Positions 1 through 64,000 of a stretch of 64,000 nucleotides of DNA are shown piece by piece. The notes below the pieces were generated by a model. The model was not told the origin of the DNA. It saw nothing but the letters and a program-made list of their open reading frames with translations, and searched no databases. The translations under genes were made by a program, and so were the position numbers. Source of the stretch: Biomaibacter acetigenes (lineage in GTDB: Bacteria > Bacillota > Thermosediminibacteria > Thermosediminibacterales > Tepidanaerobacteraceae); assembly GCF_003691585.1 (NCBI RefSeq), contig NZ_CP033169.1, positions 2,294,001-2,358,000 of the forward strand. The letters are read 5' to 3'. The first letter of the stretch is position 1. Each line of letters starts with the position of its first letter.

Positions 1-2164
1 AGATATGATGGGCGGAAAACATGGCTTTACCGTAATGTCCTAAAATGGAATTTACAAATTTCCTTCCCACTTCTTTCCGTTCCCGGGCATAGGTTTTCCA
101 CAGGTCTGAAAAATGTTCCGCCTCCACTATGCTCTTGGCAATCCTAGTGAAATAACGGAGCTTGGGATAATCGCCGCCCATGCCCTTGCCCAGGTTCATT
201 ATGGCTATTCGGCCGGTGAGGCGGTTGAGGTCCGATATCTCTCTAAGCTCGCTCAATGCGGGAAACTTGTTCCTGCTCACTACCAAGGGGTAAAGCTCCA
301 CTTCCTCAAAGCTGTCGGGTCTAAGGTTATCCTTTAACCAGTGGAAAATGCGGTCAAAATAGTCTTTGTCTTCAGTAAACTGGGCCAGGGTCAAAATATC
401 CCTGACTTCCATGTTGTCCAGAAGCTGCCGCATGTTTTTAAAGCCCAGCCTTATTACAAGATTTCTCGGTGGATACTCATACAGGAGCTTCCTCAAGATT
501 TTCCACTTCACCACTGTGATTTTTTTATGGGGGAAAATGTCAAAAAGTTTGTTGATCATATTCATGGTGCCTTCTTCGGTATACAGGTCTCCGGGGCATA
601 AACTATCAATGGTTTTTTCCAGCTGTGCCATGAAATTTGCATAGTTTCTACCGATTTCCCCCGAGGGAGCTCTGCTATCAATGTTGATCATATGCAGGAA
701 ATTCCTGAAAGAGTTCTCATATTTCTTTTGCAATTTCTTAAAAATATTTCCGGTGAGGATTTCCCTTTTGTCAACACCGTTGAGCTTTTTAGGTAGGGTT
801 ATAGGAACGCCGGGGATAAATTCAAGATAGTCCAGCGGTGTAAGCACCGGTCTTGTTTCTTCAGCTTTTTGCACCCATTTCTCAATAAACCCGGATCTGT
901 AATCCACGAAAGCCTGCCTGTGTTCATCATATATATCCCGGGCCCTTGCCGCTATAACTTTGCCCGCATCCAATCCGCTTCCGGCCACGGTTTTCTCAAG
1001 AGCAGCCATTTCCTTTAAAAACCCGGCGATCACGCCATCATAGACCGCTGTAAGAGATTCCAGAATATCGTCTTTTTCCATATCCCTCTGAAAACTGTAA
1101 GCCAGAAGGAACTCATATACCATTTTTGCCCATGCTGAAAAATCCATACTGCCCGGAACATCTTCCGGGATTCCTTCCAGCATTTTTATGGACTCATGGC
1201 TTAAAACCCCGCTCATGAAATTCCGGTAATGGAAAAAACCCTCTTTAAAAGAGTCCTCAAAATCCATATAATTGCACATGACTTCCAGGGGTAGCTCCCT
1301 GTTCTCCCCGCCAATAATGTCAGGGGTTCTAACTGCGGGTTTTCGCTTTAACCAGATATCCTCATCCCTTTTAACACATTCAAACAGGGTACCGGCCATC
1401 TGTTTGAAAACCAGGTTTTTCTTGCCGAAAGTGACCGGCGATAACTTTGCCCCAAGATGGACTTCACAGATCCTTTTTCCCCACCTCAGAGCCGTAGTTA
1501 CAAGCCACGGATTAATGCCATACCCACCGGTATGTTCCCTGCACTGATCAAATTCCGCACAAAAATCTTCCACCAGGTCGTGAGTAATGGAAAATACACC
1601 GCTGAGGGGGTCGGAAAATTTAATGCCATAAAGGGCGGAAATTAGAGGCGATACCATCATGGTCCCTGCCATGTCCTCAAAGGGATGACGCCTGAAACCG
1701 GCTATGGCCATGTCATATTCGTCCAGAATCGGTTTTATGAGTCTGTCGATCCATTCAGGCTTTAATCCCCGATTATCCCGGCTGTCAAGGTCGGCCTCCA
1801 GGAGCACCACATCAGCTTCATAAATGCGTGCCAGTTCGAATATGGCCCTGATGCTCCATCCTCTGCCATTTATCCCCTGGGGCATCACAAAAGCGGTAAG
1901 AGGGGAGTTTTTATATTCCCCCCTGAGTCTATCAAGGCTTTGTTTCCCCGCCGGGTCTCCTACGCAAACCACCAGCCTTTTCGACTGCCGGGTTTCACGG
2001 CTGTCTAAAGCATTCTTTACGACCTTAAGCAGGGTTTCATCTTCATTATAAAAGGGGATGCCGATAATAACATCCACCTCTTCAATTCGTTCTACCTGCT
2101 GTTTGGCCTTGTTTATGGTTTCATTAAAAAGGTCTCCCATATTCATATATCCATATTTTACCAC
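1..2164 (-). CDS. Large GT-A-fold glycosyltransferase, 3' end beyond window
   Basis: The reading frame is open from a GTG at 2164 to the left edge (about 720 residues, no stop), so the C-terminus is missing. GTG is chosen because AGGAGG sits 7 nt upstream. The N-terminus reads VIIGIPFYNEDET, a GT-A nucleotide-sugar binding start, and about residue 105 shows LLEADLDSR, a probable metal-binding DxD-type motif. The core (MAIAGFRRHP, DPLSGVF, GYGINPWL) resembles the mannosylglycerate / glucosyl-3-phosphoglycerate synthase type of retaining GT-A enzyme. The roughly 400-residue C-terminal part is alpha-helical-looking and not recognised. It lies 12 nt behind a glycosidase-like gene and a GT4 gene, so one operon making or remodelling a glycan or glycosylated compatible solute is likely; the substrate is unknown. 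Confidence 0.75.
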   Translation of the reverse strand, partial: MVKYGYMNMGDLFNETINKAKQQVERIEEVDVIIGIPFYNEDETLLKVVKNALDSRETRQSKRLVVCVGDPAGKQSLDRLRGEYKNSPLTAFVMPQGINGRGWSIRAIFELARIYEADVVLLEADLDSRDNRGLKPEWIDRLIKPILDEYDMAIAGFRRHPFEDMAGTMMVSPLISALYGIKFSDPLSGVFSITHDLVEDFCAEFDQCREHTGGYGINPWLVTTALRWGKRICEVHLGAKLSPVTFGKKNLVFKQMAGTLFECVKRDEDIWLKRKPAVRTPDIIGGENRELPLEVMCNYMDFEDSFKEGFFHYRNFMSGVLSHESIKMLEGIPEDVPGSMDFSAWAKMVYEFLLAYSFQRDMEKDDILESLTAVYDGVIAGFLKEMAALEKTVAGSGLDAGKVIAARARDIYDEHRQAFVDYRSGFIEKWVQKAEETRPVLTPLDYLEFIPGVPITLPKKLNGVDKREILTGNIFKKLQKKYENSFRNFLHMINIDSRAPSGEIGRNYANFMAQLEKTIDSLCPGDLYTEEGTMNMINKLFDIFPHKKITVVKWKILRKLLYEYPPRNLVIRLGFKNMRQLLDNMEVRDILTLAQFTEDKDYFDRIFHWLKDNLRPDSFEEVELYPLVVSRNKFPALSELREISDLNRLTGRIAIMNLGKGMGGDYPKLRYFTRIAKSIVEAEHFSDLWKTYARERKEVGRKFVNSILGHYGKAMFSAHHI

Positions 2165-2176
2165 AGGAGCTCCTCC

Positions 2177-3199
2177 TTAAACCGCAGGGATTAATCTTTG
2201 CCTTTTTTTCTCAATAACATCTTTCAAAACCTGATGTGCCATGAGGAAAGAAATTACCGCCTCCGCCCCCTGGTTCAGGTTCACTCCGTCGGGAACCAGA
2301 GCGTCATGGCAGCCCTGGGTGTCTTCATTATACAGTGGTACACCATTGATGTTTTTCCCCCAGTACCAGTCATATGCGGTCTGGGCTTTAAATATATATT
2401 CCATTTCACCGGTGACAATAAAGGCTTCCAGACACGCTAACACCACCGAAGCAGCATCCACTGGCTGCTGGTCATAAGGTGGAATGAGACTTTCTTTCTG
2501 CCACCAGCCGCGGTTGCCCACAATATTCAGGTAGCCCTTTTGAAACAGGGAGTCTATCAGGAAATTTAGTGTATCCCTGGCAACTTTCAATGCACTGCTA
2601 TCGCCGCTAACCCTGTAAAAGCTAAAAAGAGAGTGGGGCAATAGGGCGTTGCAGTAAGTAAGCCTGTCTTCAAACCAAAGCCAATTCTGGCCTCGGTTCA
2701 TTTCATACAGTCTTATAAGTCTTTGTGCCATGTTTTTTGCCTTTGGCAGAAGGTATAAATTCCGGCAGCAGCTTATGAGGTTCACCACTCCCAGCAGAGT
2801 ATAGGCCAGGGCTCTGGGTGAATTAAACTGCAAAGCCCGGGGAAGTGCTTTTTTTAACATTTTTCTTGCCATTTTTTCGGTTTCAGGTATGCCGCAGTCC
2901 ACGGCAAAACTTGCTGCCAGAATCCCCCTGCCTATGCTGTCCTCGGAGTTTATCACCGGTAAAAATTTGCCATCTACTTTTAGGTTCTGCCATACGCCTT
3001 TTGAATCCTGGGCCTCCTCCAGAAACCGGGCATATATATTTATGAGCCTTTCCCTCTCCTCCGCTTCCATTCCCATGGCCACCACCAGCGCTCTGGCATT
3101 GTCATCTACAGTATATCCGCTTTCCTTAAGGGGTCTCGATTTATCCGCAAACTGGATAATACCGGTGGAATCGGTCATGTTCACAAGATGCCGGTACAC
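2177..3199 (-). CDS. Six-hairpin glycosidase-like protein
   Basis: 340 residues starting with GTG (VYRHLVNMTDSTGI), 2 nt after the stop of the upstream glycosyltransferase, so translational coupling is likely. The pattern of repeated helical pairs with GYTVDDNARALV, LAYTLLGVVNL, NWLWFEDRLTYCNALLPHS and WYWGKNINGVPLY is typical of the alpha/alpha-toroid (six-hairpin glycosidase) proteins found fused or adjacent to GT4 transferases in anaerobes. No signal peptide is visible, so it should be cytoplasmic. Function is inferred from fold and neighbours: trimming or phosphorolysis of the product of the flanking transferases, or a scaffold. No substrate can be named. Confidence 0.65.
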   Translation of the reverse strand: MYRHLVNMTDSTGIIQFADKSRPLKESGYTVDDNARALVVAMGMEAEERERLINIYARFLEEAQDSKGVWQNLKVDGKFLPVINSEDSIGRGILAASFAVDCGIPETEKMARKMLKKALPRALQFNSPRALAYTLLGVVNLISCCRNLYLLPKAKNMAQRLIRLYEMNRGQNWLWFEDRLTYCNALLPHSLFSFYRVSGDSSALKVARDTLNFLIDSLFQKGYLNIVGNRGWWQKESLIPPYDQQPVDAASVVLACLEAFIVTGEMEYIFKAQTAYDWYWGKNINGVPLYNEDTQGCHDALVPDGVNLNQGAEAVISFLMAHQVLKDVIEKKRQRLIPAV

Positions 3200-3201
3200 T
3201 T

Positions 3202-4353
3202 TTAATACACCTTCCTCTCAGCATTTACCTGAAGGATACTCTGCAGTATGTTTACATAATTTTTGGCCACTTCCGGCCAGAGCATGGTCTTGCCGAGCTT
3301 CGAGGCCTTCTTTTCAAGCTGGGCTTTCAACTGGGGACTTGAAAGAATCCTGTCTATTAATATGGCAATTTCTTCCGGGTTTGCCTGAGATGCCACCAGA
3401 CCTCTGCCGTCACCCAGCACCTCCAGGGAGTAGTCATAGGGAGTTGAGACAATAGCCCTCCCGCAGCCAATGGCATAGGACAGGGTGCCGCTTACTGCCT
3501 GGCTGCGGTGGGGATATGGCGTCAAATATACATCGGTCATATACAGTATTTCTCCCAATTCTTCCAGGCTGATGAACCTGTTGATAAATTTTATGTTGTC
3601 TTCCACATGGACCTTTTCAATCAAATCCAGCAGGGAATCGCGGTATGCCTCACCCATTCTTTTCTTCAAATTTGGATGTGTTTCACCTGCCACCAGATAT
3701 ATTATACCCGGGTATTTTTCCTTTAAATATGATATAGCCTTTATACCCAGTTCTATTCCCTTGCCGGGACCGATGAATCCGAAGGTGGTCACCAGAGGTC
3801 GTCCGGCTATATCATAAACTCTTTTCAGGGCTTCCCTGGGTTTTTCCTTAAAAATGGGCACCCCATGGGGAACTACAAAAATCTTTTCAAGTGGAACACG
3901 GTAAACTCTATTTAAAAGTTCTGAAGAACGGCGGGTCATACACATGACCGCCAGCGCTTTTTTCCCCAGTTTTGCCAGGATACCCCGCTGACGAAATCCA
4001 GGATGGGGCAAAACCGTATGTGTATTTAAAATAAAGGGCTTTTCCAGATTGCATGCAAAATCAAGAACATAAGCCCCATCCCGGCCGCCGAATATGCCAT
4101 ATTCGTGCTCAATAAATACCGCATCCACTTCAGCCGAGTTCAGAAATTCCGCGGCTATATGGAAATCGTCCTTCCTGTCTTCTTTCAGTTCGAAAACCAC
4201 CTCCGGCGGATAGTTATACGAAGAATTTTTGTCGGTAATGGCTAGTATCGAAACATTTTGCCCCCAAAGAGCTAAATTGTTCTTCAAATCTCTCGAAAAA
4301 GAGGCTATGCCGCATTCCCTGGGAGGGTAAGTGGATAATATGGCAAGATTCAT
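3202..4353 (-). CDS. Glycosyltransferase family 4 (GT-B)
   Basis: About 383 residues. The ATG at 4353 is preferred over the ATG at 4359 because AGGAGGA (4361-4367) is 7 nt from the former and only 1 nt from the latter. The N-terminus (MNLAILSTYPPRECGIASFS) is a typical GT-B acceptor domain start, and the C-terminal half carries TFGFIGPGKGIELGIKA, FLAGE-like YLVAGETHP and the E-x7-E type region (TDVYLTPYPHRSQAVSGTLSYAIGCG) that binds nucleotide sugar. First gene of the three-gene module that continues leftward. Cytoplasmic, no membrane segment. Acceptor and donor cannot be told from sequence. Confidence 0.85.
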   Translation of the reverse strand: MNLAILSTYPPRECGIASFSRDLKNNLALWGQNVSILAITDKNSSYNYPPEVVFELKEDRKDDFHIAAEFLNSAEVDAVFIEHEYGIFGGRDGAYVLDFACNLEKPFILNTHTVLPHPGFRQRGILAKLGKKALAVMCMTRRSSELLNRVYRVPLEKIFVVPHGVPIFKEKPREALKRVYDIAGRPLVTTFGFIGPGKGIELGIKAISYLKEKYPGIIYLVAGETHPNLKKRMGEAYRDSLLDLIEKVHVEDNIKFINRFISLEELGEILYMTDVYLTPYPHRSQAVSGTLSYAIGCGRAIVSTPYDYSLEVLGDGRGLVASQANPEEIAILIDRILSSPQLKAQLEKKASKLGKTMLWPEVAKNYVNILQSILQVNAERKVY

Positions 4354-4547
4354 AAACATATCCTCCTGCTTTTATAGTATATATTGACGCTTTATATGCC
4401 TTGTTGCCGTATTAATATTATTTTATATTAAGCCTTATATTATCCCATAACTGTATTTTTGGTTAAAAGACTTTACCAAATATTTCTTTAATTTAATATA
4501 ACTTTATCACAAAATATTCGCTCTTATCAAATTTCATCTGGAGGTAT

Positions 4548-4586
4548 AAGAAAAAGAAATCCGCCCTGAAGTTTTTTCAGGGCGGG
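4548..4586 (-). terminator. Intrinsic terminator after the 4649-5122 gene
   Basis: A perfect 9-bp stem (CCGCCCTGA / TCAGGGCGG, 4561-4569 with 4577-4585) is followed on the minus strand by a T-rich tract (ATTTCTTTTTCTT). It lies directly downstream of the minus-strand gene ending at 4649. On the plus strand the run after the stem is TTATTT, so weak bidirectional use is possible. Confidence 0.8.
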
Positions 4587-4648
4587 TTATTTAAATATAA
4601 TGGTTATTATTAGTGACATTCTTTTGATTATCGGACATTATATACCTT

Positions 4649-5122
4649 TTAAATTTTGCATCTTTCGGAATTTAATTCCCTGATGAAATCCCCTATATCC
4701 ACGATGAACTTTCCTCGACCCGGCCAGTCTATCTTAACATCCGGCCTATTTAGCGGAATATCCCGCATCCTATTTTCTGAAAAAACTTTCAAAGAAAGGT
4801 CCTGCACCATCCTTCCCGGGTCCAGCCAGATATTGGTTTCTATAATGAGCTTGATATCATCTTCAGGGTCTATGAATAAAAGATTTACGCCCTTGCCAGG
4901 ATCCGCCTCGAATATGCCTGTCAGGTCCCCATAGGTATAACGTCTTTCCCGACCGATAGCCGCCAGCCTCTTACCTCCCAGAACCGTCCCGGAAAATTCG
5001 AAAGAATCCCTGGATATGCCCTCTTCCAGTATTTTCCCATTATAATTTACCTTCATGCTTAACTCATCACCGTAATTTATGGACACAGCCATTTGAGTGA
5101 AAAGCTCAATTTCCACCAGCAT
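4649..5122 (-). CDS. Conserved-looking hypothetical protein, 157 aa
   Basis: ATG preceded by GGAGGG about 8 nt upstream. The protein is soluble, mostly beta in appearance (alternating hydrophobic pattern, VNYNGKILEEGISRD, FEFSGTVLGGKRL, VKIDWPGRGKFIVDIGDFI), with no signal peptide, membrane segment or cysteine motif. I do not recognise the family. It is monocistronic: a terminator follows at 4548-4586 and the next gene upstream is divergent. Confidence 0.6.
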   Translation of the reverse strand: MLVEIELFTQMAVSINYGDELSMKVNYNGKILEEGISRDSFEFSGTVLGGKRLAAIGRERRYTYGDLTGIFEADPGKGVNLLFIDPEDDIKLIIETNIWLDPGRMVQDLSLKVFSENRMRDIPLNRPDVKIDWPGRGKFIVDIGDFIRELNSERCKI

Positions 5123-5208
5123 TTTAAGCCCTCCATTCTAAAAATATCGTTCATTCCATAATATTCAAATGGCCATGAAGGTGTTACAGATTTAGATGTC
5201 GGAAGTTA

Positions 5209-5221
5209 GAGATGAGAGGTC
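5209..5221 (+). repeat. 13-nt dispersed repeat, copy 1
   Basis: GAGATGAGAGGTC occurs identically at 5209-5221 and 14064-14076, each time in the short region just before a plus-strand gene (5360 and 14150) and within AG-rich sequence. Could be a fragment of a genome-wide short repeat or chance. Confidence 0.35.
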
Positions 5222-5359
5222 ATATAACGAATAAATAACATCAAGAAGGAATAACATAAATCGTATAGAATATAATTATAAAGACTCATTTCTCTATTCA
5301 TAAAAAAAGTGAAATACTTTATCATTTGACCTATTAGAAATAATCGGGAGGGAAGAAAT

Positions 5360-5728
5360 TTGAAAAACCTGGGTGACTTCAAACAGGAAATTATCAAGAT
5401 AAACAATAAGACCAATGAAGAAATGTACGGCAGGGGACTTGACTGGCAGAAGATAGACATTATCGGCGATAAGATTATTATACTTGCTCTAAACCGCAGG
5501 ATATCGGTATTAAAGCATATTGACGGCAAAGACTCCTTTACCGCCAGACTTATGGACCTCGCCCTGCTCAATGAATTCAAGGTCCGCTTTAAGACGTATT
5601 TTGAGGAAACCTTTGGGTTAAAAGTAAGATCTGTATTGAAGGATTACGACCCCGTCAACCAGCTGGCTGGCACCATTGTGATCACCGCTGAACCTGTGGA
5701 AGAATTCCTGGCAAGAGAAAGCTCATGA
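5360..5728 (+). CDS. DUF2294 / MpsC-family protein
   Basis: 122 residues from a TTG start (GGGAGGGAAG about 6 nt upstream). The body YGRGLDWQKIDIIGDKIII followed by a central helix and FGLKVRSVLKDYDPVNQLAGTIVI matches the DUF2294 pattern, described as an Na+-translocating-system accessory (MpsC) in staphylococci. Single small soluble domain, no membrane segment. Molecular role in Clostridia is unknown. It stands alone, upstream of a separate promoter at 5755. Confidence 0.7.
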   Translation: MKNLGDFKQEIIKINNKTNEEMYGRGLDWQKIDIIGDKIIILALNRRISVLKHIDGKDSFTARLMDLALLNEFKVRFKTYFEETFGLKVRSVLKDYDPVNQLAGTIVITAEPVEEFLARESS

Positions 5729-5754
5729 TGCCATAACATTATCTCACAAAACTC

Positions 5755-5783
5755 TTGACAAAATTATCATTAATCTGTATATT
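5755..5783 (+). promoter_or_regulatory. Sigma-A promoter for the Nif3 / transporter transcript
   Basis: TTGACA at 5755-5760, a 17-nt spacer and TATATT at 5778-5783. This is a near-consensus vegetative promoter and would give a leader of about 270 nt before the TTG start at 6064. Confidence 0.8.
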
Positions 5784-5789
5784 GTTAGT

Positions 5790-6063
5790 AAAAGTTATTT
5801 CAATAAAATAATGGACTGGATAAGAAAGATCCGTAAGGATAGTTCGAGGCCGTCAAATAAATACTTTTAAGGGAACTGTTTTATCATTTTCCCTGGTGGA
5901 ATGATGGTGAAATTTTCCCATGGTGAAGTATTTATTTGGCGGCCTCTTTATTTGTCCGATCCAGCTTCCCAAATCTCAATTTATACAGCCTGGCAAATTA
6001 ACAAAAGAGCAAATGGTCAGGCCCTGTAATCAAGAGTACATTCTAAAAAGGAGAGGACCAGAA
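5790..6063 (+). promoter_or_regulatory. Long structured leader, possible attenuator
   Basis: Between the promoter and the Nif3 gene lies a ~270-nt leader with no convincing ORF. Its main feature is a 21-bp inverted repeat, 5846-5866 with 5926-5946, with a single G-T wobble. The 59-nt loop holds a smaller AGGGAA / TTCCCT hairpin. The right arm is followed by TTTATTTG, a weak U tract. A further small hairpin (GGAT / ATCC around 5816-5840) precedes it. This looks like a cis-regulatory RNA or a mobile palindromic insert; it does not match a riboswitch class I can recall. Confidence 0.5.
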
Positions 6064-7068
6064 TTGAAGGTAAAAGAAATTATTAAAGTGCTGGACCAAA
6101 TCACGGGGGGGAGGGTGGTCACAGATACTTCGGATATCTTCACCGACAAAAACCCTTTTGTGGTGATGAAATCCTCCGACATCCCAGGAAAATCCGTTGT
6201 TGAGACTCCAGGCCTGGTTTTTGGCGATCCGGAAGCTGAAGTCCACAAAGTGGCGGTCACTATGACCCTTACCGAGGGAAATATTGAACTGGCCGGAGCT
6301 ACAGGAGTCGACGCCATAGTTGCCCACCACCCCATCGCCGATGCGGCCAACTCCGGTGGGGTGACACTAAAAAATTACCTGGGACTTTACAATATCGCGG
6401 TTTTTGAGCTTCACGAAGCTTTTCACGGACTGCACCCGGGTATATCATATATCCATGGGCACAGGGCCTTTCGGGTGGATATAAGGTACGGCGGAATTCC
6501 GGGAAATATCATGTATGTGGGTAAAGCCCTGGATGATGTCAGGACTCTCGGGGACATGCTTTCCCGTCTCAACCGGATGATGGACATGGAAAAGGAATTG
6601 GAAATCATGGGAAAGGAGAAGTCTATCCTGGGCTGCGGGGAAATTATGGATTCCGCCACGGCGGTGGGAGGAGAAATTTATCTGGGGATGCCCGACAGTC
6701 CGGTAAACACCATTCTCCATATCTTTCCCCATACGGGCTTCACCGCAGAGCATCTGGCAAAAGCCAAGAACGAACATCCCGAAATAGACACGGTACTGGC
6801 CACCATCAGCCGGGTGAAAAGGGACAGCGAACTGGTGAAAAAGGCGGAAGAACTGAGACTCAATTTCATCTGCGGCAACTCCCACGCTCTGGAAATTTTC
6901 GAAAACGGTCTGCCCCTGGCCTATGCTCTGAGGCATTATCTGCCCGAAGATGTGGAAATTGTTATATTCCGGGAGAGAATTACTTCAACGCCGCTGTCAA
7001 AATTTGGTTCAAAAGATATTCAGGAATATGCAAAGTATATAACAGAGAATTATTTGATAAATCGTTAA
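6064..7068 (+). CDS. Nif3-like dinuclear metal centre family protein
   Basis: About 334 residues starting at TTG 6064, with AAGGAGAGG 7 nt upstream; longer in-frame starts back to 5920 would run through the leader hairpin. The NIF3 signature region is GVDAIVAHHPI (about residue 90), whose histidines bind a dinuclear metal site, with a second metal region near the C-terminus (FICGNSHALEIFENGLPLAYAL). The family (YqfO / YbgI) forms hexameric toroids and was earlier linked to GTP cyclohydrolase-like activity, but its role is unsettled. It is followed 112 nt later by a nucleoside-recognition-domain transporter with its own AGGAGG, and both probably share the promoter at 5755. Confidence 0.75.
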   Translation: MKVKEIIKVLDQITGGRVVTDTSDIFTDKNPFVVMKSSDIPGKSVVETPGLVFGDPEAEVHKVAVTMTLTEGNIELAGATGVDAIVAHHPIADAANSGGVTLKNYLGLYNIAVFELHEAFHGLHPGISYIHGHRAFRVDIRYGGIPGNIMYVGKALDDVRTLGDMLSRLNRMMDMEKELEIMGKEKSILGCGEIMDSATAVGGEIYLGMPDSPVNTILHIFPHTGFTAEHLAKAKNEHPEIDTVLATISRVKRDSELVKKAEELRLNFICGNSHALEIFENGLPLAYALRHYLPEDVEIVIFRERITSTPLSKFGSKDIQEYAKYITENYLINR

Positions 7069-7180
7069 AACCAGGGATAAAACCAGCATACCATAGTCCA
7101 AAGGGAGGTGATTTGCTATAAACCATATATAAGTTCTATCCCAGAATCTTTATATTTTTAAAAAAGGAGGTCATTTAAAA

Positions 7181-8266
7181 ATGGCAGTCAAGGAAAAGGA
7201 AATCGTTGTCAGCGAAAGAAAGATGGAAACCATTGAGTATGTAGGTTTGACCTTATTATTTCTTTCACTCATTATCCTTTTTGTAAAACCTTCCCTCATC
7301 GGTGGAATATTTGATGCAATGCTTGGAAGGGTTGTCCCCATTGTAGTTAAGGTATATCTTACCGGGACCCTGGGCAGCGCTATAATACTTTCAGTCATGA
7401 CAGGCCGCATATTGGAACGCCTGGGTTTCACCGATGCACTGGTTCGGGTCTTTACACCTCTTGCAAAGATATTCAGGATAACACCGCTGGTGATAGTTCC
7501 AGCTATCTATAATATACTGGGTGACATCAATGCTTCGGGCAGAATTACTGCACCTTCCCTTAAAAAAGCCGAGGCCACAAAAGATGAGCAAAAGATTGCA
7601 ATAGCAACCATGTGCCAGGGCAATCAGTCCTTCTCCACTTTCATGCTGGGGCTGCTGGCCTTTACAAAAGGCGGTATATGGGCATTTCCCATTATAGTTG
7701 TAGGGCTGTTCCTGCCGGTCATACTGGTACCTTTTATCCTGAGCAAGACCATATACCGGAACGTAAAATACAAGGATATCAGCGAGATGCCGCGCTTTAC
7801 CCCTAATACTCCCGCTGTGCCTACAATATTCAACGGAGCCCGGGAAGGGGCGGAGCTTTTATTCCTACTGCTGATACCGGCTGCTGCGGTGGTGTTTGCC
7901 CTCATAGGAGCCCTGGATTTTGTAGGAGTATGGAAACCCATCGAATCAGCCATTTCAGCATTTCTCTCAGCACTTTCCATTGACCCCAAGACAGGCCTGC
8001 AGTCGGTGCTGGTATCCCCGACTCTTGCCATGAATACTCTGGTGGAAACCATTAAAAATGTACCCCCGCGCTTTGCCATCGGTTCCTTCATTATAGCGGC
8101 ATCGGGATTCCCATTGCAGATTCCCCTCGCTCAGATACCGGCCGTCTGGGCTCAGAATTCTGACCTTTCCGCTGGCGAGGCTATGCAGGCTTCCATTGTA
8201 GGAATGATCATCAGAATAATCTCGGCCTTTGCCCTGGCCTGGATACTGGCGCCTTTTGTTGCATAA
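7181..8266 (+). CDS. Nucleoside-recognition (Gate) domain membrane transporter
   Basis: 361 residues, ATG with AAGGAGG 8 nt upstream. About eight hydrophobic segments, beginning after a short charged cytoplasmic tail (YVGLTLLFLSLIILFV near residue 24). Two repeated gate-like stretches are visible: the first with PAIYNILGDINASGRITAPS, and the second with SVLVSPTLAMNTLVETIKN. This architecture belongs to the SpmA/SpmB/FeoB-gate 'nucleoside recognition' superfamily of membrane proteins. The transported substrate is not known. Last gene of the plus-strand unit; a strong hairpin terminator follows at 8311. Confidence 0.7.
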   Translation: MAVKEKEIVVSERKMETIEYVGLTLLFLSLIILFVKPSLIGGIFDAMLGRVVPIVVKVYLTGTLGSAIILSVMTGRILERLGFTDALVRVFTPLAKIFRITPLVIVPAIYNILGDINASGRITAPSLKKAEATKDEQKIAIATMCQGNQSFSTFMLGLLAFTKGGIWAFPIIVVGLFLPVILVPFILSKTIYRNVKYKDISEMPRFTPNTPAVPTIFNGAREGAELLFLLLIPAAAVVFALIGALDFVGVWKPIESAISAFLSALSIDPKTGLQSVLVSPTLAMNTLVETIKNVPPRFAIGSFIIAASGFPLQIPLAQIPAVWAQNSDLSAGEAMQASIVGMIIRIISAFALAWILAPFVA

Positions 8267-8310
8267 TAAAATCTCCTATTTGATTAACTAGATGATATGA
8301 CATTACTGTT

Positions 8311-8341
8311 AAAGCCCCGGGCAACCGGGGCTTTTATATTT
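8311..8341. terminator. Bidirectional terminator between convergent genes
   Basis: AAAGCCCCGG-GCAA-CCGGGGCTTTT is a 10-bp GC-rich stem followed on the plus strand by TTTTATATTTT. It separates the transporter (plus) from the transketolase subunit gene (minus). The minus-strand side has only a short T run. Confidence 0.85.
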
Positions 8342-8353
8342 TGGTTTCGTCCT

Positions 8354-9286
8354 TTAATTTTTACCTTTCAGTTCTTTGGCCGCTTTTGCTATATCCTCCG
8401 CAGTCAGATGGTATATCTTGAGGAGTTCATCGGGGTTTCCCGACTGGCCGAACTCGTCGGCTATGCCTATCCTCTTTATGGGGGTGGGCTTTTCTTCTGC
8501 CAGCACTTCGGCCACAGCGCTGCCCAGACCTCCAATGATGTTGTGTTCTTCGGCGGTGACTATGGCGCCGCACCCTGCAGCTTTTAGAATCACTTCTTTA
8601 TCAATGGGTTTTATGGTGGATATGTTCACCACCATGGCGTTTATACCTTCTCCGGCCAGGATTTTTGCGGCCTTTAAAGCTTCGCCTACCATGACTCCTG
8701 TAGCGATGATAGCTACATCTTTTCCTTCTTTCAGGATTACTCCTTTCCCTATTTCAAATTTATAATTTTCATCAAAGATGGTTTCTACCGGATGGCGGCC
8801 GAATCTGAGGTATACTGGCCCCTTATGAAGGGCTGCGGCTCTCACGGCCTGTTTTGCTTCTTCGGCATCGGCGGGGTTTATGACTGTCATGTGGGGAATA
8901 GTTCTCATTAGGGCTATGTCTTCTACCGACTGGTGGGTGGCTCCGTCTTCACCCACGGTTATGCCCGCATGGGTGGCGGCTATTTTTACGTTCAACTGCG
9001 GATAGCATATGGAGTTTCTTACCTGTTCAAAGGCTCTGCCGGCGGCAAATATGGCAAATGTGCTGGCAAAGGGTATCTTGCCGCAGGTGGCAAGACCTGC
9101 TGCGGTGCCCATTAGATTCTGTTCGGCTATACCCATGTTGAAAAATCTCTCGGGAAATTTCTTGGCAAATACGCTGGTCTTGGTGGATTTTGAAAGGTCT
9201 GCATCCAGGACCACTATATCCTTTATCTCTTCGCCAAGCTCCGCCAGAGCCTGGCCGTAGGCTTCACGAGTGGCAACTTTCGGCAT
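8354..9286 (-). CDS. Transketolase, C-terminal (pyrimidine-binding) subunit
   Basis: 310 residues covering the Pyr domain and the C-terminal domain of transketolase, in the split form common in Clostridia and archaea. Recognisable segments: FFNMGIAEQNLMGTAAGLA (Pyr domain, with the catalytic-type Glu), THAGITVGEDGATHQSVEDI, and the C-terminal VNISTIKPIDKEVIL. It transfers two-carbon units between sugar phosphates in the non-oxidative pentose phosphate pathway and pairs with the N-terminal subunit encoded 44 nt upstream. DXS-like alternatives are unlikely given the separate thiamine-binding subunit with DGETEEGQVWEA. Confidence 0.92.
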   Translation of the reverse strand: MPKVATREAYGQALAELGEEIKDIVVLDADLSKSTKTSVFAKKFPERFFNMGIAEQNLMGTAAGLATCGKIPFASTFAIFAAGRAFEQVRNSICYPQLNVKIAATHAGITVGEDGATHQSVEDIALMRTIPHMTVINPADAEEAKQAVRAAALHKGPVYLRFGRHPVETIFDENYKFEIGKGVILKEGKDVAIIATGVMVGEALKAAKILAGEGINAMVVNISTIKPIDKEVILKAAGCGAIVTAEEHNIIGGLGSAVAEVLAEEKPTPIKRIGIADEFGQSGNPDELLKIYHLTAEDIAKAAKELKGKN

Positions 9287-9330
9287 TGATATCCCTCCAT
9301 ACTATTTTTTCTTCTATTCATAAGATACAA

Positions 9331-10152
9331 CTAAAGTGCTTTTAATGCTTCTTCAGCTTGCTCTTTAGAAGGTGCTTTTCCGTGCCAGTCCACTATGTTT
9401 TCCATAAAGGGCACGCCTTTGCCCTTTACCGTTTTGGCAACGATTACTGTGGGCTTATCTTTGGTGTTTTTGGCTTCTTCTACGGCCTCAAGTATTTGAT
9501 TAAAGTCATGGCCGTCTATGTCGATTACGTGCCAGCCGAAGGCTTTGAATTTGTCCTGTATTTTCTCCGGTGACATGACCTGGGTGATGGGGCCGTCTAT
9601 CTGCAGGCCGTTGTGGTCTACAAAGGCCGTGAGGTTGTCCAGTTTATAGTGGGCCGATGCCATGGCTGCTTCCCATACCTGGCCTTCTTCTGTTTCTCCA
9701 TCTCCCAGCAGTACATATACTCTGTAGTCCTTTTTGTCCAGCTTCCCTGCCAGGGCCATTCCATTGGCGGCGGATAACCCCTGGCCCAGGGAACCGGTGG
9801 TCATGTCAAGGCCCGGCGTTCCTTTCATGTCGGGATGTCCCTGGAGCATGGCACCGGTCTTTCTGAGTTTCATGAGTTCTTCTTTGGGAAAATATCCTTT
9901 TTCTGCCAGCACCGCATAAAGAGCAGGGGCAGCATGCCCTTTTGATAGTATGAAACGGTCTCTTTCCGACCATGCGGGACGTTTTGGGTCCACTCGGAGC
10001 ACATTAAAATACAGGGCTGTCAGGATATCGGAACACGAGAGGGACCCTCCCGGATGGCCGGAACCCGCTTCGGCAGTCATCTCGACGATGTGCCGCCGGA
10101 TGGTGCGGGCCATGAATGTAAGTTCCTGGAGTTTTTCATTTGTTAAATTCAC
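9331..10152 (-). CDS. Transketolase, N-terminal (thiamine-diphosphate) subunit
   Basis: 273 residues. The GHPGGSLSCSDILTALY and SKGHAAPALYAVLAEKG motifs and the ThDP/Mg motif GDGETEEGQVWEAAMA...NLTAFVDHNGLQIDG are intact. First gene of the two-gene transketolase operon. A GAGGTGAT ribosome site precedes the GTG/ATG start region at 10152. Its upstream region (10153-10354) contains the unexplained 62-nt repeat and two strong hairpins, so a leader RNA is possible. Confidence 0.93.
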   Translation of the reverse strand: MNLTNEKLQELTFMARTIRRHIVEMTAEAGSGHPGGSLSCSDILTALYFNVLRVDPKRPAWSERDRFILSKGHAAPALYAVLAEKGYFPKEELMKLRKTGAMLQGHPDMKGTPGLDMTTGSLGQGLSAANGMALAGKLDKKDYRVYVLLGDGETEEGQVWEAAMASAHYKLDNLTAFVDHNGLQIDGPITQVMSPEKIQDKFKAFGWHVIDIDGHDFNQILEAVEEAKNTKDKPTVIVAKTVKGKGVPFMENIVDWHGKAPSKEQAEEALKAL

Positions 10153-10204
10153 TCAAATCACCTCTTCTAAATTTATACCTATTATTAAAGTATAATATTT
10201 CAAG

Positions 10205-10266
10205 TGTAAAAACTAAGTCTTCTACCAGGAGATGACAAAAAGCACAGTTTAGTGAAGTTGTCGCCG
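10205..10266. repeat. 62-nt structured dispersed repeat, copy A
   Basis: Begins with 19 nt identical to 56705-56723 (TGTAAAAACTAAGTCTTCT), continues with CC-GGAGAT, then a variable hairpin (GACAA / TTGTC here), and ends in GTCGCCG at almost the same spacing as the second copy (62 versus 61 nt). Constant ends and a variable stem suggest a structured RNA or small repetitive element. Strand unknown: it could be the leader of the transketolase operon on the minus strand. Confidence 0.55.
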
Positions 10267-10290
10267 CTCTTGAGTTTAGAACAAGCAGAG

Positions 10291-10350
10291 GAAAGGCGGG
10301 ACACGGATGCCCGCTGGCCGGCACCTGAAGCAGGATACCGAATTGCCGGC
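10291..10350. other. Two consecutive GC-rich hairpins beside repeat copy A
   Basis: GGCGGG / CCCGCT around 10295-10315 and GCCGGC / GCCGGC (10317-10322 with 10345-10350, enclosing an inner CCTG / CAGG stem). Together with repeat copy A the whole 150-nt gap is structured. On the plus strand it runs into CCGG followed by TTTTTATTTTT at 10360-10372, inside the end of the YitT gene. Confidence 0.4.
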
Positions 10351-10354
10351 GAAC

Positions 10355-11233
10355 CTACCGGTTTTTATTTTTCAGGGGAACCTTTCCCGACTCATTGCCA
10401 AAGCTGAATCCTTCCCCTAGCACTTCATGTACATCATGGACTATCACGAAAGCTCTGGGGTCCAGTTCATGGACTATGTTTTTCAGGCGTGTGAGTTCCA
10501 GACGCGTCACCACACACATAAGTACATTCTTTTCTTCGCCGGTATATGCACCTTTAGCTCCCAGAAAGGTTACTCCCCGCTCCATTTCATTTAATATTTT
10601 CCGGGAAATATTTTCTGCCTCATCGGAAATTATGTATACGGCCTTGGAATAATTTACACCTTCCTGAATAAGGTCTATTACCTTGCTGCTAACATAGAGG
10701 GCTATCCACGAATACATGGCAAGCTCCCAGTTAAAAGCCACACCATCAAGGCCTATTACAAAAAAATCTACAAAAAGGATACCCTGGCCTATGCTTACGG
10801 TGGGAATGAAGTAATTAATAAGCATGGCTGCCAGATCTGAACCTCCGGTGGAACCCCGGGCCCGGAAAACTATGCCCAACCCTGCACCCAGTATCAAACC
10901 TCCGTATACTGTGGAAAGGAGCAGGTCATGGGTAAGCACCGGGAAATTTTTTGTGGCCTCCGTAAATACCGAGAACAGCAGCGCCCCTGCCAGGGTCTTG
11001 AGCCCAAAACCCTTCCCTAAAAAAATTACCCCTGCCACAAAAAGCGGGATATTCATGGCCAGCATGGTCCATCCTACCGGCAAGCCAAAAAGGTAATGGA
11101 GTACTGTGGCAAGACCGCTCACACCCCCTGCTGCTACCTTGTTGGGCACCAGGAACATGGTGAGGCCAAGAGAACCTATAAATGAACCTATGACTATTTG
11201 CAGGTATTCCAGTAAAAAGGTTTTTATTTTCAT
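10355..11233 (-). CDS. YitT family membrane protein (DUF161 + DUF2179)
   Basis: 292 residues. Five or six N-terminal membrane helices (LQIVIGSFIGSLGLTMFLVP, WTMLAMNIPLFVAGVIFLG, and GLILGAGLGIVFRARGSTGGSDL) form the DUF161 part. The C-terminal cytoplasmic 80 residues (YSKAVYIISDEAENISRKILNEMERGVTFL...LKNIVHELDPRAFVIV) are the DUF2179 domain. The duplicated domain order is the standard YitT length. Family function is unknown, sometimes annotated as a putative transporter. Single gene, 142 nt from the WecG-type gene. Confidence 0.85.
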   Translation of the reverse strand: MKIKTFLLEYLQIVIGSFIGSLGLTMFLVPNKVAAGGVSGLATVLHYLFGLPVGWTMLAMNIPLFVAGVIFLGKGFGLKTLAGALLFSVFTEATKNFPVLTHDLLLSTVYGGLILGAGLGIVFRARGSTGGSDLAAMLINYFIPTVSIGQGILFVDFFVIGLDGVAFNWELAMYSWIALYVSSKVIDLIQEGVNYSKAVYIISDEAENISRKILNEMERGVTFLGAKGAYTGEEKNVLMCVVTRLELTRLKNIVHELDPRAFVIVHDVHEVLGEGFSFGNESGKVPLKNKNR

Positions 11234-11374
11234 ATTCCCACCACAGTTGTAAATTATGATCAGGGCTTACCGTTTAATTCCTGACAAAAATACCTTCCAT
11301 GGCCATACTCATCTTGTCCATTTTACCATATTGTATTATTTCCGGCAGAAAAATACAAGCAATAATTGATCTTA

Positions 11375-12127
11375 TTACAACTTGTTTTGCCTCAACCTGT
11401 CCAGTATAACATCTATAATAAAAAGGGGGAGCACACTCATCCGTTTAATCCTCGTGGGCTGAGTGACGAGCCTGTAGAGCCATTCCAGCCCGGCTTTTTG
11501 CATAAAAACCGGTGCCCGATGAACCCTTCCGGCAAGTACATCCAGGCTGCCTCCTACTCCCATAGCTATACTGCAGTGGAGTTTGTTGCGATTTTTTATC
11601 ATAAAAATTTCCTGTTTTGGAGCTCCCATGGCCACCAGAAGGATATGGGCGCCCGATTTATTTATCATGTCTATTATCTGCCCTTCCCCATTTTCATCGA
11701 AATAACCATGGTGGGTGCCTGCTATTTTGATTCCGGGGAATTTTACCTTTATACTACCGGCAGCTTCTTCCGCCACCCCAGGTTTCCCTCCCAGCAAAAA
11801 CACGGATAAATTCCGCCGGGCCGCCATGTCCAGCATTTGTGTCATAAGGTCAAAGCCCGCAGTTCTGCCGTAGAGAGATTTTCCGATGATCCTGGCGGCC
11901 AGCACCACTCCTATGCCATCGGGAAAGCAGAGGTCAGCACCGTTTACGGCTTCTTTGAGCTTCTCATTTTTCCTTGCAGCCATTATGATTTCCGCATTGG
12001 GAGTCACTATCACTCCCGGGCCACCGGTTTCTAGAAACCTTTCTATTTTTTGAAGCGCTCTATCATAATCAACTCTATCCAGAAGTATTCCCATAATTTT
12101 TATTTTTTGTGTGGAGGGGGATGTCAT
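11375..12127 (-). CDS. WecG/TagA/CpsF-family glycosyltransferase
   Basis: 250 residues. Family motifs are clear: VIVTPNAEIIMAARKN (about residue 40), ADLCFPDGIGVVLAARI with the conserved catalytic-type Asp, SVFLLGGKPGVAEEAA and VAMGAPKQEIFM. The family transfers N-acetylmannosamine to GlcNAc-PP-undecaprenol at the membrane, the first committed step of teichoic-acid-type or enterobacterial-common-antigen-type polymers. Its start overlaps the stop of the upstream GT4 gene by 4 nt, so the two are translationally coupled in a cell-surface polymer operon. Confidence 0.88.
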   Translation of the reverse strand: MTSPSTQKIKIMGILLDRVDYDRALQKIERFLETGGPGVIVTPNAEIIMAARKNEKLKEAVNGADLCFPDGIGVVLAARIIGKSLYGRTAGFDLMTQMLDMAARRNLSVFLLGGKPGVAEEAAGSIKVKFPGIKIAGTHHGYFDENGEGQIIDMINKSGAHILLVAMGAPKQEIFMIKNRNKLHCSIAMGVGGSLDVLAGRVHRAPVFMQKAGLEWLYRLVTQPTRIKRMSVLPLFIIDVILDRLRQNKL

Positions 12128-13227
12128 CTGCTACCCTCCTTTTGGAGGATTTTATCATAGATTTCCATGGTCTTTTCCGCCATATATCGGGCTGAAAATT
12201 TGTCAAAGACGGTGTTTTTGGCCGCCTGACCCAGAGAAAATGCCATTTGCTTTGATGATAAAATCTTTATAATAGCTTCGGCCAGAGCCCTGTCATCTCC
12301 CGGCGGCACCAACAGGCCGTTGACTCCGCTTTTCACCACTTCTGGAATCCCCCCAACTTCGGTGGCCACCACCGGTTTACCCAGAGCCATGGCTTCCAGC
12401 AGCGAGAGCCCCAGACCTTCACTGATGGAAGGCAGAAGAAATACATCAAAATCAGCAGTCAAGCCCTCTACCCGGTCCTGATAGCCGAGGAAAACCACAT
12501 GTTCGGATATTTCCAGCTCCCGGCACAGGTCCTCCAGGGCTTGCCTAAGCGGTCCATCCCCCACTATAACCATCAAAGCACCGGGGAACTTTTTTAACAC
12601 TACGGGCATGGCTTTCAGAGCGTATTCATAGCCTTTTTCCGGTACAAGTCTTGCAACTATGCCGATAATTGGGCTTCTGCCCGCCAGGCCGAATTCCCTT
12701 TTTAGCCGGGGTTCAACGTTATTAAATCTCGAAAGGTCTATACCATTGTATATGATTTTTATCATGTCCGCCGGAACACCGGTCTCCATCAGGCTTATTT
12801 TCACAGCCCGGGAAATGGCAATAATGCTGTCTGTAAAAAATCTAGAGAGAGTTCCTGTGATAACCCTTTGAATAAAACCATTTTTGCCCTGTCCCAGGCC
12901 GTGGCATGTGATCACCACCCTGCACCCGGAGAGTTTACCGGCAATGCGGCCGGAAAAGCTTGCATGACTATGGACGATGTCGATTTTTTCCCGGGATATG
13001 ATTCCCATGAGTTCCTTAATATGCTCAAATTTCAGGGAATTTTCTCCCCCGGAAAGCGCAAAAACTCTTATGCCCGTTCGCCCAAGCTGCCTTTCCAGTT
13101 CTCCTCCCGTCGGGCATGCCACCAAAACCTCAAAGCGGTCGTAATCCCAGCCTGAAAGGAGATTAAACAGGTAGCGCCCGGCACCGCCCATATTTGCATC
13201 GGTAAGGACATGAAGAACTTTTTTCAT
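12124..13227 (-). CDS. Glycosyltransferase family 4
   Basis: 367 residues, ATG with GGAGACATG context. The N-terminal domain starts KKVLHVLTDANMGGAGRYLFN, the common GT4 loop. The C-terminal donor domain has GIVARLVPEKGYEYALKAM and the E-x7-E region FLLPSISEGLGLSLLEAMALGKPVV. Probable role: adding a sugar in the same surface-polymer pathway as the coupled WecG/TagA gene. A 37-codon remnant of another GT4 start lies immediately upstream. Confidence 0.88.
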   Translation of the reverse strand: MKKVLHVLTDANMGGAGRYLFNLLSGWDYDRFEVLVACPTGGELERQLGRTGIRVFALSGGENSLKFEHIKELMGIISREKIDIVHSHASFSGRIAGKLSGCRVVITCHGLGQGKNGFIQRVITGTLSRFFTDSIIAISRAVKISLMETGVPADMIKIIYNGIDLSRFNNVEPRLKREFGLAGRSPIIGIVARLVPEKGYEYALKAMPVVLKKFPGALMVIVGDGPLRQALEDLCRELEISEHVVFLGYQDRVEGLTADFDVFLLPSISEGLGLSLLEAMALGKPVVATEVGGIPEVVKSGVNGLLVPPGDDRALAEAIIKILSSKQMAFSLGQAAKNTVFDKFSARYMAEKTMEIYDKILQKEGSR

Positions 13228-13238
13228 GTCATGTCTCC

Positions 13239-13352
13239 TTATTCACAGCTTTTTCTTCTTCCAGAGAAGATATGCGCGAGTGTTATGGCATGAGTTTCAG
13301 CCCCTCCGGCATCCAGAGCCATCAATGCCAACAATACCGTAAGCCGCTCCAT
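13239..13352 (-). pseudogene. N-terminal remnant of a GT4 glycosyltransferase
   Basis: A 37-codon reading frame, ATG at 13352 to TAA at 13239, encodes MERLTVLLALMALDAGGAET, then HAITLAHIFSGRRKSCE and stop. The MALDAGGAETH-x-x-x-LA block is the typical first helix-loop of GT4 enzymes. The rest of the gene is absent; after the stop only 11 nt separate it from the next complete GT4 gene. I infer a deletion that removed the body of a duplicated or neighbouring transferase. Confidence 0.6.
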
Positions 13353-13419
13353 CAAAAAAGCCTCTCTCTCGAGGAAATTTGCTAAAAAAAGTATATCATC
13401 ATAATGGATGAAAGTAAAG

Positions 13420-13872
13420 TTATTTGATAATCGTATAATTGCCTCTCACCATCAATACCACATTGGTCTGAGCGGCAAGACCACGGCCATCTTCCCTGGG
13501 AATCAGAAGAAGATGATTTTGGGGGGCTTTTTCACCTTTTTTGAGATCTTTTCCTGTCGTCAAATCCGATATGCCGCCGCTGATGCTGTCAACTACGGCT
13601 GCCTGCCCGCTTCTCAAGATGATTTCGGTGCCCTTGTCGCCAATGATCCTTTCCCCCTTTTCAAGATAGACCACCTCCAGGCTGCCGGAATTGCCGGTTT
13701 TTGAATCCACATACTGCTTTATGTTCATTAAAATCTTGTCCACATAGCTTTTCGTGACTATTGGATCGCTTTCGGATCCCGGCTCACCGATATCTGCCCT
13801 GACTGCCAGAGCAAAAATAGAAAACACCCCCAGGGCTATCACAAGCATTAAAAACCTGCCAAATCTACCCAT
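13420..13872 (-). CDS. Hypothetical exported or membrane-anchored protein, 150 aa
   Basis: ATG with CAGGAGGTGCAAGA upstream. Residues 7-24 (FLMLVIALGVFSIFALAV) form a single hydrophobic segment, either a signal peptide or an anchor, followed by an acidic linker and a soluble domain (SYVDKILMNIKQYVDSKTG, LEVVYLEKGERIIGDKGTEIILRSGQA). The second half looks like a small beta domain ending in VMVRGNYTIIK. I do not recognise the family. It is separate from the surface-polymer genes by a 190-nt gap containing the GT4 remnant. Confidence 0.6.
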   Translation of the reverse strand: MGRFGRFLMLVIALGVFSIFALAVRADIGEPGSESDPIVTKSYVDKILMNIKQYVDSKTGNSGSLEVVYLEKGERIIGDKGTEIILRSGQAAVVDSISGGISDLTTGKDLKKGEKAPQNHLLLIPREDGRGLAAQTNVVLMVRGNYTIIK

Positions 13873-14063
13873 TCTTGCACCTCCTGAATCAATGTCAAAT
13901 ATATTATTCGACAGCAGCCGGCAAATTTCCTGTCAAAAAGAAAATCTAGTCAAACAAAGAAATATCTGGTATACTTATTAATAATCAATATCGATTCAGA
14001 TCTTGGTTGGTCGATATGTTTCATTACATGATTACCCTGTATATGATTCATATTAAAGAGATC

Positions 14064-14076
14064 GGAGATGAGAGGT
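14064..14076 (+). repeat. 13-nt dispersed repeat, copy 2
   Basis: Second exact copy of GAGATGAGAGGTC, 74 nt before the H-NOX chemoreceptor start. Confidence 0.35.
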
Positions 14077-14149
14077 CGGAATAGAAGAAATTTGCAAACC
14101 GCAAATTCCAATTTATGGTATTTTTAATTTAAGAATGGAGGACATTTAG

Positions 14150-15958
14150 ATGAAGGCAACGGTGGTCCATACGTGGGTTAAGACATTGGAAGAGCTATAT
14201 GACAAAAATGTTATTCAAAAGCATGTAGGTTCCGCAGGAATCGAGTCCGAAGAGCTTTTTTCTCCCCTTTCCGACATTCCAGATGAAAAGGTCCACCACA
14301 TGATAAAATCCATCAGCAATGAAGTTGGGGAACCCTCTGGAACCATATGGAGAAAAATCGGCCGAAAAAATGTGGCTACCTTTTCCCGGTGGTTCCCGTC
14401 ATTTTTTGAGAACAGAAAGCTCAGGAGCTTTTTGTTGATGATGGACAAGGTCCATCAGGTCCTGACAAAGATGATACCCGGAGCGAGGCCTCCACGGCTG
14501 CTCATAATTCATGAAACCCCCTTTGAAGTTATCATGAGGTACGAATCCCATCGTAAAATGTATGATTACTTCCTGGGCCTTCTGGAAGGAAGCCGGGAAT
14601 TTTTCAAGGAAGAAATGGATATTGTAAAGATGGATGAAGGTTCGGCTGACGGCAGGCACTACATGACCGTGAGGCTGAAGTTTAGTTCTCCATCTTATGC
14701 GAAAAAGAACTTCATGCCAAATATTCTTCTTTCCTTTGGATTTCTGCGCTCTATTGCTGCAAAGCTTGCCGTGGCAACTCTGCTTACGAATGGAATCCTG
14801 GCATTCTTTTTAACAGGCAATAAACCCTTTGCCGCCATCTTGCTGGTAGTTGCTGCATCTTTTATGGCATATATTTTCGCGGCTTTATTACTCTCTCCTT
14901 TTAAATATATAAAGAAAGAAATCCAATCAATTTCAGACCTGCAATTTCAGGATAGGACCGAAATAAAGACCCGGGATGTATTCGAAGAACTGATGAAAGA
15001 AATCAATAAGGCCAGAAAAAACCTGCAGGATGACCTTCTGTTCTTGAAGGGCGGCACCGATGATCTCGTTAATTTCACTGGATATTTCACCCAGGTAGCC
15101 GACAAGATGAAGAGCATATCCGATGAAATCTCCCAGGTGGTAGCAGAAGTGGCTCAGAGTGCCGTGCAGCAGGCTGAAGAAACCGAAAGTGCTGTCAACA
15201 CGCTGGATTCCAATATCAACGGTCTGAATTTCATTTCTCAAAAGGAAGAAGAGGGCAAAAACCTCCTGGCGGAATCCACCGAACATGCCCTCATGGTCTC
15301 CGATGAAGTTTCTCGTGCAATACAGGGCATTGAAGATACCCTCAAGGATTTTGAATATATTAAACAGCAATCCGAGGAACTGGCTCAAAGCGCAGGGGAA
15401 ATCATGGAAATCGTCAACACCGTGGAAAGAATCGCAGACCAGACCAACCTTCTTTCTTTAAACGCAGCCATAGAGGCGGCCCGGGCCGGAGAATCGGGGC
15501 GCGGGTTCGCGGTGGTGGCCAATGAGGTGAGAACGCTGGCCGATGAGTCCAAACTTGCAGTTAAAAAAATAAGCAAGAACCTCCAGGATTTTTCCGGAAA
15601 GGTCACGGTCCTTTCAGATCACTTCGTAAAGCAGTTTGAAAAACTTAAAAGCAGCAGCGAATCGCTGAATAAAGCCGGTAAAAGTACCGCTCTCAGCAGC
15701 CAGAGGACGGGAGAAGTCACCACGGCAGTTGTGACTCTCATAGAGCAGCTCAATTCTGAGACGGTAAAAATAAAAAATGTAGTGGACAACCTTCACTCTT
15801 TGGCAGCCATTGCCGAAGAAAACTCCGCCTCTTCCGAAGAAATGAGCGCCAGCATCACCGATTATTCCGGCCGGATAAAGGAGCTAACCGGATATATTGC
15901 CGGGCTGAAAGACCTTTCAGAAAAGTTCAGAAATCAGTTGAAAAAATATGCAATTTAA
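14150..15958 (+). CDS. H-NOX methyl-accepting chemotaxis protein (O2/NO heme sensor)
   Basis: 602 residues, ATG with GGAGG 8 nt upstream. Residues 1-185 form an H-NOX (HNOB) heme domain. His102 ([11 protein letters not shown]) is the proximal heme ligand, Tyr131-Ser133-Arg135 (YESHR) is the propionate-binding YxSxR motif, and Pro115 is present. Trp9, Asn74 and Tyr140 are all in place; these form the distal network that lets the Caldanaerobacter Tar4 H-NOX bind O2. Two membrane helices follow at about 205-235 and 243-265, then a HAMP-like linker and a cytoplasmic MCP signalling domain with the hairpin tip (about residues 425-470: [35 protein letters not shown]). The heme domain is therefore cytoplasmic. 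No cheA/cheW nearby. Its end overlaps the convergent ROK gene by 4 nt. Confidence 0.95.
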
Positions 15959-16908
15959 CAAATACTCCATGCCACTGCGGCGGCACCTATGACTCCCACA
16001 TCTTTACTCAGTGCGGCCTTCACCACTTCTAAACCTTCAATGCTGGCGCCAAGGGCCCTTTCCCGCATGACCTGCATCATGCGGTCATAAAACATATTCC
16101 ACTCATGGGTGAGTCCTCCTCCTATGGCTATTCGCTTGGGGTTGTAAGCATTCACCACATTGGCAAGGCCCACGCCCAGGTAAAATCCCTCTTTCTCTAT
16201 CAGTTCGAGCGCAAATTTGTCGCCTTTTTTTGCTGCAGCAAATACATGCTCGGCTTTTATGTTTTCTTCTCCGGCCAGTTCTTTTATTTTGGTGGCTTCT
16301 CCGGCGGCTATTTTCTCCCTGGCAAAACGGGCAAGGGCTGTGCCCGATGCATAGGCCTCCCAACAGCCTTGATTGCCGCATCCACAGCGGGGACCGTCGA
16401 AGTTTATTGTCATATGGCCTATTTCCGCCGCATTGCCATCTTGTCCCTTGAAGAGCCTGCCATTTAAGACCACACCGCCGCCGATGCCGGTGCTTATGGT
16501 TATATAGACAAAGTTGTCAATGCCCTTCCCTGCGCCGTAAAGATTTTCACCCAGGGCTGCGGCATTGGCATCATTTTCTAGCACCATCGGTAAATTTATT
16601 TCGCTTTTTAATATCTGCAAAAGAGGTATGTCTATCCATCCAGGTAAATTAGGTGTATTTTTTACGATTCCTTTTTTTGTATCAAGAGGGCCCGGCATGC
16701 CTATACCCAGTGCTGCTACCTGGTTCTGCTCTATTTGCCCCTGTTTTAATACCTCAAAAAAACTTTGTTTTATCCTGCCGATAACAGCTTTAGGACCTTC
16801 ACTGGCGAGGGTCGGGAATGTTGCCCTTCCGGGCATTTTACCCTCTTCGTCCATCAGGCAAGCGGCAATCTTGGTCCCTCCCACATCTATTCCTACAACA
16901 TATCGCAA
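15955..16908 (-). CDS. ROK-family sugar kinase (glucokinase-like)
   Basis: 317 residues. The phosphate-binding loop [18 protein letters not shown] is at the N-terminus, the catalytic Asp sits in [12 protein letters not shown], and the zinc-binding ROK signature is [21 protein letters not shown] (CxCGxxGCxE form). Likely phosphorylates glucose or a related hexose with ATP in the cytoplasm. Length is standard for bacterial ROK glucokinase. It is convergent with the chemoreceptor gene, with a 4-nt overlap at the ends. Confidence 0.9.
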
Positions 16909-17153
16909 AATAACCTTTCCCCCTCCCGGTAAAAATTCTTATAAGTAGATTCTCTTTTTTTAACCAAAATCCTTCTTAGGAAAATATTTTTATGACATGA
17001 TGGAATCACATGCCCTCGAGATTTTGGAATTGAAGGCCTGGATCTTTCTAAAGGATTAGATGTTACTAATTTTCAACAAAATTTTCCTTGAAAACTCTAA
17101 AATAGAAAATTTATTTTACCGCTGTTTTTACAAAATTTTCTCAAGAGACAGGC

Positions 17154-17159
17154 TATAAT
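17154..17159 (+). promoter_or_regulatory. Probable -10 box of the M6 protease gene
   Basis: TATAAT at 17154-17159, 38 nt before the ATG with an AT-rich stretch before it; no good -35 at 17 nt is seen. A GGGGGG ribosome site follows at 17185-17191. The rest of the 289-nt gap from 16909 shows nothing recognisable. Confidence 0.5.
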
Positions 17160-17197
17160 AATGTTGTTAAATCCAAATTAAAATTGGGGGGTATTTT

Positions 17198-19606
17198 ATG
17201 AAAAAGCTTCTGGTATTTCTCTTGGCTGTGACCCTGGTTTTTGGGGCCACAAATTTCTGCAGTGCAAAGGGATTTGCCGAAACTCAGGATTTTTCCAGAA
17301 ACCTGACACCACCTAATGAAGCGGGCATCGCTAAAATGCTCATCCAGAAAGGCGTCATTGACAAAAATGCTTCTCAGGAAGAAATGGAAAAGGCGGTAAC
17401 GAAGTATTTAAGGGAAAGACTGACCCCGGCAAAGACCAGAGATGTGGACAAAATGGTGCTTCTGAAGAAAATCAAGAATTACAATGAAGAAAACATTCAA
17501 TACGGCAACATGCTGAACGGCAGGAAATTTGGAAAGAAAATCACGGATATTGAAGGAGTGAAGGAAAAGCCGTGGACCGGTGAAGTCCGAAAGGCAAAGC
17601 TTCTGGTGCTGCTGGCGGAATTCGGAGATGATGAATACGACAGCGGCCCAGTCCACAATCAGATTGCAAAACCTTTACCGGAGGATAACACCAGTTTCTG
17701 GGTGGAGGATTTCAGCCAGGAGCATTATGAAAAGATGCTGTTTACGGAAGGTGGCTACGATGCCATCGACCAGAGCGGCAGTACCCTGCACCTGGACAGC
17801 ATGGTGGATTATTATCTGGAGCAATCCGGCGGCAGCTTCAAGGTGGATGGAGATGCATACGGCTGGTTTAAACTGCCCCATTCGGAAGCCTACTACGGGG
17901 ATGATGACCCTGACAGGCCCGGCATGGACGGCGTTGACGGACTGTATCCCGGAACCCCCAGGGACCTGGTAAAAGACCTTCTTGTGGTAGCCAGAGAAGC
18001 AGGAGTTCCTTTTGAAGACTATGATATGGAAGATCCATTTGATCTGGATGGAGACGGGAATTTTGATGAACCTGACGGCATCATCGACCACCTTGTTATA
18101 GTGCATGCAGGCGTGGACCAGAGCGGAGGCGGCGGTGCTCAGGGCGACAATGCCATATGGGCCCACAGTTCCTCGGTCTTTGAGTTAATCCCCTCGGATA
18201 ACCCAACGGTGCCCTACTGGGGAGACAACATGCTGGCATACAACTATATTATTCAGGGCGAGGATGGCACCATAGGCGTTTTTTGCCATGAATTCGGCCA
18301 TGATATAGGCCTTCCCGATGAGTACGACACCATATACAGTGGCAACGGAGACCCTGTAGGATTCTATTCGCTAATGTCCAGCGGAAGCTGGAGCGGAAAA
18401 CCACTGGGCACCAAGCCAACCCCCATAAGCCCCTGGGGCAGGTGGATACTGGGACAGATCTGGGGTGGACAGTGGGTGCAGCCCACAGAAGTTGATTTCA
18501 ATGAAATTAGCGATGACGGCCTGTTCTTCAAGCTGGACCAGACCACCAGTGTGGGCAGCAACAACCAGGTTGTCAAAGTGAACCTGCCGAATAAACTAAA
18601 GATTCTAACGGAGCCCTATGAAGGAAGTTATGAATGGTATGGCGGAAAAGGCGATGAAATAGACCATACCGTAGCAACCCGGGTGTATTTGCCCGATGCC
18701 GCCAGCATATCTCTCGACTTCTGGACATGGTACAACATAGAAGAAGGATGGGATTTCGGTTTTGTCCAGGTTTCCACCGATGGTGGAGTCACCTGGAAAT
18801 CCCTTTCATCGGAAAGGACCACCGATGCCATCGTGCCCGACGGCTACCCGGCTATCAAGGAAAACATGCCCGGATATACCGGCAGCAGCGGCGGATGGGT
18901 GCATGAAATTATGGACCTTTCGGAATATAAGGGCCAGAATATCATGCTCCAGTTCAGGTACATGACGGACTGGGCCACTTCTCTGGAAGGCTTCTTCGTG
19001 GATGATATCAAAGTTATTGCCGACGGAAATGTAATTTTCCATGACAATGCCGAAAATGGCGAGGGACAGTGGGAAGTCAACGGCTGGTATATCACTGAAG
19101 GGTTTGAGGAAAAGGCCCACTATTACCTGCTAGAATGGAGAAATCTCACCAAGACCGATGAAGGGCTTTTGTACGGATACAACTGGGTGGATTACGATAA
19201 GGGAATAGCCGAATATTTCAGGCATGAACCGGGGTTGATAGTATGGTACAGGGACACATCCTATGATGACAACTGGGTGGGAGTGCATCCGGGACATGGA
19301 TTCCTGGGCATAGTAGATTCTCACCCGCAGCCCATGGTGGCCCAGGGTGTGGATATAAGGACCAGGATACAGATTCACGATGCGGCCTTCAGCCTGGATC
19401 GGGTACAGGACAAGGTGTTTACCTTCTTCGGCAAGACCCACACTTTCCAGGGTAAACAGGCTCAGCCCGAATTTAATGATTCCCACAAATACTGGAATCC
19501 GAAAGCCCCCAGCAGCGGCATAATAGTCCCCGATTACGGAATCAAATTCAAGGTTATAGGCCGCTCTCCCGATTTCACGGTGGGAGAAATCGCGATATAT
19601 AAATAA
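17198..19606 (+). CDS. Secreted M6-family metalloprotease (immune inhibitor A-like)
   Basis: 802 residues with a clear signal peptide (MKKLLVFLLAVTLVFGATNFCSA). The catalytic zinc motif HEFGHDIGLPDEYD starts at about residue 364 (HExxH with the downstream Asp typical of M6). N-terminal propeptide-like helices lie at 30-120, the catalytic domain at about 125-460, and a C-terminal beta-rich adhesion-type region at about 520-660 (SLDFWTWYNIEEGWDFGFVQ, VQVSTDGGVTWKSLS, GFFVDDIKVIADG), as in InhA. It probably degrades extracellular protein as a nutrient source. Monocistronic, with its own promoter and terminator. Confidence 0.92.
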   Translation: MKKLLVFLLAVTLVFGATNFCSAKGFAETQDFSRNLTPPNEAGIAKMLIQKGVIDKNASQEEMEKAVTKYLRERLTPAKTRDVDKMVLLKKIKNYNEENIQYGNMLNGRKFGKKITDIEGVKEKPWTGEVRKAKLLVLLAEFGDDEYDSGPVHNQIAKPLPEDNTSFWVEDFSQEHYEKMLFTEGGYDAIDQSGSTLHLDSMVDYYLEQSGGSFKVDGDAYGWFKLPHSEAYYGDDDPDRPGMDGVDGLYPGTPRDLVKDLLVVAREAGVPFEDYDMEDPFDLDGDGNFDEPDGIIDHLVIVHAGVDQSGGGGAQGDNAIWAHSSSVFELIPSDNPTVPYWGDNMLAYNYIIQGEDGTIGVFCHEFGHDIGLPDEYDTIYSGNGDPVGFYSLMSSGSWSGKPLGTKPTPISPWGRWILGQIWGGQWVQPTEVDFNEISDDGLFFKLDQTTSVGSNNQVVKVNLPNKLKILTEPYEGSYEWYGGKGDEIDHTVATRVYLPDAASISLDFWTWYNIEEGWDFGFVQVSTDGGVTWKSLSSERTTDAIVPDGYPAIKENMPGYTGSSGGWVHEIMDLSEYKGQNIMLQFRYMTDWATSLEGFFVDDIKVIADGNVIFHDNAENGEGQWEVNGWYITEGFEEKAHYYLLEWRNLTKTDEGLLYGYNWVDYDKGIAEYFRHEPGLIVWYRDTSYDDNWVGVHPGHGFLGIVDSHPQPMVAQGVDIRTRIQIHDAAFSLDRVQDKVFTFFGKTHTFQGKQAQPEFNDSHKYWNPKAPSSGIIVPDYGIKFKVIGRSPDFTVGEIAIYK

Positions 19607-19622
19607 TATAAATAGCAAAAAT

Positions 19623-19650
19623 GAAGCCTCCATTGGGGGCTTCTTATAAT
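19623..19650 (+). terminator. Terminator of the M6 protease gene
   Basis: 9-bp stem GAAGCCTCC / GGGGGCTTC (one wobble) with a 3-nt loop, followed by TTATAAT. It begins 17 nt after the protease stop. Confidence 0.65.
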
Positions 19651-19756
19651 CCAGCACATCGTAAACCGTGTCATATATCTCAAACACCGAACCGCTGTTG
19701 ACATCAAGAACTATGTTTTTGTCAAATACCCGAAATTTATGGATTTGCCCTCTCAA
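19646..19756 (-). pseudogene. N-terminal remnant of a SCIFF-type radical SAM maturase
   Basis: A TTG start with AAGG-containing ribosome site opens 37 codons reading RGQIHKFRVFDKNIVLDVNS then GSVFEIYDTVYDVLDY. The IHKF...NIVLDVNSG-V...D-VYDVL-Y pattern is the RiPP-recognition-type N-terminus of the six-cysteine (SCIFF) thioether maturases that are near-universal in Clostridia. After DY the frame runs into the protease terminator and antisense of that gene, with no radical SAM CxxxCxxC. I infer a deletion remnant; no SCIFF precursor is visible beside it. Confidence 0.6.
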
Positions 19757-19799
19757 GTACCTTATCTCCTGCTGCTTCTATAATTTTTTATAATATGCA

Positions 19800-20540
19800 C
19801 TAGATAACAAAACCGCCATTAGGGCTTATTACCTGCCCAGTAATAAAATCCGCTTTGTCAGACGCTAAAAATAGTGCGCATTGGGCGACATCGTCCACTG
19901 TCCCTAATCTCATAAGCGGTGTGTTATTACTCAACATTTCAAGATCTTCAGTGGTAAAATCTTTTAACATATCTGTCTGTATAATCCCAGGAGCAATGCA
20001 GTTAACCTGGATATGCAAAGGACCAAGTTCTTTGGCAAGTGCTTTTGTGAAACCGATTATCCCTGCTTTTACGGCAGAATAATGGACTTCGCATGCAGCA
20101 CCAACCATCCCCCATATTGAAGATATATTGATAATTTTACCCTGTTTTTTGGATATCATATACCTAACAACACTCTGGGTGCAATGAAAAACACTGTTAA
20201 AATTATTTTTGACCATATTTTCCCAATCATCTTCAGTTATATCGATAAACATCTTGGACTGACTAATTCCTGCATTGTTTATAAGTACATCAACTGTATC
20301 AAATTGTGCCAAGCAAAACCTTATCATATTATCAACCTGTTTACGGTCGGCAACATCGGCTTGGTACAGTGCTACTGACAGTCCCTTTGTACGCAATGTT
20401 TCGTAGAAATTCCTTGCTTCATTTTCAGAACGGTGATAGTTTATTAATACATTATAACCGTTTACTGCAAACAACTCTGCGATTTTTCTTCCAATCCCCC
20501 TTGAAGCTCCTGTTACAATTACTGTTTTGGATTTAGCCAT
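19800..20540 (-). CDS. Short-chain dehydrogenase/reductase (FabG-like)
   Basis: About 246 residues from the ATG at 20540 (GTAGGTTATATT upstream); the in-frame ATG further upstream adds an unlikely extension. Rossmann motif TGASRGIGRKIAELF, NNAG at about 85 (VLINNAGISQ), catalytic Ser in NISSIWG, and Tyr-x3-Lys in HYSAVKAG are all intact. The C-terminus VISPNGGFVI is typical of 3-oxoacyl-ACP reductase-like SDRs. NAD(P)H-dependent; the substrate cannot be told because it is isolated from fatty-acid genes. It sits between gene remnants on both sides. Confidence 0.85.
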   Translation of the reverse strand: MAKSKTVIVTGASRGIGRKIAELFAVNGYNVLINYHRSENEARNFYETLRTKGLSVALYQADVADRKQVDNMIRFCLAQFDTVDVLINNAGISQSKMFIDITEDDWENMVKNNFNSVFHCTQSVVRYMISKKQGKIINISSIWGMVGAACEVHYSAVKAGIIGFTKALAKELGPLHIQVNCIAPGIIQTDMLKDFTTEDLEMLSNNTPLMRLGTVDDVAQCALFLASDKADFITGQVISPNGGFVI

Positions 20541-20586
20541 AATATAACCTACCTTACTTATCTTTAAACTATTGTGCAATTCAACT

Positions 20587-20818
20587 TCATTGGTATCTAC
20601 TTACTAATTCTACCACATCAGGGAAATCTATACCAAGCTGTTTTACAGTCTCAAGGGTAGGCACTCCGTTGGAATTCCAGCCCCTGCGCTTATATACCGC
20701 ATCACACAGCTTTTGATACTGGGATTCCCTGTATTCCCGGAGGATCTTCATTTTTTCTTCGGTGGGTTTTTCCTCAATATCATATCCCAATTCATTCAGC
20801 TGTTTGTCATACCTTTCT
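20587..20818 (-). pseudogene. C-terminal remnant of a tungsten aldehyde:ferredoxin oxidoreductase
   Basis: About 76 codons in one frame (KERYDKQLNELGYDIEEKPT to the stop at 20587). The tail KLCDAVYKRRGWNSNGVPTL followed by ETVKQLGIDFPDVVELV matches the end of clostridial AOR enzymes (RGW-x-x-NG-P-T...LGL). The cofactor- and cluster-binding parts are missing. It is fused out of frame to a start of a ferredoxin-like gene at 20819-20869. Confidence 0.6.
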
Positions 20819-20869
20819 TTATGCCCCGCACCCGTTACACAATTCTGGTTTTGTCTTTACTATTTTCAT
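20819..20869 (-). pseudogene. Start of a ferredoxin-like gene, cut after 16 codons
   Basis: GGGGGTGAC ribosome site and ATG at 20869 encode MKIVKTKPELCNGCGA and then stop. ELCNGCGA is the first half of a [4Fe-4S] ligand motif (CxxCxxC). The reading frame ends exactly where the AOR tail begins, which looks like a deletion junction inside a former aor-type operon. Short, so chance cannot be fully excluded. Confidence 0.45.
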
Positions 20870-20889
20870 TAAGTCACCCCCAATACATT

Positions 20890-21759
20890 TTACTCTTGTC
20901 TACATCCAGAGTCACCGAATGATAATACTGCCACATTTTTTAAAACCTCCGCCGCCGGGCCAAAAGAGTACTCGACCGGCGGAACACCTTTTGATATGGC
21001 TTTTACAACGTCTTCGTCAAAGGGTATTTTCCCTATGACCTCAATACCTTTATAAATACAGTACTGTTCGATCTCTTTGCTTTTTTCTTGCGCCAGGTCG
21101 AACTTATTGATCACTACCTTTACGGTTACTTTAAAATTCTCCGCCAGCTTCAATACTCTCTCCAAATCATGCAATCCCGCGGCGGTAGGCTCCGTTACGA
21201 TCAGAGCCACATCGGCTCCGGAAAGGGTGGAAATTACCGGGCAGCCGATTCCCGGCGGGCCGTCGGTGATTATATATTTATATCCTTCTCTTTCGGCTAT
21301 ATCCCGGGCGGTCTTTTTTACCAGCGAAACCAGTTTGCCAGAATTTTCCTCGGCTATTCCCAGCCTGGCATGGACCATGGGGCCGTATCTGGTGTCAGAG
21401 ATATACCAGTGGCCCGAAAGAGTGTCAACCATGTCAATGGCCTTTTCAGGACATATATTATAGCATACCCCGCAGCCCTCGCAAAAAGTGGGGTTTACTT
21501 TAAAATCTTTTATGGCATCAAAGCGGCATACTGTTTCACATTTGCCGCACCTTATGCATTTATGTTCACTTATGCGAGCCTTCTGACTTCCCCAGAACTT
21601 AAAGGTGTCTTTAATCTTCGGGTTTAAAAGCAGGTATAGGTCGGCTGCATCCACGTCACAGTCGGTCAAAACCGCATCTTTTGCTAAAGCCGCAAGAGAG
21701 GCCGTCACTGTAGTCTTTCCTGTACCACCTTTACCGCTCAGTACAATTATTTCCTTCAT
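20890..21759 (-). CDS. MinD-superfamily ATPase with inserted ferredoxin domain (second of pair)
   Basis: About 289 residues from the ATG at 21759, whose ATGA overlaps the stop of the preceding paralogue. The deviant Walker A VLSGKGGTGKTTVTASLAAL opens the protein. Two [4Fe-4S] motifs at about residues 65-110 (CIRCGKCETVCRFDAI and CEGCGVCYNICPEKAI) are inserted in the ATPase domain. Switch II is ITDGPPGIGCPVISTLSGAD. Such paired ATPases are typical of anaerobes and are thought to help assemble or move metal clusters, together with NifX-type and Mrp proteins. Cytoplasmic. Confidence 0.85.
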   Translation of the reverse strand: MKEIIVLSGKGGTGKTTVTASLAALAKDAVLTDCDVDAADLYLLLNPKIKDTFKFWGSQKARISEHKCIRCGKCETVCRFDAIKDFKVNPTFCEGCGVCYNICPEKAIDMVDTLSGHWYISDTRYGPMVHARLGIAEENSGKLVSLVKKTARDIAEREGYKYIITDGPPGIGCPVISTLSGADVALIVTEPTAAGLHDLERVLKLAENFKVTVKVVINKFDLAQEKSKEIEQYCIYKGIEVIGKIPFDEDVVKAISKGVPPVEYSFGPAAEVLKNVAVLSFGDSGCRQE

Positions 21760-22601
21760 GCCTCCACCCGCCTTTCTATGGCCTTCCATAAGTTGTTAAA
21801 GGACTGTCTGAGCTCGGGAAATTCTTCAACGAGCAGTCCCCCCCGGGCACAGCAGGCCGCATACCGCCGGTCAAAGGGAATCTTCATCAGCAGGGGTATA
21901 TTCTGCTCCTGCAGATATTTTTCGACTTCACCATCTCCCATACCCGCCCTGTTTATTACGACACCAAAGGAAATCCCGAGTTCCCTGACAACCCCCACGG
22001 CCAGCTGCAAATCACTCAAGCCGAAGGGTGTGGGTTCCGTCACCAGCACACAGTAATCGGCTCCAGATACAGCATTTATCATGGGACACGATGTGCCCGG
22101 CGGTGAATCGATTATTACCGCAGGGCCACTTTTTATCCGGCTTTTCACTTTCTTGATTACCGGTGGAGCCAGAACCGAGCCGATGGAAAGTGTCCCCTGG
22201 ACAAATTCTATACCTTTCGCAGTGCCCCGTTCCACAAGCCCTATTTCTTTATGTATTTCCGTTATGGCTCCCGCCGGGCAGAGCAGGCTGCATCCCCCGC
22301 AGCCGTGGCAGAGTTCCTCAAACACCAGTATCTTTTTGCCCAGATCCGCCAGGGCGTGATAGGCGCATATTCTGGTGCAAATTCCACAGTGGGTGCATTT
22401 ATCGGAATCTATGGAAGGCACTGGCAGTGTAACGGACTCCCTTTCTGTAAATTCCGGCATTAAGAAAAGGTGGGCGTTAGGTTCTTCCACATCACAATCT
22501 AATAGTGCTACCGGCATTTTGTCTTTTAATGAAACGGCAAGATTGGCGGCTACCGTGGTCTTCCCGGTGCCGCCTTTCCCGCTGGCAATGGCAATTATCA
22601 T
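21756..22601 (-). CDS. MinD-superfamily ATPase with inserted ferredoxin domain (first of pair)
   Basis: About 281 residues starting MIIAIASGKGGTGKTTVAANL at 22601, with GGCGGTG upstream. Same architecture as its neighbour: deviant Walker A, two four-cysteine motifs (CTHCGICTRICAYHAL and CHGCGGCSLLCPAGAI), and IIDSPPGTSCPMINAVSGAD. The conserved Cys in both PPGTSCP / PPGIGCP motifs may add a cluster ligand. It follows the NifX-type gene by 34 nt and overlaps the next ATPase by 4 nt, so the pair is likely made in equal amounts and may act as a heterodimer. Confidence 0.87.
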   Translation of the reverse strand: MIIAIASGKGGTGKTTVAANLAVSLKDKMPVALLDCDVEEPNAHLFLMPEFTERESVTLPVPSIDSDKCTHCGICTRICAYHALADLGKKILVFEELCHGCGGCSLLCPAGAITEIHKEIGLVERGTAKGIEFVQGTLSIGSVLAPPVIKKVKSRIKSGPAVIIDSPPGTSCPMINAVSGADYCVLVTEPTPFGLSDLQLAVGVVRELGISFGVVINRAGMGDGEVEKYLQEQNIPLLMKIPFDRRYAACCARGGLLVEEFPELRQSFNNLWKAIERRVEA

Positions 22602-22635
22602 GTTTTCACCGCCATTTGGAAAATAATCTTGAGCT

Positions 22636-23004
22636 TCAGTGGGAGCAATGCCCACCATGGTCTCCTTCTCCATGGTCGCACAGATTGCAGCCGTCCGCAA
22701 TATTTCCTTTGAGATATTCCTGTATCACATCGTCCACTCTGCCGGAAACACCGGTTATGGTTTCTATATTATTTTGGGCGAACAGTTCCTGAGCCCTTGG
22801 GCCCATACCCCCGGCTATAATGCAGTTGACTCCTAATTCTGCCAGATACCCGGGCAGGAAACCCGGCTGGTGCCCCGGATTTTCAATTACCAATTTCGAG
22901 TTTATCTTGTTTTGCTTTTCATCCACATCATATATGGTATACTGGGGACAGTGCCCGAAATGGGCTGAAACTACATTTCCTTCGGTGGCTATGGCTATCT
23001 TCAT
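22636..23004 (-). CDS. NifX/NafY-family metal-cofactor protein with His/Cys tail
   Basis: 122 residues. The core MKIAIATEGNVVSAHFGHCP and CIIAGGMGPRAQELFAQNNI is the dinitrogenase iron-molybdenum cofactor family fold, which binds FeMo-co precursors or other Fe-S species. The C-terminus is a metal-rich tail CNLCDHGEGDHGGHCSH with 4 His and 3 Cys. No nif structural genes are in the window, so a nitrogenase role is not implied. First gene of the MinD operon; a terminator ends the preceding paralogue 18 nt downstream of that gene. Confidence 0.85.
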   Translation of the reverse strand: MKIAIATEGNVVSAHFGHCPQYTIYDVDEKQNKINSKLVIENPGHQPGFLPGYLAELGVNCIIAGGMGPRAQELFAQNNIETITGVSGRVDDVIQEYLKGNIADGCNLCDHGEGDHGGHCSH

Positions 23005-23040
23005 TATAAAACTCCTCCAATCTTAATATTGGCTCTAATG

Positions 23041-23074
23041 TAAAAAGTATCATCGATGCCAGGTAATGGCATCG
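23041..23074 (-). terminator. Terminator after the upstream NifX-type gene
   Basis: 7-bp stem CGATGCC / GGCATCG (23054-23060 with 23068-23074), then ATGATACTTTTTAC on the minus strand. It lies between the two NifX-type genes, so they may be differently expressed. Confidence 0.65.
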
Positions 23075-23090
23075 GCACTTTTTTGACTTT

Positions 23091-23447
23091 TTACATATGC
23101 GGTGTTGTCGTAGGGCCAGAAGCCATGCTCAATTTGCCTTCTCTAAAATATTCCAGGGCTTCCCTGACGCTTATAGAATTGGTAGTAAATACTTTTATTC
23201 CGGATTCCGTCAATACCCTCATGGCATTTGGACCCACATTCCCGGTTATCAGAGCCGAAGCTTTTTTATCCACTATGAACTGGGCCACCTGAACACCCGT
23301 GCCGTGAGCACCGCTTGCATATTCGTTTTCCACGGCTTCAAATTCTTTTGTATCAGAATCCGCAAATATAAAATACCTGCAGCGGCCGAATCTTTCGTCC
23401 ACCATGGAATTTAGATCTTTACCTGCGGCTGTAACAGCAACTTTCAT
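23091..23447 (-). CDS. NifX/NafY-family metal-cofactor protein
   Basis: 118 residues. MKVAVTAAGKDLNSMVDERFGRCRYFIF, then ASALITGNVGPNAMRVLTESGIKVF, matches the dinitrogenase Fe-Mo cofactor family. DERFGRC carries the conserved Cys near a putative ligand site. The His/Cys tail of its paralogue is absent. A 17-nt perfect AT palindrome lies 106 nt upstream. Probably Fe-S or molybdenum/tungsten cofactor handling; exact role unknown. Confidence 0.85.
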   Translation of the reverse strand: MKVAVTAAGKDLNSMVDERFGRCRYFIFADSDTKEFEAVENEYASGAHGTGVQVAQFIVDKKASALITGNVGPNAMRVLTESGIKVFTTNSISVREALEYFREGKLSMASGPTTTPHM

Positions 23448-23552
23448 AAGTTAAATCCCTCGCTTTTTTAATTTAGGGCTGCCACCCTTTTATGAAAAAT
23501 GCCCCTTTTTCGCCGAAAAAAATTTAGATATTTTGGCTAAAAATATGTTATA

Positions 23553-23569
23553 ATTATAATAATTATAAT
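23553..23569. promoter_or_regulatory. AT-rich palindrome between NifX and DUF5320 genes
   Basis: ATTATAAT-A-ATTATAAT is a perfect 8-1-8 palindrome, in the form of Fur/PerR-family boxes (7-1-7 type, ATAAT half sites) but AT-only, so chance is possible. It overlaps potential -10 sequences in the promoter region of the minus-strand NifX gene. Confidence 0.4.
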
Positions 23570-23668
23570 AGTATACAGCTAAATTTTAAACATTGCATAA
23601 TCTGTTGATTTTGTAAAGATGTGGCAGGGGCTGGCCGCCATCCGCCCCTGCCAATGAGCCTAACTTTT

Positions 23669-24067
23669 TCAGCCCTGGCTTTTTTCTGCATCAGGGCCTT
23701 CTTTTTTTGCCCTTTTAAGTTCTTCCAATCTCGCTTCTATTTCTTTCAGCTGTTCCTTCAGGTATTTGGCCTCCTGAGAAAGGGCCTCTGCCTCATACTT
23801 TTGTTCATCCTCGGCGGCAGGATATACCGCCGCAGGGTCAAAAGGGTAATATCCCCTTGCCCAAAACGGCAGCCCGGTAGCATAATAGCGCCACCTCCAT
23901 CCCCGGCCGGCGCCCAACCCAAGGCCACGGCCATAACCTGCCGCTCTTCGCCAGAATCTCCCGACAGGGTTCATATAGCCCGGTACCGGAAAACCGGCAC
24001 AGAAACCGGCGGCTCTGCCGGTCATGGGGCCGAACCCCAGGGGGCCAGTTCCATCGCCTCTAGGCAT
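23669..24067 (-). CDS. DUF5320 family protein
   Basis: About 132 residues from the ATG at 24067, with AAGGAGGTG 7 nt upstream; an in-frame GTG at 24076 lies inside that ribosome site. MPRGDGTGPLGFGPMTGRAA is the DUF5320 signature, followed by a Gly/Arg/aromatic-rich middle (GRGLGLGAGRGWRWRYYATG) and a C-terminal coiled coil (EAEALSQEAKYLKEQLKEIE). The family nearly always sits beside MinD/NifX/DUF134 genes in anaerobes, as here. Function unknown. Confidence 0.85.
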   Translation of the reverse strand: MPRGDGTGPLGFGPMTGRAAGFCAGFPVPGYMNPVGRFWRRAAGYGRGLGLGAGRGWRWRYYATGLPFWARGYYPFDPAAVYPAAEDEQKYEAEALSQEAKYLKEQLKEIEARLEELKRAKKEGPDAEKSQG

Positions 24068-24177
24068 GTTTTTCACCTCCTTTTGAAGAATCGTAATTTT
24101 AGTCTAGGACTCCAATGCTGCTGCCGAAGGCGGCTGTATATCTCCGGCAGTCAACATTTTTATTCCTTCTTAAATTT

Positions 24178-25017
24178 TTATTTCTTCTTAAGGCGTTCCA
24201 GATCTTTTACCCATTCTCCCATGCCTTTTATTCCATCGCTATCGTACATCTCTATGCTGCCGCTGTCGCACAGCTCGGCAAGTTTGTAATCTAACGGCAG
24301 GGAACCCAGATATGGAATCTGCACCTGCTCCGCAGCTTTGCTCCCGCGGCTTTCACCAAATATGTTTATCTTCTCACCGCATTTGGGACAAATCAGGTAA
24401 CTGTAATTTTCCACAAGGCCCAATATGGGAACGCCCATCATCCTTGTCATATTTATTGCCTTCTTTACCACCATCATAACCAGATCCTGAGGTGATGAGA
24501 CGATTACCAGTCCGTCCACGGGCAAAGACTGCATGACGGTAAGCGGCGCATCGCCGGTGCCCGGAGGAAGGTCAATGAGCAAAAAGTCCAGGTCTCCCCA
24601 TATCACATCGGTCCAGAATTGTTTTACTGCGTTTGCAATAAGGGGGCCTCTCCATATGACAGGGTCATCCTCATTTTCCAGCAGCAGATTCAGAGACATT
24701 ATCCGTATTCCCGAGGAGCTTTCGGGCGGCATCAGGCCGAAACCGATATTCTCAGGACGGTTTTTTACACCGAACATCCTCGGTATGCTGGGCCCGGTGA
24801 TATCGGCATCAAGGATGCCTACTTTGTAGCCTTTCCTCTGCAGGCTTACAGCTAGAAGCCCGGTTACGGTGGACTTGCCCACTCCGCCTTTTCCGCTCAT
24901 AATCGCTACTACATTTTTTATGCGGTTTAACTCACCCCCAGGGATTTTTTCTACTCCAGGAGCAGTAGAGGCTTTTTCCTCCCGATCTTTTTGTGCGGTG
25001 GTTTTGTTTTGATTCAT
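24178..25017 (-). CDS. Mrp/NBP35-family Fe-S cluster carrier ATPase
   Basis: About 279 residues from the ATG at 25017 (AAAGGGTG upstream). Deviant Walker A SGKGGVGKSTVTGLLAVSL, switch motifs DADITGPSIPRMFG and LLIDLPPGTGDAPLTVMQSL, and the C-terminal CPKCGEKINIFGE with the conserved CxxC that holds a bridging [4Fe-4S] cluster at the dimer interface. It donates Fe-S clusters to target proteins in the cytosol. Upstream of DUF5320 by 111 nt; part of the metal-cluster locus that spans 20.9-25.4 kb. Confidence 0.92.
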   Translation of the reverse strand: MNQNKTTAQKDREEKASTAPGVEKIPGGELNRIKNVVAIMSGKGGVGKSTVTGLLAVSLQRKGYKVGILDADITGPSIPRMFGVKNRPENIGFGLMPPESSSGIRIMSLNLLLENEDDPVIWRGPLIANAVKQFWTDVIWGDLDFLLIDLPPGTGDAPLTVMQSLPVDGLVIVSSPQDLVMMVVKKAINMTRMMGVPILGLVENYSYLICPKCGEKINIFGESRGSKAAEQVQIPYLGSLPLDYKLAELCDSGSIEMYDSDGIKGMGEWVKDLERLKKK

Positions 25018-25106
25018 TAAATACACCCTTTCTTTTTTGATTATGAGGATTTTAAAACCGCAGATGTTGCATCAGTAGATTTTTCTTTCACCGCCTTTGC
25101 CCAGGG

Positions 25107-25437
25107 TTAATCTAAATAATCAAACGGCCCTCTTTGCCGGCGGCCATGGCACCATCCCCTGTGATTTCCCGCTGGAACCCATTCCGTACTGTGACATTCC
25201 GGGCATTCAGAGGCCTGAATATTTTCCTTCTGAACTTCCTCCCAGACATGGCCACATTTCAAACACTTCACAAATTGTGAAAAATGATATTTCCCGCCTT
25301 CTATTCTAATGGCTTTTCCTTTTACCAGCGCATCGGCCCCTTTACAGTGAGCCGAGTTTAATATCCTAAAGAAAGTCGGCCGGGAGATACCCATTTTTTC
25401 GGCACAATCTTCCTCTCTCCCCTTGTTATGGTCATAT
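25107..25437 (-). pseudogene. 5'-truncated DUF134 (UPF0251) regulator-like gene
   Basis: The frame EDCAEKMGISRPTFFRILNS then GADALVKGKAIRIEGGKYHF is the helix-turn-helix half of DUF134. The usual ~45 N-terminal residues (PRP..RRV...LEELEA) are missing: upstream the frame meets a stop at about 25440 after unrelated codons. The C-terminal extension has a zinc ribbon (CLKCGHVW...CPECHS) and a GRRQRG tail. An ATG at 25394 could still give a 95-residue protein, so it is either a dead gene or a short expressed remnant. Its neighbour across the promoter region is also broken. Confidence 0.6.
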
Positions 25438-25477
25438 GTTTATAACTTTCAATTTTATTATATTGCTATTGTGAACT

Positions 25478-25515
25478 TATGTCAATAATAGTATTCTTTT
25501 TTTATTATTGACATA
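25478..25515. promoter_or_regulatory. 13-bp inverted repeat between divergent gene remnants
   Basis: TATGTCAATAATA (25478-25490) and TATTATTGACATA (25503-25515) are perfect inverted copies separated by 12 nt. An additional pair GGTCATATG / CATATGACC flanks it (25430-25440 and 25512-25520). The plus strand also reads TTGACA followed 17-18 nt later by TAGTAT/TATTAT, so it overlaps a likely promoter. Probable operator for the truncated DUF134 protein or another regulator. Confidence 0.5.
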
Positions 25516-25580
25516 TGACCAATATAGTATTATATTGAAAATGAACGTTATAAATTTCATAAATAATTCGAGGGGGCAAA

Positions 25581-26302
25581 ATTATATATACCGATAAGGT
25601 AATTGATCATTTTTTAAATCCCAGAAATGTGGGTGAAATTCCCGATGCGGATGGTATAGGGCAATACGGTGATCAGAAAGAAGGTCGATTTTCCTTTGCG
25701 CTTAGAGCCCGTAGTTTAGACGGACCTCGTTTTCTTTTCGATACGGGCCAGGGCAAAGCAATCATCAATAATGCACGGATTTTTAAAATCAACCTATCGG
25801 AATTCCCTTTTCCCGTTCGGTTTTGGAGAATAAAGGTGCTTGTTTCCACTTCAATACGGCCTGGCAGGAGATTGTGCCGGGGTTTTCACTGACAGGAGAG
25901 GTGCCCAGAAAGACAGGCTTCGAAAAGGGGGAGAAAGATCTTGTAATTATCATAGGTGACAGTTTTGTTCAGGATCCTATTATAGATGACCAATCATTAG
26001 TCATTGAAACCGAAAAGGGTCTTTTCATCATACTCGGTTATGCACATGCATGCATAATAAATATTATCAACTACGCCATTGAACGGACCGGTCAAAATCA
26101 TATTCACGCCATTATCGGCGGGACCCGCCTGGGTGCAGTAAGTGAAGAACAGCAAGAAAAAAGCATCAAGGCTTTAAAGGAATTTGATGTGGATCGCATA
26201 GGAGTTTCTCATTGCACAGGATTAAAAGCCTCGATGCGCCTGGTGCAGGAATTCGGGGAACAGTTTTTCTTCTGTAATGTGGGAACTGTGATAGAATTAT
26301 AA
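25581..26302 (+). pseudogene. Chimeric remnant: NifU/IscU start joined to an MBL-fold hydrolase
   Basis: GAGGGGG ribosome site, then ATT in place of ATG, then IYTDKVIDHFLNPRNVGEIP, the unmistakable N-terminus of NifU/IscU scaffolds, up to GQYGD at about 25670. It switches to an MBL-fold metallohydrolase: FLFDTGQGKAIINNARIFKI, frame lost at about 25820-25880, then (other frame) FNTAWQEIVPGFSLTGEVPR ... GYAHACIINIINYAIERTG ... to 26302. The catalytic HxHxDH region of the hydrolase is deleted. So at least two deletions and a frameshift; not functional as either protein. Confidence 0.7.
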
Positions 26303-26344
26303 ACAATCTTTGGATTTCTGTTTGATACCGGTTAAAAAACAGAT

Positions 26345-27343
26345 CTATTTGAAGAAAGACAGTGTTTCGATATCCGACATGGTCCTGAGACCCGGTCTGG
26401 AATGAACCACTACCGGAATAGAATTTACCATAATGGCGCAGGTGGCGATGTCTCCATTGACGCCGCCATGGATTGTAGATTCGATTCTGGGTGTTCCTTC
26501 TATTATTATGCTGTCTCTAGACTCGGGTTCTCCAACAGATGCCCTGAATACCAGATTGATTGCCACCTGTCCATCGACTATGCCCCTACCGACTTGCTGG
26601 ACCCCTGCAACATCTCCGGGTTGTATTGTCATGTTATTCGTTTTTATAAGTCTCGTGGCGATAACAGGAGTTATGATGTCTTCAGTTTTTTCCAGTTTCC
26701 ATCCCAGCCTGGACGCTATCATATGAATTGACTCCGTCAGGCCAACATGTCTTAAAATTCCTTTTTCGACCTTTTCATGAAATTCCTTTATGGATAACCC
26801 GGCGCCGATTTTTTTCTGGAAGGGTATCCTCCTGAAGGTGGCGTCCTGTATCCTTTCCACTGTTATTTTATCCACACTTCGACATACCGAAGTCAAAGAA
26901 AGCGGTAGAAAGTCCATTAAAAAGCCTGGATTGACACCTGTTGCAAGCACGGATACCTTTTTACTTTTCGCTTTCTCATCAATCTCTCTGGAAATTTCCG
27001 GGTTGGTCAACCATGGGTATGATAGTTCTTCGCATGTTGTAACAATATTCACTCCATATTCCAGAAGGTTTATTATCTGCTCCCGAATGGAAGCGAGACT
27101 TGAAGTCGTTGTAAGAATAACCGCGTCCACATTATTGTTTTTCAGCACAGACTTAATATCCTTTGAAACTTTGACGCCGATGGGTTCCGGCAAACCCGCC
27201 AGGGTGCCCACATCCTGGCCGACTTTTTTTTCGTCTGCATCAATGGCACCCACGATGTTGAAATTTTTTCTTTCCGCAAGAAATCTGGTTATCTGGTTGC
27301 CAATAGGCCCCAGCCCCATCTGGACCACATTGATTTTTCCCAT
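26345..27343 (-). CDS. DapB-like NAD(P)-dependent dehydrogenase (2,4-diaminopentanoate dehydrogenase family)
   Basis: About 332 residues from the ATG at 27343, with GGGAGGAA 8 nt upstream. The Rossmann start INVVQMGLGPIGNQITRFLA is followed by a dihydrodipicolinate-reductase-like middle (VDAVILTTTSSLASIREQII, GVNIVTTCEELSYPWL, VLATGVNPGFLMDFLPL). This layout and length match the Ord / 2,4-diaminopentanoate dehydrogenase group from ornithine fermentation and related amino-acid dehydrogenases. No other ornithine-pathway genes are nearby, so the substrate is open. Monocistronic. Confidence 0.7.
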   Translation of the reverse strand: MGKINVVQMGLGPIGNQITRFLAERKNFNIVGAIDADEKKVGQDVGTLAGLPEPIGVKVSKDIKSVLKNNNVDAVILTTTSSLASIREQIINLLEYGVNIVTTCEELSYPWLTNPEISREIDEKAKSKKVSVLATGVNPGFLMDFLPLSLTSVCRSVDKITVERIQDATFRRIPFQKKIGAGLSIKEFHEKVEKGILRHVGLTESIHMIASRLGWKLEKTEDIITPVIATRLIKTNNMTIQPGDVAGVQQVGRGIVDGQVAINLVFRASVGEPESRDSIIIEGTPRIESTIHGGVNGDIATCAIMVNSIPVVVHSRPGLRTMSDIETLSFFK

Positions 27344-27371
27344 AGACAATTCCTCCCATTAATTTTTTTAT

Positions 27372-27424
27372 TGTTTTTATAATAAAAAGACCCGGAAAGA
27401 TTAATATACAGTCTTCCGGGTCTT
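27372..27424 (-). terminator. Terminator after the DUF3870 gene
   Basis: AAGACCCGG / CCGGGTCTT (27416-27424 with 27387-27395) forms a 9-bp stem with an extra inner AGA/TCT pairing, followed on the minus strand by TTTTTATTATAAAAAC. Confidence 0.8.
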
Positions 27425-27481
27425 ACTTATCTTAATATATAAAGGTGATTTATATATTGATAAATAAGAATGTATTTTTTT

Positions 27482-27853
27482 CTAACTTGAAATGCCTGAT
27501 TCCTTGAACATTTTGTATTTGTTCTGAGCATCTTTTAATGCCACTATCAAAGCCTTTTGGGCTGTTCCCAAAAACCTCCGCTCTATCTGGGATACTATTT
27601 CATCCATATCCTCCAACAAATTATACCCCACAATTATAGATTCTATAAAGCTCGAAGTCTTTTGTGAAACAGTATTGCAGGTAAAATCGATTATTTTATT
27701 GTCAGTTGAATTTACCATTACCCCTACAAAAAACGTGCTGAATATATCGCTGATGGGATCGGTTTTGCTGGTTTTGGCAAGACCGGTAACATATATTGTG
27801 TTCTTATCGTAGTTCAAAATTTGTACCCCCGTCAAATCATGCACTTTTCCCAT
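27482..27853 (-). CDS. DUF3870 domain protein
   Basis: 123 residues. TIYVTGLAKTSKTDPISDIF, then FFVGVMVNSTDNKIIDFTCN, and FIESIIVGYNLLEDMDEIVS ... RFLGTAQKALIVALKDAQNKYK matches DUF3870, a small soluble family of unknown function common in Clostridia, usually beside dehydrogenase/hydrolase genes of amino-acid or hydantoin-type metabolism. Here it precedes the DapB-like dehydrogenase but a terminator separates them. The ribosome site is poor (no clear AGGAGG within 12 nt). Confidence 0.7.
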   Translation of the reverse strand: MGKVHDLTGVQILNYDKNTIYVTGLAKTSKTDPISDIFSTFFVGVMVNSTDNKIIDFTCNTVSQKTSSFIESIIVGYNLLEDMDEIVSQIERRFLGTAQKALIVALKDAQNKYKMFKESGISS

Positions 27854-27995
27854 TAGCTTTTATACTTTATATATATAAATACTATATATTTTTCTAAAAT
27901 CCTGCTGCTGGTGACACTTTTTTAAAATAAATATCTTTTGCATAAAAATTATAAATGGTTCTGCAGCTTTTGATTCAGTTGGCATGATTCTTTAT

Positions 27996-28898
27996 TTATT
28001 CAGTTAAAGCTTTTTTAATATTGTCGAGATTTTTCTGCATAATTGAAAAATAATCCTCACCGGCCTTTATTTCTTCAGATGTAAGCCCACCGATGGGATT
28101 TAATACCATGGTTTTCGCTCCTACCTCCCGGGCCAAGGTTTCGGAAAGTTTAGGACTTACTAGAGTTTCAAAGAAAATGTATTTTATATTTTTTTGCCTG
28201 CAAAGTTCGGCCAGTTCTGCCATTTTTTTGGGTGAAGGTTCCTCCTGGGGCGAAAGCCCTGAAATTGGTATTTGCACTAATCCGTATCTTTTTGCCATGT
28301 AGCCAAATGCCGCATGGGATGTAATAAACTCTTTTCTTTTCAGATTTGCCAGGTTTTCTCTATAGCTTTTGTCCAGTTCATCCAGTTTTGCCACCAGTTC
28401 ATTGAAGTTTTCTTCATAATAGGATTTGTTGTCGGCATCGGCGGCAGCCACCGCATCATATATACGGCGGGCCATTTCTTTAGCAAGGACGGGATCCAGC
28501 CAGATGTGAGGGTCATGATTTTCTATAAGGCCTTTTCCTGCTTCCACTACCGTTATCCCCTTATCCCTGAGCTGCCCTTCCAGCTTTTGGGCCCAGGGTT
28601 CCATGACATCTCCAAGAAATACGAATACCCTAGCATCATAAATCCCGGCTATTTGCTTTGGGAAAGGTTCATAATCGTGGGGTTCCACTCCTGCCGGTAT
28701 AATGTTCTCTACCTGTGCTCTGTCCCTTACTATTTTTTTGGTAAAATCATACAGCGGATAAAAGGTAGTGTAAATGACAAGACGACTTGAATCAACTTTG
28801 GTAGGAGCATAATCGGCTCTTTTTGCAGTACAACCGGCCACCGTGAAAATTAGGGAAAAAATTGCAATGAATACTAATGCTTTTTTAAACCTTTTCAT
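27996..28898 (-). CDS. Metal ABC transporter substrate-binding lipoprotein (ZnuA-like)
   Basis: 300 residues with a lipoprotein signal (ALVFIAIFSLIFTVAGC, lipobox Cys at about residue 23). Cluster A-1 solute-binding features: VYTTFYPLYDFTKKIV-like start, first metal His in PAGVEPHDYEPFPKQ, second in NHDPHIWLDPVLAKEMA, third in ITSHAAFGYMAKRYG, and a final Asp/Glu near the C-terminus. The His-rich loop seen in some ZnuA proteins is absent. It captures Zn2+ or Mn2+ outside the membrane. No permease or ATPase gene is adjacent, so it must use a partner elsewhere. A 15-nt palindrome overlaps its promoter region. Confidence 0.88.
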   Translation of the reverse strand: MKRFKKALVFIAIFSLIFTVAGCTAKRADYAPTKVDSSRLVIYTTFYPLYDFTKKIVRDRAQVENIIPAGVEPHDYEPFPKQIAGIYDARVFVFLGDVMEPWAQKLEGQLRDKGITVVEAGKGLIENHDPHIWLDPVLAKEMARRIYDAVAAADADNKSYYEENFNELVAKLDELDKSYRENLANLKRKEFITSHAAFGYMAKRYGLVQIPISGLSPQEEPSPKKMAELAELCRQKNIKYIFFETLVSPKLSETLAREVGAKTMVLNPIGGLTSEEIKAGEDYFSIMQKNLDNIKKALTE

Positions 28899-28912
28899 AA
28901 GGACCTCCTAAT

Positions 28913-28927
28913 TGCAAATTATTTGCA
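28913..28927. promoter_or_regulatory. Candidate Zur/metal-regulator operator upstream of the ZnuA-like gene
   Basis: TGCAAAT-T-ATTTGCA is a perfect 7-1-7 palindrome 14 nt before the ATG at 28898, adjacent to GGAGG. The form and placement suit a Fur/Zur-family repressor, but the half site differs from the Bacillus Zur box. Confidence 0.5.
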
Positions 28928-29046
28928 TTTGCTATTAATATCATTATATATAATTTCCACCCGGTGTCAATAGTATGCGAAAATAATAAAGCACCTACTT
29001 ATTCTTCCATACCCAGTGGAAACAACGCAGGAGATGCGTTCACCGC

Positions 29047-29086
29047 GTTCATGTCAAACACCTTAAGTTCATGTCAAACACCTTAA
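29047..29086. repeat. 20-bp perfect tandem repeat, two copies
   Basis: GTTCATGTCAAACACCTTAA occurs twice head to tail (29047-29066 and 29067-29086), 27 nt downstream of the GGDEF/HD-GYP gene. Read on the minus strand each unit contains TTGACATGAAC. The rest of the 213-nt gap shows only the ZnuA operator. Confidence 0.8.
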
Positions 29087-29112
29087 ATGGAAAAAATAAT
29101 GTGTAATGCACC

Positions 29113-30920
29113 CTAATGATTCAAGGATGTCGAATCATTGATACTCATAAATAAATCTACCAGTTCAGGATCAAAAATAATGCCTGAATTTCTTTTTATT
29201 TCTCTTAAAGCCCCTATACAATCGGCATTATTTTCATATGACATGCTGTGAATAAGTTCATCATACGAATCGACTATTGAAATAATGCGCGCTAAAATCG
29301 GAATCTCTTCCCCTTTTAAACCTTTTGGGTATCCTTTGCCATCCCATCTCTCGTGGTGATGCAATATCGCTTCCGCTATGCCTGCAAGCTCAGGAAAAGA
29401 TATTGCTATCCTGTAACCTGTCTCCACATGTTTCTGCATTAAAATGATCTCATCCGATGTTGGCGGTTTGCCCTTTCTAAACAAATCTTCCGGAACCGCC
29501 ACTTTACCTATATCATGAAATTCCGCTAAAAGCTTTACAGAATTCAATTGTTCTTCTGAAAGTCTGAGCTTTTCCGCCATCTTTAACGCTAAATTTTTTA
29601 TTCTGTCCATATGTTCTTCCGTCTCATCCGTATTTTCTAATAAAGTCCTCTTTAAAGCCAACAATAGTCTCTTTCTCACTTCACTGCCTTCCATCGATTT
29701 TTGCCTATACATTGCATCTTCTGCTCTGTTTAACACTTCGTTAATATCTTCGAGGTGGTTTTCTTTTGTCGCACAGCCAAGAGCTATACTGAGCGGTATG
29801 CGACCTTCATCCTCTCTGCAAAAATTCTCTATTCTCATGCAGATCTGCTCAGCCGTTTTTTTACCTGTTTTGGGCAGGAGTATGGCAAATTCATCTCCAC
29901 CCCAGCGGGCGATGATATCTTCCTTCCTGCAGGCTCTCCTCAAAATATCTGCTATTTTTTTTAGCAACTCATCACCTTCAAAATGGCCAAACGTATCATT
30001 TACAAGCTTTAAGCCGTTCAAATCGCCGATTATCATACTTAAAGGAAGCTGCCTTTCGACATCTAACCGCTTTAGTTCTTCTTCAAAATAATGACGGTTA
30101 TAAAGACCTGTCACATTATCGTGAAAAGTTAAATACCTGATTTTTTCCTCGTTGCGCTTTCTTTCAGTAATATCCTGGACAATCACAATATACCCGTATA
30201 TTTCATAATTTAATTTTAACGGCGTTATTGAGCAGTCGATATGCATCCTCCCGGATTTTTTCGTATTATAAAGTCTCATCGATTTTACAATGTCAAAATC
30301 AAATTCCGTCTCATACCTGACCGCTTCGCCGCCGAGCAACTTTGCTTTTTGATCCTCCTGAAGGTTATGATCCTCAAACAGTCTAAAACCCTTTACTTCG
30401 TCGGGATTTACGACACCGAATATCTCCATGAACGCCCGATTAACCTCCAAAAGTCTTCCGTTTTTATCGTAAATCTCTATCCCCAGAGGCGACTGCAAAA
30501 ATATGTTTTTAAACTTCTCTTCACTCTCTTTAATGTTTTGCTCCATAAATTTTGCCTTTAGCAATTCTTCTATTCTTTTGAAAAAATGGAATACAGTTTA
30601 TTGCCGCGCAATGAAATTTTATGGTCATTTTCAAAATACATAAATCCCAATCTTCCGCCGTCAAGATAATATACAAAAGAGTTTTCTGGTTTAATCATAA
30701 GCATTTCTTCAAGATTTTGTTTGCTTTTGAACCCAAAATAATGCTCTTTTTTCTCCCCATTCTCGGACAGCAGCACAACAGCCAGCCGGCGCGTGCCGAA
30801 AAGCCTGGTAGATTTTTCTGTTATCTCCTCCATAAATTCATCAAAACCTTGAGGATAACTCAAAGAAGCAATTTCATAAAAAACAAAAAGATCATAAATA
30901 TTAAAACCCGTATTATTCAA
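29113..30920 (-). pseudogene. GAF-like/PAS-GGDEF-HD-GYP c-di-GMP protein, one frameshift
   Basis: Starts about 30920 (TTG, LNNTGFNIYDLFVFYEIASL), giving a ~115-residue GAF-like sensor part that stops at 30570; an A/T homopolymer at 30581-30586 (6 instead of 7) explains the break, because the next frame continues RIEELLKAKFMEQNIKESEE to 29113. After that come a PAS domain, a GGDEF domain with an intact RWGGDEFAILL and an RxxD (RKED) inhibitory site, and an HD-GYP domain with HDIGK and HHHERWDGKGYPKG. It would both make and degrade cyclic di-GMP. The GGDEF/HD-GYP half alone (483 residues) could still be expressed. Starts just after the FIST gene, so they form a sensor pair. Confidence 0.75.
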
Positions 30921-30924
30921 TGCT

Positions 30925-32054
30925 TCACCACCCTGCTGCAACTACCATCGTCTTATTATGAAATAAAGGCACCGATGAGTAAGCGCCTATCTCGCCAAAA
31001 GTCAGCATTCCTATTACGGGAATGTTTTGACCCACCATGTCTAAAACAGTTCTCAGTTCTTTTTCAAAATCTTTTTTCATTAACAGATAACGCGACACAC
31101 AATCGAATAAAAATATGGCTCTGGGCTTCGGCTGATTTAAAAGTACAAGTTTTGCCACTTCCTCTGCGGGTAGTTATAAAGCTTTCCAAATTTCCTGTCA
31201 TCAAAGCAATAGCGCTATTTTGTGGTATTTCAGAAACAAGTTTTATGCTCCCATCTTCATTAGCGCTGATAGGGGTCCCGTATAAGAAATTTCGTACCGG
31301 CGCACGGCATGCCAAAAGGATGCCTCATGCCTAAAAAAGCAAATCCGCTTTTATCTTTTAAGCCAAGATTTTTTGAATATACATCGAAGGCAGGGAAACC
31401 ATCAATTTCATAAACAATTTTACCTGATGACCTGGTCACAATCATCGGCTCGCCCCATGGCACCCACCCGTGACCTATGCCAACTTTAAATTTAAGCCCT
31501 CTCAACAGGGCAATAACAATACTCCGGACCTCAACTCCCCTTTCTGTAAATTGATGTGCACTGGAAAAACTTAAATTGTCGCCCGTCCCGCCGCCAATAT
31601 ATGTAAAATCCGGACCCAGAATATTGTATATCCTGCGAAGAATCAGGGGCATATTATCGCATGAGCAGTCAGGAAAGATAAATAATGTACCCGAATCAAA
31701 GGTAAATTCCCTTAATTTTTTCTCAATCAAATTGCATTCAGGCAATGATTTTATTTCTTCAGGGTTAATAACCAGAGTTTCGGCTTCAATCCCGCCTTTT
31801 TCAATAGCACAAATACCTACTCCTTTTTCAAAAACGCCCTCGGCGGTTATTACCCCAGCGGTGCTGCCTCCTATTAATCTCGACTTCCCGATGACTTCTT
31901 TCACACTTTTATAAACAATTTCTTGATCATAATTTGCGGTGCAGAATAAAAATGTTATGGCCGGTTCCCCAGTTACGCCCAATGCCTGCTCAACTGCAAG
32001 TTTTCCAGCCAAAAACGGATCGTCTTCACAGCTGAAGCCTACCCCTACCTTCAT
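30925..32054 (-). pseudogene. FIST (N and C) domain sensory protein with two frameshifts
   Basis: Frame 1 (32054-31270) encodes FIST_N: MKVGVGFSCEDDPFLAGKLA, LIGGSTAGVITAEGVFEKGV and IGHGWVPWGEPMIVT. Frame 2 (about 31270-31170) continues ISANEDGSIKLVSEIPQNSA, and frame 3 (to 30925) EVAKLVLLNQPKPRAIFLFD ... IGAYSSVPLFHNKTMVVAAG, the FIST_C end. The two breaks fall at a run of 4 G (31272-31275) and 3 G (31168-31170), each one base too long. Removing one base at each restores one ~375-residue FIST protein. The family senses small ligands, probably amino acids, and couples to signalling enzymes, here the c-di-GMP protein downstream. Confidence 0.75.
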
Positions 32055-32245
32055 TAAAATTATGCCCCCTTTAGCTTCTCATACACCAGATAAACATACA
32101 TACCACTTTTTCTGCAATTAGCATTTTGCCCATTCTAACTTGAGGTAATTTTTCTCCTAAATCACTCTCATGTAAATTATAGAAAAAAAGTATCAGTAAC
32201 GCAATTAATTTCTAACATCAAACAGTCAATATTTTTTACCCCATG

Positions 32246-32274
32246 TTGAATGTAAATAGATAAAATGGTATAAT
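32246..32274 (+). promoter_or_regulatory. Sigma-A promoter of the rubrerythrin gene
   Basis: TTGAAT (32246-32251), 17-nt spacer, TATAAT (32269-32274); transcript leader about 35 nt. Confidence 0.8.
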
Positions 32275-32317
32275 ACGGACAATCCTGATAATAAGATTAA
32301 GGGAGGAAAGGTTAAAT

Positions 32318-32851
32318 ATGGAACTTAAGGGCTCCAGGACTGAAAAGAATTTGCTGGCGGCTTTTGCCGGCGAATCACAGGCACGGAATAAATACACCTA
32401 CTTTGCTTCGGTAGCGAAAAAAGAAGGCTACGAGCAGATTGCCGGAATATTTCTGGAAACAGCCGAAAACGAAAAGGAACACGCAAAGATGTGGGCAAAG
32501 TTTTTAGGCCTCATAGGCGACACCCCGGGGAACCTGGAAGAGGCCGCCAAGGGTGAGAATTATGAGTGGACAACCATGTACAAAGAATTTGCAAAGACTG
32601 CCAGGGAGGAGGGATTTGACGAAATCGCCGGTTATTTTGAAAAAGTGGCCGAAGCTGAGGCCGCCCATGAAGCAAGATACCTGAAGCTTCTTGAGCGTCT
32701 AAAAGACGGCTCCGTTTTCAAGCGCCCCGTTCCTATTAAATGGCGCTGCCGCAACTGCGGTTATGTCTACGAGGGCGTCGAACCTCCGGAAAAATGCCCG
32801 GCTTGCGCTCACCCAAAAGCTTTTTATGAACCCGCCGCCGACAACTATTAA
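32318..32851 (+). CDS. rbr: Rubrerythrin
   Basis: 177 residues, ATG with GGGAGG 8 nt upstream. An N-terminal four-helix ferritin-like domain with the diiron ligands ([43 protein letters not shown]) is joined to a C-terminal rubredoxin domain at about 143-173 ([10 protein letters not shown] and [10 protein letters not shown]). It reduces hydrogen peroxide to water using electrons from rubredoxin/NADH systems and protects strict anaerobes. Monocistronic between its own promoter and terminator. Confidence 0.95.
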
Positions 32852-32860
32852 CCTTTATGA

Positions 32861-32906
32861 AAAGCCCCGTCTTCAAGACTTGAAAACGGGGCTTTCGATC
32901 TTTTTT
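32861..32906 (+). terminator. Rubrerythrin terminator
   Basis: AAAGCCCCGT / ACGGGGCTTT (10 bp) with an inner CAAG / CTTG stem, followed by CGATCTTTTTT. Confidence 0.85.
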
Positions 32907-33004
32907 GAGAATTTCCTTCTCCTATACCGCGATTTAATGAGAGGTTTCCGACTGCGAGTGGCAGTAATTACCTTTTAATATCATCAGCCATGCTGTCGTC
33001 TGTT

Positions 33005-33733
33005 TCAGCTTCTTATTAGAATTTCTTTGAAGTATTTAGAAAGCACGGTCTTTGCCCGGTTTAAAAAATATATGTCGCAGGGTTTTGTGCCGCAAAAATT
33101 CACATCTAAAACCTCAGGAGAATATCTATATCCCTGAAGCACGTATTTGCTTGCTCCTGAAAGCCATTCACCTATCAATACAAAATCATTCGGTTCCAGT
33201 ATCTTCTCATGCACCGTTGTTCTGAACTCGTAAATAATTTTCCCATTGGGCGTTCCATAGAGCAAAATAACTTCGGCGCTTTTTTGGACATTTAATATAT
33301 CCCTTTCATCTAAGGTAAACAACCTGTACTTGCAAATCGGAGCCTTTATGTCCATCGCCACATAGTCAATCAGTTCTTCCTGAAGCAATTCTTTTAAAAC
33401 ATCAGGCCTTGAACCGTTGGTGTCCAGTTTTACCTTTAAGCCCAGAGTCTTTATTTCGGTTATAAATTCCTTTAAGCCCCTCCACAGCGTCGGTTCTCCG
33501 CCGGTTATGCACACCCCGTCTATCAGTTTTTTTCTCCTCTTGAGATAATTAATTACTTCTTCGGACGGACTTTTAGGTAACACTGAAGTCCTTCCCGAAA
33601 AACCGCTTTTGCTTCCTATTATTGAGCTGTTATGGCAATAGGGACACCGGAAATTACAACCGGAAACAAAAACTGTAGCGGCCACATTGCCCGGAAAGTC
33701 CACCACCGATACAGGCATAAAATCGCATATCAT
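33005..33733 (-). CDS. nrdG: Anaerobic ribonucleotide reductase-activating protein (radical SAM)
   Basis: 242 residues, overlapping the nrdD stop by 4 nt. The radical SAM motif CNFRCPYC (CxxxCxxC) is at about residue 28, with the glycine-rich GGEPTL SAM-binding motif (CITGGEPTLWRGL) at about 80. It activates NrdD by forming its glycyl radical using reduced flavodoxin/ferredoxin and SAM. At 242 residues it is longer than the E. coli form (~154) and corresponds to the longer clostridial/archaeal NrdG2 type. Confidence 0.92.
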   Translation of the reverse strand: MICDFMPVSVVDFPGNVAATVFVSGCNFRCPYCHNSSIIGSKSGFSGRTSVLPKSPSEEVINYLKRRKKLIDGVCITGGEPTLWRGLKEFITEIKTLGLKVKLDTNGSRPDVLKELLQEELIDYVAMDIKAPICKYRLFTLDERDILNVQKSAEVILLYGTPNGKIIYEFRTTVHEKILEPNDFVLIGEWLSGASKYVLQGYRYSPEVLDVNFCGTKPCDIYFLNRAKTVLSKYFKEILIRS

Positions 33734-35805
33734 ACAACATATTCCTTCCTGTCGGCAAATTCTTCTTTCTTGCCTTTATTCCAGCACTGCACCGGCCTGT
33801 AATATCCCACCACCCTGCTGTAAACCTCGCATTCTTTGCCGCAGTGAGGGCAGGAAAAATGCTCTCCTTCTATATAGCCGTGGACTGCGCAGACGGAAAA
33901 CGTCGGCGTTATGGTGTAGTATGGTATGCGGAAATTTTCGGCCACTTTTTTCACCAGAGCTTTACATGTGCCAGCATCGCTAATTCTCTCCCCGAGAAAG
34001 GCGTGAAATACCGTTCCCCCCGTATACTTGCACTGGAGCTCTTCCTGATGTTCTAAAGCTGTGAAGACATCATCGGTAAAGTCTACCGGAAGCTGTGTCG
34101 AATTTGTATAATAAGGTTCGCCGTTGCCGCACGTTATTATATCCCCAAACATCTCCCTGTCTTTTTTGGCCAGACGGTATGACGCTCCCTCAGCAGGGGT
34201 AGCCTCCAGATTGTATAAAATCTCCGTCTCCTGCTGATATTGCTCCATTTTTTTCCTCATGAAGTCAAGGACCGAAAGGGCAAATTTTCTTCCCCTGTCG
34301 TCAGTTATACCACATCCCATAAAGTTTAAAAGTGCTTCATTCATGCCGACGAGGCCGATGGTGTTAAAATGATTCTGCCAGTACGCGCCAAATCTTTTAT
34401 ATATATCCCTCAGATAAAACCTGGCATAGGGATACAATCCCTCCTGCGTCATTTTCTCCAGGACCTTTCTCTTAATTTCAAGGCTTGTCCTGGCAATATC
34501 CATGAGTCTATCAAGTCTTGTAAAAAACTCATCTTCCGTCCCGGATAAATAACCTATCCTCGGCATATTTATGGTCACAACACCAATGGAGCCGGTGAGG
34601 GGATTGGCGCCAAAAAGACCTCCGCCCCTCTTTCTGAGTTCCCGGTTATCCAAACGCAGCCGGCAGCACATGCTGCGCACGTCATCGGGCTTCATGTCGC
34701 TATTTATGAAATTGGAGAAATACGGTAGGCCGTATTTTGCCGTCATCTCCATTATCCTGTCTACCACCGGGCTTTCCCAGTCAAACTCTTGAGTTATATT
34801 GTAAGTAGGTATTGGAAATGTAAATATGCGTCCATTGGCGTCACCTTCCATCATGACCTCAGCAAAGGCTTCATTTAGCATATCCATTTCCTTCTGAAAA
34901 TCTCCGTAAGTTTTGTCCATAAACCGGCCGCCGACAATCGCCGGTTCTTTTGCCATCATTTTCGGCACTACCAGGTCCATGGTTATGTTCACAAAAGGAG
35001 TCTGAAATCCAACTCTTGTGGGCACATTCAGGTTGAATATGAATTCCTGTAGGGCCTGTTTCACTTCCTTATAATTTAATCCGTCGTAATAAATAAAGGG
35101 AGCAAGATAGGTATCAAAATTGCTCAGGGCCTGAGCACCCGCGGCCTCACCCTGTAAAGTATAAAAGAAATTGACAATTTGCCCCAGGGCTGTCCTGAAA
35201 TGCTTCGGCGGCCTGCTGGCCACCTTGCCTTCCACCCCTGTAAAACCGCTGACGAGCAAGTCCGCAAGATCCCATCCGCAGCAGTAAACCGACAAAAGCC
35301 CCAGGTCATGAATATGAAAGTCACCGCTTATATGGGCGGCTCTCACCTCTTCCGGGTAAATTTTATTTAACCAGTATTTGGATATGACCGCAGTAGATAT
35401 ATGGTTATTCAGCCCCTGTAGCGAAAAACCCATATTGCTGTTCTCGTTAATTCTCCAATCGGATTTACCTATGTACTGGTCGATGGTGTCTTCTATGTCG
35501 AGAAACGCTTTTTTAAATTCTCTTATATCCTGGTGCTGTTTTCTGTATAAGATATAGGCCTTTGCAGTTCTGGCATGTCCTCTCTCTATTAACACCTTTT
35601 CGACTATATCCTGGACGCTTTCCACAGTCGGGGTTGTCTCCCTGTACTTTTCCTCCAAAATTTTTACAACTTCATCGGCCAGGTTTCCGGCTATTTCTCT
35701 ATCATTGCCCCCTACCGCTCTGGCGGCTTTAAAAATAGCATTTTCTATTTTTTCTTTTTCGAATTTCTGCAGACTGCCATCCCGTTTAACTATAAGGGAA
35801 ATCAT
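33730..35805 (-). CDS. nrdD: Anaerobic ribonucleoside-triphosphate reductase
   Basis: 691 residues, ATG with GGGGGTATTGAT context. N-terminal ATP-cone (residues 1-95, LIVKRDGSLQKFEKEKIENAI) for allosteric control, a central ten-stranded barrel with the thiyl-radical Cys region MCCRLRLDNRELRKRGG, a C-terminal zinc site (CPHCGKECE plus an upstream pair) and the glycyl radical loop RVVGYYRPV followed by WNKGKKEEF. It makes deoxyribonucleotides anaerobically. Followed immediately by nrdG. Likely controlled by NrdR through the palindromic pair at 35818-35856. Confidence 0.95.
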   Translation of the reverse strand: MISLIVKRDGSLQKFEKEKIENAIFKAARAVGGNDREIAGNLADEVVKILEEKYRETTPTVESVQDIVEKVLIERGHARTAKAYILYRKQHQDIREFKKAFLDIEDTIDQYIGKSDWRINENSNMGFSLQGLNNHISTAVISKYWLNKIYPEEVRAAHISGDFHIHDLGLLSVYCCGWDLADLLVSGFTGVEGKVASRPPKHFRTALGQIVNFFYTLQGEAAGAQALSNFDTYLAPFIYYDGLNYKEVKQALQEFIFNLNVPTRVGFQTPFVNITMDLVVPKMMAKEPAIVGGRFMDKTYGDFQKEMDMLNEAFAEVMMEGDANGRIFTFPIPTYNITQEFDWESPVVDRIMEMTAKYGLPYFSNFINSDMKPDDVRSMCCRLRLDNRELRKRGGGLFGANPLTGSIGVVTINMPRIGYLSGTEDEFFTRLDRLMDIARTSLEIKRKVLEKMTQEGLYPYARFYLRDIYKRFGAYWQNHFNTIGLVGMNEALLNFMGCGITDDRGRKFALSVLDFMRKKMEQYQQETEILYNLEATPAEGASYRLAKKDREMFGDIITCGNGEPYYTNSTQLPVDFTDDVFTALEHQEELQCKYTGGTVFHAFLGERISDAGTCKALVKKVAENFRIPYYTITPTFSVCAVHGYIEGEHFSCPHCGKECEVYSRVVGYYRPVQCWNKGKKEEFADRKEYVV

Positions 35806-35817
35806 ATCAATACCCCC

Positions 35818-35856
35818 GATATATAGTATATATTAAAGTCATATATACTATATATC
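35818..35856. promoter_or_regulatory. Candidate NrdR-box pair upstream of nrdD
   Basis: GATATATAGTATATAT (35818-35833) and ATATATACTATATATC (35841-35856) are perfect 16-nt inverted copies separated by TAAAGTC. They resemble NrdR boxes (ACAnTATATATnGT-like, here AC/GT TATATA cores), although NrdR boxes are usually arranged with about 15-nt spacing, and sit just before the nrdD ribosome site. Confidence 0.55.
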
Positions 35857-35996
35857 AGATTGTATTTTATGGCAAGTTTTTGGTTGGGGGTTTTAGGAAT
35901 TTATAACAATATTGCTTTTTAAATGACGATTTTTCTCTTCCATTCTTGGCAACCGGTGCTGCATGCCTGCTTGCACCCCGAGTAATTTGCCAGAAC

Positions 35997-36620
35997 TTAA
36001 CTTTTATCAAGATCTTTATTTCCTATAATCACATATTTTTCTTCATCATCTATTACAGTTTCCACTTTTAATCCGGCCGATTGCATATAGGCGGATACCT
36101 GCATGCCCGAAGGCAGTATATCCGAAGATACGGATTTATCTAAAGATTGGTGCAGGCTATTTATCTTTTCCCTGCTTTCGGAGTGGCATATGATGAGCTT
36201 GCCTTTAGGATTCAGCAATGAGGCCATTTTTTTGATGCTTCTTTTTTTGTCGGGAAAATGCGGGAAAGATGAATAACACATTATATAGTCAAAGGACACC
36301 TGGGAATTATAATTCATGATGTCTCCAACAATAAAATCCACATTCGGAAAATTTCTTTCAGGAAATTTTTCCCGGGCTCTTTCCAGCATTTTTTCTGCGA
36401 TGTCAAGACCCACAATACGGCCGGAGTACCCTATTTTTTCAATTATATAAGGGACCAGCACCCCGGTGCCACACCCTACATCCAAAACGCTGGCACCTTC
36501 TGATAAATTTATTAGATTTATTATTTCCGCCAACTTGGTCGGATCATGTCTTACTTTATTGTCCCACTCAGAAGCCAAATTGTTAAAAAAATCTCTCTGA
36601 GTTAATGCCAATTTTATCAC
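35997..36620 (-). CDS. Class I SAM-dependent methyltransferase
   Basis: 207 residues. Motif I VLDVGCGTGVLVPYIIEKIG at about residue 45, motif II region VDFIVGDIMNYN, and the post-II segment YSSFPHFPDKKRSIKKM. GTG start at 36620; its GTGA overlaps the stop of the frameshift-corrected ECF gene, so translation was coupled. Substrate unknown. Association with an ECF S component suggests a role in vitamin, metal or corrinoid metabolism, but this is inference. Confidence 0.8.
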   Translation of the reverse strand: MIKLALTQRDFFNNLASEWDNKVRHDPTKLAEIINLINLSEGASVLDVGCGTGVLVPYIIEKIGYSGRIVGLDIAEKMLERAREKFPERNFPNVDFIVGDIMNYNSQVSFDYIMCYSSFPHFPDKKRSIKKMASLLNPKGKLIICHSESREKINSLHQSLDKSVSSDILPSGMQVSAYMQSAGLKVETVIDDEEKYVIIGNKDLDKS

Positions 36621-37155
36621 ATTCCTTCAATTTTATGCGGTTCATTTTTTCTGCTGCCGGTTACAATCAACTTTACGAGGATCGGCAGCAGTATTAATTG
36701 AATGGCTATTCCGGGTAGCGCCACCACAAAAAGCCCGTAAGTAAATTTTACAAATTAAAGGTTTTGCCCATTATAATGGCAGCTATAATCCAGTTACTGA
36801 CAATAGATACAAATCTCCCGGCAAGCATTGATGTTATCAGGGATGGATAGATTCCCAGTCTGAGTTTATTATAAGCTACAGACGTAACTAACCCGTATGT
36901 AAAAAGTTCTGCCATCATACCAAACACCCCCGGTACCGGCGGCATGGAGGTAAATAGGAAGCTCAGGAACGGGGTAATTAGTCCTACGGCTCCGGCAAAT
37001 TGCCAGGGCAACATAAAACCGCCCATGAGTACCGGCAGGTGCATGGGTAAAAAAATCTGTCCGCCCAATTTAAAAGAGTGAAAGGCTATGGGCAAAAGAA
37101 TACCTATGGCCACTAGCAAACCCGAAATTGTAAGATGGCGATTTTTTGATGACAT
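36617..37155 (-). pseudogene. ECF transporter S component, frameshifted near the C-terminus
   Basis: As read the protein stops after 135 residues (...IIAAIIMGKTFNL). The next frame continues without a stop as FVKFTYGLFVVALPGIAIQL, then ILLPILVKLIVTGSR and ends at 36617, a normal last membrane helix. A single missing T in the T/A run near 36750 explains it. Five or six helices in all; the N-terminal LTISGLLVAIGILLPIAFHS and MHLPVLMGGFMLPWQFAGAV match the ECF_trnsprt S-component family, small membrane vitamin-binding subunits. The ~45-residue C-terminal part would be lost if the frameshift is real. Confidence 0.7.
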
Positions 37156-37199
37156 TTAAAATACCCCCTGTTTTTTTATTTTATAGGCATACATAAAAC

Positions 37200-37290
37200 T
37201 TTAATAAAATAAAAGACCATGAAGCCCTAACGGATTCATCCGTCTTAGACCTTCATGGTCATGTTTTCGTATCTTCATGATACCAATTCT
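37200..37290 (-). promoter_or_regulatory. Attenuator-like leader of the ECF/methyltransferase operon
   Basis: On the minus strand a hairpin GTATC-ATGAA-GATAC (37269-37283) precedes a 10-bp terminator-type stem GACCATGAAG / CTTCATGGTC (37251-37260 with 37215-37224) that encloses an ACGGAT / ATCCGT hairpin and is followed by TTTTATTTTATT. CATGAAG appears in the first hairpin and in the left arm of the terminator, so the right arm CTTCATG could pair with either: the classic layout of an anti-terminator/terminator switch. It precedes a vitamin-type transporter, so a ligand-sensing riboswitch is plausible. Class not recognised. Confidence 0.55.
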
Positions 37291-37445
37291 TTTTTTTATT
37301 ATATTGTATCGTTTATTTCCTGTCAATATATTAATCAGGCAAGCCATTTAACTATATAGATAGCCTGAAGGCCCGGGAAGGGCTCAAGGAAGAAGCATTA
37401 AAGAAAGTTCTCATAGTTGTAGTAGGTAAAAAAGATGTTTACTAT

Positions 37446-37490
37446 CAATATTAAAAATAGGGAGGGTATTTAAAATCCTCCCTAAAAAAC
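37446..37490 (-). terminator. ilvC terminator
   Basis: TAGGGAGG / CCTCCCTA (37458-37465 with 37477-37484), followed on the minus strand by TTTTTAATATT. It begins 16 nt after the ilvC stop. Confidence 0.8.
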
Positions 37491-37499
37491 GTTCCTATA

Positions 37500-38498
37500 C
37501 TAATCCCGTTTCTCTAACCATGGCATCATAGCCCGAAGTTGGTCACCAACTTTTTCAATTAGGTGTTCTTTAGCTCTATATTTCATAGCTGTATATTTAG
37601 GCCGCCCAGCCTTATTTTCAAGAATCCATTCTTGAGCAAAACTGCCATCCTGTATTTCTTTTAAGATCTGCTTCATATTCTGCCTTACGTGATCATCTAT
37701 AACTCTGGGGCCGCGCGTATAATCTCCATATTCGGCTGTATCGCTGATAGAATAGCGCATCCATTTTATACCACCTTCGTAGACAAGGTCTATCAAAAGT
37801 TTGAGCTCATTTAAACATTCGAAATAGGCGATTTCAGGTTGATAGCCAGCTTCAACAAGCGTTTCAAAAGTAGCAGTAATAAGGTGGTTAACGCCACCGC
37901 AGAGGACGCACTGTTCACCAAAAAGGTCGGTTTCAGTTTCTTCCTGGAAAGTGGTTTCGATTAAGCCTGCTCGTGTGCATCCAATACCTTTAGCTATTGC
38001 CAAACCCATTTCTTTGGCTCGTCCTGTGATATCTTGATAAATAGCCAGAAGGCCAGGAACACCTTTGCCTTCTTTGAACATACGGCGTACTAAATGACCT
38101 GGGCTTTTAGGAGCTACCATAAAAACATCTACATATTCCGGAGGAACAATTTGGTTATAGAGTATGTTAAAACCATGGGCTACAACTAAAGCTTTGTTTG
38201 GTTTCAAATTCGGTAGGATTTCTTTTTCATAAACTTCTGGTTGAACATTATCAGGCATTAAAACAACCACTATGTCAGCTTCCATGGTAACTTCAGCTAC
38301 AGATTTAACAATAAAGCCATCTGCCTCGGCTTTAGCAATGGATTTGCTTCCCTTATATAAACCGACAACTATGTCTATATTACTGTCTTTTAAATTATTT
38401 GCCCACGCATGTCCCTGACTGCCATAACCTAGAATAGCAATTTTTTTCCCTTTTAATACACTTAAATCAGCATCTTTATCATAATACATTTTTGCCAT
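37500..38498 (-). CDS. ilvC: Ketol-acid reductoisomerase
   Basis: About 332 residues from ATG 38498 ([20 protein letters not shown]); an in-frame ATG at 38513 is possible because the only strong AGGAGG lies further upstream. NADPH-binding [13 protein letters not shown] with the loop GLYKGSKS, class I length, and C-terminal metal/substrate residues in [11 protein letters not shown] and [16 protein letters not shown]. It converts 2-acetolactate to 2,3-dihydroxyisovalerate in valine/leucine synthesis. Unusually, no ilvB/N/D or leu genes are beside it; it instead lies 46 nt behind a FadR-type regulator in an acid-utilisation locus. Confidence 0.93.
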
Positions 38499-38543
38499 AT
38501 GTCTACCTGGCATATTAGCCAGGACTTTGCCTCCTATTCTTTA

Positions 38544-39266
38544 TTATTTTTGAAAAGTATGCATAAATTGAGTTATATATTCTTCCAGGGTTCTTTCAAC
38601 ATCGGCTATGTGCTCATCCATGATTCTTGCCGCCTCTTCTGGTTTTCTATCCCTGACGCATTCATAAATCTGCTGATGATATTTTAAAGACCTGGGCCTT
38701 AAGCCCGGGACTTTCGAAACGGCTCTTTGAACATCCGTTAAAAGTTCCCTTACCGTAGAAATGGTTCGATACAATATTTCATTTTCCGCTGCTTCAGAGA
38801 TTGTTACGTGGAAGTTTACGTCTTCCTTTATAAAAGTCTCCACATCATCAAAGTGATTCCTCATCCTATTGACTGATTCCTCTAAACCGGCAATTATATC
38901 GGGTGTGGCTCTTTGAGCCGCCAGTTTTGCAAGCTGGGATTCCAAAATCTTACGGGCTTCCATTAATTGCAAAAAGTCGCTTCTTTCAAAGATAAAGTTG
39001 AGTTTCGTGCTTAACATATCAGTGAAAAATTGTGATGCGGTTTCATTCAGATAAGTTCCGTCCCCAGGCTTGATGGTTACTACACCGGTCAGGGAAAGGG
39101 CCCTTAATGCTTCGCGAACACATGCTCGACTTACGCGTAGCTGCTCAGCCAGTGCTCTTTCTCCGGGCAACTTGTCCCCGGGTTTAAGTTCCCCTTCGGC
39201 AACTAAATTTTTTATGGAATAAATTATTTCCTCAGCTAAAGTCTTCCGCTTTAGTGGCTTTAACAT
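38544..39266 (-). CDS. FadR/GntR-family transcriptional regulator (FCD domain)
   Basis: 240 residues. N-terminal winged helix-turn-helix (LKPGDKLPGERALAEQLRVS RACVREALRAL region, about 25-70) and a C-terminal all-helical FCD ligand domain (about 90-225) with the metal-binding Asp/His set (DVNFHVTISEAAENEILYRT). Such regulators usually bind TGGTxxxACCA-type operators and respond to a carboxylic acid. Matching palindromes occur at 41927-41939 and 44933-44943. It has its own sigma-A promoter at 39329-39357. Probably represses the TRAP/dehydrogenase genes until the acid is present. Confidence 0.88.
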   Translation of the reverse strand: MLKPLKRKTLAEEIIYSIKNLVAEGELKPGDKLPGERALAEQLRVSRACVREALRALSLTGVVTIKPGDGTYLNETASQFFTDMLSTKLNFIFERSDFLQLMEARKILESQLAKLAAQRATPDIIAGLEESVNRMRNHFDDVETFIKEDVNFHVTISEAAENEILYRTISTVRELLTDVQRAVSKVPGLRPRSLKYHQQIYECVRDRKPEEAARIMDEHIADVERTLEEYITQFMHTFQK

Positions 39267-39328
39267 TTGGCCCCTCCTTCATTTAGAGGCGTTATGTTTT
39301 TCCAGACAAAGTCATAATAGCTACAAAC

Positions 39329-39357
39329 ATTATATATATTTTAAATTATTATTTCAA
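39329..39357 (-). promoter_or_regulatory. Sigma-A promoter of the FadR-type regulator
   Basis: On the minus strand TTGAAA (39357-39352), 17-nt spacer, TATAAT (39334-39329). No TGGT-ACCA palindrome overlaps it. Apart from the hairpin at 39568 I see nothing else in the 344-nt gap. Confidence 0.7.
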
Positions 39358-39567
39358 CCGTTGATTTATTATTTTTTGAGTTTCCTAACAAAGCATCTTC
39401 ACGTATCAAATCTTGAATCTATATATCATCTAACAGTTGGGGGTCCTTCCCGACACATAAATTTTACGCTTTAGCCGAAGAAATACTTTACTTTTATCCA
39501 ACCTTCTTTTGCATCCTTAAGGGATTTTTATAGCACATGATACAACTTGCATGTTTTAGATGTAAAG

Positions 39568-39594
39568 CCATTGGCGGGCATAATCCGCCAATGG
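39568..39594. terminator. Hairpin downstream of the HMGL-like gene
   Basis: Perfect 10-bp stem CCATTGGCGG / CCGCCAATGG with a 7-nt loop, 16 nt after the minus-strand stop at 39611. No strong T run follows on either strand, so it may be a stability or processing hairpin. Confidence 0.5.
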
Positions 39595-39610
39595 TCTTGT
39601 AGATATGTCA

Positions 39611-40834
39611 TTATCCGATAACCTTTGAAACTATATCCCTGAATTCATCCTCATTTAATAGCCAGCCCTTGACAAAGGCTCTTTCCTTCACCTTGGCCAG
39701 GATCTCTTTCTTCTGTTCGTCATCAGCGCTTACACCGATCTTGTCGAGCCAATAGTCAATAGAGGGAATACCGCTGTTCTTGCCCAATACAACCTGTGGC
39801 GGCGTCTGACCTACAAGTTCTGCTACGATGGGGGCTAATTCTGTCGGCATTTCTACGCCGCAGTTCTGGTACCAGCCAGCAATTATGCCGGACTCGATGT
39901 TGAAGAGCATATCTCCTACGATGGGCCTGTTGTATCTCATGGGAAGGTGGGCAATTTCTCTTACAAATTTGGATATGCTGTAGAGTTTGCTGAGGTCTAT
40001 GCCCAGGTCTATGTCATACATGGTTTTAAGGGCAACTACCAATTCTTCGTATGGTGCGTTTCCTGCTCTTTCGCCAAGGGCGCTAACTGTGGTATGGGCT
40101 ACTTCAGCACCGGCTGCCAGTGCCATCAGGGTGTTTGCTGCTCCCATTCCGAAGTCGTCGTGGAAGTGGACTTCTATTGGTTTGTCTTTTATTCTTTCTT
40201 TTACTTTTCTCACCATGTACGGTACTGCATGGGGCGAGATGCCTCCAAAGGTATCTACTAATACCAGTGCGTCCATGTGGCCTTCGGTGGCTACTTTTTC
40301 TATCAGTGTCAGGAACCAGTTAAGTTCGGCTCTTGTGGCGTCAATGGGGAAGAATACGGTGTACAGACCGTTTTCTTTAGCAAAACGTGTGGCTTCGATA
40401 GAAAGTTCAATAGCTTTTTCAACAGACCATTTGTAAGCATTTTTTATCATGTGTTCACTTGATGGAATCTCAACCACTATGTTTTTTACACCGCAGTCTA
40501 CTGCTCTCTTTACGTCTTCTTTCATACAGCGGGCAAAGGCGAATATTTCGGGCCCAAGGTTTCTTTTTACTATTTCTTTTATGGCGGCTTCGTCCTGGGC
40601 AGATACGGCGGGCATTCCGGCTTCGATTCTGTGTACTCCTGCTTCGGCAAGTTTTTCTGCTATGGCTACTTTCTGATCTTCGTTGAATACTACGCCGGCC
40701 TGCTGCTCACCGTCTCTTAATGTCACATCATGTATTTTGATTTTTGGGGGAAATTTGAGTCCTTCTGTGACCTCCTTTTCATAGTCCCATGGACTTACAA
40801 ACCATTTGTCTGTTTTCCAGGGTGTTGATGACAT
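39611..40834 (-). CDS. HMGL-like (LeuA/homocitrate synthase type) synthase or lyase
   Basis: 407 residues, ATG with AAGGAGGAA. DRE-TIM barrel motif IHDVTLRDGEQQAGVVFNED at about 33, metal-binding VHFHDDFGMGAANTLMALAA (HxH), and the GERAGNAPYEELV signature of the LeuA/NifV group. The N-terminal extension MSSTPWKTDKWFVSPWDYEKE is unusual, and the C-terminal LeuA regulatory domain is absent, so feedback control by leucine is not expected. It condenses acetyl-CoA with a 2-oxo acid or cleaves the reverse; the neighbouring genes suggest a catabolic substrate. Not a proven isopropylmalate synthase. Confidence 0.8.
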   Translation of the reverse strand: MSSTPWKTDKWFVSPWDYEKEVTEGLKFPPKIKIHDVTLRDGEQQAGVVFNEDQKVAIAEKLAEAGVHRIEAGMPAVSAQDEAAIKEIVKRNLGPEIFAFARCMKEDVKRAVDCGVKNIVVEIPSSEHMIKNAYKWSVEKAIELSIEATRFAKENGLYTVFFPIDATRAELNWFLTLIEKVATEGHMDALVLVDTFGGISPHAVPYMVRKVKERIKDKPIEVHFHDDFGMGAANTLMALAAGAEVAHTTVSALGERAGNAPYEELVVALKTMYDIDLGIDLSKLYSISKFVREIAHLPMRYNRPIVGDMLFNIESGIIAGWYQNCGVEMPTELAPIVAELVGQTPPQVVLGKNSGIPSIDYWLDKIGVSADDEQKKEILAKVKERAFVKGWLLNEDEFRDIVSKVIG

Positions 40835-40893
40835 TTGATGATTCCTCCTTGATTTTTTGTTTTTTTATTTCCAATGAGCTTAAGCTCATGGAT

Positions 40894-41862
40894 CTACTGG
40901 AAGGCTTTTTTGTTTACGAAGTTCTTTGGGTATTCGCCTTTTAATACTCGGATTACTTCCGTAAAGGCAAGTTTTCTGAGGTTGATGGACGATGCTTCGC
41001 TGTAGTAGGCGGCATGGGGCGTTATGATGATGTTGTCAAGGGTTAACAGCGGCTCGTCTTTTGCCGGGGGCTCTGTTTCTAGGACATCCAGGGCCGCTCC
41101 GGCTATTTTTTTGCTTTTTAGGGCTTCATACAGTGCCTTTGTGTCTACCAGTGGGCCTCTTGCGGTATTTACCAGAAATGCTGTAGGTTTCATTAGTTCT
41201 AATGCTTCTTTATTTATAATGTGGTATGTGGCATCTACAAGTGGTGCATGGATTGATATCACATCGGATGTCTTTAACAGTTCTTCCAGGGATACCATTT
41301 TGACATTATATTTATCTGCTACTTCCTGGCTGACATATGGGTCGTAGGCTATTACTTTGAATCCAAAGGCCTGGGCTTTTTTGGCTACTTCTTTTGGTAT
41401 GTTTCCAAATCCAACAAGTCCAAAGGTCTGACCACTTAACCCAAAAATGGGCTTGGCTTCCTCTAGACTCCAGCTTCCCGATTTTACCTTCCTGTCTAGA
41501 AGGAATATCTTGCGCTCTAAGGCTAAAGCCAATGTTATGGCATGATCTGATACTTCGTCCCAGCAGTAGTCAGGGACATTAGCGACATAGATGCCTTTTT
41601 CTGAAGCTGCCGGGATGTCTATGTTGTTTACTCCTATTCCGCATCTTACTATTATCTTGCATTTTTCCAGTTTCTCGATGATTCCACGGGTGATCTCGGC
41701 ATAGACGGTCACCAGAGCATCGGCGTCTTTTGCGACTTCTAGGATGGCCTCCTCGCTCTTGTCTTTTGCAAGAATTAGTTTCGCATCGGCTTCCTTTAAT
41801 ACCTCTTCCTCTATGGTAAAATCCGGGAAGATGGTATCCGCCATCGCTACTTTGAATGTCAT
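40894..41862 (-). CDS. D-isomer-specific 2-hydroxyacid dehydrogenase
   Basis: 322 residues. NAD-binding LVGFGNIPKEVAKKAQAFGF (GxGxx-x form, with Pro instead of the third Gly), catalytic Arg in NTARGPLVDTKALYEAL, Glu in ALDVLETEPP, and His in ITPHAAYYSE. No ACT domain, so not a regulated phosphoglycerate dehydrogenase. It interconverts a 2-oxo acid and a D-2-hydroxy acid. Downstream of the operator at 41927 and 59 nt upstream of the HMGL-like gene; likely the first catabolic step after TRAP import. Confidence 0.88.
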   Translation of the reverse strand: MTFKVAMADTIFPDFTIEEEVLKEADAKLILAKDKSEEAILEVAKDADALVTVYAEITRGIIEKLEKCKIIVRCGIGVNNIDIPAASEKGIYVANVPDYCWDEVSDHAITLALALERKIFLLDRKVKSGSWSLEEAKPIFGLSGQTFGLVGFGNIPKEVAKKAQAFGFKVIAYDPYVSQEVADKYNVKMVSLEELLKTSDVISIHAPLVDATYHIINKEALELMKPTAFLVNTARGPLVDTKALYEALKSKKIAGAALDVLETEPPAKDEPLLTLDNIIITPHAAYYSEASSINLRKLAFTEVIRVLKGEYPKNFVNKKAFQ

Positions 41863-41926
41863 GTAATTTACCCCCTTAAAATACTTTACTTTTATTTAAA
41901 TAAAAATGAATTGATATAGTTGTCCA

Positions 41927-41939
41927 GTGGTAATACCAC
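41927..41939. promoter_or_regulatory. FadR-type operator upstream of the 2-hydroxyacid dehydrogenase
   Basis: GTGGTA-A-TACCAC is a perfect 6-1-6 palindrome with the TGGTxxxACCA core, 65 nt before the dehydrogenase start. Second of two such sites in the locus. Confidence 0.65.
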
Positions 41940-41985
41940 CATTTTTAAAAAAAAATTTATTATTATTTTATTTTACATTACTAAC

Positions 41986-43266
41986 TTATTTTCCCATTAG
42001 TAAATCCGGCAGGAAAGTTGTAATGCTTGGTATAAAAGCAAGTATAAACAGCCCCAAAATCAAAGTAATCAAGAACGGAACAATTTTTTTTGATATCTGA
42101 CCCAAAGTAACATCAGCTATTCCACAGGTTGCAAACAATGCTATTCCAACCGGCGGTGTCGCCATTCCTATGGCTAAAGCTATTACCGTAACAACACCAA
42201 ATTGCACCATGTTTATGCCCATGTTTTGAACTATAGGAGCCAGAATGGGCACCACCAAAAGTATGATGGCGGCGGTTTCCATAAATGTTCCCAATATCAG
42301 GTATAGAACCAAAATTAATACATAAATGACGTAAGGATTGTTTGAAATTGAAAGTATGGCATTTGACGCCATAGCAGGCACCTGCTGTGCTGTCATGATC
42401 CAACCAAAAGGGTTTGCAGCGGCTATTAAAAGCATTATCATGGCTGAACTCACAGAAGCTTTATAAAATATAGGCACAAGATCTGCCAGTGTAAGTTCAC
42501 TATAGATGAAGAAACTGACTATTAGCCCGTATACCACCGCAATTGCCGCCGATTCCGTTGGAGTAAATATACCTGTCATTATGCCTCCGAGGATGATAAT
42601 CGGCATTAAAAGGGCCCATATGGAATCAACAAACGCCCTCCATATTTCTCCTATAGAATGTTTACGCTCAGTAGGATAATTAAGTTTAGAGGCCATAATG
42701 AAGTTCGTCCCTATGAGCATGGACGAAAGAACCAGCCCGGGGATTATTCCACCGATTAATAGTTTTCCTATAGAGACGTTTGCCGTAACACCAAAAAGCA
42801 CCATGGTTATACTGGGAGGAATGATAACTCCCAAACATCCGGCGGCCGCTACAACAGCGGCAGCGTAACTTCTATCATAGCCTCTCTTTTCCATCTCCGG
42901 GATGGTTAAACCTCCCACAGCGGCGGCCGTAGCCGGAGTCGAACCGGATATTGCGGCAAAAAACGTGCAGGCAAGTATAGAAACTGCTGCCAACCCGCCT
43001 TTAACATGACCGACTAAAGTACTCGCCAAGTGAACTATCCTTTTTGAGACGCCGCCTTTTTCCATAACGGCACCGGCCAGCATAAAGAACGGTATGGCCA
43101 AAAGCGGAAAGGAATTTGCTCCTGCCACCATTCTTTGCGGTATTAGACTTAAGGAAAGATTTCCGGAAAACATCAGAGAAGCCATGGACGCAATTCCAAG
43201 GGAAAAACCTATAGGCACATTAAAGGCAAAGCAAAGTATCAATACAACCAATAAAACCGTAAGCAA
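41986..43266 (-). CDS. dctM: TRAP transporter large permease
   Basis: 426 residues from TTG 43266 (AAGGAGGGTTAGG upstream), 2 nt after the dctQ stop. About twelve hydrophobic segments; family motifs NSFPLLAIPFFMLAGAVMEK, GSTPATAAAVGG and FIYSELTLADLVPIFYKASV. It is the ion-coupled large membrane subunit that moves a carboxylate delivered by DctP. Complete, with normal length. Confidence 0.92.
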   Translation of the reverse strand: MLTVLLVVLILCFAFNVPIGFSLGIASMASLMFSGNLSLSLIPQRMVAGANSFPLLAIPFFMLAGAVMEKGGVSKRIVHLASTLVGHVKGGLAAVSILACTFFAAISGSTPATAAAVGGLTIPEMEKRGYDRSYAAAVVAAAGCLGVIIPPSITMVLFGVTANVSIGKLLIGGIIPGLVLSSMLIGTNFIMASKLNYPTERKHSIGEIWRAFVDSIWALLMPIIILGGIMTGIFTPTESAAIAVVYGLIVSFFIYSELTLADLVPIFYKASVSSAMIMLLIAAANPFGWIMTAQQVPAMASNAILSISNNPYVIYVLILVLYLILGTFMETAAIILLVVPILAPIVQNMGINMVQFGVVTVIALAIGMATPPVGIALFATCGIADVTLGQISKKIVPFLITLILGLFILAFIPSITTFLPDLLMGK

Positions 43267-43268
43267 AC

Positions 43269-43757
43269 CTAACCCTCCTTCACATTTCTGAGTAGCACCG
43301 CAACTTCAAACAGCGAGTAAAAAATTACCATTGCGCCCATGATCGGCAATGAGGCATACACATAACTCATCGGTATTCCCAAAGCCGGAGAGGGCTGGTT
43401 GCTGGTCATGACAACCACCGGCCATCCATAGTATATGAGAGCAGCGCCAAAGATTGAAATGACCGTATAAACCAGAACATTTATTATTTTTTGTACCGGT
43501 TTTGGAAATATGTTTACTAAAGCGTCTATTCCTATATGAATGTGCTCTTTTATACCGATGGCTGCAGCAACAAAACTTACCCATATGAACAGGAACCGGA
43601 CCATCTCCTCCGACCAGAAGGGGGCTGATTTAAACACATAACGCATTACTACCTGATAAAATGTTAGGGCTGTTATCGCCATCATTAAAAATGCCAAAAA
43701 ATACTGCACGATTTTGTTAAAACTATGATAAAATCCGGCTTGTTTCTGCTGTTTCAT
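43269..43757 (-). CDS. dctQ: TRAP transporter small permease
   Basis: About 162 residues from ATG 43757 (AAGGAGGGTTGAA upstream); upstream in-frame codons lack a ribosome site. Four membrane helices (VQYFLAFLMMAITALTFYQV, MVRFLFIWVSFVAAAIGIKE with the conserved EEM...W, VLVYTVISIFGAALIYYGWP, LPIMGAMVIFYSLFEVAVLL). Anchors the large permease; lies between dctP and dctM. Confidence 0.9.
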   Translation of the reverse strand: MKQQKQAGFYHSFNKIVQYFLAFLMMAITALTFYQVVMRYVFKSAPFWSEEMVRFLFIWVSFVAAAIGIKEHIHIGIDALVNIFPKPVQKIINVLVYTVISIFGAALIYYGWPVVVMTSNQPSPALGIPMSYVYASLPIMGAMVIFYSLFEVAVLLRNVKEG

Positions 43758-43807
43758 TTCAACCCTCCTTTTTATAGGGCACGGGAGGCGAAATACCTCC
43801 CGCAAGT

Positions 43808-44866
43808 TTATTTAGTATTTAAAGCCTCGTCTATCAGTGCTTTTCCGGCTGCTTCGTCACCATTGCCAATCTTGCTGTAGAATTTCGGATATACCTTTTC
43901 TTTTGCTATTTGCATGAAAAGTTCTTTTTCTACCTCATTTACCTGCATACCTGCTTCTTTCAGCTTATCAAGCATGTTCGCATTATATTTGGCCAATTCT
44001 TCTCTTTGTACCTTGCACGCTTCTTTAGCGGCGTCAGCCACTACTTTCTGCAGTTCGGGTGAAAGGGATTTATAGAAATTTTCGGAGATTATATATTGTC
44101 TCGGGTAGTAAAAATGTTCGCTTAAAGATAGGTAATCCTGAACTTCATAAAATTTCTGGCTGTCTATTAAATCCAGCGGGTTTTCCTGACCATCGACGGT
44201 GCCCTGCTGTAATGCCGTATAGACTTCACCAAAAGCCATGGGAACCGCCGTAGCGCCAAAGGCGTTGATGGAATCGATCATGACTTCACTTTCCATGACC
44301 CTTATTTTTAAGCCCTTCATATCATCGGGTGTCTTAATGGGGCGTTTATTATTTGTGAAGTATCTGAACCCTCCATCGTTATATGCCAACAATCTTATAC
44401 CCTTTTCAAGATACATATCTGCTATCTTTTGTCCAACGGGACCGTCTAAAACCTTATGCGCATGGTCCAAATCTCTAAACAGGTAGGGCAAGTCCCAAAG
44501 CATGGCAGCCGGCACAAATCTGCCCATAGGTCCGTTTTCCACGTCGCCCATTTCGATGGTGCCCATTTGTACGCCTTCTACTATCGTACGGGCATCACCC
44601 AACTGTCCGGCAGGGTAAATTTCCACTTTTAACTGTCCGTTTGAATTTTTTTCAACCAGTTCTTTAAATTTGTTTGCTGCAACATTCATCGGGTGCTCTG
44701 GAATGCTGGGTCCGTTGTGAGCAAACTTGATGATTTTGGTAACGCCGCTTCCGTTCGATGCACTTTGCTTTCCCGTATTATCCCCTCCCTTGGAACCACA
44801 GCCAATCAAAACTAGTGATGACATGATGACAAAAACGAACAAAACGATAAAACCCTTTTTTAGCAT
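43808..44866 (-). CDS. dctP: TRAP transporter solute-binding lipoprotein
   Basis: 352 residues. Signal peptide ending in a lipobox (SLVLIGCGSKGG, Cys at about 23). DctP features: IIKFAHNGPSIPEHPMNVAA, LPYLFRDLDHAHKVLDGPVG, conserved Arg for the carboxylate in GLKIRVMESEVMIDSINAFG, and the QGTVDGQENPLDLI motif. It captures a carboxylic acid outside the membrane with high affinity. First gene of the transporter operon, with a FadR-type operator 66 nt upstream. Confidence 0.92.
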   Translation of the reverse strand: MLKKGFIVLFVFVIMSSLVLIGCGSKGGDNTGKQSASNGSGVTKIIKFAHNGPSIPEHPMNVAANKFKELVEKNSNGQLKVEIYPAGQLGDARTIVEGVQMGTIEMGDVENGPMGRFVPAAMLWDLPYLFRDLDHAHKVLDGPVGQKIADMYLEKGIRLLAYNDGGFRYFTNNKRPIKTPDDMKGLKIRVMESEVMIDSINAFGATAVPMAFGEVYTALQQGTVDGQENPLDLIDSQKFYEVQDYLSLSEHFYYPRQYIISENFYKSLSPELQKVVADAAKEACKVQREELAKYNANMLDKLKEAGMQVNEVEKELFMQIAKEKVYPKFYSKIGNGDEAAGKALIDEALNTK

Positions 44867-44932
44867 AAAATACCTCCTAAAAATTTTTTGATAAGACCAT
44901 TTTTATTAATATTCATTGTTCTAATGGTTCAC

Positions 44933-44943
44933 TGGTCTTACCA
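44933..44943. promoter_or_regulatory. FadR-type operator upstream of dctP
   Basis: TGGT-CTT-ACCA palindrome; a related half site (AAGACCATT) lies at about 44893-44901. Same core as the site at 41927-41939, so transporter and dehydrogenase are probably co-regulated. Confidence 0.6.
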
Positions 44944-45031
44944 CTATTTATAATATTCGACATAAAAATGACTTTTCCTGCAAAAAAACAAAAGATAAAA
45001 ATTATTTTTTTCACAAATTATTTTTTAGAAG

Positions 45032-46227
45032 AAGCTTAGAAAAGTATGCATTATGGATTGTGATGGTAACAGTCTTAAAAAGTTTACTGTCCAGAACAAT
45101 CCCACTGGTGCTAGTTTTCTACGGGATCAGGTTATTTCATTAGCGGACAAGCATTCTTGTCAGGAAATCCACATTGGGATGGAGTCTACTTCCGTTTATA
45201 GTTTTCATCCTGCTATGTTTTTAAACGAGGATGAGGCCCTGCGCAAGTATCAGATAAAGGTTTATGTTATTAACGCTACGCTTGTTAACAAGTTTAAGGA
45301 GGCTTACCTTTATCTTGATAAGACTGATGATATCGATGCCTGGGTTATTGCCGATCGCTTGTGCTTTGGGCGTATCCCATATACTGTCATTATGCAGGAA
45401 CAGCTCCTTGCCCTTCAGAGGTTGACTAGAATGCGTTACCGCCTGGTGCATAATGTGACCCGTGAGAAACAGTATTTTTTGCAGAATCTATTTCTAAAGT
45501 GTAATGCCTTTAAGTCCGAGTTTGAAAGTTCTGCTTTTGGCAATGCCATGATGGAGCTTTTCCTTGAACAATACAGCCTTGAAGAGATCAATTCTATGGA
45601 TACTGCAGTTCTTTGCGGATTTCCTCAGAGAAAAAGTGAAGAATCGTTTCCCCGACCCTGAAGGGGTGGCTAAATGTATTCAAAAGGCCGCCAGATCTTC
45701 TTACAGGCTATCAAAGTGTGTGGAAGATTCCGTTGATATTCTCCTGGCCACTTCTATTGAATGTATCCGCACCCTCTCTGCACAGATAAAACAATTAGAT
45801 AAGGCTATTGAAAAGCTCCTGGATGGTATACCAAATACTTTACAAACCATTCCCGGCATTGGCCCTGTCTTTTGTTCAAGCATACTGGCCGAAATCGGTG
45901 ATATTAACCGCTTTAAGAGCCAAGTCTATTGCTAAGTATGCGGGTCTTGTCTGGACTAATCGTCAGTCCGGAAAGTTTGAAGCAGAAGAAACAAAAATGA
46001 TTCGCTCTTGTAATCACTATCTGCGCTTTTACCTTGTTGAGGCTGCCAAGTCGGTTAAGAGAGTAGAACCTGAATTTCATGATTACTATTTGAAAAAGTA
46101 TCGTGAAGTTTCTAAACATCAGCATAAAAGAACCCTCGTCTTAAACGCAAGAAAACTTGTGCGTTTGAGCGATGCGCTGCTACGCAATGAGCAAGTTTAC
46201 ACGCCTAGAAGGAAGGTGAATAGGTAG
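45032..46227 (+). pseudogene. IS110-family transposase, 5'-truncated with two frameshifts
   Basis: The reading begins inside the DEDD domain (KVCIMDCDGNSLKKFTVQNN); the first ~12 residues with GIDVS are missing. Frame 1 runs IHIGMESTSVYSFHPAMFLN ... to about 45610, where an extra T in CTTTG shifts to frame 2 (DFLREKVKNRFPDPEGVAKC), then IPGIGPVFCSSILAEIGDIN, the IS116/IS110 C-terminal domain. A second shift near 45915-45930 leads to frame 3 (SIAKYAGLVWTNRQSGKFEA to 46227). Dead element separating the TRAP operon from the racemase genes. IS110 elements lack terminal inverted repeats, so ends are not defined. 46228-46371 is its flank, with no gene. Confidence 0.85.
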
Positions 46228-46371
46228 GTAAACACCTCCTAAATATCCTTCAGCTATTTCCAGTTTTTGGATGGTAAAACTAGGTTAGATTAGTGTTGCC
46301 TTTTTTACAAAAAATAGGCTAAAAAATTTCCATTTCATTACTTTTAGGGACTTGACATTTTACCGCAGGAC

Positions 46372-47640
46372 TTAAAATTTTTTTGCTAAATCGGCTCCAT
46401 GTGTTATTATACCTATGGAATTTATATTTGGATCCATATTGCTAGCCAAGCTTAATGCCTCTTGAATATCGCCGGCATATTTTAAGCCTAAGTTCTCCAC
46501 GTAAACCTTATTTTGCTGTTCTGTAACTACGATTATCTTTGCCATTTCTCTAACTGCAGCAACGGTCATGTTAACCGTGGCAGACACTTCGTCTTCAATT
46601 TCGCCCCTGTTTACCATTTCATACACTTCTTCTACAGACCTTACACCTAAACCTACAAAATCAGGATGCCCAGGGCAATCACCTTCAGGAGCTGGGGAAA
46701 GCAAGATTACTACTCCCTGTTGTTTTACCATCATCGCAGCGACGGTCATGGGCTTTACGCTCTGCCACAAGTCCTGGTAAGCCGGATAGGAACTGCAAAC
46801 AACCAAATCCGGTCTGGTAGGTACATCTATTGCATATATCTTTTCCGCTACTTTTACACATTCCCTGTGCGCCTTGACCACATCTCCGGCAATTACCCTA
46901 ACAACCGTTCCATCAGTATTCATGACCGTGTTTATGATCATTTTTAATCCGGTTTGCCTTGCTATATCTTCCATTTCTTTTCTAACAGGATTTTCGAGAT
47001 TGCCGAGTATCTGTGTTATGTTTCTTGCAGCAACCAAATGGGTTCTTGCCGTTGTATCAGGACCTGATACTCCCGGTTGTACGAGCTTGGCTCCAGCGCT
47101 CCAGCCTGCATATATATGAGGAATAACATTTCCTATGGCTATACTGACATCGCTTTCATAATAAAGCTTATTGACCCTGATTGGAATTCCTGACGGTGTA
47201 TCACCTATATATACAAGCTGATCCGTATCATTACAGGCGTGATTTACCACCTTTACCCTTTCATAAATTTCCTTGCCGATTCTTTCGCGGCATTCTTCTT
47301 CAGTCATAGCTCTATGCGTACCCAGGCCAATAAGTATTGTTATATCTGCGTCCTGCACTCCCGCTTCATTTAATTCACTCAACAGTATCGGGAGGATTTT
47401 GCTAACCGGAGTCGCTCTGGTAAAATCATCGACGATTATCACTGTGTTTTTGCCGTTTTGCTTTATGATATCCCCAAGATTGGGGCATCCTACTGGGTTT
47501 CTGATGGCATTTTTTACCTCAGCATCAAAATCTTTAATGGGATCCAGTCGCTTTGGCGAGGCCACCCAAGATATTTTTTCTTCAGGAAGTTCAAAACTTA
47601 CAAGTTCTGGGCCATAGTGAAGTTCTATTTTTCTGTTCAC
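46372..47640 (-). CDS. LarA-family (nickel-pincer) 2-hydroxyacid racemase/epimerase
   Basis: About 422 residues from GTG 47640 (AAGGTGG upstream). Family motifs VIIVDDFTRATP (DxTRxxP) at about residue 75, GLGTHRAMTEEE, VVNHACND, and GWSAGAKLVQPGVSGPDTTA with the Lys that anchors the NPN nickel-pincer cofactor. Length matches LarA. It inverts the configuration of a 2-hydroxy acid. No larB/C/E cofactor genes are in the window. The substrate need not be lactate: homologues act on malate, aldonates and others. Fits a locus for an unusual hydroxy acid. Confidence 0.85.
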   Translation of the reverse strand: MNRKIELHYGPELVSFELPEEKISWVASPKRLDPIKDFDAEVKNAIRNPVGCPNLGDIIKQNGKNTVIIVDDFTRATPVSKILPILLSELNEAGVQDADITILIGLGTHRAMTEEECRERIGKEIYERVKVVNHACNDTDQLVYIGDTPSGIPIRVNKLYYESDVSIAIGNVIPHIYAGWSAGAKLVQPGVSGPDTTARTHLVAARNITQILGNLENPVRKEMEDIARQTGLKMIINTVMNTDGTVVRVIAGDVVKAHRECVKVAEKIYAIDVPTRPDLVVCSSYPAYQDLWQSVKPMTVAAMMVKQQGVVILLSPAPEGDCPGHPDFVGLGVRSVEEVYEMVNRGEIEDEVSATVNMTVAAVREMAKIIVVTEQQNKVYVENLGLKYAGDIQEALSLASNMDPNINSIGIITHGADLAKKF

Positions 47641-47685
47641 AAATACCACCTTCAATTATAAATTAAAACCTATAGATTCTCTCGC

Positions 47686-48421
47686 TCACCGGCACGCTTC
47701 ATAAAAAAGCATGGTATCCGTGTTGTAAACTACATAATCTGCTCCTAATTTCAGACATTCTTTAGCCCTTTCCGTATCTACGCTAAATATACCAACACAT
47801 ATATCTTTGTTTTTAGCCTTTTTCATCATGTTGCTCAATGCATTTACTACTTTGGGATTGTAAATATCTCCGGGAACCCCCAGGGAATGTGACAAATCCA
47901 CAGGTCCCAGAAGAATGGCATCAACATATTCAACATTCAAAATTTCTTCAAAAGATTGAAGTCCTTCTTTCCCTTCTATAAGCAAAATCACCGACGTATC
48001 CTCGTTTGCTCTTCTATAATAAGTCGAATCACCTACCCCATACCTGTTGGCTCTCACACATGGGCAGGCTCCTCTCGAACCTATCGGAGCATACTTGGCA
48101 TATTTTACGGCTTTTCGAGCATCTTGGACATTTGATATTCCAGGCACAACAATGCCAGATGTCCCCGTATCCAATGCTTTTGTCACAGCAATTTCTGTAT
48201 TTTCCGGCACTCTTATCACTGACACCATATCTGCGGCATCAGCGGCTCTAACCAGCTTAACATCAGTCTCCGGTCCAAACGGCCCGTGTTCTGTATCTAT
48301 AATGACAAACTCAAAAATCCGCGTAACCAATGGTTTCGACCATCTCTTCACTAGTAGATTGAACAAACATGCCGGTAAATTTTTTGCCTGAATCCTTTAG
48401 TTGTCTAAAAAGCTTCTTCAT
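47686..48421 (-). pseudogene. HpcH/HpaI-family aldolase, frameshifted in the N-terminal region
   Basis: A well-placed ATG at 48421 (GGAGGCG upstream) encodes KKLFRQLKDSGKKFTGMFVQ then STSEEMVETIGYAD and stops; the next frame continues FEFVIIDTEHGPFGPETDVK to 47686. The break is at a run of 5 A (T on the coding strand, 48313-48317). The remaining part shows VIIDTEHGP, ILLIEGKEGLQSFEEIL (metal Glu) and AILLGPVDLSHSLGVPGD (metal Asp) of class II pyruvate aldolases, which split 2-oxo-4-hydroxy acids. It follows the racemase-like gene by 45 nt on the same strand. Confidence 0.75.
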
Positions 48422-48436
48422 AAATTTACGCCTCCG

Positions 48437-49612
48437 TTATTTCAGCACACTGGGCAGGAACAAAGATAATTGTGGAATAAGCACTACTAATAGCAACGCC
48501 AGCACCATCGTACCGCAAACATAAAGTATATCGGGGAAAGTGTCTTCTACTCTAATTTTTAGTATTCTAGTTGAGGTAAATAGGCACACCGCAAGCGGTG
48601 GCGTGGCTCCCCCTATCGCCAAATTTAGTATCATTGATATACCAAAATGAATTAGATCCATACCCAAACTTGTCACTAAAGGCAAAAGAATGGGTGTCAA
48701 TAATATTATCGTAGAATTGGTCTCCATGAATGTCCCAAGGAAAAGCAACAGTAAAATAATGAGCAGATAAATCACAGTAGGATTCCTGCTTATTGACAAA
48801 AGGACATTAGCAATTAGTTCGGGAATATTCTGGGTGGCCATAATCCAGCCGAAAGGTGCAGCCGTAGACATAATGAAAAGAATTATGGCGCTGGAGATGG
48901 CGCTACTTGTACATATGTTTACTATATCCTTTAATTTTAACTCTTTATATACGAACATAGCCAGTATAAAAGCATATACCACGGCTATTACCGCCGACTC
49001 AGTGGGAGTTATAACTCCTGAAAGCACTCCGCCAAGAATTATGACAGGCATGAAAAGCGGCAATAGTGCATCGATGAAAATTTTAACTCGATCGCCAGCC
49101 GTTAAACGACCTTCCGCCCCACGATATCCTCTCTTCTTTCCGATGATGACAGCAAGTATTACTAAAAATGCTACAGTCAAAATACCTGGTATTATTCCTG
49201 CCAGGAACAAATCGCCTATCGAAACGCTGCCCGAAGTACCGTAAACCACCATGGAAAGGCTGGGCAGAATGACTATGCCCAATGCGCCGGCTCCTACCAA
49301 TATCGATGCCGTAAACCCTTTCCCGTATCCTTTTTTCACCATTTCGGGCCCCATTACTCCACCTATGGCCGCGGTGGTCGCTACACCGGAACCAGATATT
49401 GCCCCAAAAATCCGCAGCTCACAGCCGCGGCTCCTCCCAATCCTCCCGGAATCCTTTCCAGTATCATATTTGCAAGCCTCATCAATCTGGGCTGCTGCCA
49501 TATGCCATTATTTCTCCGGATCAGATAAACAGCGGCAGAGCCATGAGTGGGAAAGAATTTATTCCTTCCACCATTCTTTGGGACAGTATTGTCAGCGGCG
49601 GAAAGCCCTGTG
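48437..49612 (-). pseudogene. Second TRAP dctM, 5'-truncated and frameshifted
   Basis: Downstream of about 49400 a clean DctM frame runs GAISGSGVATTAAIGGVMGP ... to 48437 (about 320 residues). Upstream the same family continues in other frames: LTILSQRMVEGINSFPLMAL then a stop, and RLANMILERIPGGLGGAAAV before another shift. The first ~40 residues are missing and nothing TRAP-like lies beyond 49612. No dctP or dctQ partner exists here. Clearly a decayed duplicate of the locus's transporter type. Confidence 0.8.
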
Positions 49613-49975
49613 GTTCAGTCTAAAATTTAATTTTACGACATAATTTGTTTTTACATAATTAATTATAAAATATTTTATAACTATAGTCGAGTTACGCTAT
49701 CCTAAAGTTTTACGTTTTTCGTTATTCTATGGCTTTTATACTATATTTGCAACACGTAGTACTTAAATTTGACAATAAAATAAAATTCATCATGAGCGAA
49801 TTACCCATGAGAACTTCTGAAAAAATTCCAATATTTAAAGATTCTATAGGACCTTAAAATGTGTAAGTCATTTAAGTCAAGGAAAATACGGGATAGGTTT
49901 TACCATCTAAAGTTTCTATTATTTTCTCTCCAGCTAGAAGGAATTTTTCATATACATGTTGAACAATATTAATAT

Positions 49976-50034
49976 AGACCTCACCTTTCTTGAGTTTTAT
50001 GCTCATCCTTATAGAGGATGGTGAGGTCTTTTTT
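49976..50034 (+). terminator. Strong hairpin with U tract in a gene-poor gap
   Basis: GACCTCACC / GGTGAGGTC (49977-49985 with 50020-50028) encloses CATCC / GGATG and is followed by TTTTTT. No gene precedes it on the plus strand within the 600-nt gap (49613-50224), so it may terminate read-through, act as an attenuator of the 50225 gene if transcription starts upstream, or mark a small RNA. Apart from it and the promoter at 50130 the gap is AT-rich and shows nothing else. Confidence 0.6.
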
Positions 50035-50129
50035 CTACGTACGACGACTTTTTCCTGCTTTTTGACCTATGAAAATTTTACGCTAACAATTGATTTTTTA
50101 AAGTTGAAATTTTTTGGGGAAAATTATTC

Positions 50130-50158
50130 TTGTGTAATTATGAATTTTGACTTATAAT
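50130..50158 (+). promoter_or_regulatory. Sigma-A promoter of the aminotransferase gene
   Basis: TTGTGT (50130-50135), 17-nt spacer, TATAAT (50153-50158), 67 nt before the ATG. Confidence 0.65.
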
Positions 50159-50224
50159 GTATTAAAATATGAGTCCATGTTTTTCTAAAAACCTGCATAC
50201 AATCTTTTAGAGGGGCTGATATAG

Positions 50225-51349
50225 ATGAACATAAAGACCTTCGGAGTGGAAAGATGGATGAACGCCTACGAGCACGGGGCTTTTTACAATCTGGCCGAAA
50301 CCGATGCCAAGGCCTTCACCCTGGATGAACTTCTGTCCCTGGGAAAGAAATTCGAGGTACTGGATGAACTCCTTCGGGTAAAGATCAGCTACAATCCCAC
50401 CACCGGCAGCCAGTCTTTAAGAGAAGTAATCTCTAGCTTTTACGCTGACACCGGACCCGAAAACATTCTCATCACCACCGGAGCCATAGAGGCGGATTTT
50501 CTGGTCACAAACTCCCTGGTGGAGTCCGGCGACACGGTCATAGTCCAGTTTCCGGCATACCAGGCGCTTTATTCCACCGCCGAGGCCCGAGGAGCCCGCA
50601 TCAAATACTGGAACATGAACATAGACCGGGGATACGAACCGGATATCGAGGAACTTAAATCCCTCATTGATGATAAGACAAAAATGATAGTGCTAAATAT
50701 TCCCCATAACCCCACCGGTGCAGTTATCTCCGAAGAACAGCTCAGAACCATTCTTTCCTGGGCTGAAGAGCGGGATTTCTGGGTGCTGTGCGATGAAGTT
50801 TATCACGATTTTGCCCTGGAGCCCGGCGTGGTGCCACCCTACGGGCGGTCTCTGAGTAAAAAAGCCATAAGTGTAGGAAGCATGTCCAAGGCCTACGGAC
50901 TTTCGGGACTTCGCCTGGGATGGATTGCGGCTCCTGATGAGCTCATAAACCGTTGCTGGTGCTGGAAGGACTATACCTCTATAAGCAACTCCCCTATCAA
51001 CGATTTCCTTGCCACCTTCGCCTTAAAAAACATCGACAAGGTCATGGAAAGAAACCTGGGCATCGCCCGGCAAAATCTTGAAACGCTTTTAAAATGGTTC
51101 CAAGAACATGAGAGTTTCTTTGACTATGTCACCCCTAAAGCAGGAGTGCTCACTTTCCCCCGAGTCAAGAACATCCCCATGTCTACCGAAGAACTGTGTA
51201 AAAAGCTCTTTGAAAAGGAAGGCCTACTGATGGTCCCCGGAGAATGCTTTGAGATGTCGGGATATCTTCGAATAGGTTTCGGCAACGACAGTAAGATGTT
51301 CAAGACAGGGCTTTCCATATTCTCATCTTTTTTATCAAGCATTCAGTAA
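50225..51349 (+). CDS. Class I/II PLP-dependent aminotransferase
   Basis: 374 residues, ATG with AGAGGGG about 8 nt upstream. Fold-type I features: YNPTTGSQSLREVISSFYAD, VLNIPHNPTGAVISEEQLRT, WVLCDEVYHDF (Asp and Tyr contacting PLP), SVGSMSKAYGLSGLRLGWIA with the Schiff-base Lys, and the Arg near the C-terminus (GYLRIGFGND) that holds the carboxylate. The N-terminus (MNIKTFGVERWMNAYEHGAF) resembles the capreomycidine-synthase-like subgroup of aminotransferases. Substrate not identifiable. Starts a plus-strand run with fba. Confidence 0.88.
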   Translation: MNIKTFGVERWMNAYEHGAFYNLAETDAKAFTLDELLSLGKKFEVLDELLRVKISYNPTTGSQSLREVISSFYADTGPENILITTGAIEADFLVTNSLVESGDTVIVQFPAYQALYSTAEARGARIKYWNMNIDRGYEPDIEELKSLIDDKTKMIVLNIPHNPTGAVISEEQLRTILSWAEERDFWVLCDEVYHDFALEPGVVPPYGRSLSKKAISVGSMSKAYGLSGLRLGWIAAPDELINRCWCWKDYTSISNSPINDFLATFALKNIDKVMERNLGIARQNLETLLKWFQEHESFFDYVTPKAGVLTFPRVKNIPMSTEELCKKLFEKEGLLMVPGECFEMSGYLRIGFGNDSKMFKTGLSIFSSFLSSIQ

Positions 51350-51455
51350 ATTAGACCCGACGAGGAGTTTCTTTTTTTACTTGCGTCTTTTATTTTTAAT
51401 ATTTTTGTAATATACTTGTGAATGGTATGTTAAATAAAAATTGGGAGGGTTCATC

Positions 51456-52385
51456 ATGCCGCTGGTTACATCAAAGGAAATGTTCCAGAAAGCCTATGAA
51501 GGCGGATACGCCGTAGGTGCCTTCAATGTCAACAATATGGAAATCATCCAGGGAATTGTAGAGGCAGGAAAAGAGGAAAATGCTCCCCTGATCCTGCAGG
51601 TATCGGCAGGGGCGAGGAAATATGCCAAGCCCGTGTACCTCAGAAAACTGGTGGAAGCGGCCATCGAAGATACGGGCCTGCCTATAGTGCTTCATCTTGA
51701 TCATGGCGAAAACTTCGAAATCTGCAAGGCCTGTGTGGACGACGGCTTCACCTCGGTCATGATCGACGGTTCCAAACACCCCTTCGAGGAAAATATAGCC
51801 ATTACCAAACAGGTTGTGGAATACGCCCATGAAAGAGGCGTGGTGGTGGAGGCAGAGCTCGGAAAACTGGCCGGTATCGAGGACAACGTCAAGGTTACCG
51901 AAAGGGAAGCCACGTTTACCGACCCCGACCAGGCCGTGGAATTTGTGGAAAGGACCGGCGTAGACTCGCTGGCGGTGGCCATTGGCACCAGCCACGGGGC
52001 CTATAAATTCAAGGGCGAGCCGAAACTTGATTTTGAACGCCTGGAAAAAATAACAAAGATGCTTCCCGGATTTCCCCTGGTACTCCACGGAGCTTCCACG
52101 GTGCTCCCCGAATTCGTGGAGTCCTGCAACAAATACGGCGGCAGCATCCCTGGTGCTAAGGGCGTGCCCGAAGAAATGCTCAAGAAAGCCGCCGGGATGG
52201 GCGTTTGCAAGATAAACATAGATACTGACCTTCGCCTGGCCATGACCGCATCGGTAAGAAAATATCTGGCGGAAAACCCATCGGAATTTGACCCCAGAAA
52301 ATACCTGGGCGCAGGCCGGGATGCCATAAAAGAAATGGTGCGGCACAAGATTAAAAATGTATTGGGATGTAACGGAAAAGCATAA
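51456..52385 (+). CDS. fba: Class II fructose-1,6-bisphosphate aldolase
   Basis: About 309 residues from ATG 51456 (GGGAGG 7 nt upstream; the in-frame codon at 51441 has none). TIM-barrel motifs: AFNVNNMEIIQGIVEAGKEE, zinc-binding LHLDHGENFEICKACVDDGF (two signature region), VEAELGKLAGIED, GTSHGAYKFKGEPKLDFERL and LVLHGASTVLPEFVESCNKY. Cleaves fructose-1,6-bisphosphate in glycolysis and gluconeogenesis. Related tagatose-bisphosphate aldolases cannot be fully excluded. A long antisense reading frame here is an artefact. Confidence 0.92.
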   Translation: MPLVTSKEMFQKAYEGGYAVGAFNVNNMEIIQGIVEAGKEENAPLILQVSAGARKYAKPVYLRKLVEAAIEDTGLPIVLHLDHGENFEICKACVDDGFTSVMIDGSKHPFEENIAITKQVVEYAHERGVVVEAELGKLAGIEDNVKVTEREATFTDPDQAVEFVERTGVDSLAVAIGTSHGAYKFKGEPKLDFERLEKITKMLPGFPLVLHGASTVLPEFVESCNKYGGSIPGAKGVPEEMLKKAAGMGVCKINIDTDLRLAMTASVRKYLAENPSEFDPRKYLGAGRDAIKEMVRHKIKNVLGCNGKA

Positions 52386-52401
52386 GTTATATATACACGA
52401 A

Positions 52402-52433
52402 GCGGGAAGCCACATATGGCTCCCCGCATTTTT
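52402..52433 (+). terminator. fba terminator
   Basis: GCGGGA-AGCC / GGCT-CCCCGC stem with a small internal mismatch, followed by ATTTTT, 17 nt after the stop. Confidence 0.7.
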
Positions 52434-52546
52434 CATGTCCCGTTTCCGGGATCATATATCCTTGTTTCATCAGAACCCTGAATTATTCAAGCCTTGCTCT
52501 TTTTCTCCTTGTGACAGTCCCCCGTCCCTTGTCCGCCTCCTACCAC

Positions 52547-54118
52547 TTAACGGGCGGGTTCTATGTTGATTTTCTTGCCCTTTATCTGATTGTTCTTCAT
52601 TATAGACAGCACATCTTGCGCATATTCTTTAGGCACTTCTACAAAAGTAAATTTATCGTATATATCGATGGTCCCGATCAATTTACCGGGCATGCCTGTT
52701 TCCCCGGCAATGGCACCAACAATATCTCCCGGCCTTATCTTTTGACTCCGCCCTATATTTATAAAAAGCCTCACCATTTCCGGGGCACCTTCGATATTTT
52801 CAAACCCTTCTTCCCTACCGTCTTCCTGCTCTTTGACAAGTACCATCTTAAGGAGGGCAGCGGCCAGATCCATAGAAGTGTAATCTTCCTCTATCAATTT
52901 CTCTATCAATTGGGTATATTTCCCCAAACCACCTTCATCTACGACTTCCTTTAGTTTTTCCAGCAATGAATTTGTCCTGGTTTCCTCTACGTCGGACTGG
53001 GAAGGTACATCCTTTCGAACTATTTTAGTCCTGGTGTATTTTTGAATGTCCTTCAACTTATATATATCCCTTCCCACCACTAAACTAAAAGCCTTTCCCG
53101 GCCTTCCGGCCCGGCCTGTCCTCCCTATTCTGTGCACATAATACTCTTCATTTTGAGGTACATCGTAATTAAACACTGCATCCACATCACTTACGTCAAG
53201 ACCTCTAGCAGCCACATCAGTAGCTACAAGTATATCTATGGAGCCACTCCGGAACTTTTCCATGACCCTATCCCTTTGGGATTGGGACATGTCTCCATGA
53301 AGCCCTTCTGCTGAGTAGCCCCTAGCTTGAAGCTGCATCAAAAGTTCATCCACCCGCTTCTTGGTATTGCAAAAAATCAGGGAAAGATTCGGATTGTAAA
53401 AATCTATGAGGCGGGATAAGACTTCCAATTTCGATTTTTCCTTGACCTCTAGATAATACTGTTCAATGTTTGGGACTGTCAGTTCCTTGTGAACCACTTT
53501 GATAAACTTGGGGTTTCTCTGATATTTCTCTGTCAACTCCAAAATTGGCTTGGGCATAGTGGCAGAAAACATCAGGGTTTGACGATCCTGGGGAATATCC
53601 TGCAAAATCTTCTCAATATCTTCTCTGAAGCCCATGTCCAGCATCTCATCGGCCTCATCCAGAACTACCATCTTAACCTGAGACAATTTTAACGTGCGTC
53701 GCCTCATGTGATCCATGACCCGACCAGGAGTCCCGATGATCACCTGAACGCCTTTCTTCAAAGCCTTAATCTGCCTTTCTATGGGCTGCCCCCCATAAAT
53801 AGGCAAGATATCAATCCCTTGCTTGTATTTAGAGAGCTCTTTTAATTCTTCCGCCACCTGAATGGCCAGCTCCCTGGTGGGGGACAGGATAACCGCCTGC
53901 ACCCCTTTATTTCCCGAGTCTATCTTGTCCAGCAGAGGGATCCCAAAGGCTGCCGTTTTACCCGTGCCGGTCTGGGCTTGTCCTATGACATCTTCCCCCT
54001 TAAAAATATGGGGTATGGCTTGAGCCTGGATTGGAGTAGCTTCCTCAAATCCCATTTCGTCAATTGCTTTTTGTATTTCCCTCGATATATCCATCTCTTC
54101 AAATTTAGTTTGTATCAT
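52547..54118 (-). CDS. DEAD-box ATP-dependent RNA helicase
   Basis: 523 residues. Q motif (MGFEEATPIQAQAIP), motif I AQTGTGKTAAFG, Ib TPGRV, II VLDEADEMLDMGF, III SATMP, V ARGLDVSDVDAVFNYD and VI HRIGRTGRAGRPG are all present. The C-terminal ~75 residues (FINIGRSQKIRPGDIVGAIA ... INIEPAR) form the DbpA-type RRM that binds 23S rRNA, as in CshA/DeaD. Probably acts in ribosome assembly and mRNA decay. Convergent with fba; no close partner genes. Confidence 0.93.
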   Translation of the reverse strand: MIQTKFEEMDISREIQKAIDEMGFEEATPIQAQAIPHIFKGEDVIGQAQTGTGKTAAFGIPLLDKIDSGNKGVQAVILSPTRELAIQVAEELKELSKYKQGIDILPIYGGQPIERQIKALKKGVQVIIGTPGRVMDHMRRRTLKLSQVKMVVLDEADEMLDMGFREDIEKILQDIPQDRQTLMFSATMPKPILELTEKYQRNPKFIKVVHKELTVPNIEQYYLEVKEKSKLEVLSRLIDFYNPNLSLIFCNTKKRVDELLMQLQARGYSAEGLHGDMSQSQRDRVMEKFRSGSIDILVATDVAARGLDVSDVDAVFNYDVPQNEEYYVHRIGRTGRAGRPGKAFSLVVGRDIYKLKDIQKYTRTKIVRKDVPSQSDVEETRTNSLLEKLKEVVDEGGLGKYTQLIEKLIEEDYTSMDLAAALLKMVLVKEQEDGREEGFENIEGAPEMVRLFINIGRSQKIRPGDIVGAIAGETGMPGKLIGTIDIYDKFTFVEVPKEYAQDVLSIMKNNQIKGKKINIEPAR

Positions 54119-54266
54119 TTCCTATTCCCTGCCATTCTTTTATATTTTCGCGAAAGCTGCTTCTGTTTTGTTCTATATACAAGCTTCCGGTTTTATATAT
54201 TATAACATATTGAAAGGAAAAAATCTGTTTATGTAGAATTTTATAGTTATATTTTAATTAGAGAAG

Positions 54267-55631
54267 GTGATTAAACTGATTAATCTCGATTTCTTAACCG
54301 TAAACCTACCGGAGGACATTCAGAATCTCGTAATTTTCGGCGATTTTGAAACCGCCCGGAAACTGATTGATTTAAAGCTCAAAAAAAATATAGGCGATAT
54401 GTTGAGGGATAGGTTGCTTTTTGAGAAAGAAAGGCTAAAAAGGCTGGAGGGCGAATACATATACCCTTTCGAAGACGCCTTCAAGCTTGCATCATCACAG
54501 ATAAAGGATTTTACCCGAGAAGAGCTTGAGTCGTTAAAAGACGATGGATATGCCGACTGGGCTTTTGTGAATGGCAAGTTGATGTTTCACAGGAGATTTC
54601 TCGAAAATATTAAAAAGACTCTGCCCGAAATAAAGAACCGGATGGTAAATTCCGATGAAAGCTCCGATAAAGAATTGCATATCCTGGATACTGCCGTTAG
54701 AAGTATCATTGAACAGGGTCAGAAAAGTTACCACATACATGTAAAAACCGGAATAAAGCTGAAAAAAGAAGCCGAAAGGATAGGAGAAACAGCCAGGGTT
54801 TATCTTCCTATCCCGGCAGCCGAAAAAGGCATAAAAAATATAAAGATACTGGCTACATCCCATAAACCCGTATTCATATCCCCGGAATATCATCCGGCCA
54901 GAACCATATATTTTGAGGAAAAACTCAAAGGCGATGATGTTTTCACGGTGGAATATTCCTATGAAAATCATGTTCGATATACAGCACTTGATTATAATGA
55001 AGTTAAAGCTCTTCAGCCCGATTTTTATACCGCTGAACTTGCCCCACACATCGTATTTACGCCCTACCTTAAAAATCTGGCAGCCAATATTGTAGGAAAT
55101 GAAAAAAATCCCCTGAAAAAGGCCAGGATGATTTATGATTATATCACTCAAAACGTAAAATATTCTTTTGTTAGATCGTATTCCACCATACTGAACATTC
55201 CCGAGTACGCAGCCCTGAATCTCAAGGGCGATTGCGGCGTCCAGGCCCTGCTTTTTATCACCCTCTGCAGGATCTGTGGTGTCCCGGCAAAGTGGCAGTC
55301 GGGCCTTTATGTCGACCCGTATTTTATCGGTTGTCACGACTGGGCCCAATTTTATGTGGAGCCTTACGGCTGGCTGTACTGCGATCCGTCCTTCGGCGGC
55401 GGTGCCATAAGAACAGGTTCTGATATGCGGCGGGATTTTTACTTCGGAAACATTGACCCCTTCAGGATGCCCGCCAACTCCGATTTCCAACAGGAATTTA
55501 CGCCGAAAAAGACATTCCTGCGATCCGACCCTTACGACAACCAGGTCGGGGAGATAGAATATCTGGATGGAAATGTTTACTCCAGAGATTTTGAATCGAA
55601 AATGGAAATAATAGACATGCATGAGATATAG
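54267..55631 (+). CDS. Transglutaminase-like (cysteine protease fold) protein
   Basis: 454 residues if read from GTG 54267; the AAGGTG before it leaves no spacing for that GTG, and a CTG at 54276 is placed better, so the start is uncertain. The C-terminal domain (about 285-385) has the transglutaminase triad: Cys in LKGDCGVQALLFITLCRI, His in GCHDWAQFYVEPYGWLY and Asp in YCDPSFGG. The N-terminal 250 residues are helical then beta-rich and not recognised. No signal peptide or membrane helix, so probably cytoplasmic. Such proteins act as peptidases or remain uncharacterised. Single gene with terminator. Confidence 0.82.
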   Translation: MIKLINLDFLTVNLPEDIQNLVIFGDFETARKLIDLKLKKNIGDMLRDRLLFEKERLKRLEGEYIYPFEDAFKLASSQIKDFTREELESLKDDGYADWAFVNGKLMFHRRFLENIKKTLPEIKNRMVNSDESSDKELHILDTAVRSIIEQGQKSYHIHVKTGIKLKKEAERIGETARVYLPIPAAEKGIKNIKILATSHKPVFISPEYHPARTIYFEEKLKGDDVFTVEYSYENHVRYTALDYNEVKALQPDFYTAELAPHIVFTPYLKNLAANIVGNEKNPLKKARMIYDYITQNVKYSFVRSYSTILNIPEYAALNLKGDCGVQALLFITLCRICGVPAKWQSGLYVDPYFIGCHDWAQFYVEPYGWLYCDPSFGGGAIRTGSDMRRDFYFGNIDPFRMPANSDFQQEFTPKKTFLRSDPYDNQVGEIEYLDGNVYSRDFESKMEIIDMHEI

Positions 55632-55663
55632 ACTTGGAGTCGGTTCTTGTATCTTACCTCGTC

Positions 55664-55709
55664 AGGGCCGGTAATTTAGATATAATGAGATTTCCGGCTC
55701 TATATTTTT
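55664..55709 (+). terminator. Terminator of the transglutaminase-like gene
   Basis: AGGGCCGG / CCGGCTCT (one wobble) with a ~22-nt loop and TATATTTTT after it. Confidence 0.6.
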
Positions 55710-55739
55710 CCTGCCGATTCATGTAAATTATCATGCAAA

Positions 55740-55859
55740 TTGCAAAATAAAAAACGCCATAAACAACTTTTTGACCATATAATTCAGGAAGCCAGGTATA
55801 AATATCACGAAAACATTCTTGATCCGGTACCTTTAGTCCGGGAGGATCGGGAAAGATGA
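55740..55859 (+). pseudogene. C-terminal remnant of a VapB-type antitoxin
   Basis: An open frame without a proper start encodes LQNKKRHKQLFDHIIQEARY then KYHENILDPVPLVREDRER and ends with TGA that overlaps the ATG of a PIN-domain start (ATGA). The arrangement, antitoxin tail overlapping a VapC start, is typical. The DNA-binding N-terminus is missing. Weak on sequence alone, supported by the neighbour. Confidence 0.45.
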
Positions 55860-55985
55860 TCGTTACAATTGATGTAAGCGCTGCAGTTGAAGTGGTTATG
55901 GGGCGACCAGATCTACCTGTATATATCAGATGATAGCTACAATCGATGTAAGCTAGCCGTTGAAGTTGTTATTAGGCAGTCAAAA
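55856..55985 (+). pseudogene. Duplicated N-terminal remnants of a PIN-domain (VapC) toxin
   Basis: GGAGGATCGGG then ATG encodes MIVTIDVSAAVEVVMGRPDL then PVYIR and stop: the first strand of a PIN domain with the catalytic Asp. Directly after it, 55937-55985 repeats the same start in broken form (TIDVS, stop codon, AVEVVIRQ), so the toxin 5' end was duplicated and the body deleted. Adjacent to an intact ParE/Phd pair. Confidence 0.6.
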
Positions 55986-55998
55986 CAGCTTTCTTTTT

Positions 55999-56316
55999 CT
56001 ACAACAGATTCTCGTATTGTGATGCTCCGTAGAGAATACGCATAATTACCACTTGTTTTTCTTGTTCATCAACCAAATAGAATACAATATAATTATTTAA
56101 TATGAGTTTACGGTAACCTTTACTTTTAAGAATATCATCACCTACATAGCTGCCTGAATAAGGGAAACTTTTAAGTCGCGTAATCCGCTCTTCTATTTTA
56201 TCGATCAAATTATTTGCAGCCTGTTCTGCCAATAGGTTACCTGCAATATATTGATATATCTGCTCCAAATCGTTGTAAGCTACAGGCGTAAACTTTAATT
56301 TGTAGTTATTTGACAT
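55999..56316 (-). CDS. RelE/ParE-family toxin
   Basis: 105 residues. KLKFTPVAYNDLEQIYQYIA, then LIDKIEERITRLKSFPYSGS, YVGDDILKSKGYRKLILNNY and IVFYLVDEQEKQVVIMRILY is the ParE/RelE plasmid-stabilisation fold. The RelE-type mRNA cleavage or gyrase-poison role cannot be separated from sequence. Its start overlaps the antitoxin stop by 11 nt, so the pair is one operon. Confidence 0.9.
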   Translation of the reverse strand: MSNNYKLKFTPVAYNDLEQIYQYIAGNLLAEQAANNLIDKIEERITRLKSFPYSGSYVGDDILKSKGYRKLILNNYIVFYLVDEQEKQVVIMRILYGASQYENLL

Positions 56317-56569
56317 ATTTGTCTCTCAGTCTTTTAAAGACTTGTTCTCCATTTAAAAGAGGAACACCGTTTGTAACTTGCATTTCCGCTTCATTTAACT
56401 TCTTATAAACATCAGCAAGTGCAAAATGTTTTTCATATGTTTCAATGCTCATAATCACTAAATCTCCATACCCATTTTTAGTAATGAAAATAGGTTCTTG
56501 TTTTTGATGGCATATTTCCGAAATTTCATTTGTATTTCTTAAATCCGTTATAGGTCTAATTTGTGGCAT
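56306..56569 (-). CDS. Phd/YefM-family antitoxin
   Basis: 87 residues. IRPITDLRNTNEISEICHQK, then EPIFITKNGYGDLVIMSIET YEKH, is the Phd/YefM N-terminal fold, and the helical tail AEMQVTNGVPLLNGEQVFKR is the toxin-binding region. It represses its own promoter; an inverted repeat ATGAC / GTCAT (about 56592-56622) lies just upstream. Encoded before the toxin on the minus strand. Confidence 0.9.
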   Translation of the reverse strand: MPQIRPITDLRNTNEISEICHQKQEPIFITKNGYGDLVIMSIETYEKHFALADVYKKLNEAEMQVTNGVPLLNGEQVFKRLRDKYVK

Positions 56570-56704
56570 TAAATCAACTCCTTCAGGATTACTATGACAT
56601 TATTATAATATAATTCCGTCATAATTACAACATAATTATTTCTCAACCCTACATGCATTCCGTGGCTGGGTTTTTTCGGTTTTTAATGCTTTGTTCCGGT
56701 CTGA

Positions 56705-56765
56705 TGTAAAAACTAAGTCTTCTCCGGGAGATAGCTAAAATTAGCGATAAGCTATGCCGTCGCCG
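56705..56765. repeat. 61-nt structured dispersed repeat, copy B
   Basis: Shares 19 identical starting nt with 10205-10223, then CC-GGGAGAT, a variable hairpin ATAGCT / AGCTAT, and the GTCGCCG end. Lies in the tRNA - antitoxin gap (56570-56825), about 27 nt before the tRNA terminator. On the minus strand it would be the start of the antitoxin leader. Confidence 0.55.
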
Positions 56766-56791
56766 TTTTTTAGTGAAAACCTTCCGAGTAT

Positions 56792-56818
56792 AAAAAAAAA
56801 CCGTTATAAAACGGTTTT
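56792..56818 (-). terminator. Terminator of the tRNA-Gln/tRNA-Glu unit
   Basis: AACCGT / ACGGTT stem (56799-56816) followed on the minus strand by TTTTTTTTT. Confidence 0.85.
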
Positions 56819-56825
56819 ATTTCTT

Positions 56826-56901
56826 TGGTAGCCATAGGGGGATTCGAACCCCCGTTACCGCCGTGAGAGGGCGGCGTCCTGAACCCCTAGACGATATGGC
56901 C
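56826..56901 (-). tRNA. tRNA-Glu (CUC)
   Basis: 76 nt including encoded CCA. The anticodon stem CCGCC / GGCGG encloses CTCTCAC with anticodon CTC, T arm GGGGGTTCGAATCCCCC is canonical, and the acceptor stem GGCCATA / TATGGCT has a G1-U72 wobble. Reads GAG glutamate codons. Transcribed with tRNA-Gln 9 nt upstream. Confidence 0.93.
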
Positions 56902-56910
56902 GTATAAAAA

Positions 56911-56984
56911 TGGCTGCGGGACTAGGATTCGAACCTAGACAACATGATCCAGAGTCATGCGTGCTACCGTTACACAATCCCGCA
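56911..56984 (-). tRNA. tRNA-Gln (CUG)
   Basis: 74 nt including CCA. Acceptor stem TGCGGGA / TCCCGCA with the U1-A72 pair typical of tRNA-Gln, anticodon stem CATGA / TCATG around CTCTGGA (anticodon CTG), and T arm CTAGGTTCGAATCCTAG. Reads CAG. Confidence 0.93.
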
Positions 56985-57044
56985 ACTCTTTTTTGTTTCA
57001 TGCAAAGAATATATTAGCATATTTTTTTTGGGAAGTCAAGATTT

Positions 57045-57260
57045 TTAGTGGCATCCGCTGCAGGTGCTGCAGCTGCCGCCGCTGCAACTCCCGGTGCCGG
57101 AGGAAGTCGATCCGCCCCTGCTTATATACATAAACCCCGTAAAACGTTGGCTGGCTCTTCCGCCGCACTCGGGACAGCGGACTTTGTCTTTATCTTTGAT
57201 AGAAACAAACTCGCTGAACTGAAGACCACAACTGTCGCATTTAAAATCAAAGGTCGGCAT
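57045..57260 (-). CDS. FmdB-family zinc ribbon protein
   Basis: About 71 residues from ATG 57260 (GGAAGGGAT upstream). MPTFDFKCDSCGLQFSEFVS then VRCPECGGRASQRFTG gives the two CxxC knuckles of the FmdB zinc ribbon. The tail is rich in Ser, Gly and Cys (GSCSGGSCSTCSGCH) and could add metal binding. Role unknown; FmdB was named as a putative regulator. Confidence 0.85.
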   Translation of the reverse strand: MPTFDFKCDSCGLQFSEFVSIKDKDKVRCPECGGRASQRFTGFMYISRGGSTSSGTGSCSGGSCSTCSGCH

Positions 57261-57423
57261 ATAAATCCCTTCCTGAAAATTATTGATATTTATATATAGA
57301 ATCAATGCTCCAGCGGGTTTTACCCCCTCTGAAGCAATTTTAGTATAGAGATCTCTCCGCCACCTGTTCCACTCTTAAAGAAGCGGTGTAGATCAGCTTT
57401 TATAAAAAGACGATGGTTACAAT

Positions 57424-57891
57424 CTACCTCATATTGTATTCTTTAAATGCTTTTTCCATCTCGCGCTCGGCATCTTTCCGCTTTATGTCTTCCCGGCGGT
57501 CGTAAAGGGTTTTTCCTTTTGCCACAGCCAGTTCCACCTTCACAAGACCCCGCTCGTTAAGGTAGACCCTCAGCGGAATCAAAGTTACACCTTTTTCCTT
57601 CACAAGGCCGAAGAGGCGGTTTATTTCCCGCCGGTGCATGAGGAGCTTTCTGGTGCGCAAAGGGTCTTTATTGAAGATATTGCCCTTTTCGTAAGGGCTG
57701 ATGTGCATGTTGTAAAGAAGCAGCTCTCCCTTTTCCACCCCGGCGTAGCTATCCTTCAGGTTGCCCTTCCCCGCCCTCAGAGATTTTACTTCGGTCCCGG
57801 AAAGAGCAATACCCGCCTCGTAAGTTTCCAATATATGATAATCATGCCGGGCTTTCCTATTTGTCACCAGATCCCTGGACTTTTTCTCCAC
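57424..57891 (-). CDS. smpB: SsrA-binding protein SmpB
   Basis: About 155 residues from GTG 57891, placed 6 nt after GGAGGT; the ATG at 57897 abuts that ribosome site. [50 protein letters not shown] and the basic tail [20 protein letters not shown] are diagnostic. Binds tmRNA and brings it to stalled ribosomes for trans-translation. RNase R, its usual partner, lies 2.9 kb upstream; no tmRNA gene was seen in the window. Confidence 0.93.
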
Positions 57892-58022
57892 TGCCATACC
57901 TCCGCTTATATTGACTGTCAAAAAATCTTTCATTCTTCCGCCATCGCCATTAAAGCAGCATAGGGCTGTTCACCAGTTGCCGAATATGTGCGATGGGTTC
58001 TTGTTTAAAAGATTTCCCATTA

Positions 58023-58051
58023 ATTATATCATAGATTTTATGCCGCCGCAA
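58023..58051 (-). promoter_or_regulatory. Possible sigma-A promoter upstream of smpB
   Basis: Minus strand: TTGCGG (58051-58046), 17-nt spacer, TATAAT (58028-58023), about 130 nt before the smpB start. Confidence 0.55.
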
Positions 58052-58103
58052 AAGATTTACAACATCTGCTCGCATATACGCAACTTCTGCTACAGCCGCC
58101 TTT

Positions 58104-60413
58104 TCATTTGAATCTATTAAATCCTAGTTTGAAAGCCGTATCCGAAAGCTCCTGATACCGGGGATATTTTTTTGTGAAATCTTTATAAGCTATTTCAAAT
58201 GCCGCTTCGGCGTCTCTCGAGGGTGGTACAATCAGATATGCCAGCATTTTTTTGAAATCGGCCATTACATCCGGTGAATATTTTTTAGACCGGGCTTTAG
58301 TTAGAACATCAAAGAACCGCTGCCCATCGAATACGATTTCATCTGCAAGGGCGTAAGCCTGTTCAAAATCCCCTTTCATGCAAGCGGCTGTTATGGGGGA
58401 GTAGTCCATCAGTTTTTCTTTGCTCATTTCAAAGACCTTCCTGTAACTGTCGATACTGCCGTCATAATCCCCTGCTTGCAGATAGATTCCGGCCAGTATA
58501 TGATATCCCGCCGGATCCAGTTCTCCCCTTTCCATCAAAGCTTCGAAAAGACCTTCAGCTCCTTTTACATTGCCCTGCTGGAAAAGCAGTTCCGCCGAGA
58601 GCCTTTTATACCTTAAATCATCTCTTTTCCTCAACATTTTCAGGAATTCAGCGGCTTTTCCGGTATCTTTCACTCCCGGAGCCCAGAGGTAAAGCCTCGC
58701 CATTTTCTCCAGGGTTTCTTTATTATCGGGACGCTTTGCGATCTCCTGCTCGTATCTTTCGGCAGCGTGAAGAAACAGCCCTTTCATAACAAAGGTATCT
58801 CCTTCGTCCATATTTTTGCAAAAAACATATGGACCTGCCGGCGAGCCTTCATTGGAACTTTTTGATAATATCCGATCCCATGTCGAAAATCCCATGCTAT
58901 CTGAAAGCAAATTGCCATCGCCATTGTAAGCTTTTATATATATAAAGCTTCCCGCACCGGGATACAGGGGGCCCAATATGTTATACGGCTTTATATCTTC
59001 AAAAGGTGATGGATTGGGCTTTAATGCCAGGAGCTCCTCCTGCGGAATCTGCCAGTAGATTTTAAGGGCCTTTTCCTTTACTTCCACTTCATTTACAGAA
59101 GATACGAATATTTTTTCCGGCTTCTTTTCCGGAGGGATGAGGAATATATCGTATCTCTTCGCCCCCGGAACCGCATCCCAGAAAAGGCTTACCTGGTTTC
59201 CCCTGCCGGCATCGTTCACTTCGGCGCCTGCATTGATCACGGGAACAATGGACAGTTCATAAAAGGAGTTTTCCGCGGACTTGCTCTTTTTAACCGAAAG
59301 GCTTGAATCCCGGGCTTTTTCTACCGGGAGTCCGATGCCGAAAACCGGGTTTTTCGGTGTATGGGGAAAATAAAAGTTACCGCCTATATCACTGTAACAG
59401 GATTCAACGGTGGGATACCGTCCGGAAAAATTTATATCATCTCCCGGGTCTGCTATGAGTATCTTCTGGCCTACCACAGGCCTGCCGTCTTCGGTAATGC
59501 GGCCAAAAACGCCTTCGCCGCCGTGCTGATTGGAAGGAGTCTTTATTCTCATAACCTGTGCTATTTTTTCGTCCAATCCCTTCTCAAGATTTTCCTGCGA
59601 GAGCTCCGCCCTTACAATCTTCATGAATTTTTGTTCCTTCAACCATGAAAACTGTGCGGGAATAAAACTCTTTGCCTTTTCATAGCAGGCCATGGCTTCA
59701 TCCGTTAGTCCCTCGGCTAAAAATGCATCTCCTTTTAGATCATACAGCTCCGCCATCATTCCCTGTCCCGGCTGCCTGGATTTATTTGCATATTCGTCGA
59801 CCATTTTCCGGACATCATCGTACTTTCCCCTATCAAGCAGGATCCTTAACCATATGGTAAGAGGCCATGATGCTTCTGGATTGTCGAAGTCAATGCCTTC
59901 CAGAATTCTGGCCGCACGATCGGAATCCCCCAGTTCATAGAAGCATTTTGCCTCAAGCCATGGTATATAACGCTCGATCCAGCCTTTTTTGCCACCTTCG
60001 GATAGGTCTTTTGAAAGTTGATTTAAAGTATCCAGCGCGCTCTGAATATTTTCGGAGGAATCCGGCTCCATCACCGCACGGCTATCCAGAAATGATGCCA
60101 TTCCTGGTTTTTGTATTTTATCCGTGATGCCGGAAAAACGGAAAACCATGCGTCCTGGATAGGAATCCTTTTGGATCAAGAGTCCAGCTCTGTAAAACCG
60201 CTCCTCAAAAATCCTCGGACTTTGCGGAAAAAATGCTTCCAGCCTGTCATAATAGGTCATGGCCTGGGACATATCGCCATTTTTTATGTAATATCCTGCC
60301 ATATCCATTATAAGGTCGTCACCTGAATAAAAAGCAACAAGGGGAAAAATAATGGAAAGCACAGTTATTAACATAAGAAAAAATAGAAATTTTATTTTTT
60401 TCGTCATATTCAT
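58104..60413 (-). CDS. Large TPR-repeat protein with N-terminal membrane anchor
   Basis: 769 residues. A single hydrophobic segment near the N-terminus (IKFLFFLMLITVLSIIFPLV) is a signal anchor. The tetratricopeptide-like repeats lie at about 35-80 (AGYYIKNGDMSQAMTYYDRL), 150-270 (ARILEGIDF, AYDLKGDAFLAEGLTDEAM CYEKA) and 540-690 (AAERYEQEIAKRPDNKETL, LAGIYLQAGDYDGSIDSYRK). The middle (about 290-520) is beta-rich, with fibronectin-like or carboxypeptidase-regulatory-like stretches (VVGQKILIADPGDDINFSG, VSLFWDAVPGAKRYDIFLIP). Extracytoplasmic scaffold; partner unknown. Downstream neighbour smpB is separate. Confidence 0.75.
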   Translation of the reverse strand: MNMTKKIKFLFFLMLITVLSIIFPLVAFYSGDDLIMDMAGYYIKNGDMSQAMTYYDRLEAFFPQSPRIFEERFYRAGLLIQKDSYPGRMVFRFSGITDKIQKPGMASFLDSRAVMEPDSSENIQSALDTLNQLSKDLSEGGKKGWIERYIPWLEAKCFYELGDSDRAARILEGIDFDNPEASWPLTIWLRILLDRGKYDDVRKMVDEYANKSRQPGQGMMAELYDLKGDAFLAEGLTDEAMACYEKAKSFIPAQFSWLKEQKFMKIVRAELSQENLEKGLDEKIAQVMRIKTPSNQHGGEGVFGRITEDGRPVVGQKILIADPGDDINFSGRYPTVESCYSDIGGNFYFPHTPKNPVFGIGLPVEKARDSSLSVKKSKSAENSFYELSIVPVINAGAEVNDAGRGNQVSLFWDAVPGAKRYDIFLIPPEKKPEKIFVSSVNEVEVKEKALKIYWQIPQEELLALKPNPSPFEDIKPYNILGPLYPGAGSFIYIKAYNGDGNLLSDSMGFSTWDRILSKSSNEGSPAGPYVFCKNMDEGDTFVMKGLFLHAAERYEQEIAKRPDNKETLEKMARLYLWAPGVKDTGKAAEFLKMLRKRDDLRYKRLSAELLFQQGNVKGAEGLFEALMERGELDPAGYHILAGIYLQAGDYDGSIDSYRKVFEMSKEKLMDYSPITAACMKGDFEQAYALADEIVFDGQRFFDVLTKARSKKYSPDVMADFKKMLAYLIVPPSRDAEAAFEIAYKDFTKKYPRYQELSDTAFKLGFNRFK

Positions 60414-60528
60414 CCTCTTCGTTTCATTTTTATTCCATTAAATCATGTTGCGCTAATGTACAGGCGTTTGCAGAATAAACCCGCATTTTTAAAAAAGCAA
60501 ATCCGGGTTTACTTTTGCTTTCTGGTTC

Positions 60529-60744
60529 TTACTTTTTTTCCATGGCTTTGATAACGGCTTTCATAAATGCAGGCAAATCCGATGGTCGTCTGGAAGTGAT
60601 CAGATTACCATCCACAACGACTTCCATGTCCAGATATTTCCCTCCGGCATTTTCTACGTCATCCTTTATGGCGATAACACGCGTAAGGTTCTTCCCTTTT
60701 AAAACTCCGGCAGATGCCAGCACCCATGGCCCATGGCATATGGA
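60529..60744 (-). pseudogene. C-terminal remnant of a DJ-1/PfpI-family protein
   Basis: The frame begins abruptly at SICHGPWVLASAGVLKGKNL, the nucleophile-elbow region (Cys in ICHG) of PfpI/YhbO-type proteins, and continues VVVDGNLITSRRPSDLPAFM to the stop. Roughly the first 110 residues are missing, upstream codons are unrelated and there is no start. Deletion remnant. Confidence 0.75.
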
Positions 60745-60831
60745 CCATAATAAAATGTGATATCATACCTTCATAAACCAGAAATAACAGAGGCAAAAAA
60801 TTGCCTGTGACATCTGACAAAAGTGAATAAT

Positions 60832-62958
60832 TCAAGCCTGACCCCGATTATTTACCAGTTCAAAATCTATCTGTCTTTCAACCACATTCACCTTTGAGAC
60901 TCTGACCCTGACCGCATCTCCGATGCGAAATACCCTGCCTGTGCGCTCGCCCCGCAGAGTGATACTCTCCTCGTCAAAGTGGTAAAAATCATCCTCCAGG
61001 TTGCTCACATGCACCAGGCCTTCCACGGTGTTTTCCAGTTCCACAAATATGCCAAAGGGGGTAACACCGGAAACAATGCCGTCATATATATTCCCAATGC
61101 GCCTTGCCATATACTCGGCAATCTTGAGGTCATTGCTCTCCCGCTCGGCTTCATCGGCTATACGTTCCCGCTCCGAAGAGATTTTTGCCACCCTGGCCAC
61201 TATTTTACTCAATTTTTCCTGTCTTTTGGCATCCAATCTTCCCTCCAGGTGCTCCCGGATGATCCTGTGTATCATGAGATCGGGATAGCGCCTGATGGGG
61301 GAGGTAAAGTGGGTATAAAAATGGGCGGCAAGACCGAAGTGGCCCAGGTTTTCTTCGCTGTAGCGGGCCCTTTTCAATGACCTTAAAAGCACCGTATTCA
61401 CCACGCGCTCTTCGGAACGACCTTTGACCTTTTCCAAGATCTCCTGAAGGGCCTTGGGCTTTATATTTTTTATGCCCTTAATGGTATAGCCCAGGTTATA
61501 CAGAAATTCCCTAAGAGAGAACATCTTCTCCTCGTCGGGCACCTCGTGGACCCTGTAGACAAAGGGGGTCTTGAGCCAGTACATGTGCTCCGCTATGACT
61601 TCATTGGCAGCCAGCATGAATTCCTCGATGATGTGATTGGCAGTCCGTCTTTCCTCTTTTACCACATCCACGGGGTTGCCGCTGTCATCCAGTATAACTT
61701 TGGCTTCTTCAATGTTAAAATCTATGCTTCCCCTGGAAAACCGCTTTGCCGTAAGTTTTTTGGCCAGCTCTTCCATGAGCCTGAAATCTTCCACCAGATA
61801 TTCATAGCGCTTCATGGTGTCAGGGTCATTTTCTTCCAGGATTTTCGTGACTTCGGTGTAAGTCATTCTCTCACAGGTTTTTATGATACCGGGGGTTATA
61901 CGGTAGCTCTTTACTTTTGCATCTTTGTCGAAATCTATGATGACGCTCATTGTAAGGCGGTCGTTCCGCGGATTTAAGCTGCAGATGCCGTTAGAAAGCT
62001 TGGGGGGCAGCATGGGGATTACTCTGTCCACAAGATAGACGCTGGTGCCCCTCTTCATGGCTTCGATATCCAGGGGGCTTTTTTCCCTGACATAGTAGCT
62101 AACATCGGCTATGTGAACTCCCAGCCGGTATCCGCCCTGTATCCGCTCCACACCGACGGCATCATCTAAGTCTTTAGCGTCCTCTCCGTCTATCGTCACT
62201 ATTTTCTTATCTCTGAAATCCTCCCTGCCTTCAAGGTCTTCCTGCCTCACCTCATCGGGTATATCTTCCAGTTGATTTAAGACCTTTTTCGGAAATTCCA
62301 GGGGAAGATCATATTTTTTAATGATGGAAAGTATATCGATGCCTTTTTCCCCTTCATACCCCAGCACTTCTATGACTTCACCCTCGGGGTTGCGCCTTTT
62401 TTCAGGCCACCGGGTTATCTTCACAACCACCTTCTGGCCGGACTTTGCTCCCATGGTCTGATCTTTGGGGACAAATATGTCATAATAAAACCTCTTGTCA
62501 TCGGGTGTTACAAAGGAAAAATACCTGTCCCTTTCAATGGTACCCACGACCTTTTTGCTGGCCCTCTTCAGAATTCTTATCACTTCACCTTCGGTTTTAC
62601 CCTCATGTCTTGCGGGCAGCTTGGGACGGACTACGACTTTGTCGCCGTGCAGGGCACCGTTCAAATCTTCGCGGCTTATATAGATATCATCTATATCCTG
62701 ATTTTCAGGGATTAAAAAGGCATAACCTTTAGGATGGCCTTCGATCATCCCCACTACCAGGTTCATTTTTTCCGGGATACCGTAGCGGCCCCGGCGGGTT
62801 TTTACCACAAGGCCTTCCTTTTCCATATAATTCAAGGCTTTAAGTAAAAGGTCAAGCTCCCCGGCGTGAACATTCAGGGCCTGGGCCAGTTCATTTTCTG
62901 TCATGGGCTTGTAGGCTTCCTGTTTCATGAATTCTATGAGCTGTTCTTTAAATGGCAT
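60832..62958 (-). CDS. rnr: Ribonuclease R
   Basis: 708 residues. N-terminal winged helix (FKEQLIEFMKQEAYKPMTEN), two cold-shock domains (about 65-230), the RNB nuclease domain with DGEDAKDLDDAVGVERIQGG (the Mg-binding acidic cluster) and YTHFTSPIRRYPDLMIHRII, and a C-terminal S1 domain (about 620-700, VTPFGIFVELENTVEGLVHV). A 3'-5' exoribonuclease that degrades structured RNA and, with SmpB/tmRNA, non-stop mRNAs. Complete and typical in length. Confidence 0.95.
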   Translation of the reverse strand: MPFKEQLIEFMKQEAYKPMTENELAQALNVHAGELDLLLKALNYMEKEGLVVKTRRGRYGIPEKMNLVVGMIEGHPKGYAFLIPENQDIDDIYISREDLNGALHGDKVVVRPKLPARHEGKTEGEVIRILKRASKKVVGTIERDRYFSFVTPDDKRFYYDIFVPKDQTMGAKSGQKVVVKITRWPEKRRNPEGEVIEVLGYEGEKGIDILSIIKKYDLPLEFPKKVLNQLEDIPDEVRQEDLEGREDFRDKKIVTIDGEDAKDLDDAVGVERIQGGYRLGVHIADVSYYVREKSPLDIEAMKRGTSVYLVDRVIPMLPPKLSNGICSLNPRNDRLTMSVIIDFDKDAKVKSYRITPGIIKTCERMTYTEVTKILEENDPDTMKRYEYLVEDFRLMEELAKKLTAKRFSRGSIDFNIEEAKVILDDSGNPVDVVKEERRTANHIIEEFMLAANEVIAEHMYWLKTPFVYRVHEVPDEEKMFSLREFLYNLGYTIKGIKNIKPKALQEILEKVKGRSEERVVNTVLLRSLKRARYSEENLGHFGLAAHFYTHFTSPIRRYPDLMIHRIIREHLEGRLDAKRQEKLSKIVARVAKISSERERIADEAERESNDLKIAEYMARRIGNIYDGIVSGVTPFGIFVELENTVEGLVHVSNLEDDFYHFDEESITLRGERTGRVFRIGDAVRVRVSKVNVVERQIDFELVNNRGQA

Positions 62959-63039
62959 GCTGTGCCTCCTGTTTTTATATAATTTATCTCCTGACTTATT
63001 TTATGCTTTTCTGGCATATTTTACAAGCTATGTAAAGGC

Positions 63040-63951
63040 TTATCTGAAAATATTTTTGTCTCTTTCGTGCCGGTTACTATCATAATATCTTACAATGCCA
63101 TTAGTTATAGCCTGGGCCGTTCTTTCTTTAAAAACCGGGCTCCGGAGCCAGCCTTCTTCGACAGGGTTTGATATAGTGCAAACTTCAATGGTGACAAAGG
63201 GTATGTTGGCCGTTGTTCCGATGGCATCGAAACCTTTAGAAAAGCTTTCTTCATGTACACCTTTACTTTCCAGTTTCAATTTTTTGCCAAGTTCTTCAAG
63301 AATAAACCTGCAAAGAAGTTCTCCCGGTTTGGAATGATACAGCGCTGCGGCTCCACAGCTGTTTTTGACCCGGTCCCAGCGGGTATGAATGCTTATCCAC
63401 AGATCAGCTTCCAGTAAACCTGCAACTTCCAGCCTGTCTTTTAAACCCATGGATATGTCTTTTTCTCTTGTCAATACAGCCCTGGCTCCTGTATTGATAA
63501 TTTTTGACTTCATGAAGCCTGAGATATGCATCACTACATTTTTTTCCAGGAGGTTTATATAGCCCCTGCGGCCGATGTCGCCCCCACCATGACCCGAGTC
63601 GATTATTACTAATTTATCCCTCATTACATTCTTTATATATGCTCTGTCAAAACATATCTCAAGCCTATCCGGAATGCCCCGGATTTGTTTTAAGCGGTAT
63701 GATGACGGATATTGGAGCGCTACGGAAACCAGTGTGCCTCCATTCTGTTCCGCAACCTTAACCGTGTTTATCAGACCGTCATAAATGTTTATGGTATCCG
63801 GCGCCATTATTAGTCCCCCATCCAGAGAGAACTCATAAACATTGCGGGCAGACCTCCTCAGAGCATGGGAAAGCGGCATGGTGGATTCCATTATCATTGT
63901 GGAAAAATCGGCATCGGTCTTTACATATACATTTGTCAGGCCGCGTTTCAT
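63040..63951 (-). CDS. N-acetylmuramoyl-L-alanine amidase (Amidase_3) with AMIN-like N-terminus
   Basis: 303 residues, ATG with GGGGGG about 7 nt upstream. The C-terminal catalytic domain carries the zinc ligands: His in LVIIDSGHGGGDIGRRG, Glu in LLEKNVVMHISG, His in LWISIHTRWD, and catalytic Glu in FVTIEVCTISNPVEEGWL. The N-terminal ~110 residues are beta-rich and AMIN-like (NVYVKTDADFSTMIMESTMP, YRLKQIRGIPDRLEICFDRA). It cleaves peptide from MurNAc in peptidoglycan. No signal peptide is visible, which is unusual for this enzyme and suggests export by another route or a truncated start. Confidence 0.85.
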   Translation of the reverse strand: MKRGLTNVYVKTDADFSTMIMESTMPLSHALRRSARNVYEFSLDGGLIMAPDTINIYDGLINTVKVAEQNGGTLVSVALQYPSSYRLKQIRGIPDRLEICFDRAYIKNVMRDKLVIIDSGHGGGDIGRRGYINLLEKNVVMHISGFMKSKIINTGARAVLTREKDISMGLKDRLEVAGLLEADLWISIHTRWDRVKNSCGAAALYHSKPGELLCRFILEELGKKLKLESKGVHEESFSKGFDAIGTTANIPFVTIEVCTISNPVEEGWLRSPVFKERTAQAITNGIVRYYDSNRHERDKNIFR

Positions 63952-64000
63952 ACCGAACCCCCCTGTTTTAATTTCGTATCATATTTATATTATTCCGGAA

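Follow-up and report, generated by a model that had tools for sequence, protein, structure and literature searches.

Dispersed MITE-like elements of Bacillota with a TwoAYGGAY-like RNA core, a candidate mobile CsrA decoy

The two related repeats (copies A and B) in a 64,000-nucleotide stretch of the 3.40 Mb genome of Biomaibacter acetigenes (the window, C1:2294001-2358000) are best explained as pieces of a non-autonomous MITE-like element that carries a mobile, predicted CsrA-binding RNA of the decoy or sponge type, a reading to which we assign a probability of about 0.6. Under this scheme, a full copy, with its terminal inverted repeats and a long imperfect palindrome tipped by a conserved RNA core, would be inserted by a transposase acting in trans, with a 4-bp duplication in the host lineage. 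On transcription, the two GGA loops of the core would bind a CsrA dimer, and the element, retained while its ends change between lineages, would serve as a CsrA decoy or sponge RNA.

Both copies lie at the positions originally predicted. There are exact copies of the 17-mer TAAAAACTAAGTCTTCT at 10207 and 56707 (2 matches with up to 3 mismatches, compared with 0.31 expected), and local alignments with the full-length relative L045 score 102 for copy A (79/96 identical, window 10191-10284) and 60 for copy B (57/75 identical), whereas the top score among 500 mononucleotide shuffles of each is 26. Copy A also aligns with the sibling locus L011 (138/173 identical over window 10191-10356), and the BLAST match of copy B to the full element has an E-value of 3.2e-5. 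What had been described as a repeat unit of ~62 nt is actually the 5' (left) arm alone of an imperfect palindrome of ~250 bp, and the span then given to copy A is too short. The two GC-rich hairpins reported to adjoin copy A are indeed present but, rather than being separate neighbors, are the hairpins of the element's own core (Table 1).

Copy A lies between the minus-strand ORFs 9331-10152 and 10355-11233, with the AYGGAY strand antisense to both, and is cut short beside the stop codon of the latter. It is the only match in the window to the covariance model R1 introduced below (10263-10381, 33.8 bits, E 7.3e-6; the part beyond ~10357 is aligned but unpaired), and the inner 3-bp stem of its second hairpin is decayed (AGC/ACC). 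Copy B is flanked by a pair of minus-strand ORFs on one side and by two tRNA genes on the other. Both copies are probably decayed fossils, truncated and inert. The stem change on which the original prediction based its suggestion of covariation, GACAA/TTGTC in one copy and ATAGCT/AGCTAT in the other, is real, but two copies prove little and their fold z-scores are weak (-1.26 and -1.35), so that proof of covariation has to come from the wider family. A preQ1 riboswitch tail was considered for the 5' letters AAAAACTAAG, which we take to resemble the end of preQ1-I, and was ruled out, there being no such Rfam match on either strand; weak Rfam matches near the copies (snoRNAs, a GcvB-like terminator) are attributable to chance or to an adjacent terminator. 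Beside copy B, two overlapping small minus-strand ORFs (window 55999-56569) resemble, by eye, a RelE/Phd-type toxin-antitoxin pair.

Table 1. Parts of the element recognized in the window (window coordinates)
Feature	Position	Strand	Basis
Copy A, whole	about 10191 to about 10357		
Copy A, left arm: degenerate terminal repeat and 5' arm of the palindrome (the repeat first noticed)	10191..10262	+	L045 and L011 alignments
Copy A, TwoAYGGAY-like core: 5' strand and both hairpins, lacking the 3' arm	10263..10357	+	R1 match
Copy A, hairpin 1: loop ACACGGATG, GGA at 10305-10307	10296..10315	+	R1 alignment and sequence
Copy A, hairpin 2: stem GCCGGCA/TGCCGGC, loop with AGGAT, GGA at 10333-10335	10317..10350	+	R1 alignment and sequence
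Copy B, left-arm fragment only, lacking core and right arm (approximate ends)	56700..56774	+	L045 alignment, BLAST

The leading block shared by the two copies belongs to a family dispersed in the host genome, for which relaxed searches recovered further copies with longer homology, two of them full-length (L044, C1:993271-993523, and L045, C1:2937301-2937554); congeners likewise possess full-length elements. The search of the genome and its relatives that the original prediction proposed was productive: with L044 as the query, BLAST yielded 22 matches in the host genome and identified related sequences in 7 of the 13 genomes of its family. Among named contig records, 12 stretches match, 10 from Tepidanaerobacter/Tepidanaerobacteraceae and 2 from 'Bacillota bacterium isolate Bin_60'; no viral contig matched the core pattern.

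The mobility of the element is well supported. In the host lineage, its terminal inverted repeats are TGATTCYGGTGTARAAA and the complement. Of 47 candidate end pairs at loci of the family, 13 are bordered on the outside by a perfect 4-bp direct repeat, compared with 0.18 expected, and none by one of 5 bp. The 47 include some overlapping candidates, a 323-bp pair that is probably spurious, and L060 and L321, which probably represent a single insertion present in two species. An 8-bp duplication, guessed from the boundaries of one locus, was discarded after the candidate pairs as a whole gave 4 bp. The full copy L044 is absent from the orthologous site in the congener G001, where the flanking genes are the same and the matched blocks are 22 bp apart instead of ~303, which contradicts the possibility that full copies always occupy orthologous sites in all relatives. 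Sizes range from derivatives of 38 to 123 bp up to full length; short derivatives lacking the core keep the ends, and two of these (L154 and L156) have 4-bp duplications. Three palindromes of ~36-80 bp (G000:C1:741945-741980, 2763146-2763222 and 2822745-2822797) consist of little beyond the two ends of the element. No inward-facing end pair 0.5-4 kb apart, as in an autonomous parent, was seen by eye in the host genome, and no ends were found at the IS3/rve loci examined for a transposase partner; the IS3 content of the host (NF033516) amounts to two weak fragments. The full-length element L044 is followed, some 700 bp downstream, by a THF riboswitch (RF01831, 69.9 bits, L044:2475-2578).

Of 137 copies examined, 124 are flanked by genes on both sides, and of these, 44 are in sense and 47 in antisense orientation to both neighbors, 18 lie between convergent and 15 between divergent genes. 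This absence of bias (44 versus 47) speaks against a cis-regulatory role, which was ruled against on these grounds. By crude ORF calling, 46 of the 137 copies overlap an open frame of at least 90 codons. The lack of orientation bias is compatible with a plain MITE- or ERIC-like palindrome in which pairing is kept as a DNA inverted repeat (a cruciform or transposition hairpin), the RNA has no function, and GGA is inherited baggage. The terminal repeats, duplications and dispersal also agree with this explanation, as do the core-less derivatives that keep their ends. We nevertheless consider it unlikely, in view of the properties of the core.

The core consists of a closing stem and two adjacent terminal hairpins with GGA in the loops. 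For a seed alignment of 20 cores from the host's family (A1), RNAalifold predicted 42 pairs, 23 of these with compensatory changes; further pair types were below the level in shuffles (39 versus 44.1). At E <=0.001, the covariance model R1, built from A1, found matches in 42 of the 299 genomes searched from the phylum; copy numbers are lower bounds because at most 11 candidates were scored in each genome. In an alignment of 24 R1 matches (A2), 21 from outside the host's family and three (L108-L110) from within it, 39 of the 42 pairs changed on both sides and 90.4% of the cells pair, so that the covariance-model check proposed at the outset yielded strong covariation. The covariation score of A2 is 0.662, compared with 0.188 for shuffled and at most 0.110 for slid controls; being aligned to the model, A2 leans towards it, and both controls are far lower. 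An alignment of 44 cross-family sequences from sequence alone (MAFFT with RNAalifold) was too poor, with just 13 pairs, 11 of which have double changes, and we therefore rely on A1 and A2. Mean identity is 56%, and few columns are nearly invariant; those of GGA in both loops belong to them, an observation at odds with pairing kept purely as a DNA palindrome.

The original prediction, which offered a structured RNA or a small mobile element as alternatives, is borne out on both counts at once, but its statement that no known class fits has to be revised: the core is related to the TwoAYGGAY RNA (RF01731, clan CL00106), and the homology is well supported and, in our view, very likely. RF01731 has no match in the window or in the host genome at the Rfam cut-off of 43 bits, yet it scores 50.0 bits on a seed sequence from the host's family (G009c, G009:C12:38602-38763), and in an Rfam scan of distant R1 matches, RF01731 was above the cut-off for L122 (48.3 bits) and below it for six. 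In the 299 genomes, it matches 46 at E <=0.01, 29 of these over the cut-off, and none of the 14 control genomes. R1 and RF01731 agree on many loci, such as those in G069:C18 and G009:C12; among 60 loci recruited with RF01731, R1 finds 25 (E <=1), all 25 at the same place and 24 on the same strand. Given that the host copies fall below the cut-off while the models coincide, the element is a divergent relative and not a member by Rfam's rule. The core architecture, the places matched and the GGA in both loops are shared with TwoAYGGAY; the differences, apart from the score, are that the loops here often read CAGGAY rather than AYGGAY and that the core lies inside mobile inverted-repeat elements. 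For annotation, this means that the Rfam model misses a whole lineage. One TwoAYGGAY-like element adjoins a candidate ribosomal L20 leader that scores slightly below the Rfam cut-off (L113:1239-1369, 56.1 versus 58.7 bits).

A table in one paper lists the TwoAYGGAY motif as probably RNA and not cis-regulatory, a reading of its columns that depends partly on the table note (PMC2864571), and a passage of another proposed CsrA binding (PMC4333381); elsewhere, the motif is mentioned without a function in the passages concerned (PMC11701678, PMC7657543, PMC11661157). In those parts of the open-licence literature that were searched, TwoAYGGAY is not reported as a mobile element, and the combination of MITE, structured RNA and Firmicutes returned nothing; the text seen of the Rfam 12.0 paper mentions miniature inverted-repeat and CsrA, unconnected.

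In other families, for which boundaries were derived from pairs of near-identical copies, the same core is found between different ends. In G207 (family f18), 262-bp copies, two of them 100% identical, occupy different sites, with the ends CTGAGTTATCCCC...GGGGATACGCCAG and 9-bp duplications that are exact at L289, L291 and L293, 8/9 at L290 and 10 at L292; L288 in the same genome has no duplication. Ends resembling TCAGACTGTAGACAAA are found in G056, G141 and G133, where most of the resolved copies have, as judged by eye, a terminator-like hairpin repeated on either side, with an exact 18-bp duplication at the flanking hairpins of L257. At several loci (L256-L259, L235-L237, L239 and L220), the arrangement gives the impression that terminators are the insertion targets and that the entire hairpin is duplicated in the process. 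The length of the target duplication is characteristic of the transposase, and because the lengths differ, the core appears to have been mobilized by different transposases and to be kept while the ends change between lineages. That the core and its conserved unpaired motifs outlast a complete change of ends argues against inert palindromic DNA. It is also conceivable that the RNA core helps its own element to move, perhaps as the binding site of a transposase or of a host factor other than CsrA: the core accompanies the element in every lineage examined, and the short derivatives without it could be dead ends. We find this highly improbable, considering that the same core is found between unlike ends and with target duplications of more than one length, which probably means more than one transposase, and that core-less short derivatives have duplications of their own.

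Selection at the RNA level was assessed from the 1x1 mismatches on the AYGGAY strand, counted after folding with G.U pairs disallowed. Overall, G.U exceeds A.C by 100 to 49 (core, 47 to 21; arms, 53 to 28), with G.U ahead in 21 genomes, A.C in 7, and 3 ties, an excess that a DNA palindrome devoid of RNA function leaves unaccounted for. In 127 of 135 copies, a set recruited with models favoring this strand and these loops, the AYGGAY strand is the better-folding one; the difference between strands is -11.5 for the real and -6.1 for the shuffled sequences, so that composition accounts for about half of it, and an excess beyond composition was found in 47 of 59 copies sampled at random. In the window's genus and a near genus (G000, G001, G004 and G009), G.U is counted 6 times and A.C 11 times; the lack of G.U excess in this lineage is consistent with the palindrome explanation there and suggests that the element may have lost RNA-level selection in these genera.

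CsrA is a candidate ligand for the loops of the core. For 104 of 136 copies, the predicted fold has two hairpins and no others, each with GGA in its loop, and among the 118 two-hairpin copies, GGA is present in loop 1 of 111 and in loop 2 of 110; on the complementary strand, any such GGA hairpins are found in 3 of 136. The loops mostly read CANGGAYG or CAGGAYG (CANGGAUG/CAGGAYG), CAGGAU being the commonest form, with variable flanks; one subfamily in the host genome has lost GGA in loop 2 (ACAC). As far as the cited passages go, CsrA-sequestering small RNAs present GGA in hairpin loops, usually in pairs (PMC7652899, PMC4383904), the CsrB repeat is CAGGA(U/A/C)G, and the site selected by SELEX is RUACARGGAUGU (PMC7652899). 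The host encodes csrA (C1:877305-877457), as do 216 of the 299 genomes (PF02599) and 67 of the 73 carriers, defined as genomes matched by R1 or RF01731. When only assemblies with a completeness of at least 90% and a contamination of at most 5% are considered, csrA is present in 58 of 59 carriers versus 139 of 202 non-carriers (Fisher one-sided 1.3e-7, a statistic that ignores shared ancestry). Five of the six carriers without csrA are incomplete assemblies, and the other is G202 (94% complete). This association does not follow from the palindrome explanation. Binding of CsrA by the two-loop RNA, as predicted from the sequences, has a little under an even chance in our assessment.

A transcription insulator or terminator module, tolerated between genes with its loops unbound, would fit the high stability of the long hairpin (mean z about -8.8) and the many copies in G056, G141 and G133 next to duplicated terminator hairpins, but leaves unexplained the GGA in both loops, the co-occurrence with csrA and the strand asymmetry, and we give it very little credence. 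To our knowledge, no CsrB-like antagonist RNA has been established in CsrA-bearing Bacillota. The putative decoy resembles CsrA-sequestering small RNAs of the CsrB/RsmY type in its GGA hairpin loops, in the CAGGA(U/C)G form shared with CsrB repeats and in the presence of csrA in the genome; it differs in having two sites per RNA, in being a dispersed multi-copy mobile element and in its occurrence in Bacillota. The CsrA antagonist described for B. subtilis is a protein, FliW (PMC7652899).

TwoAYGGAY has been an orphan RNA since 2010. That the core rides in mobile elements explains its multi-copy state and the lack of a fixed gene context. The CsrA-sponge idea of 2014 gains support at genome scale from the near-exclusive co-occurrence with csrA; we know of no earlier support on this scale. 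As a tentative generalization, somewhat against the odds, TwoAYGGAY at large might be not a housekeeping small RNA but a CsrA-titrating cargo of non-autonomous mobile elements that underwent several changes of transposase and is near-restricted to CsrA-bearing Bacillota. If the proposed role is correct, a global regulator would be tuned by a mobile repeat, and several bacterial lineages would contain many natural CsrA decoys that are directly testable.

Like MITEs, the element is short, has no evident ORF of its own, is dispersed, and shows terminal inverted repeats, target duplications and internal-deletion derivatives; unlike them, it comes with no autonomous parent that we could find, and its conserved structured RNA is common to lineages with unrelated ends. 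Repeats of the ERIC and BOX types are likewise dispersed intergenic imperfect palindromes with conserved secondary structure, and differ, by description, in sequence and hosts. Some cores contain an extra hairpin, ACACCCACCTTCGGTGGGTACCCGG (positions 1501-1527 of L062, L063 and L064), with 93% identity over 27 bp to three other sites in the host genome that lie in repeated surroundings, presumably similar to a group II intron maturase gene.
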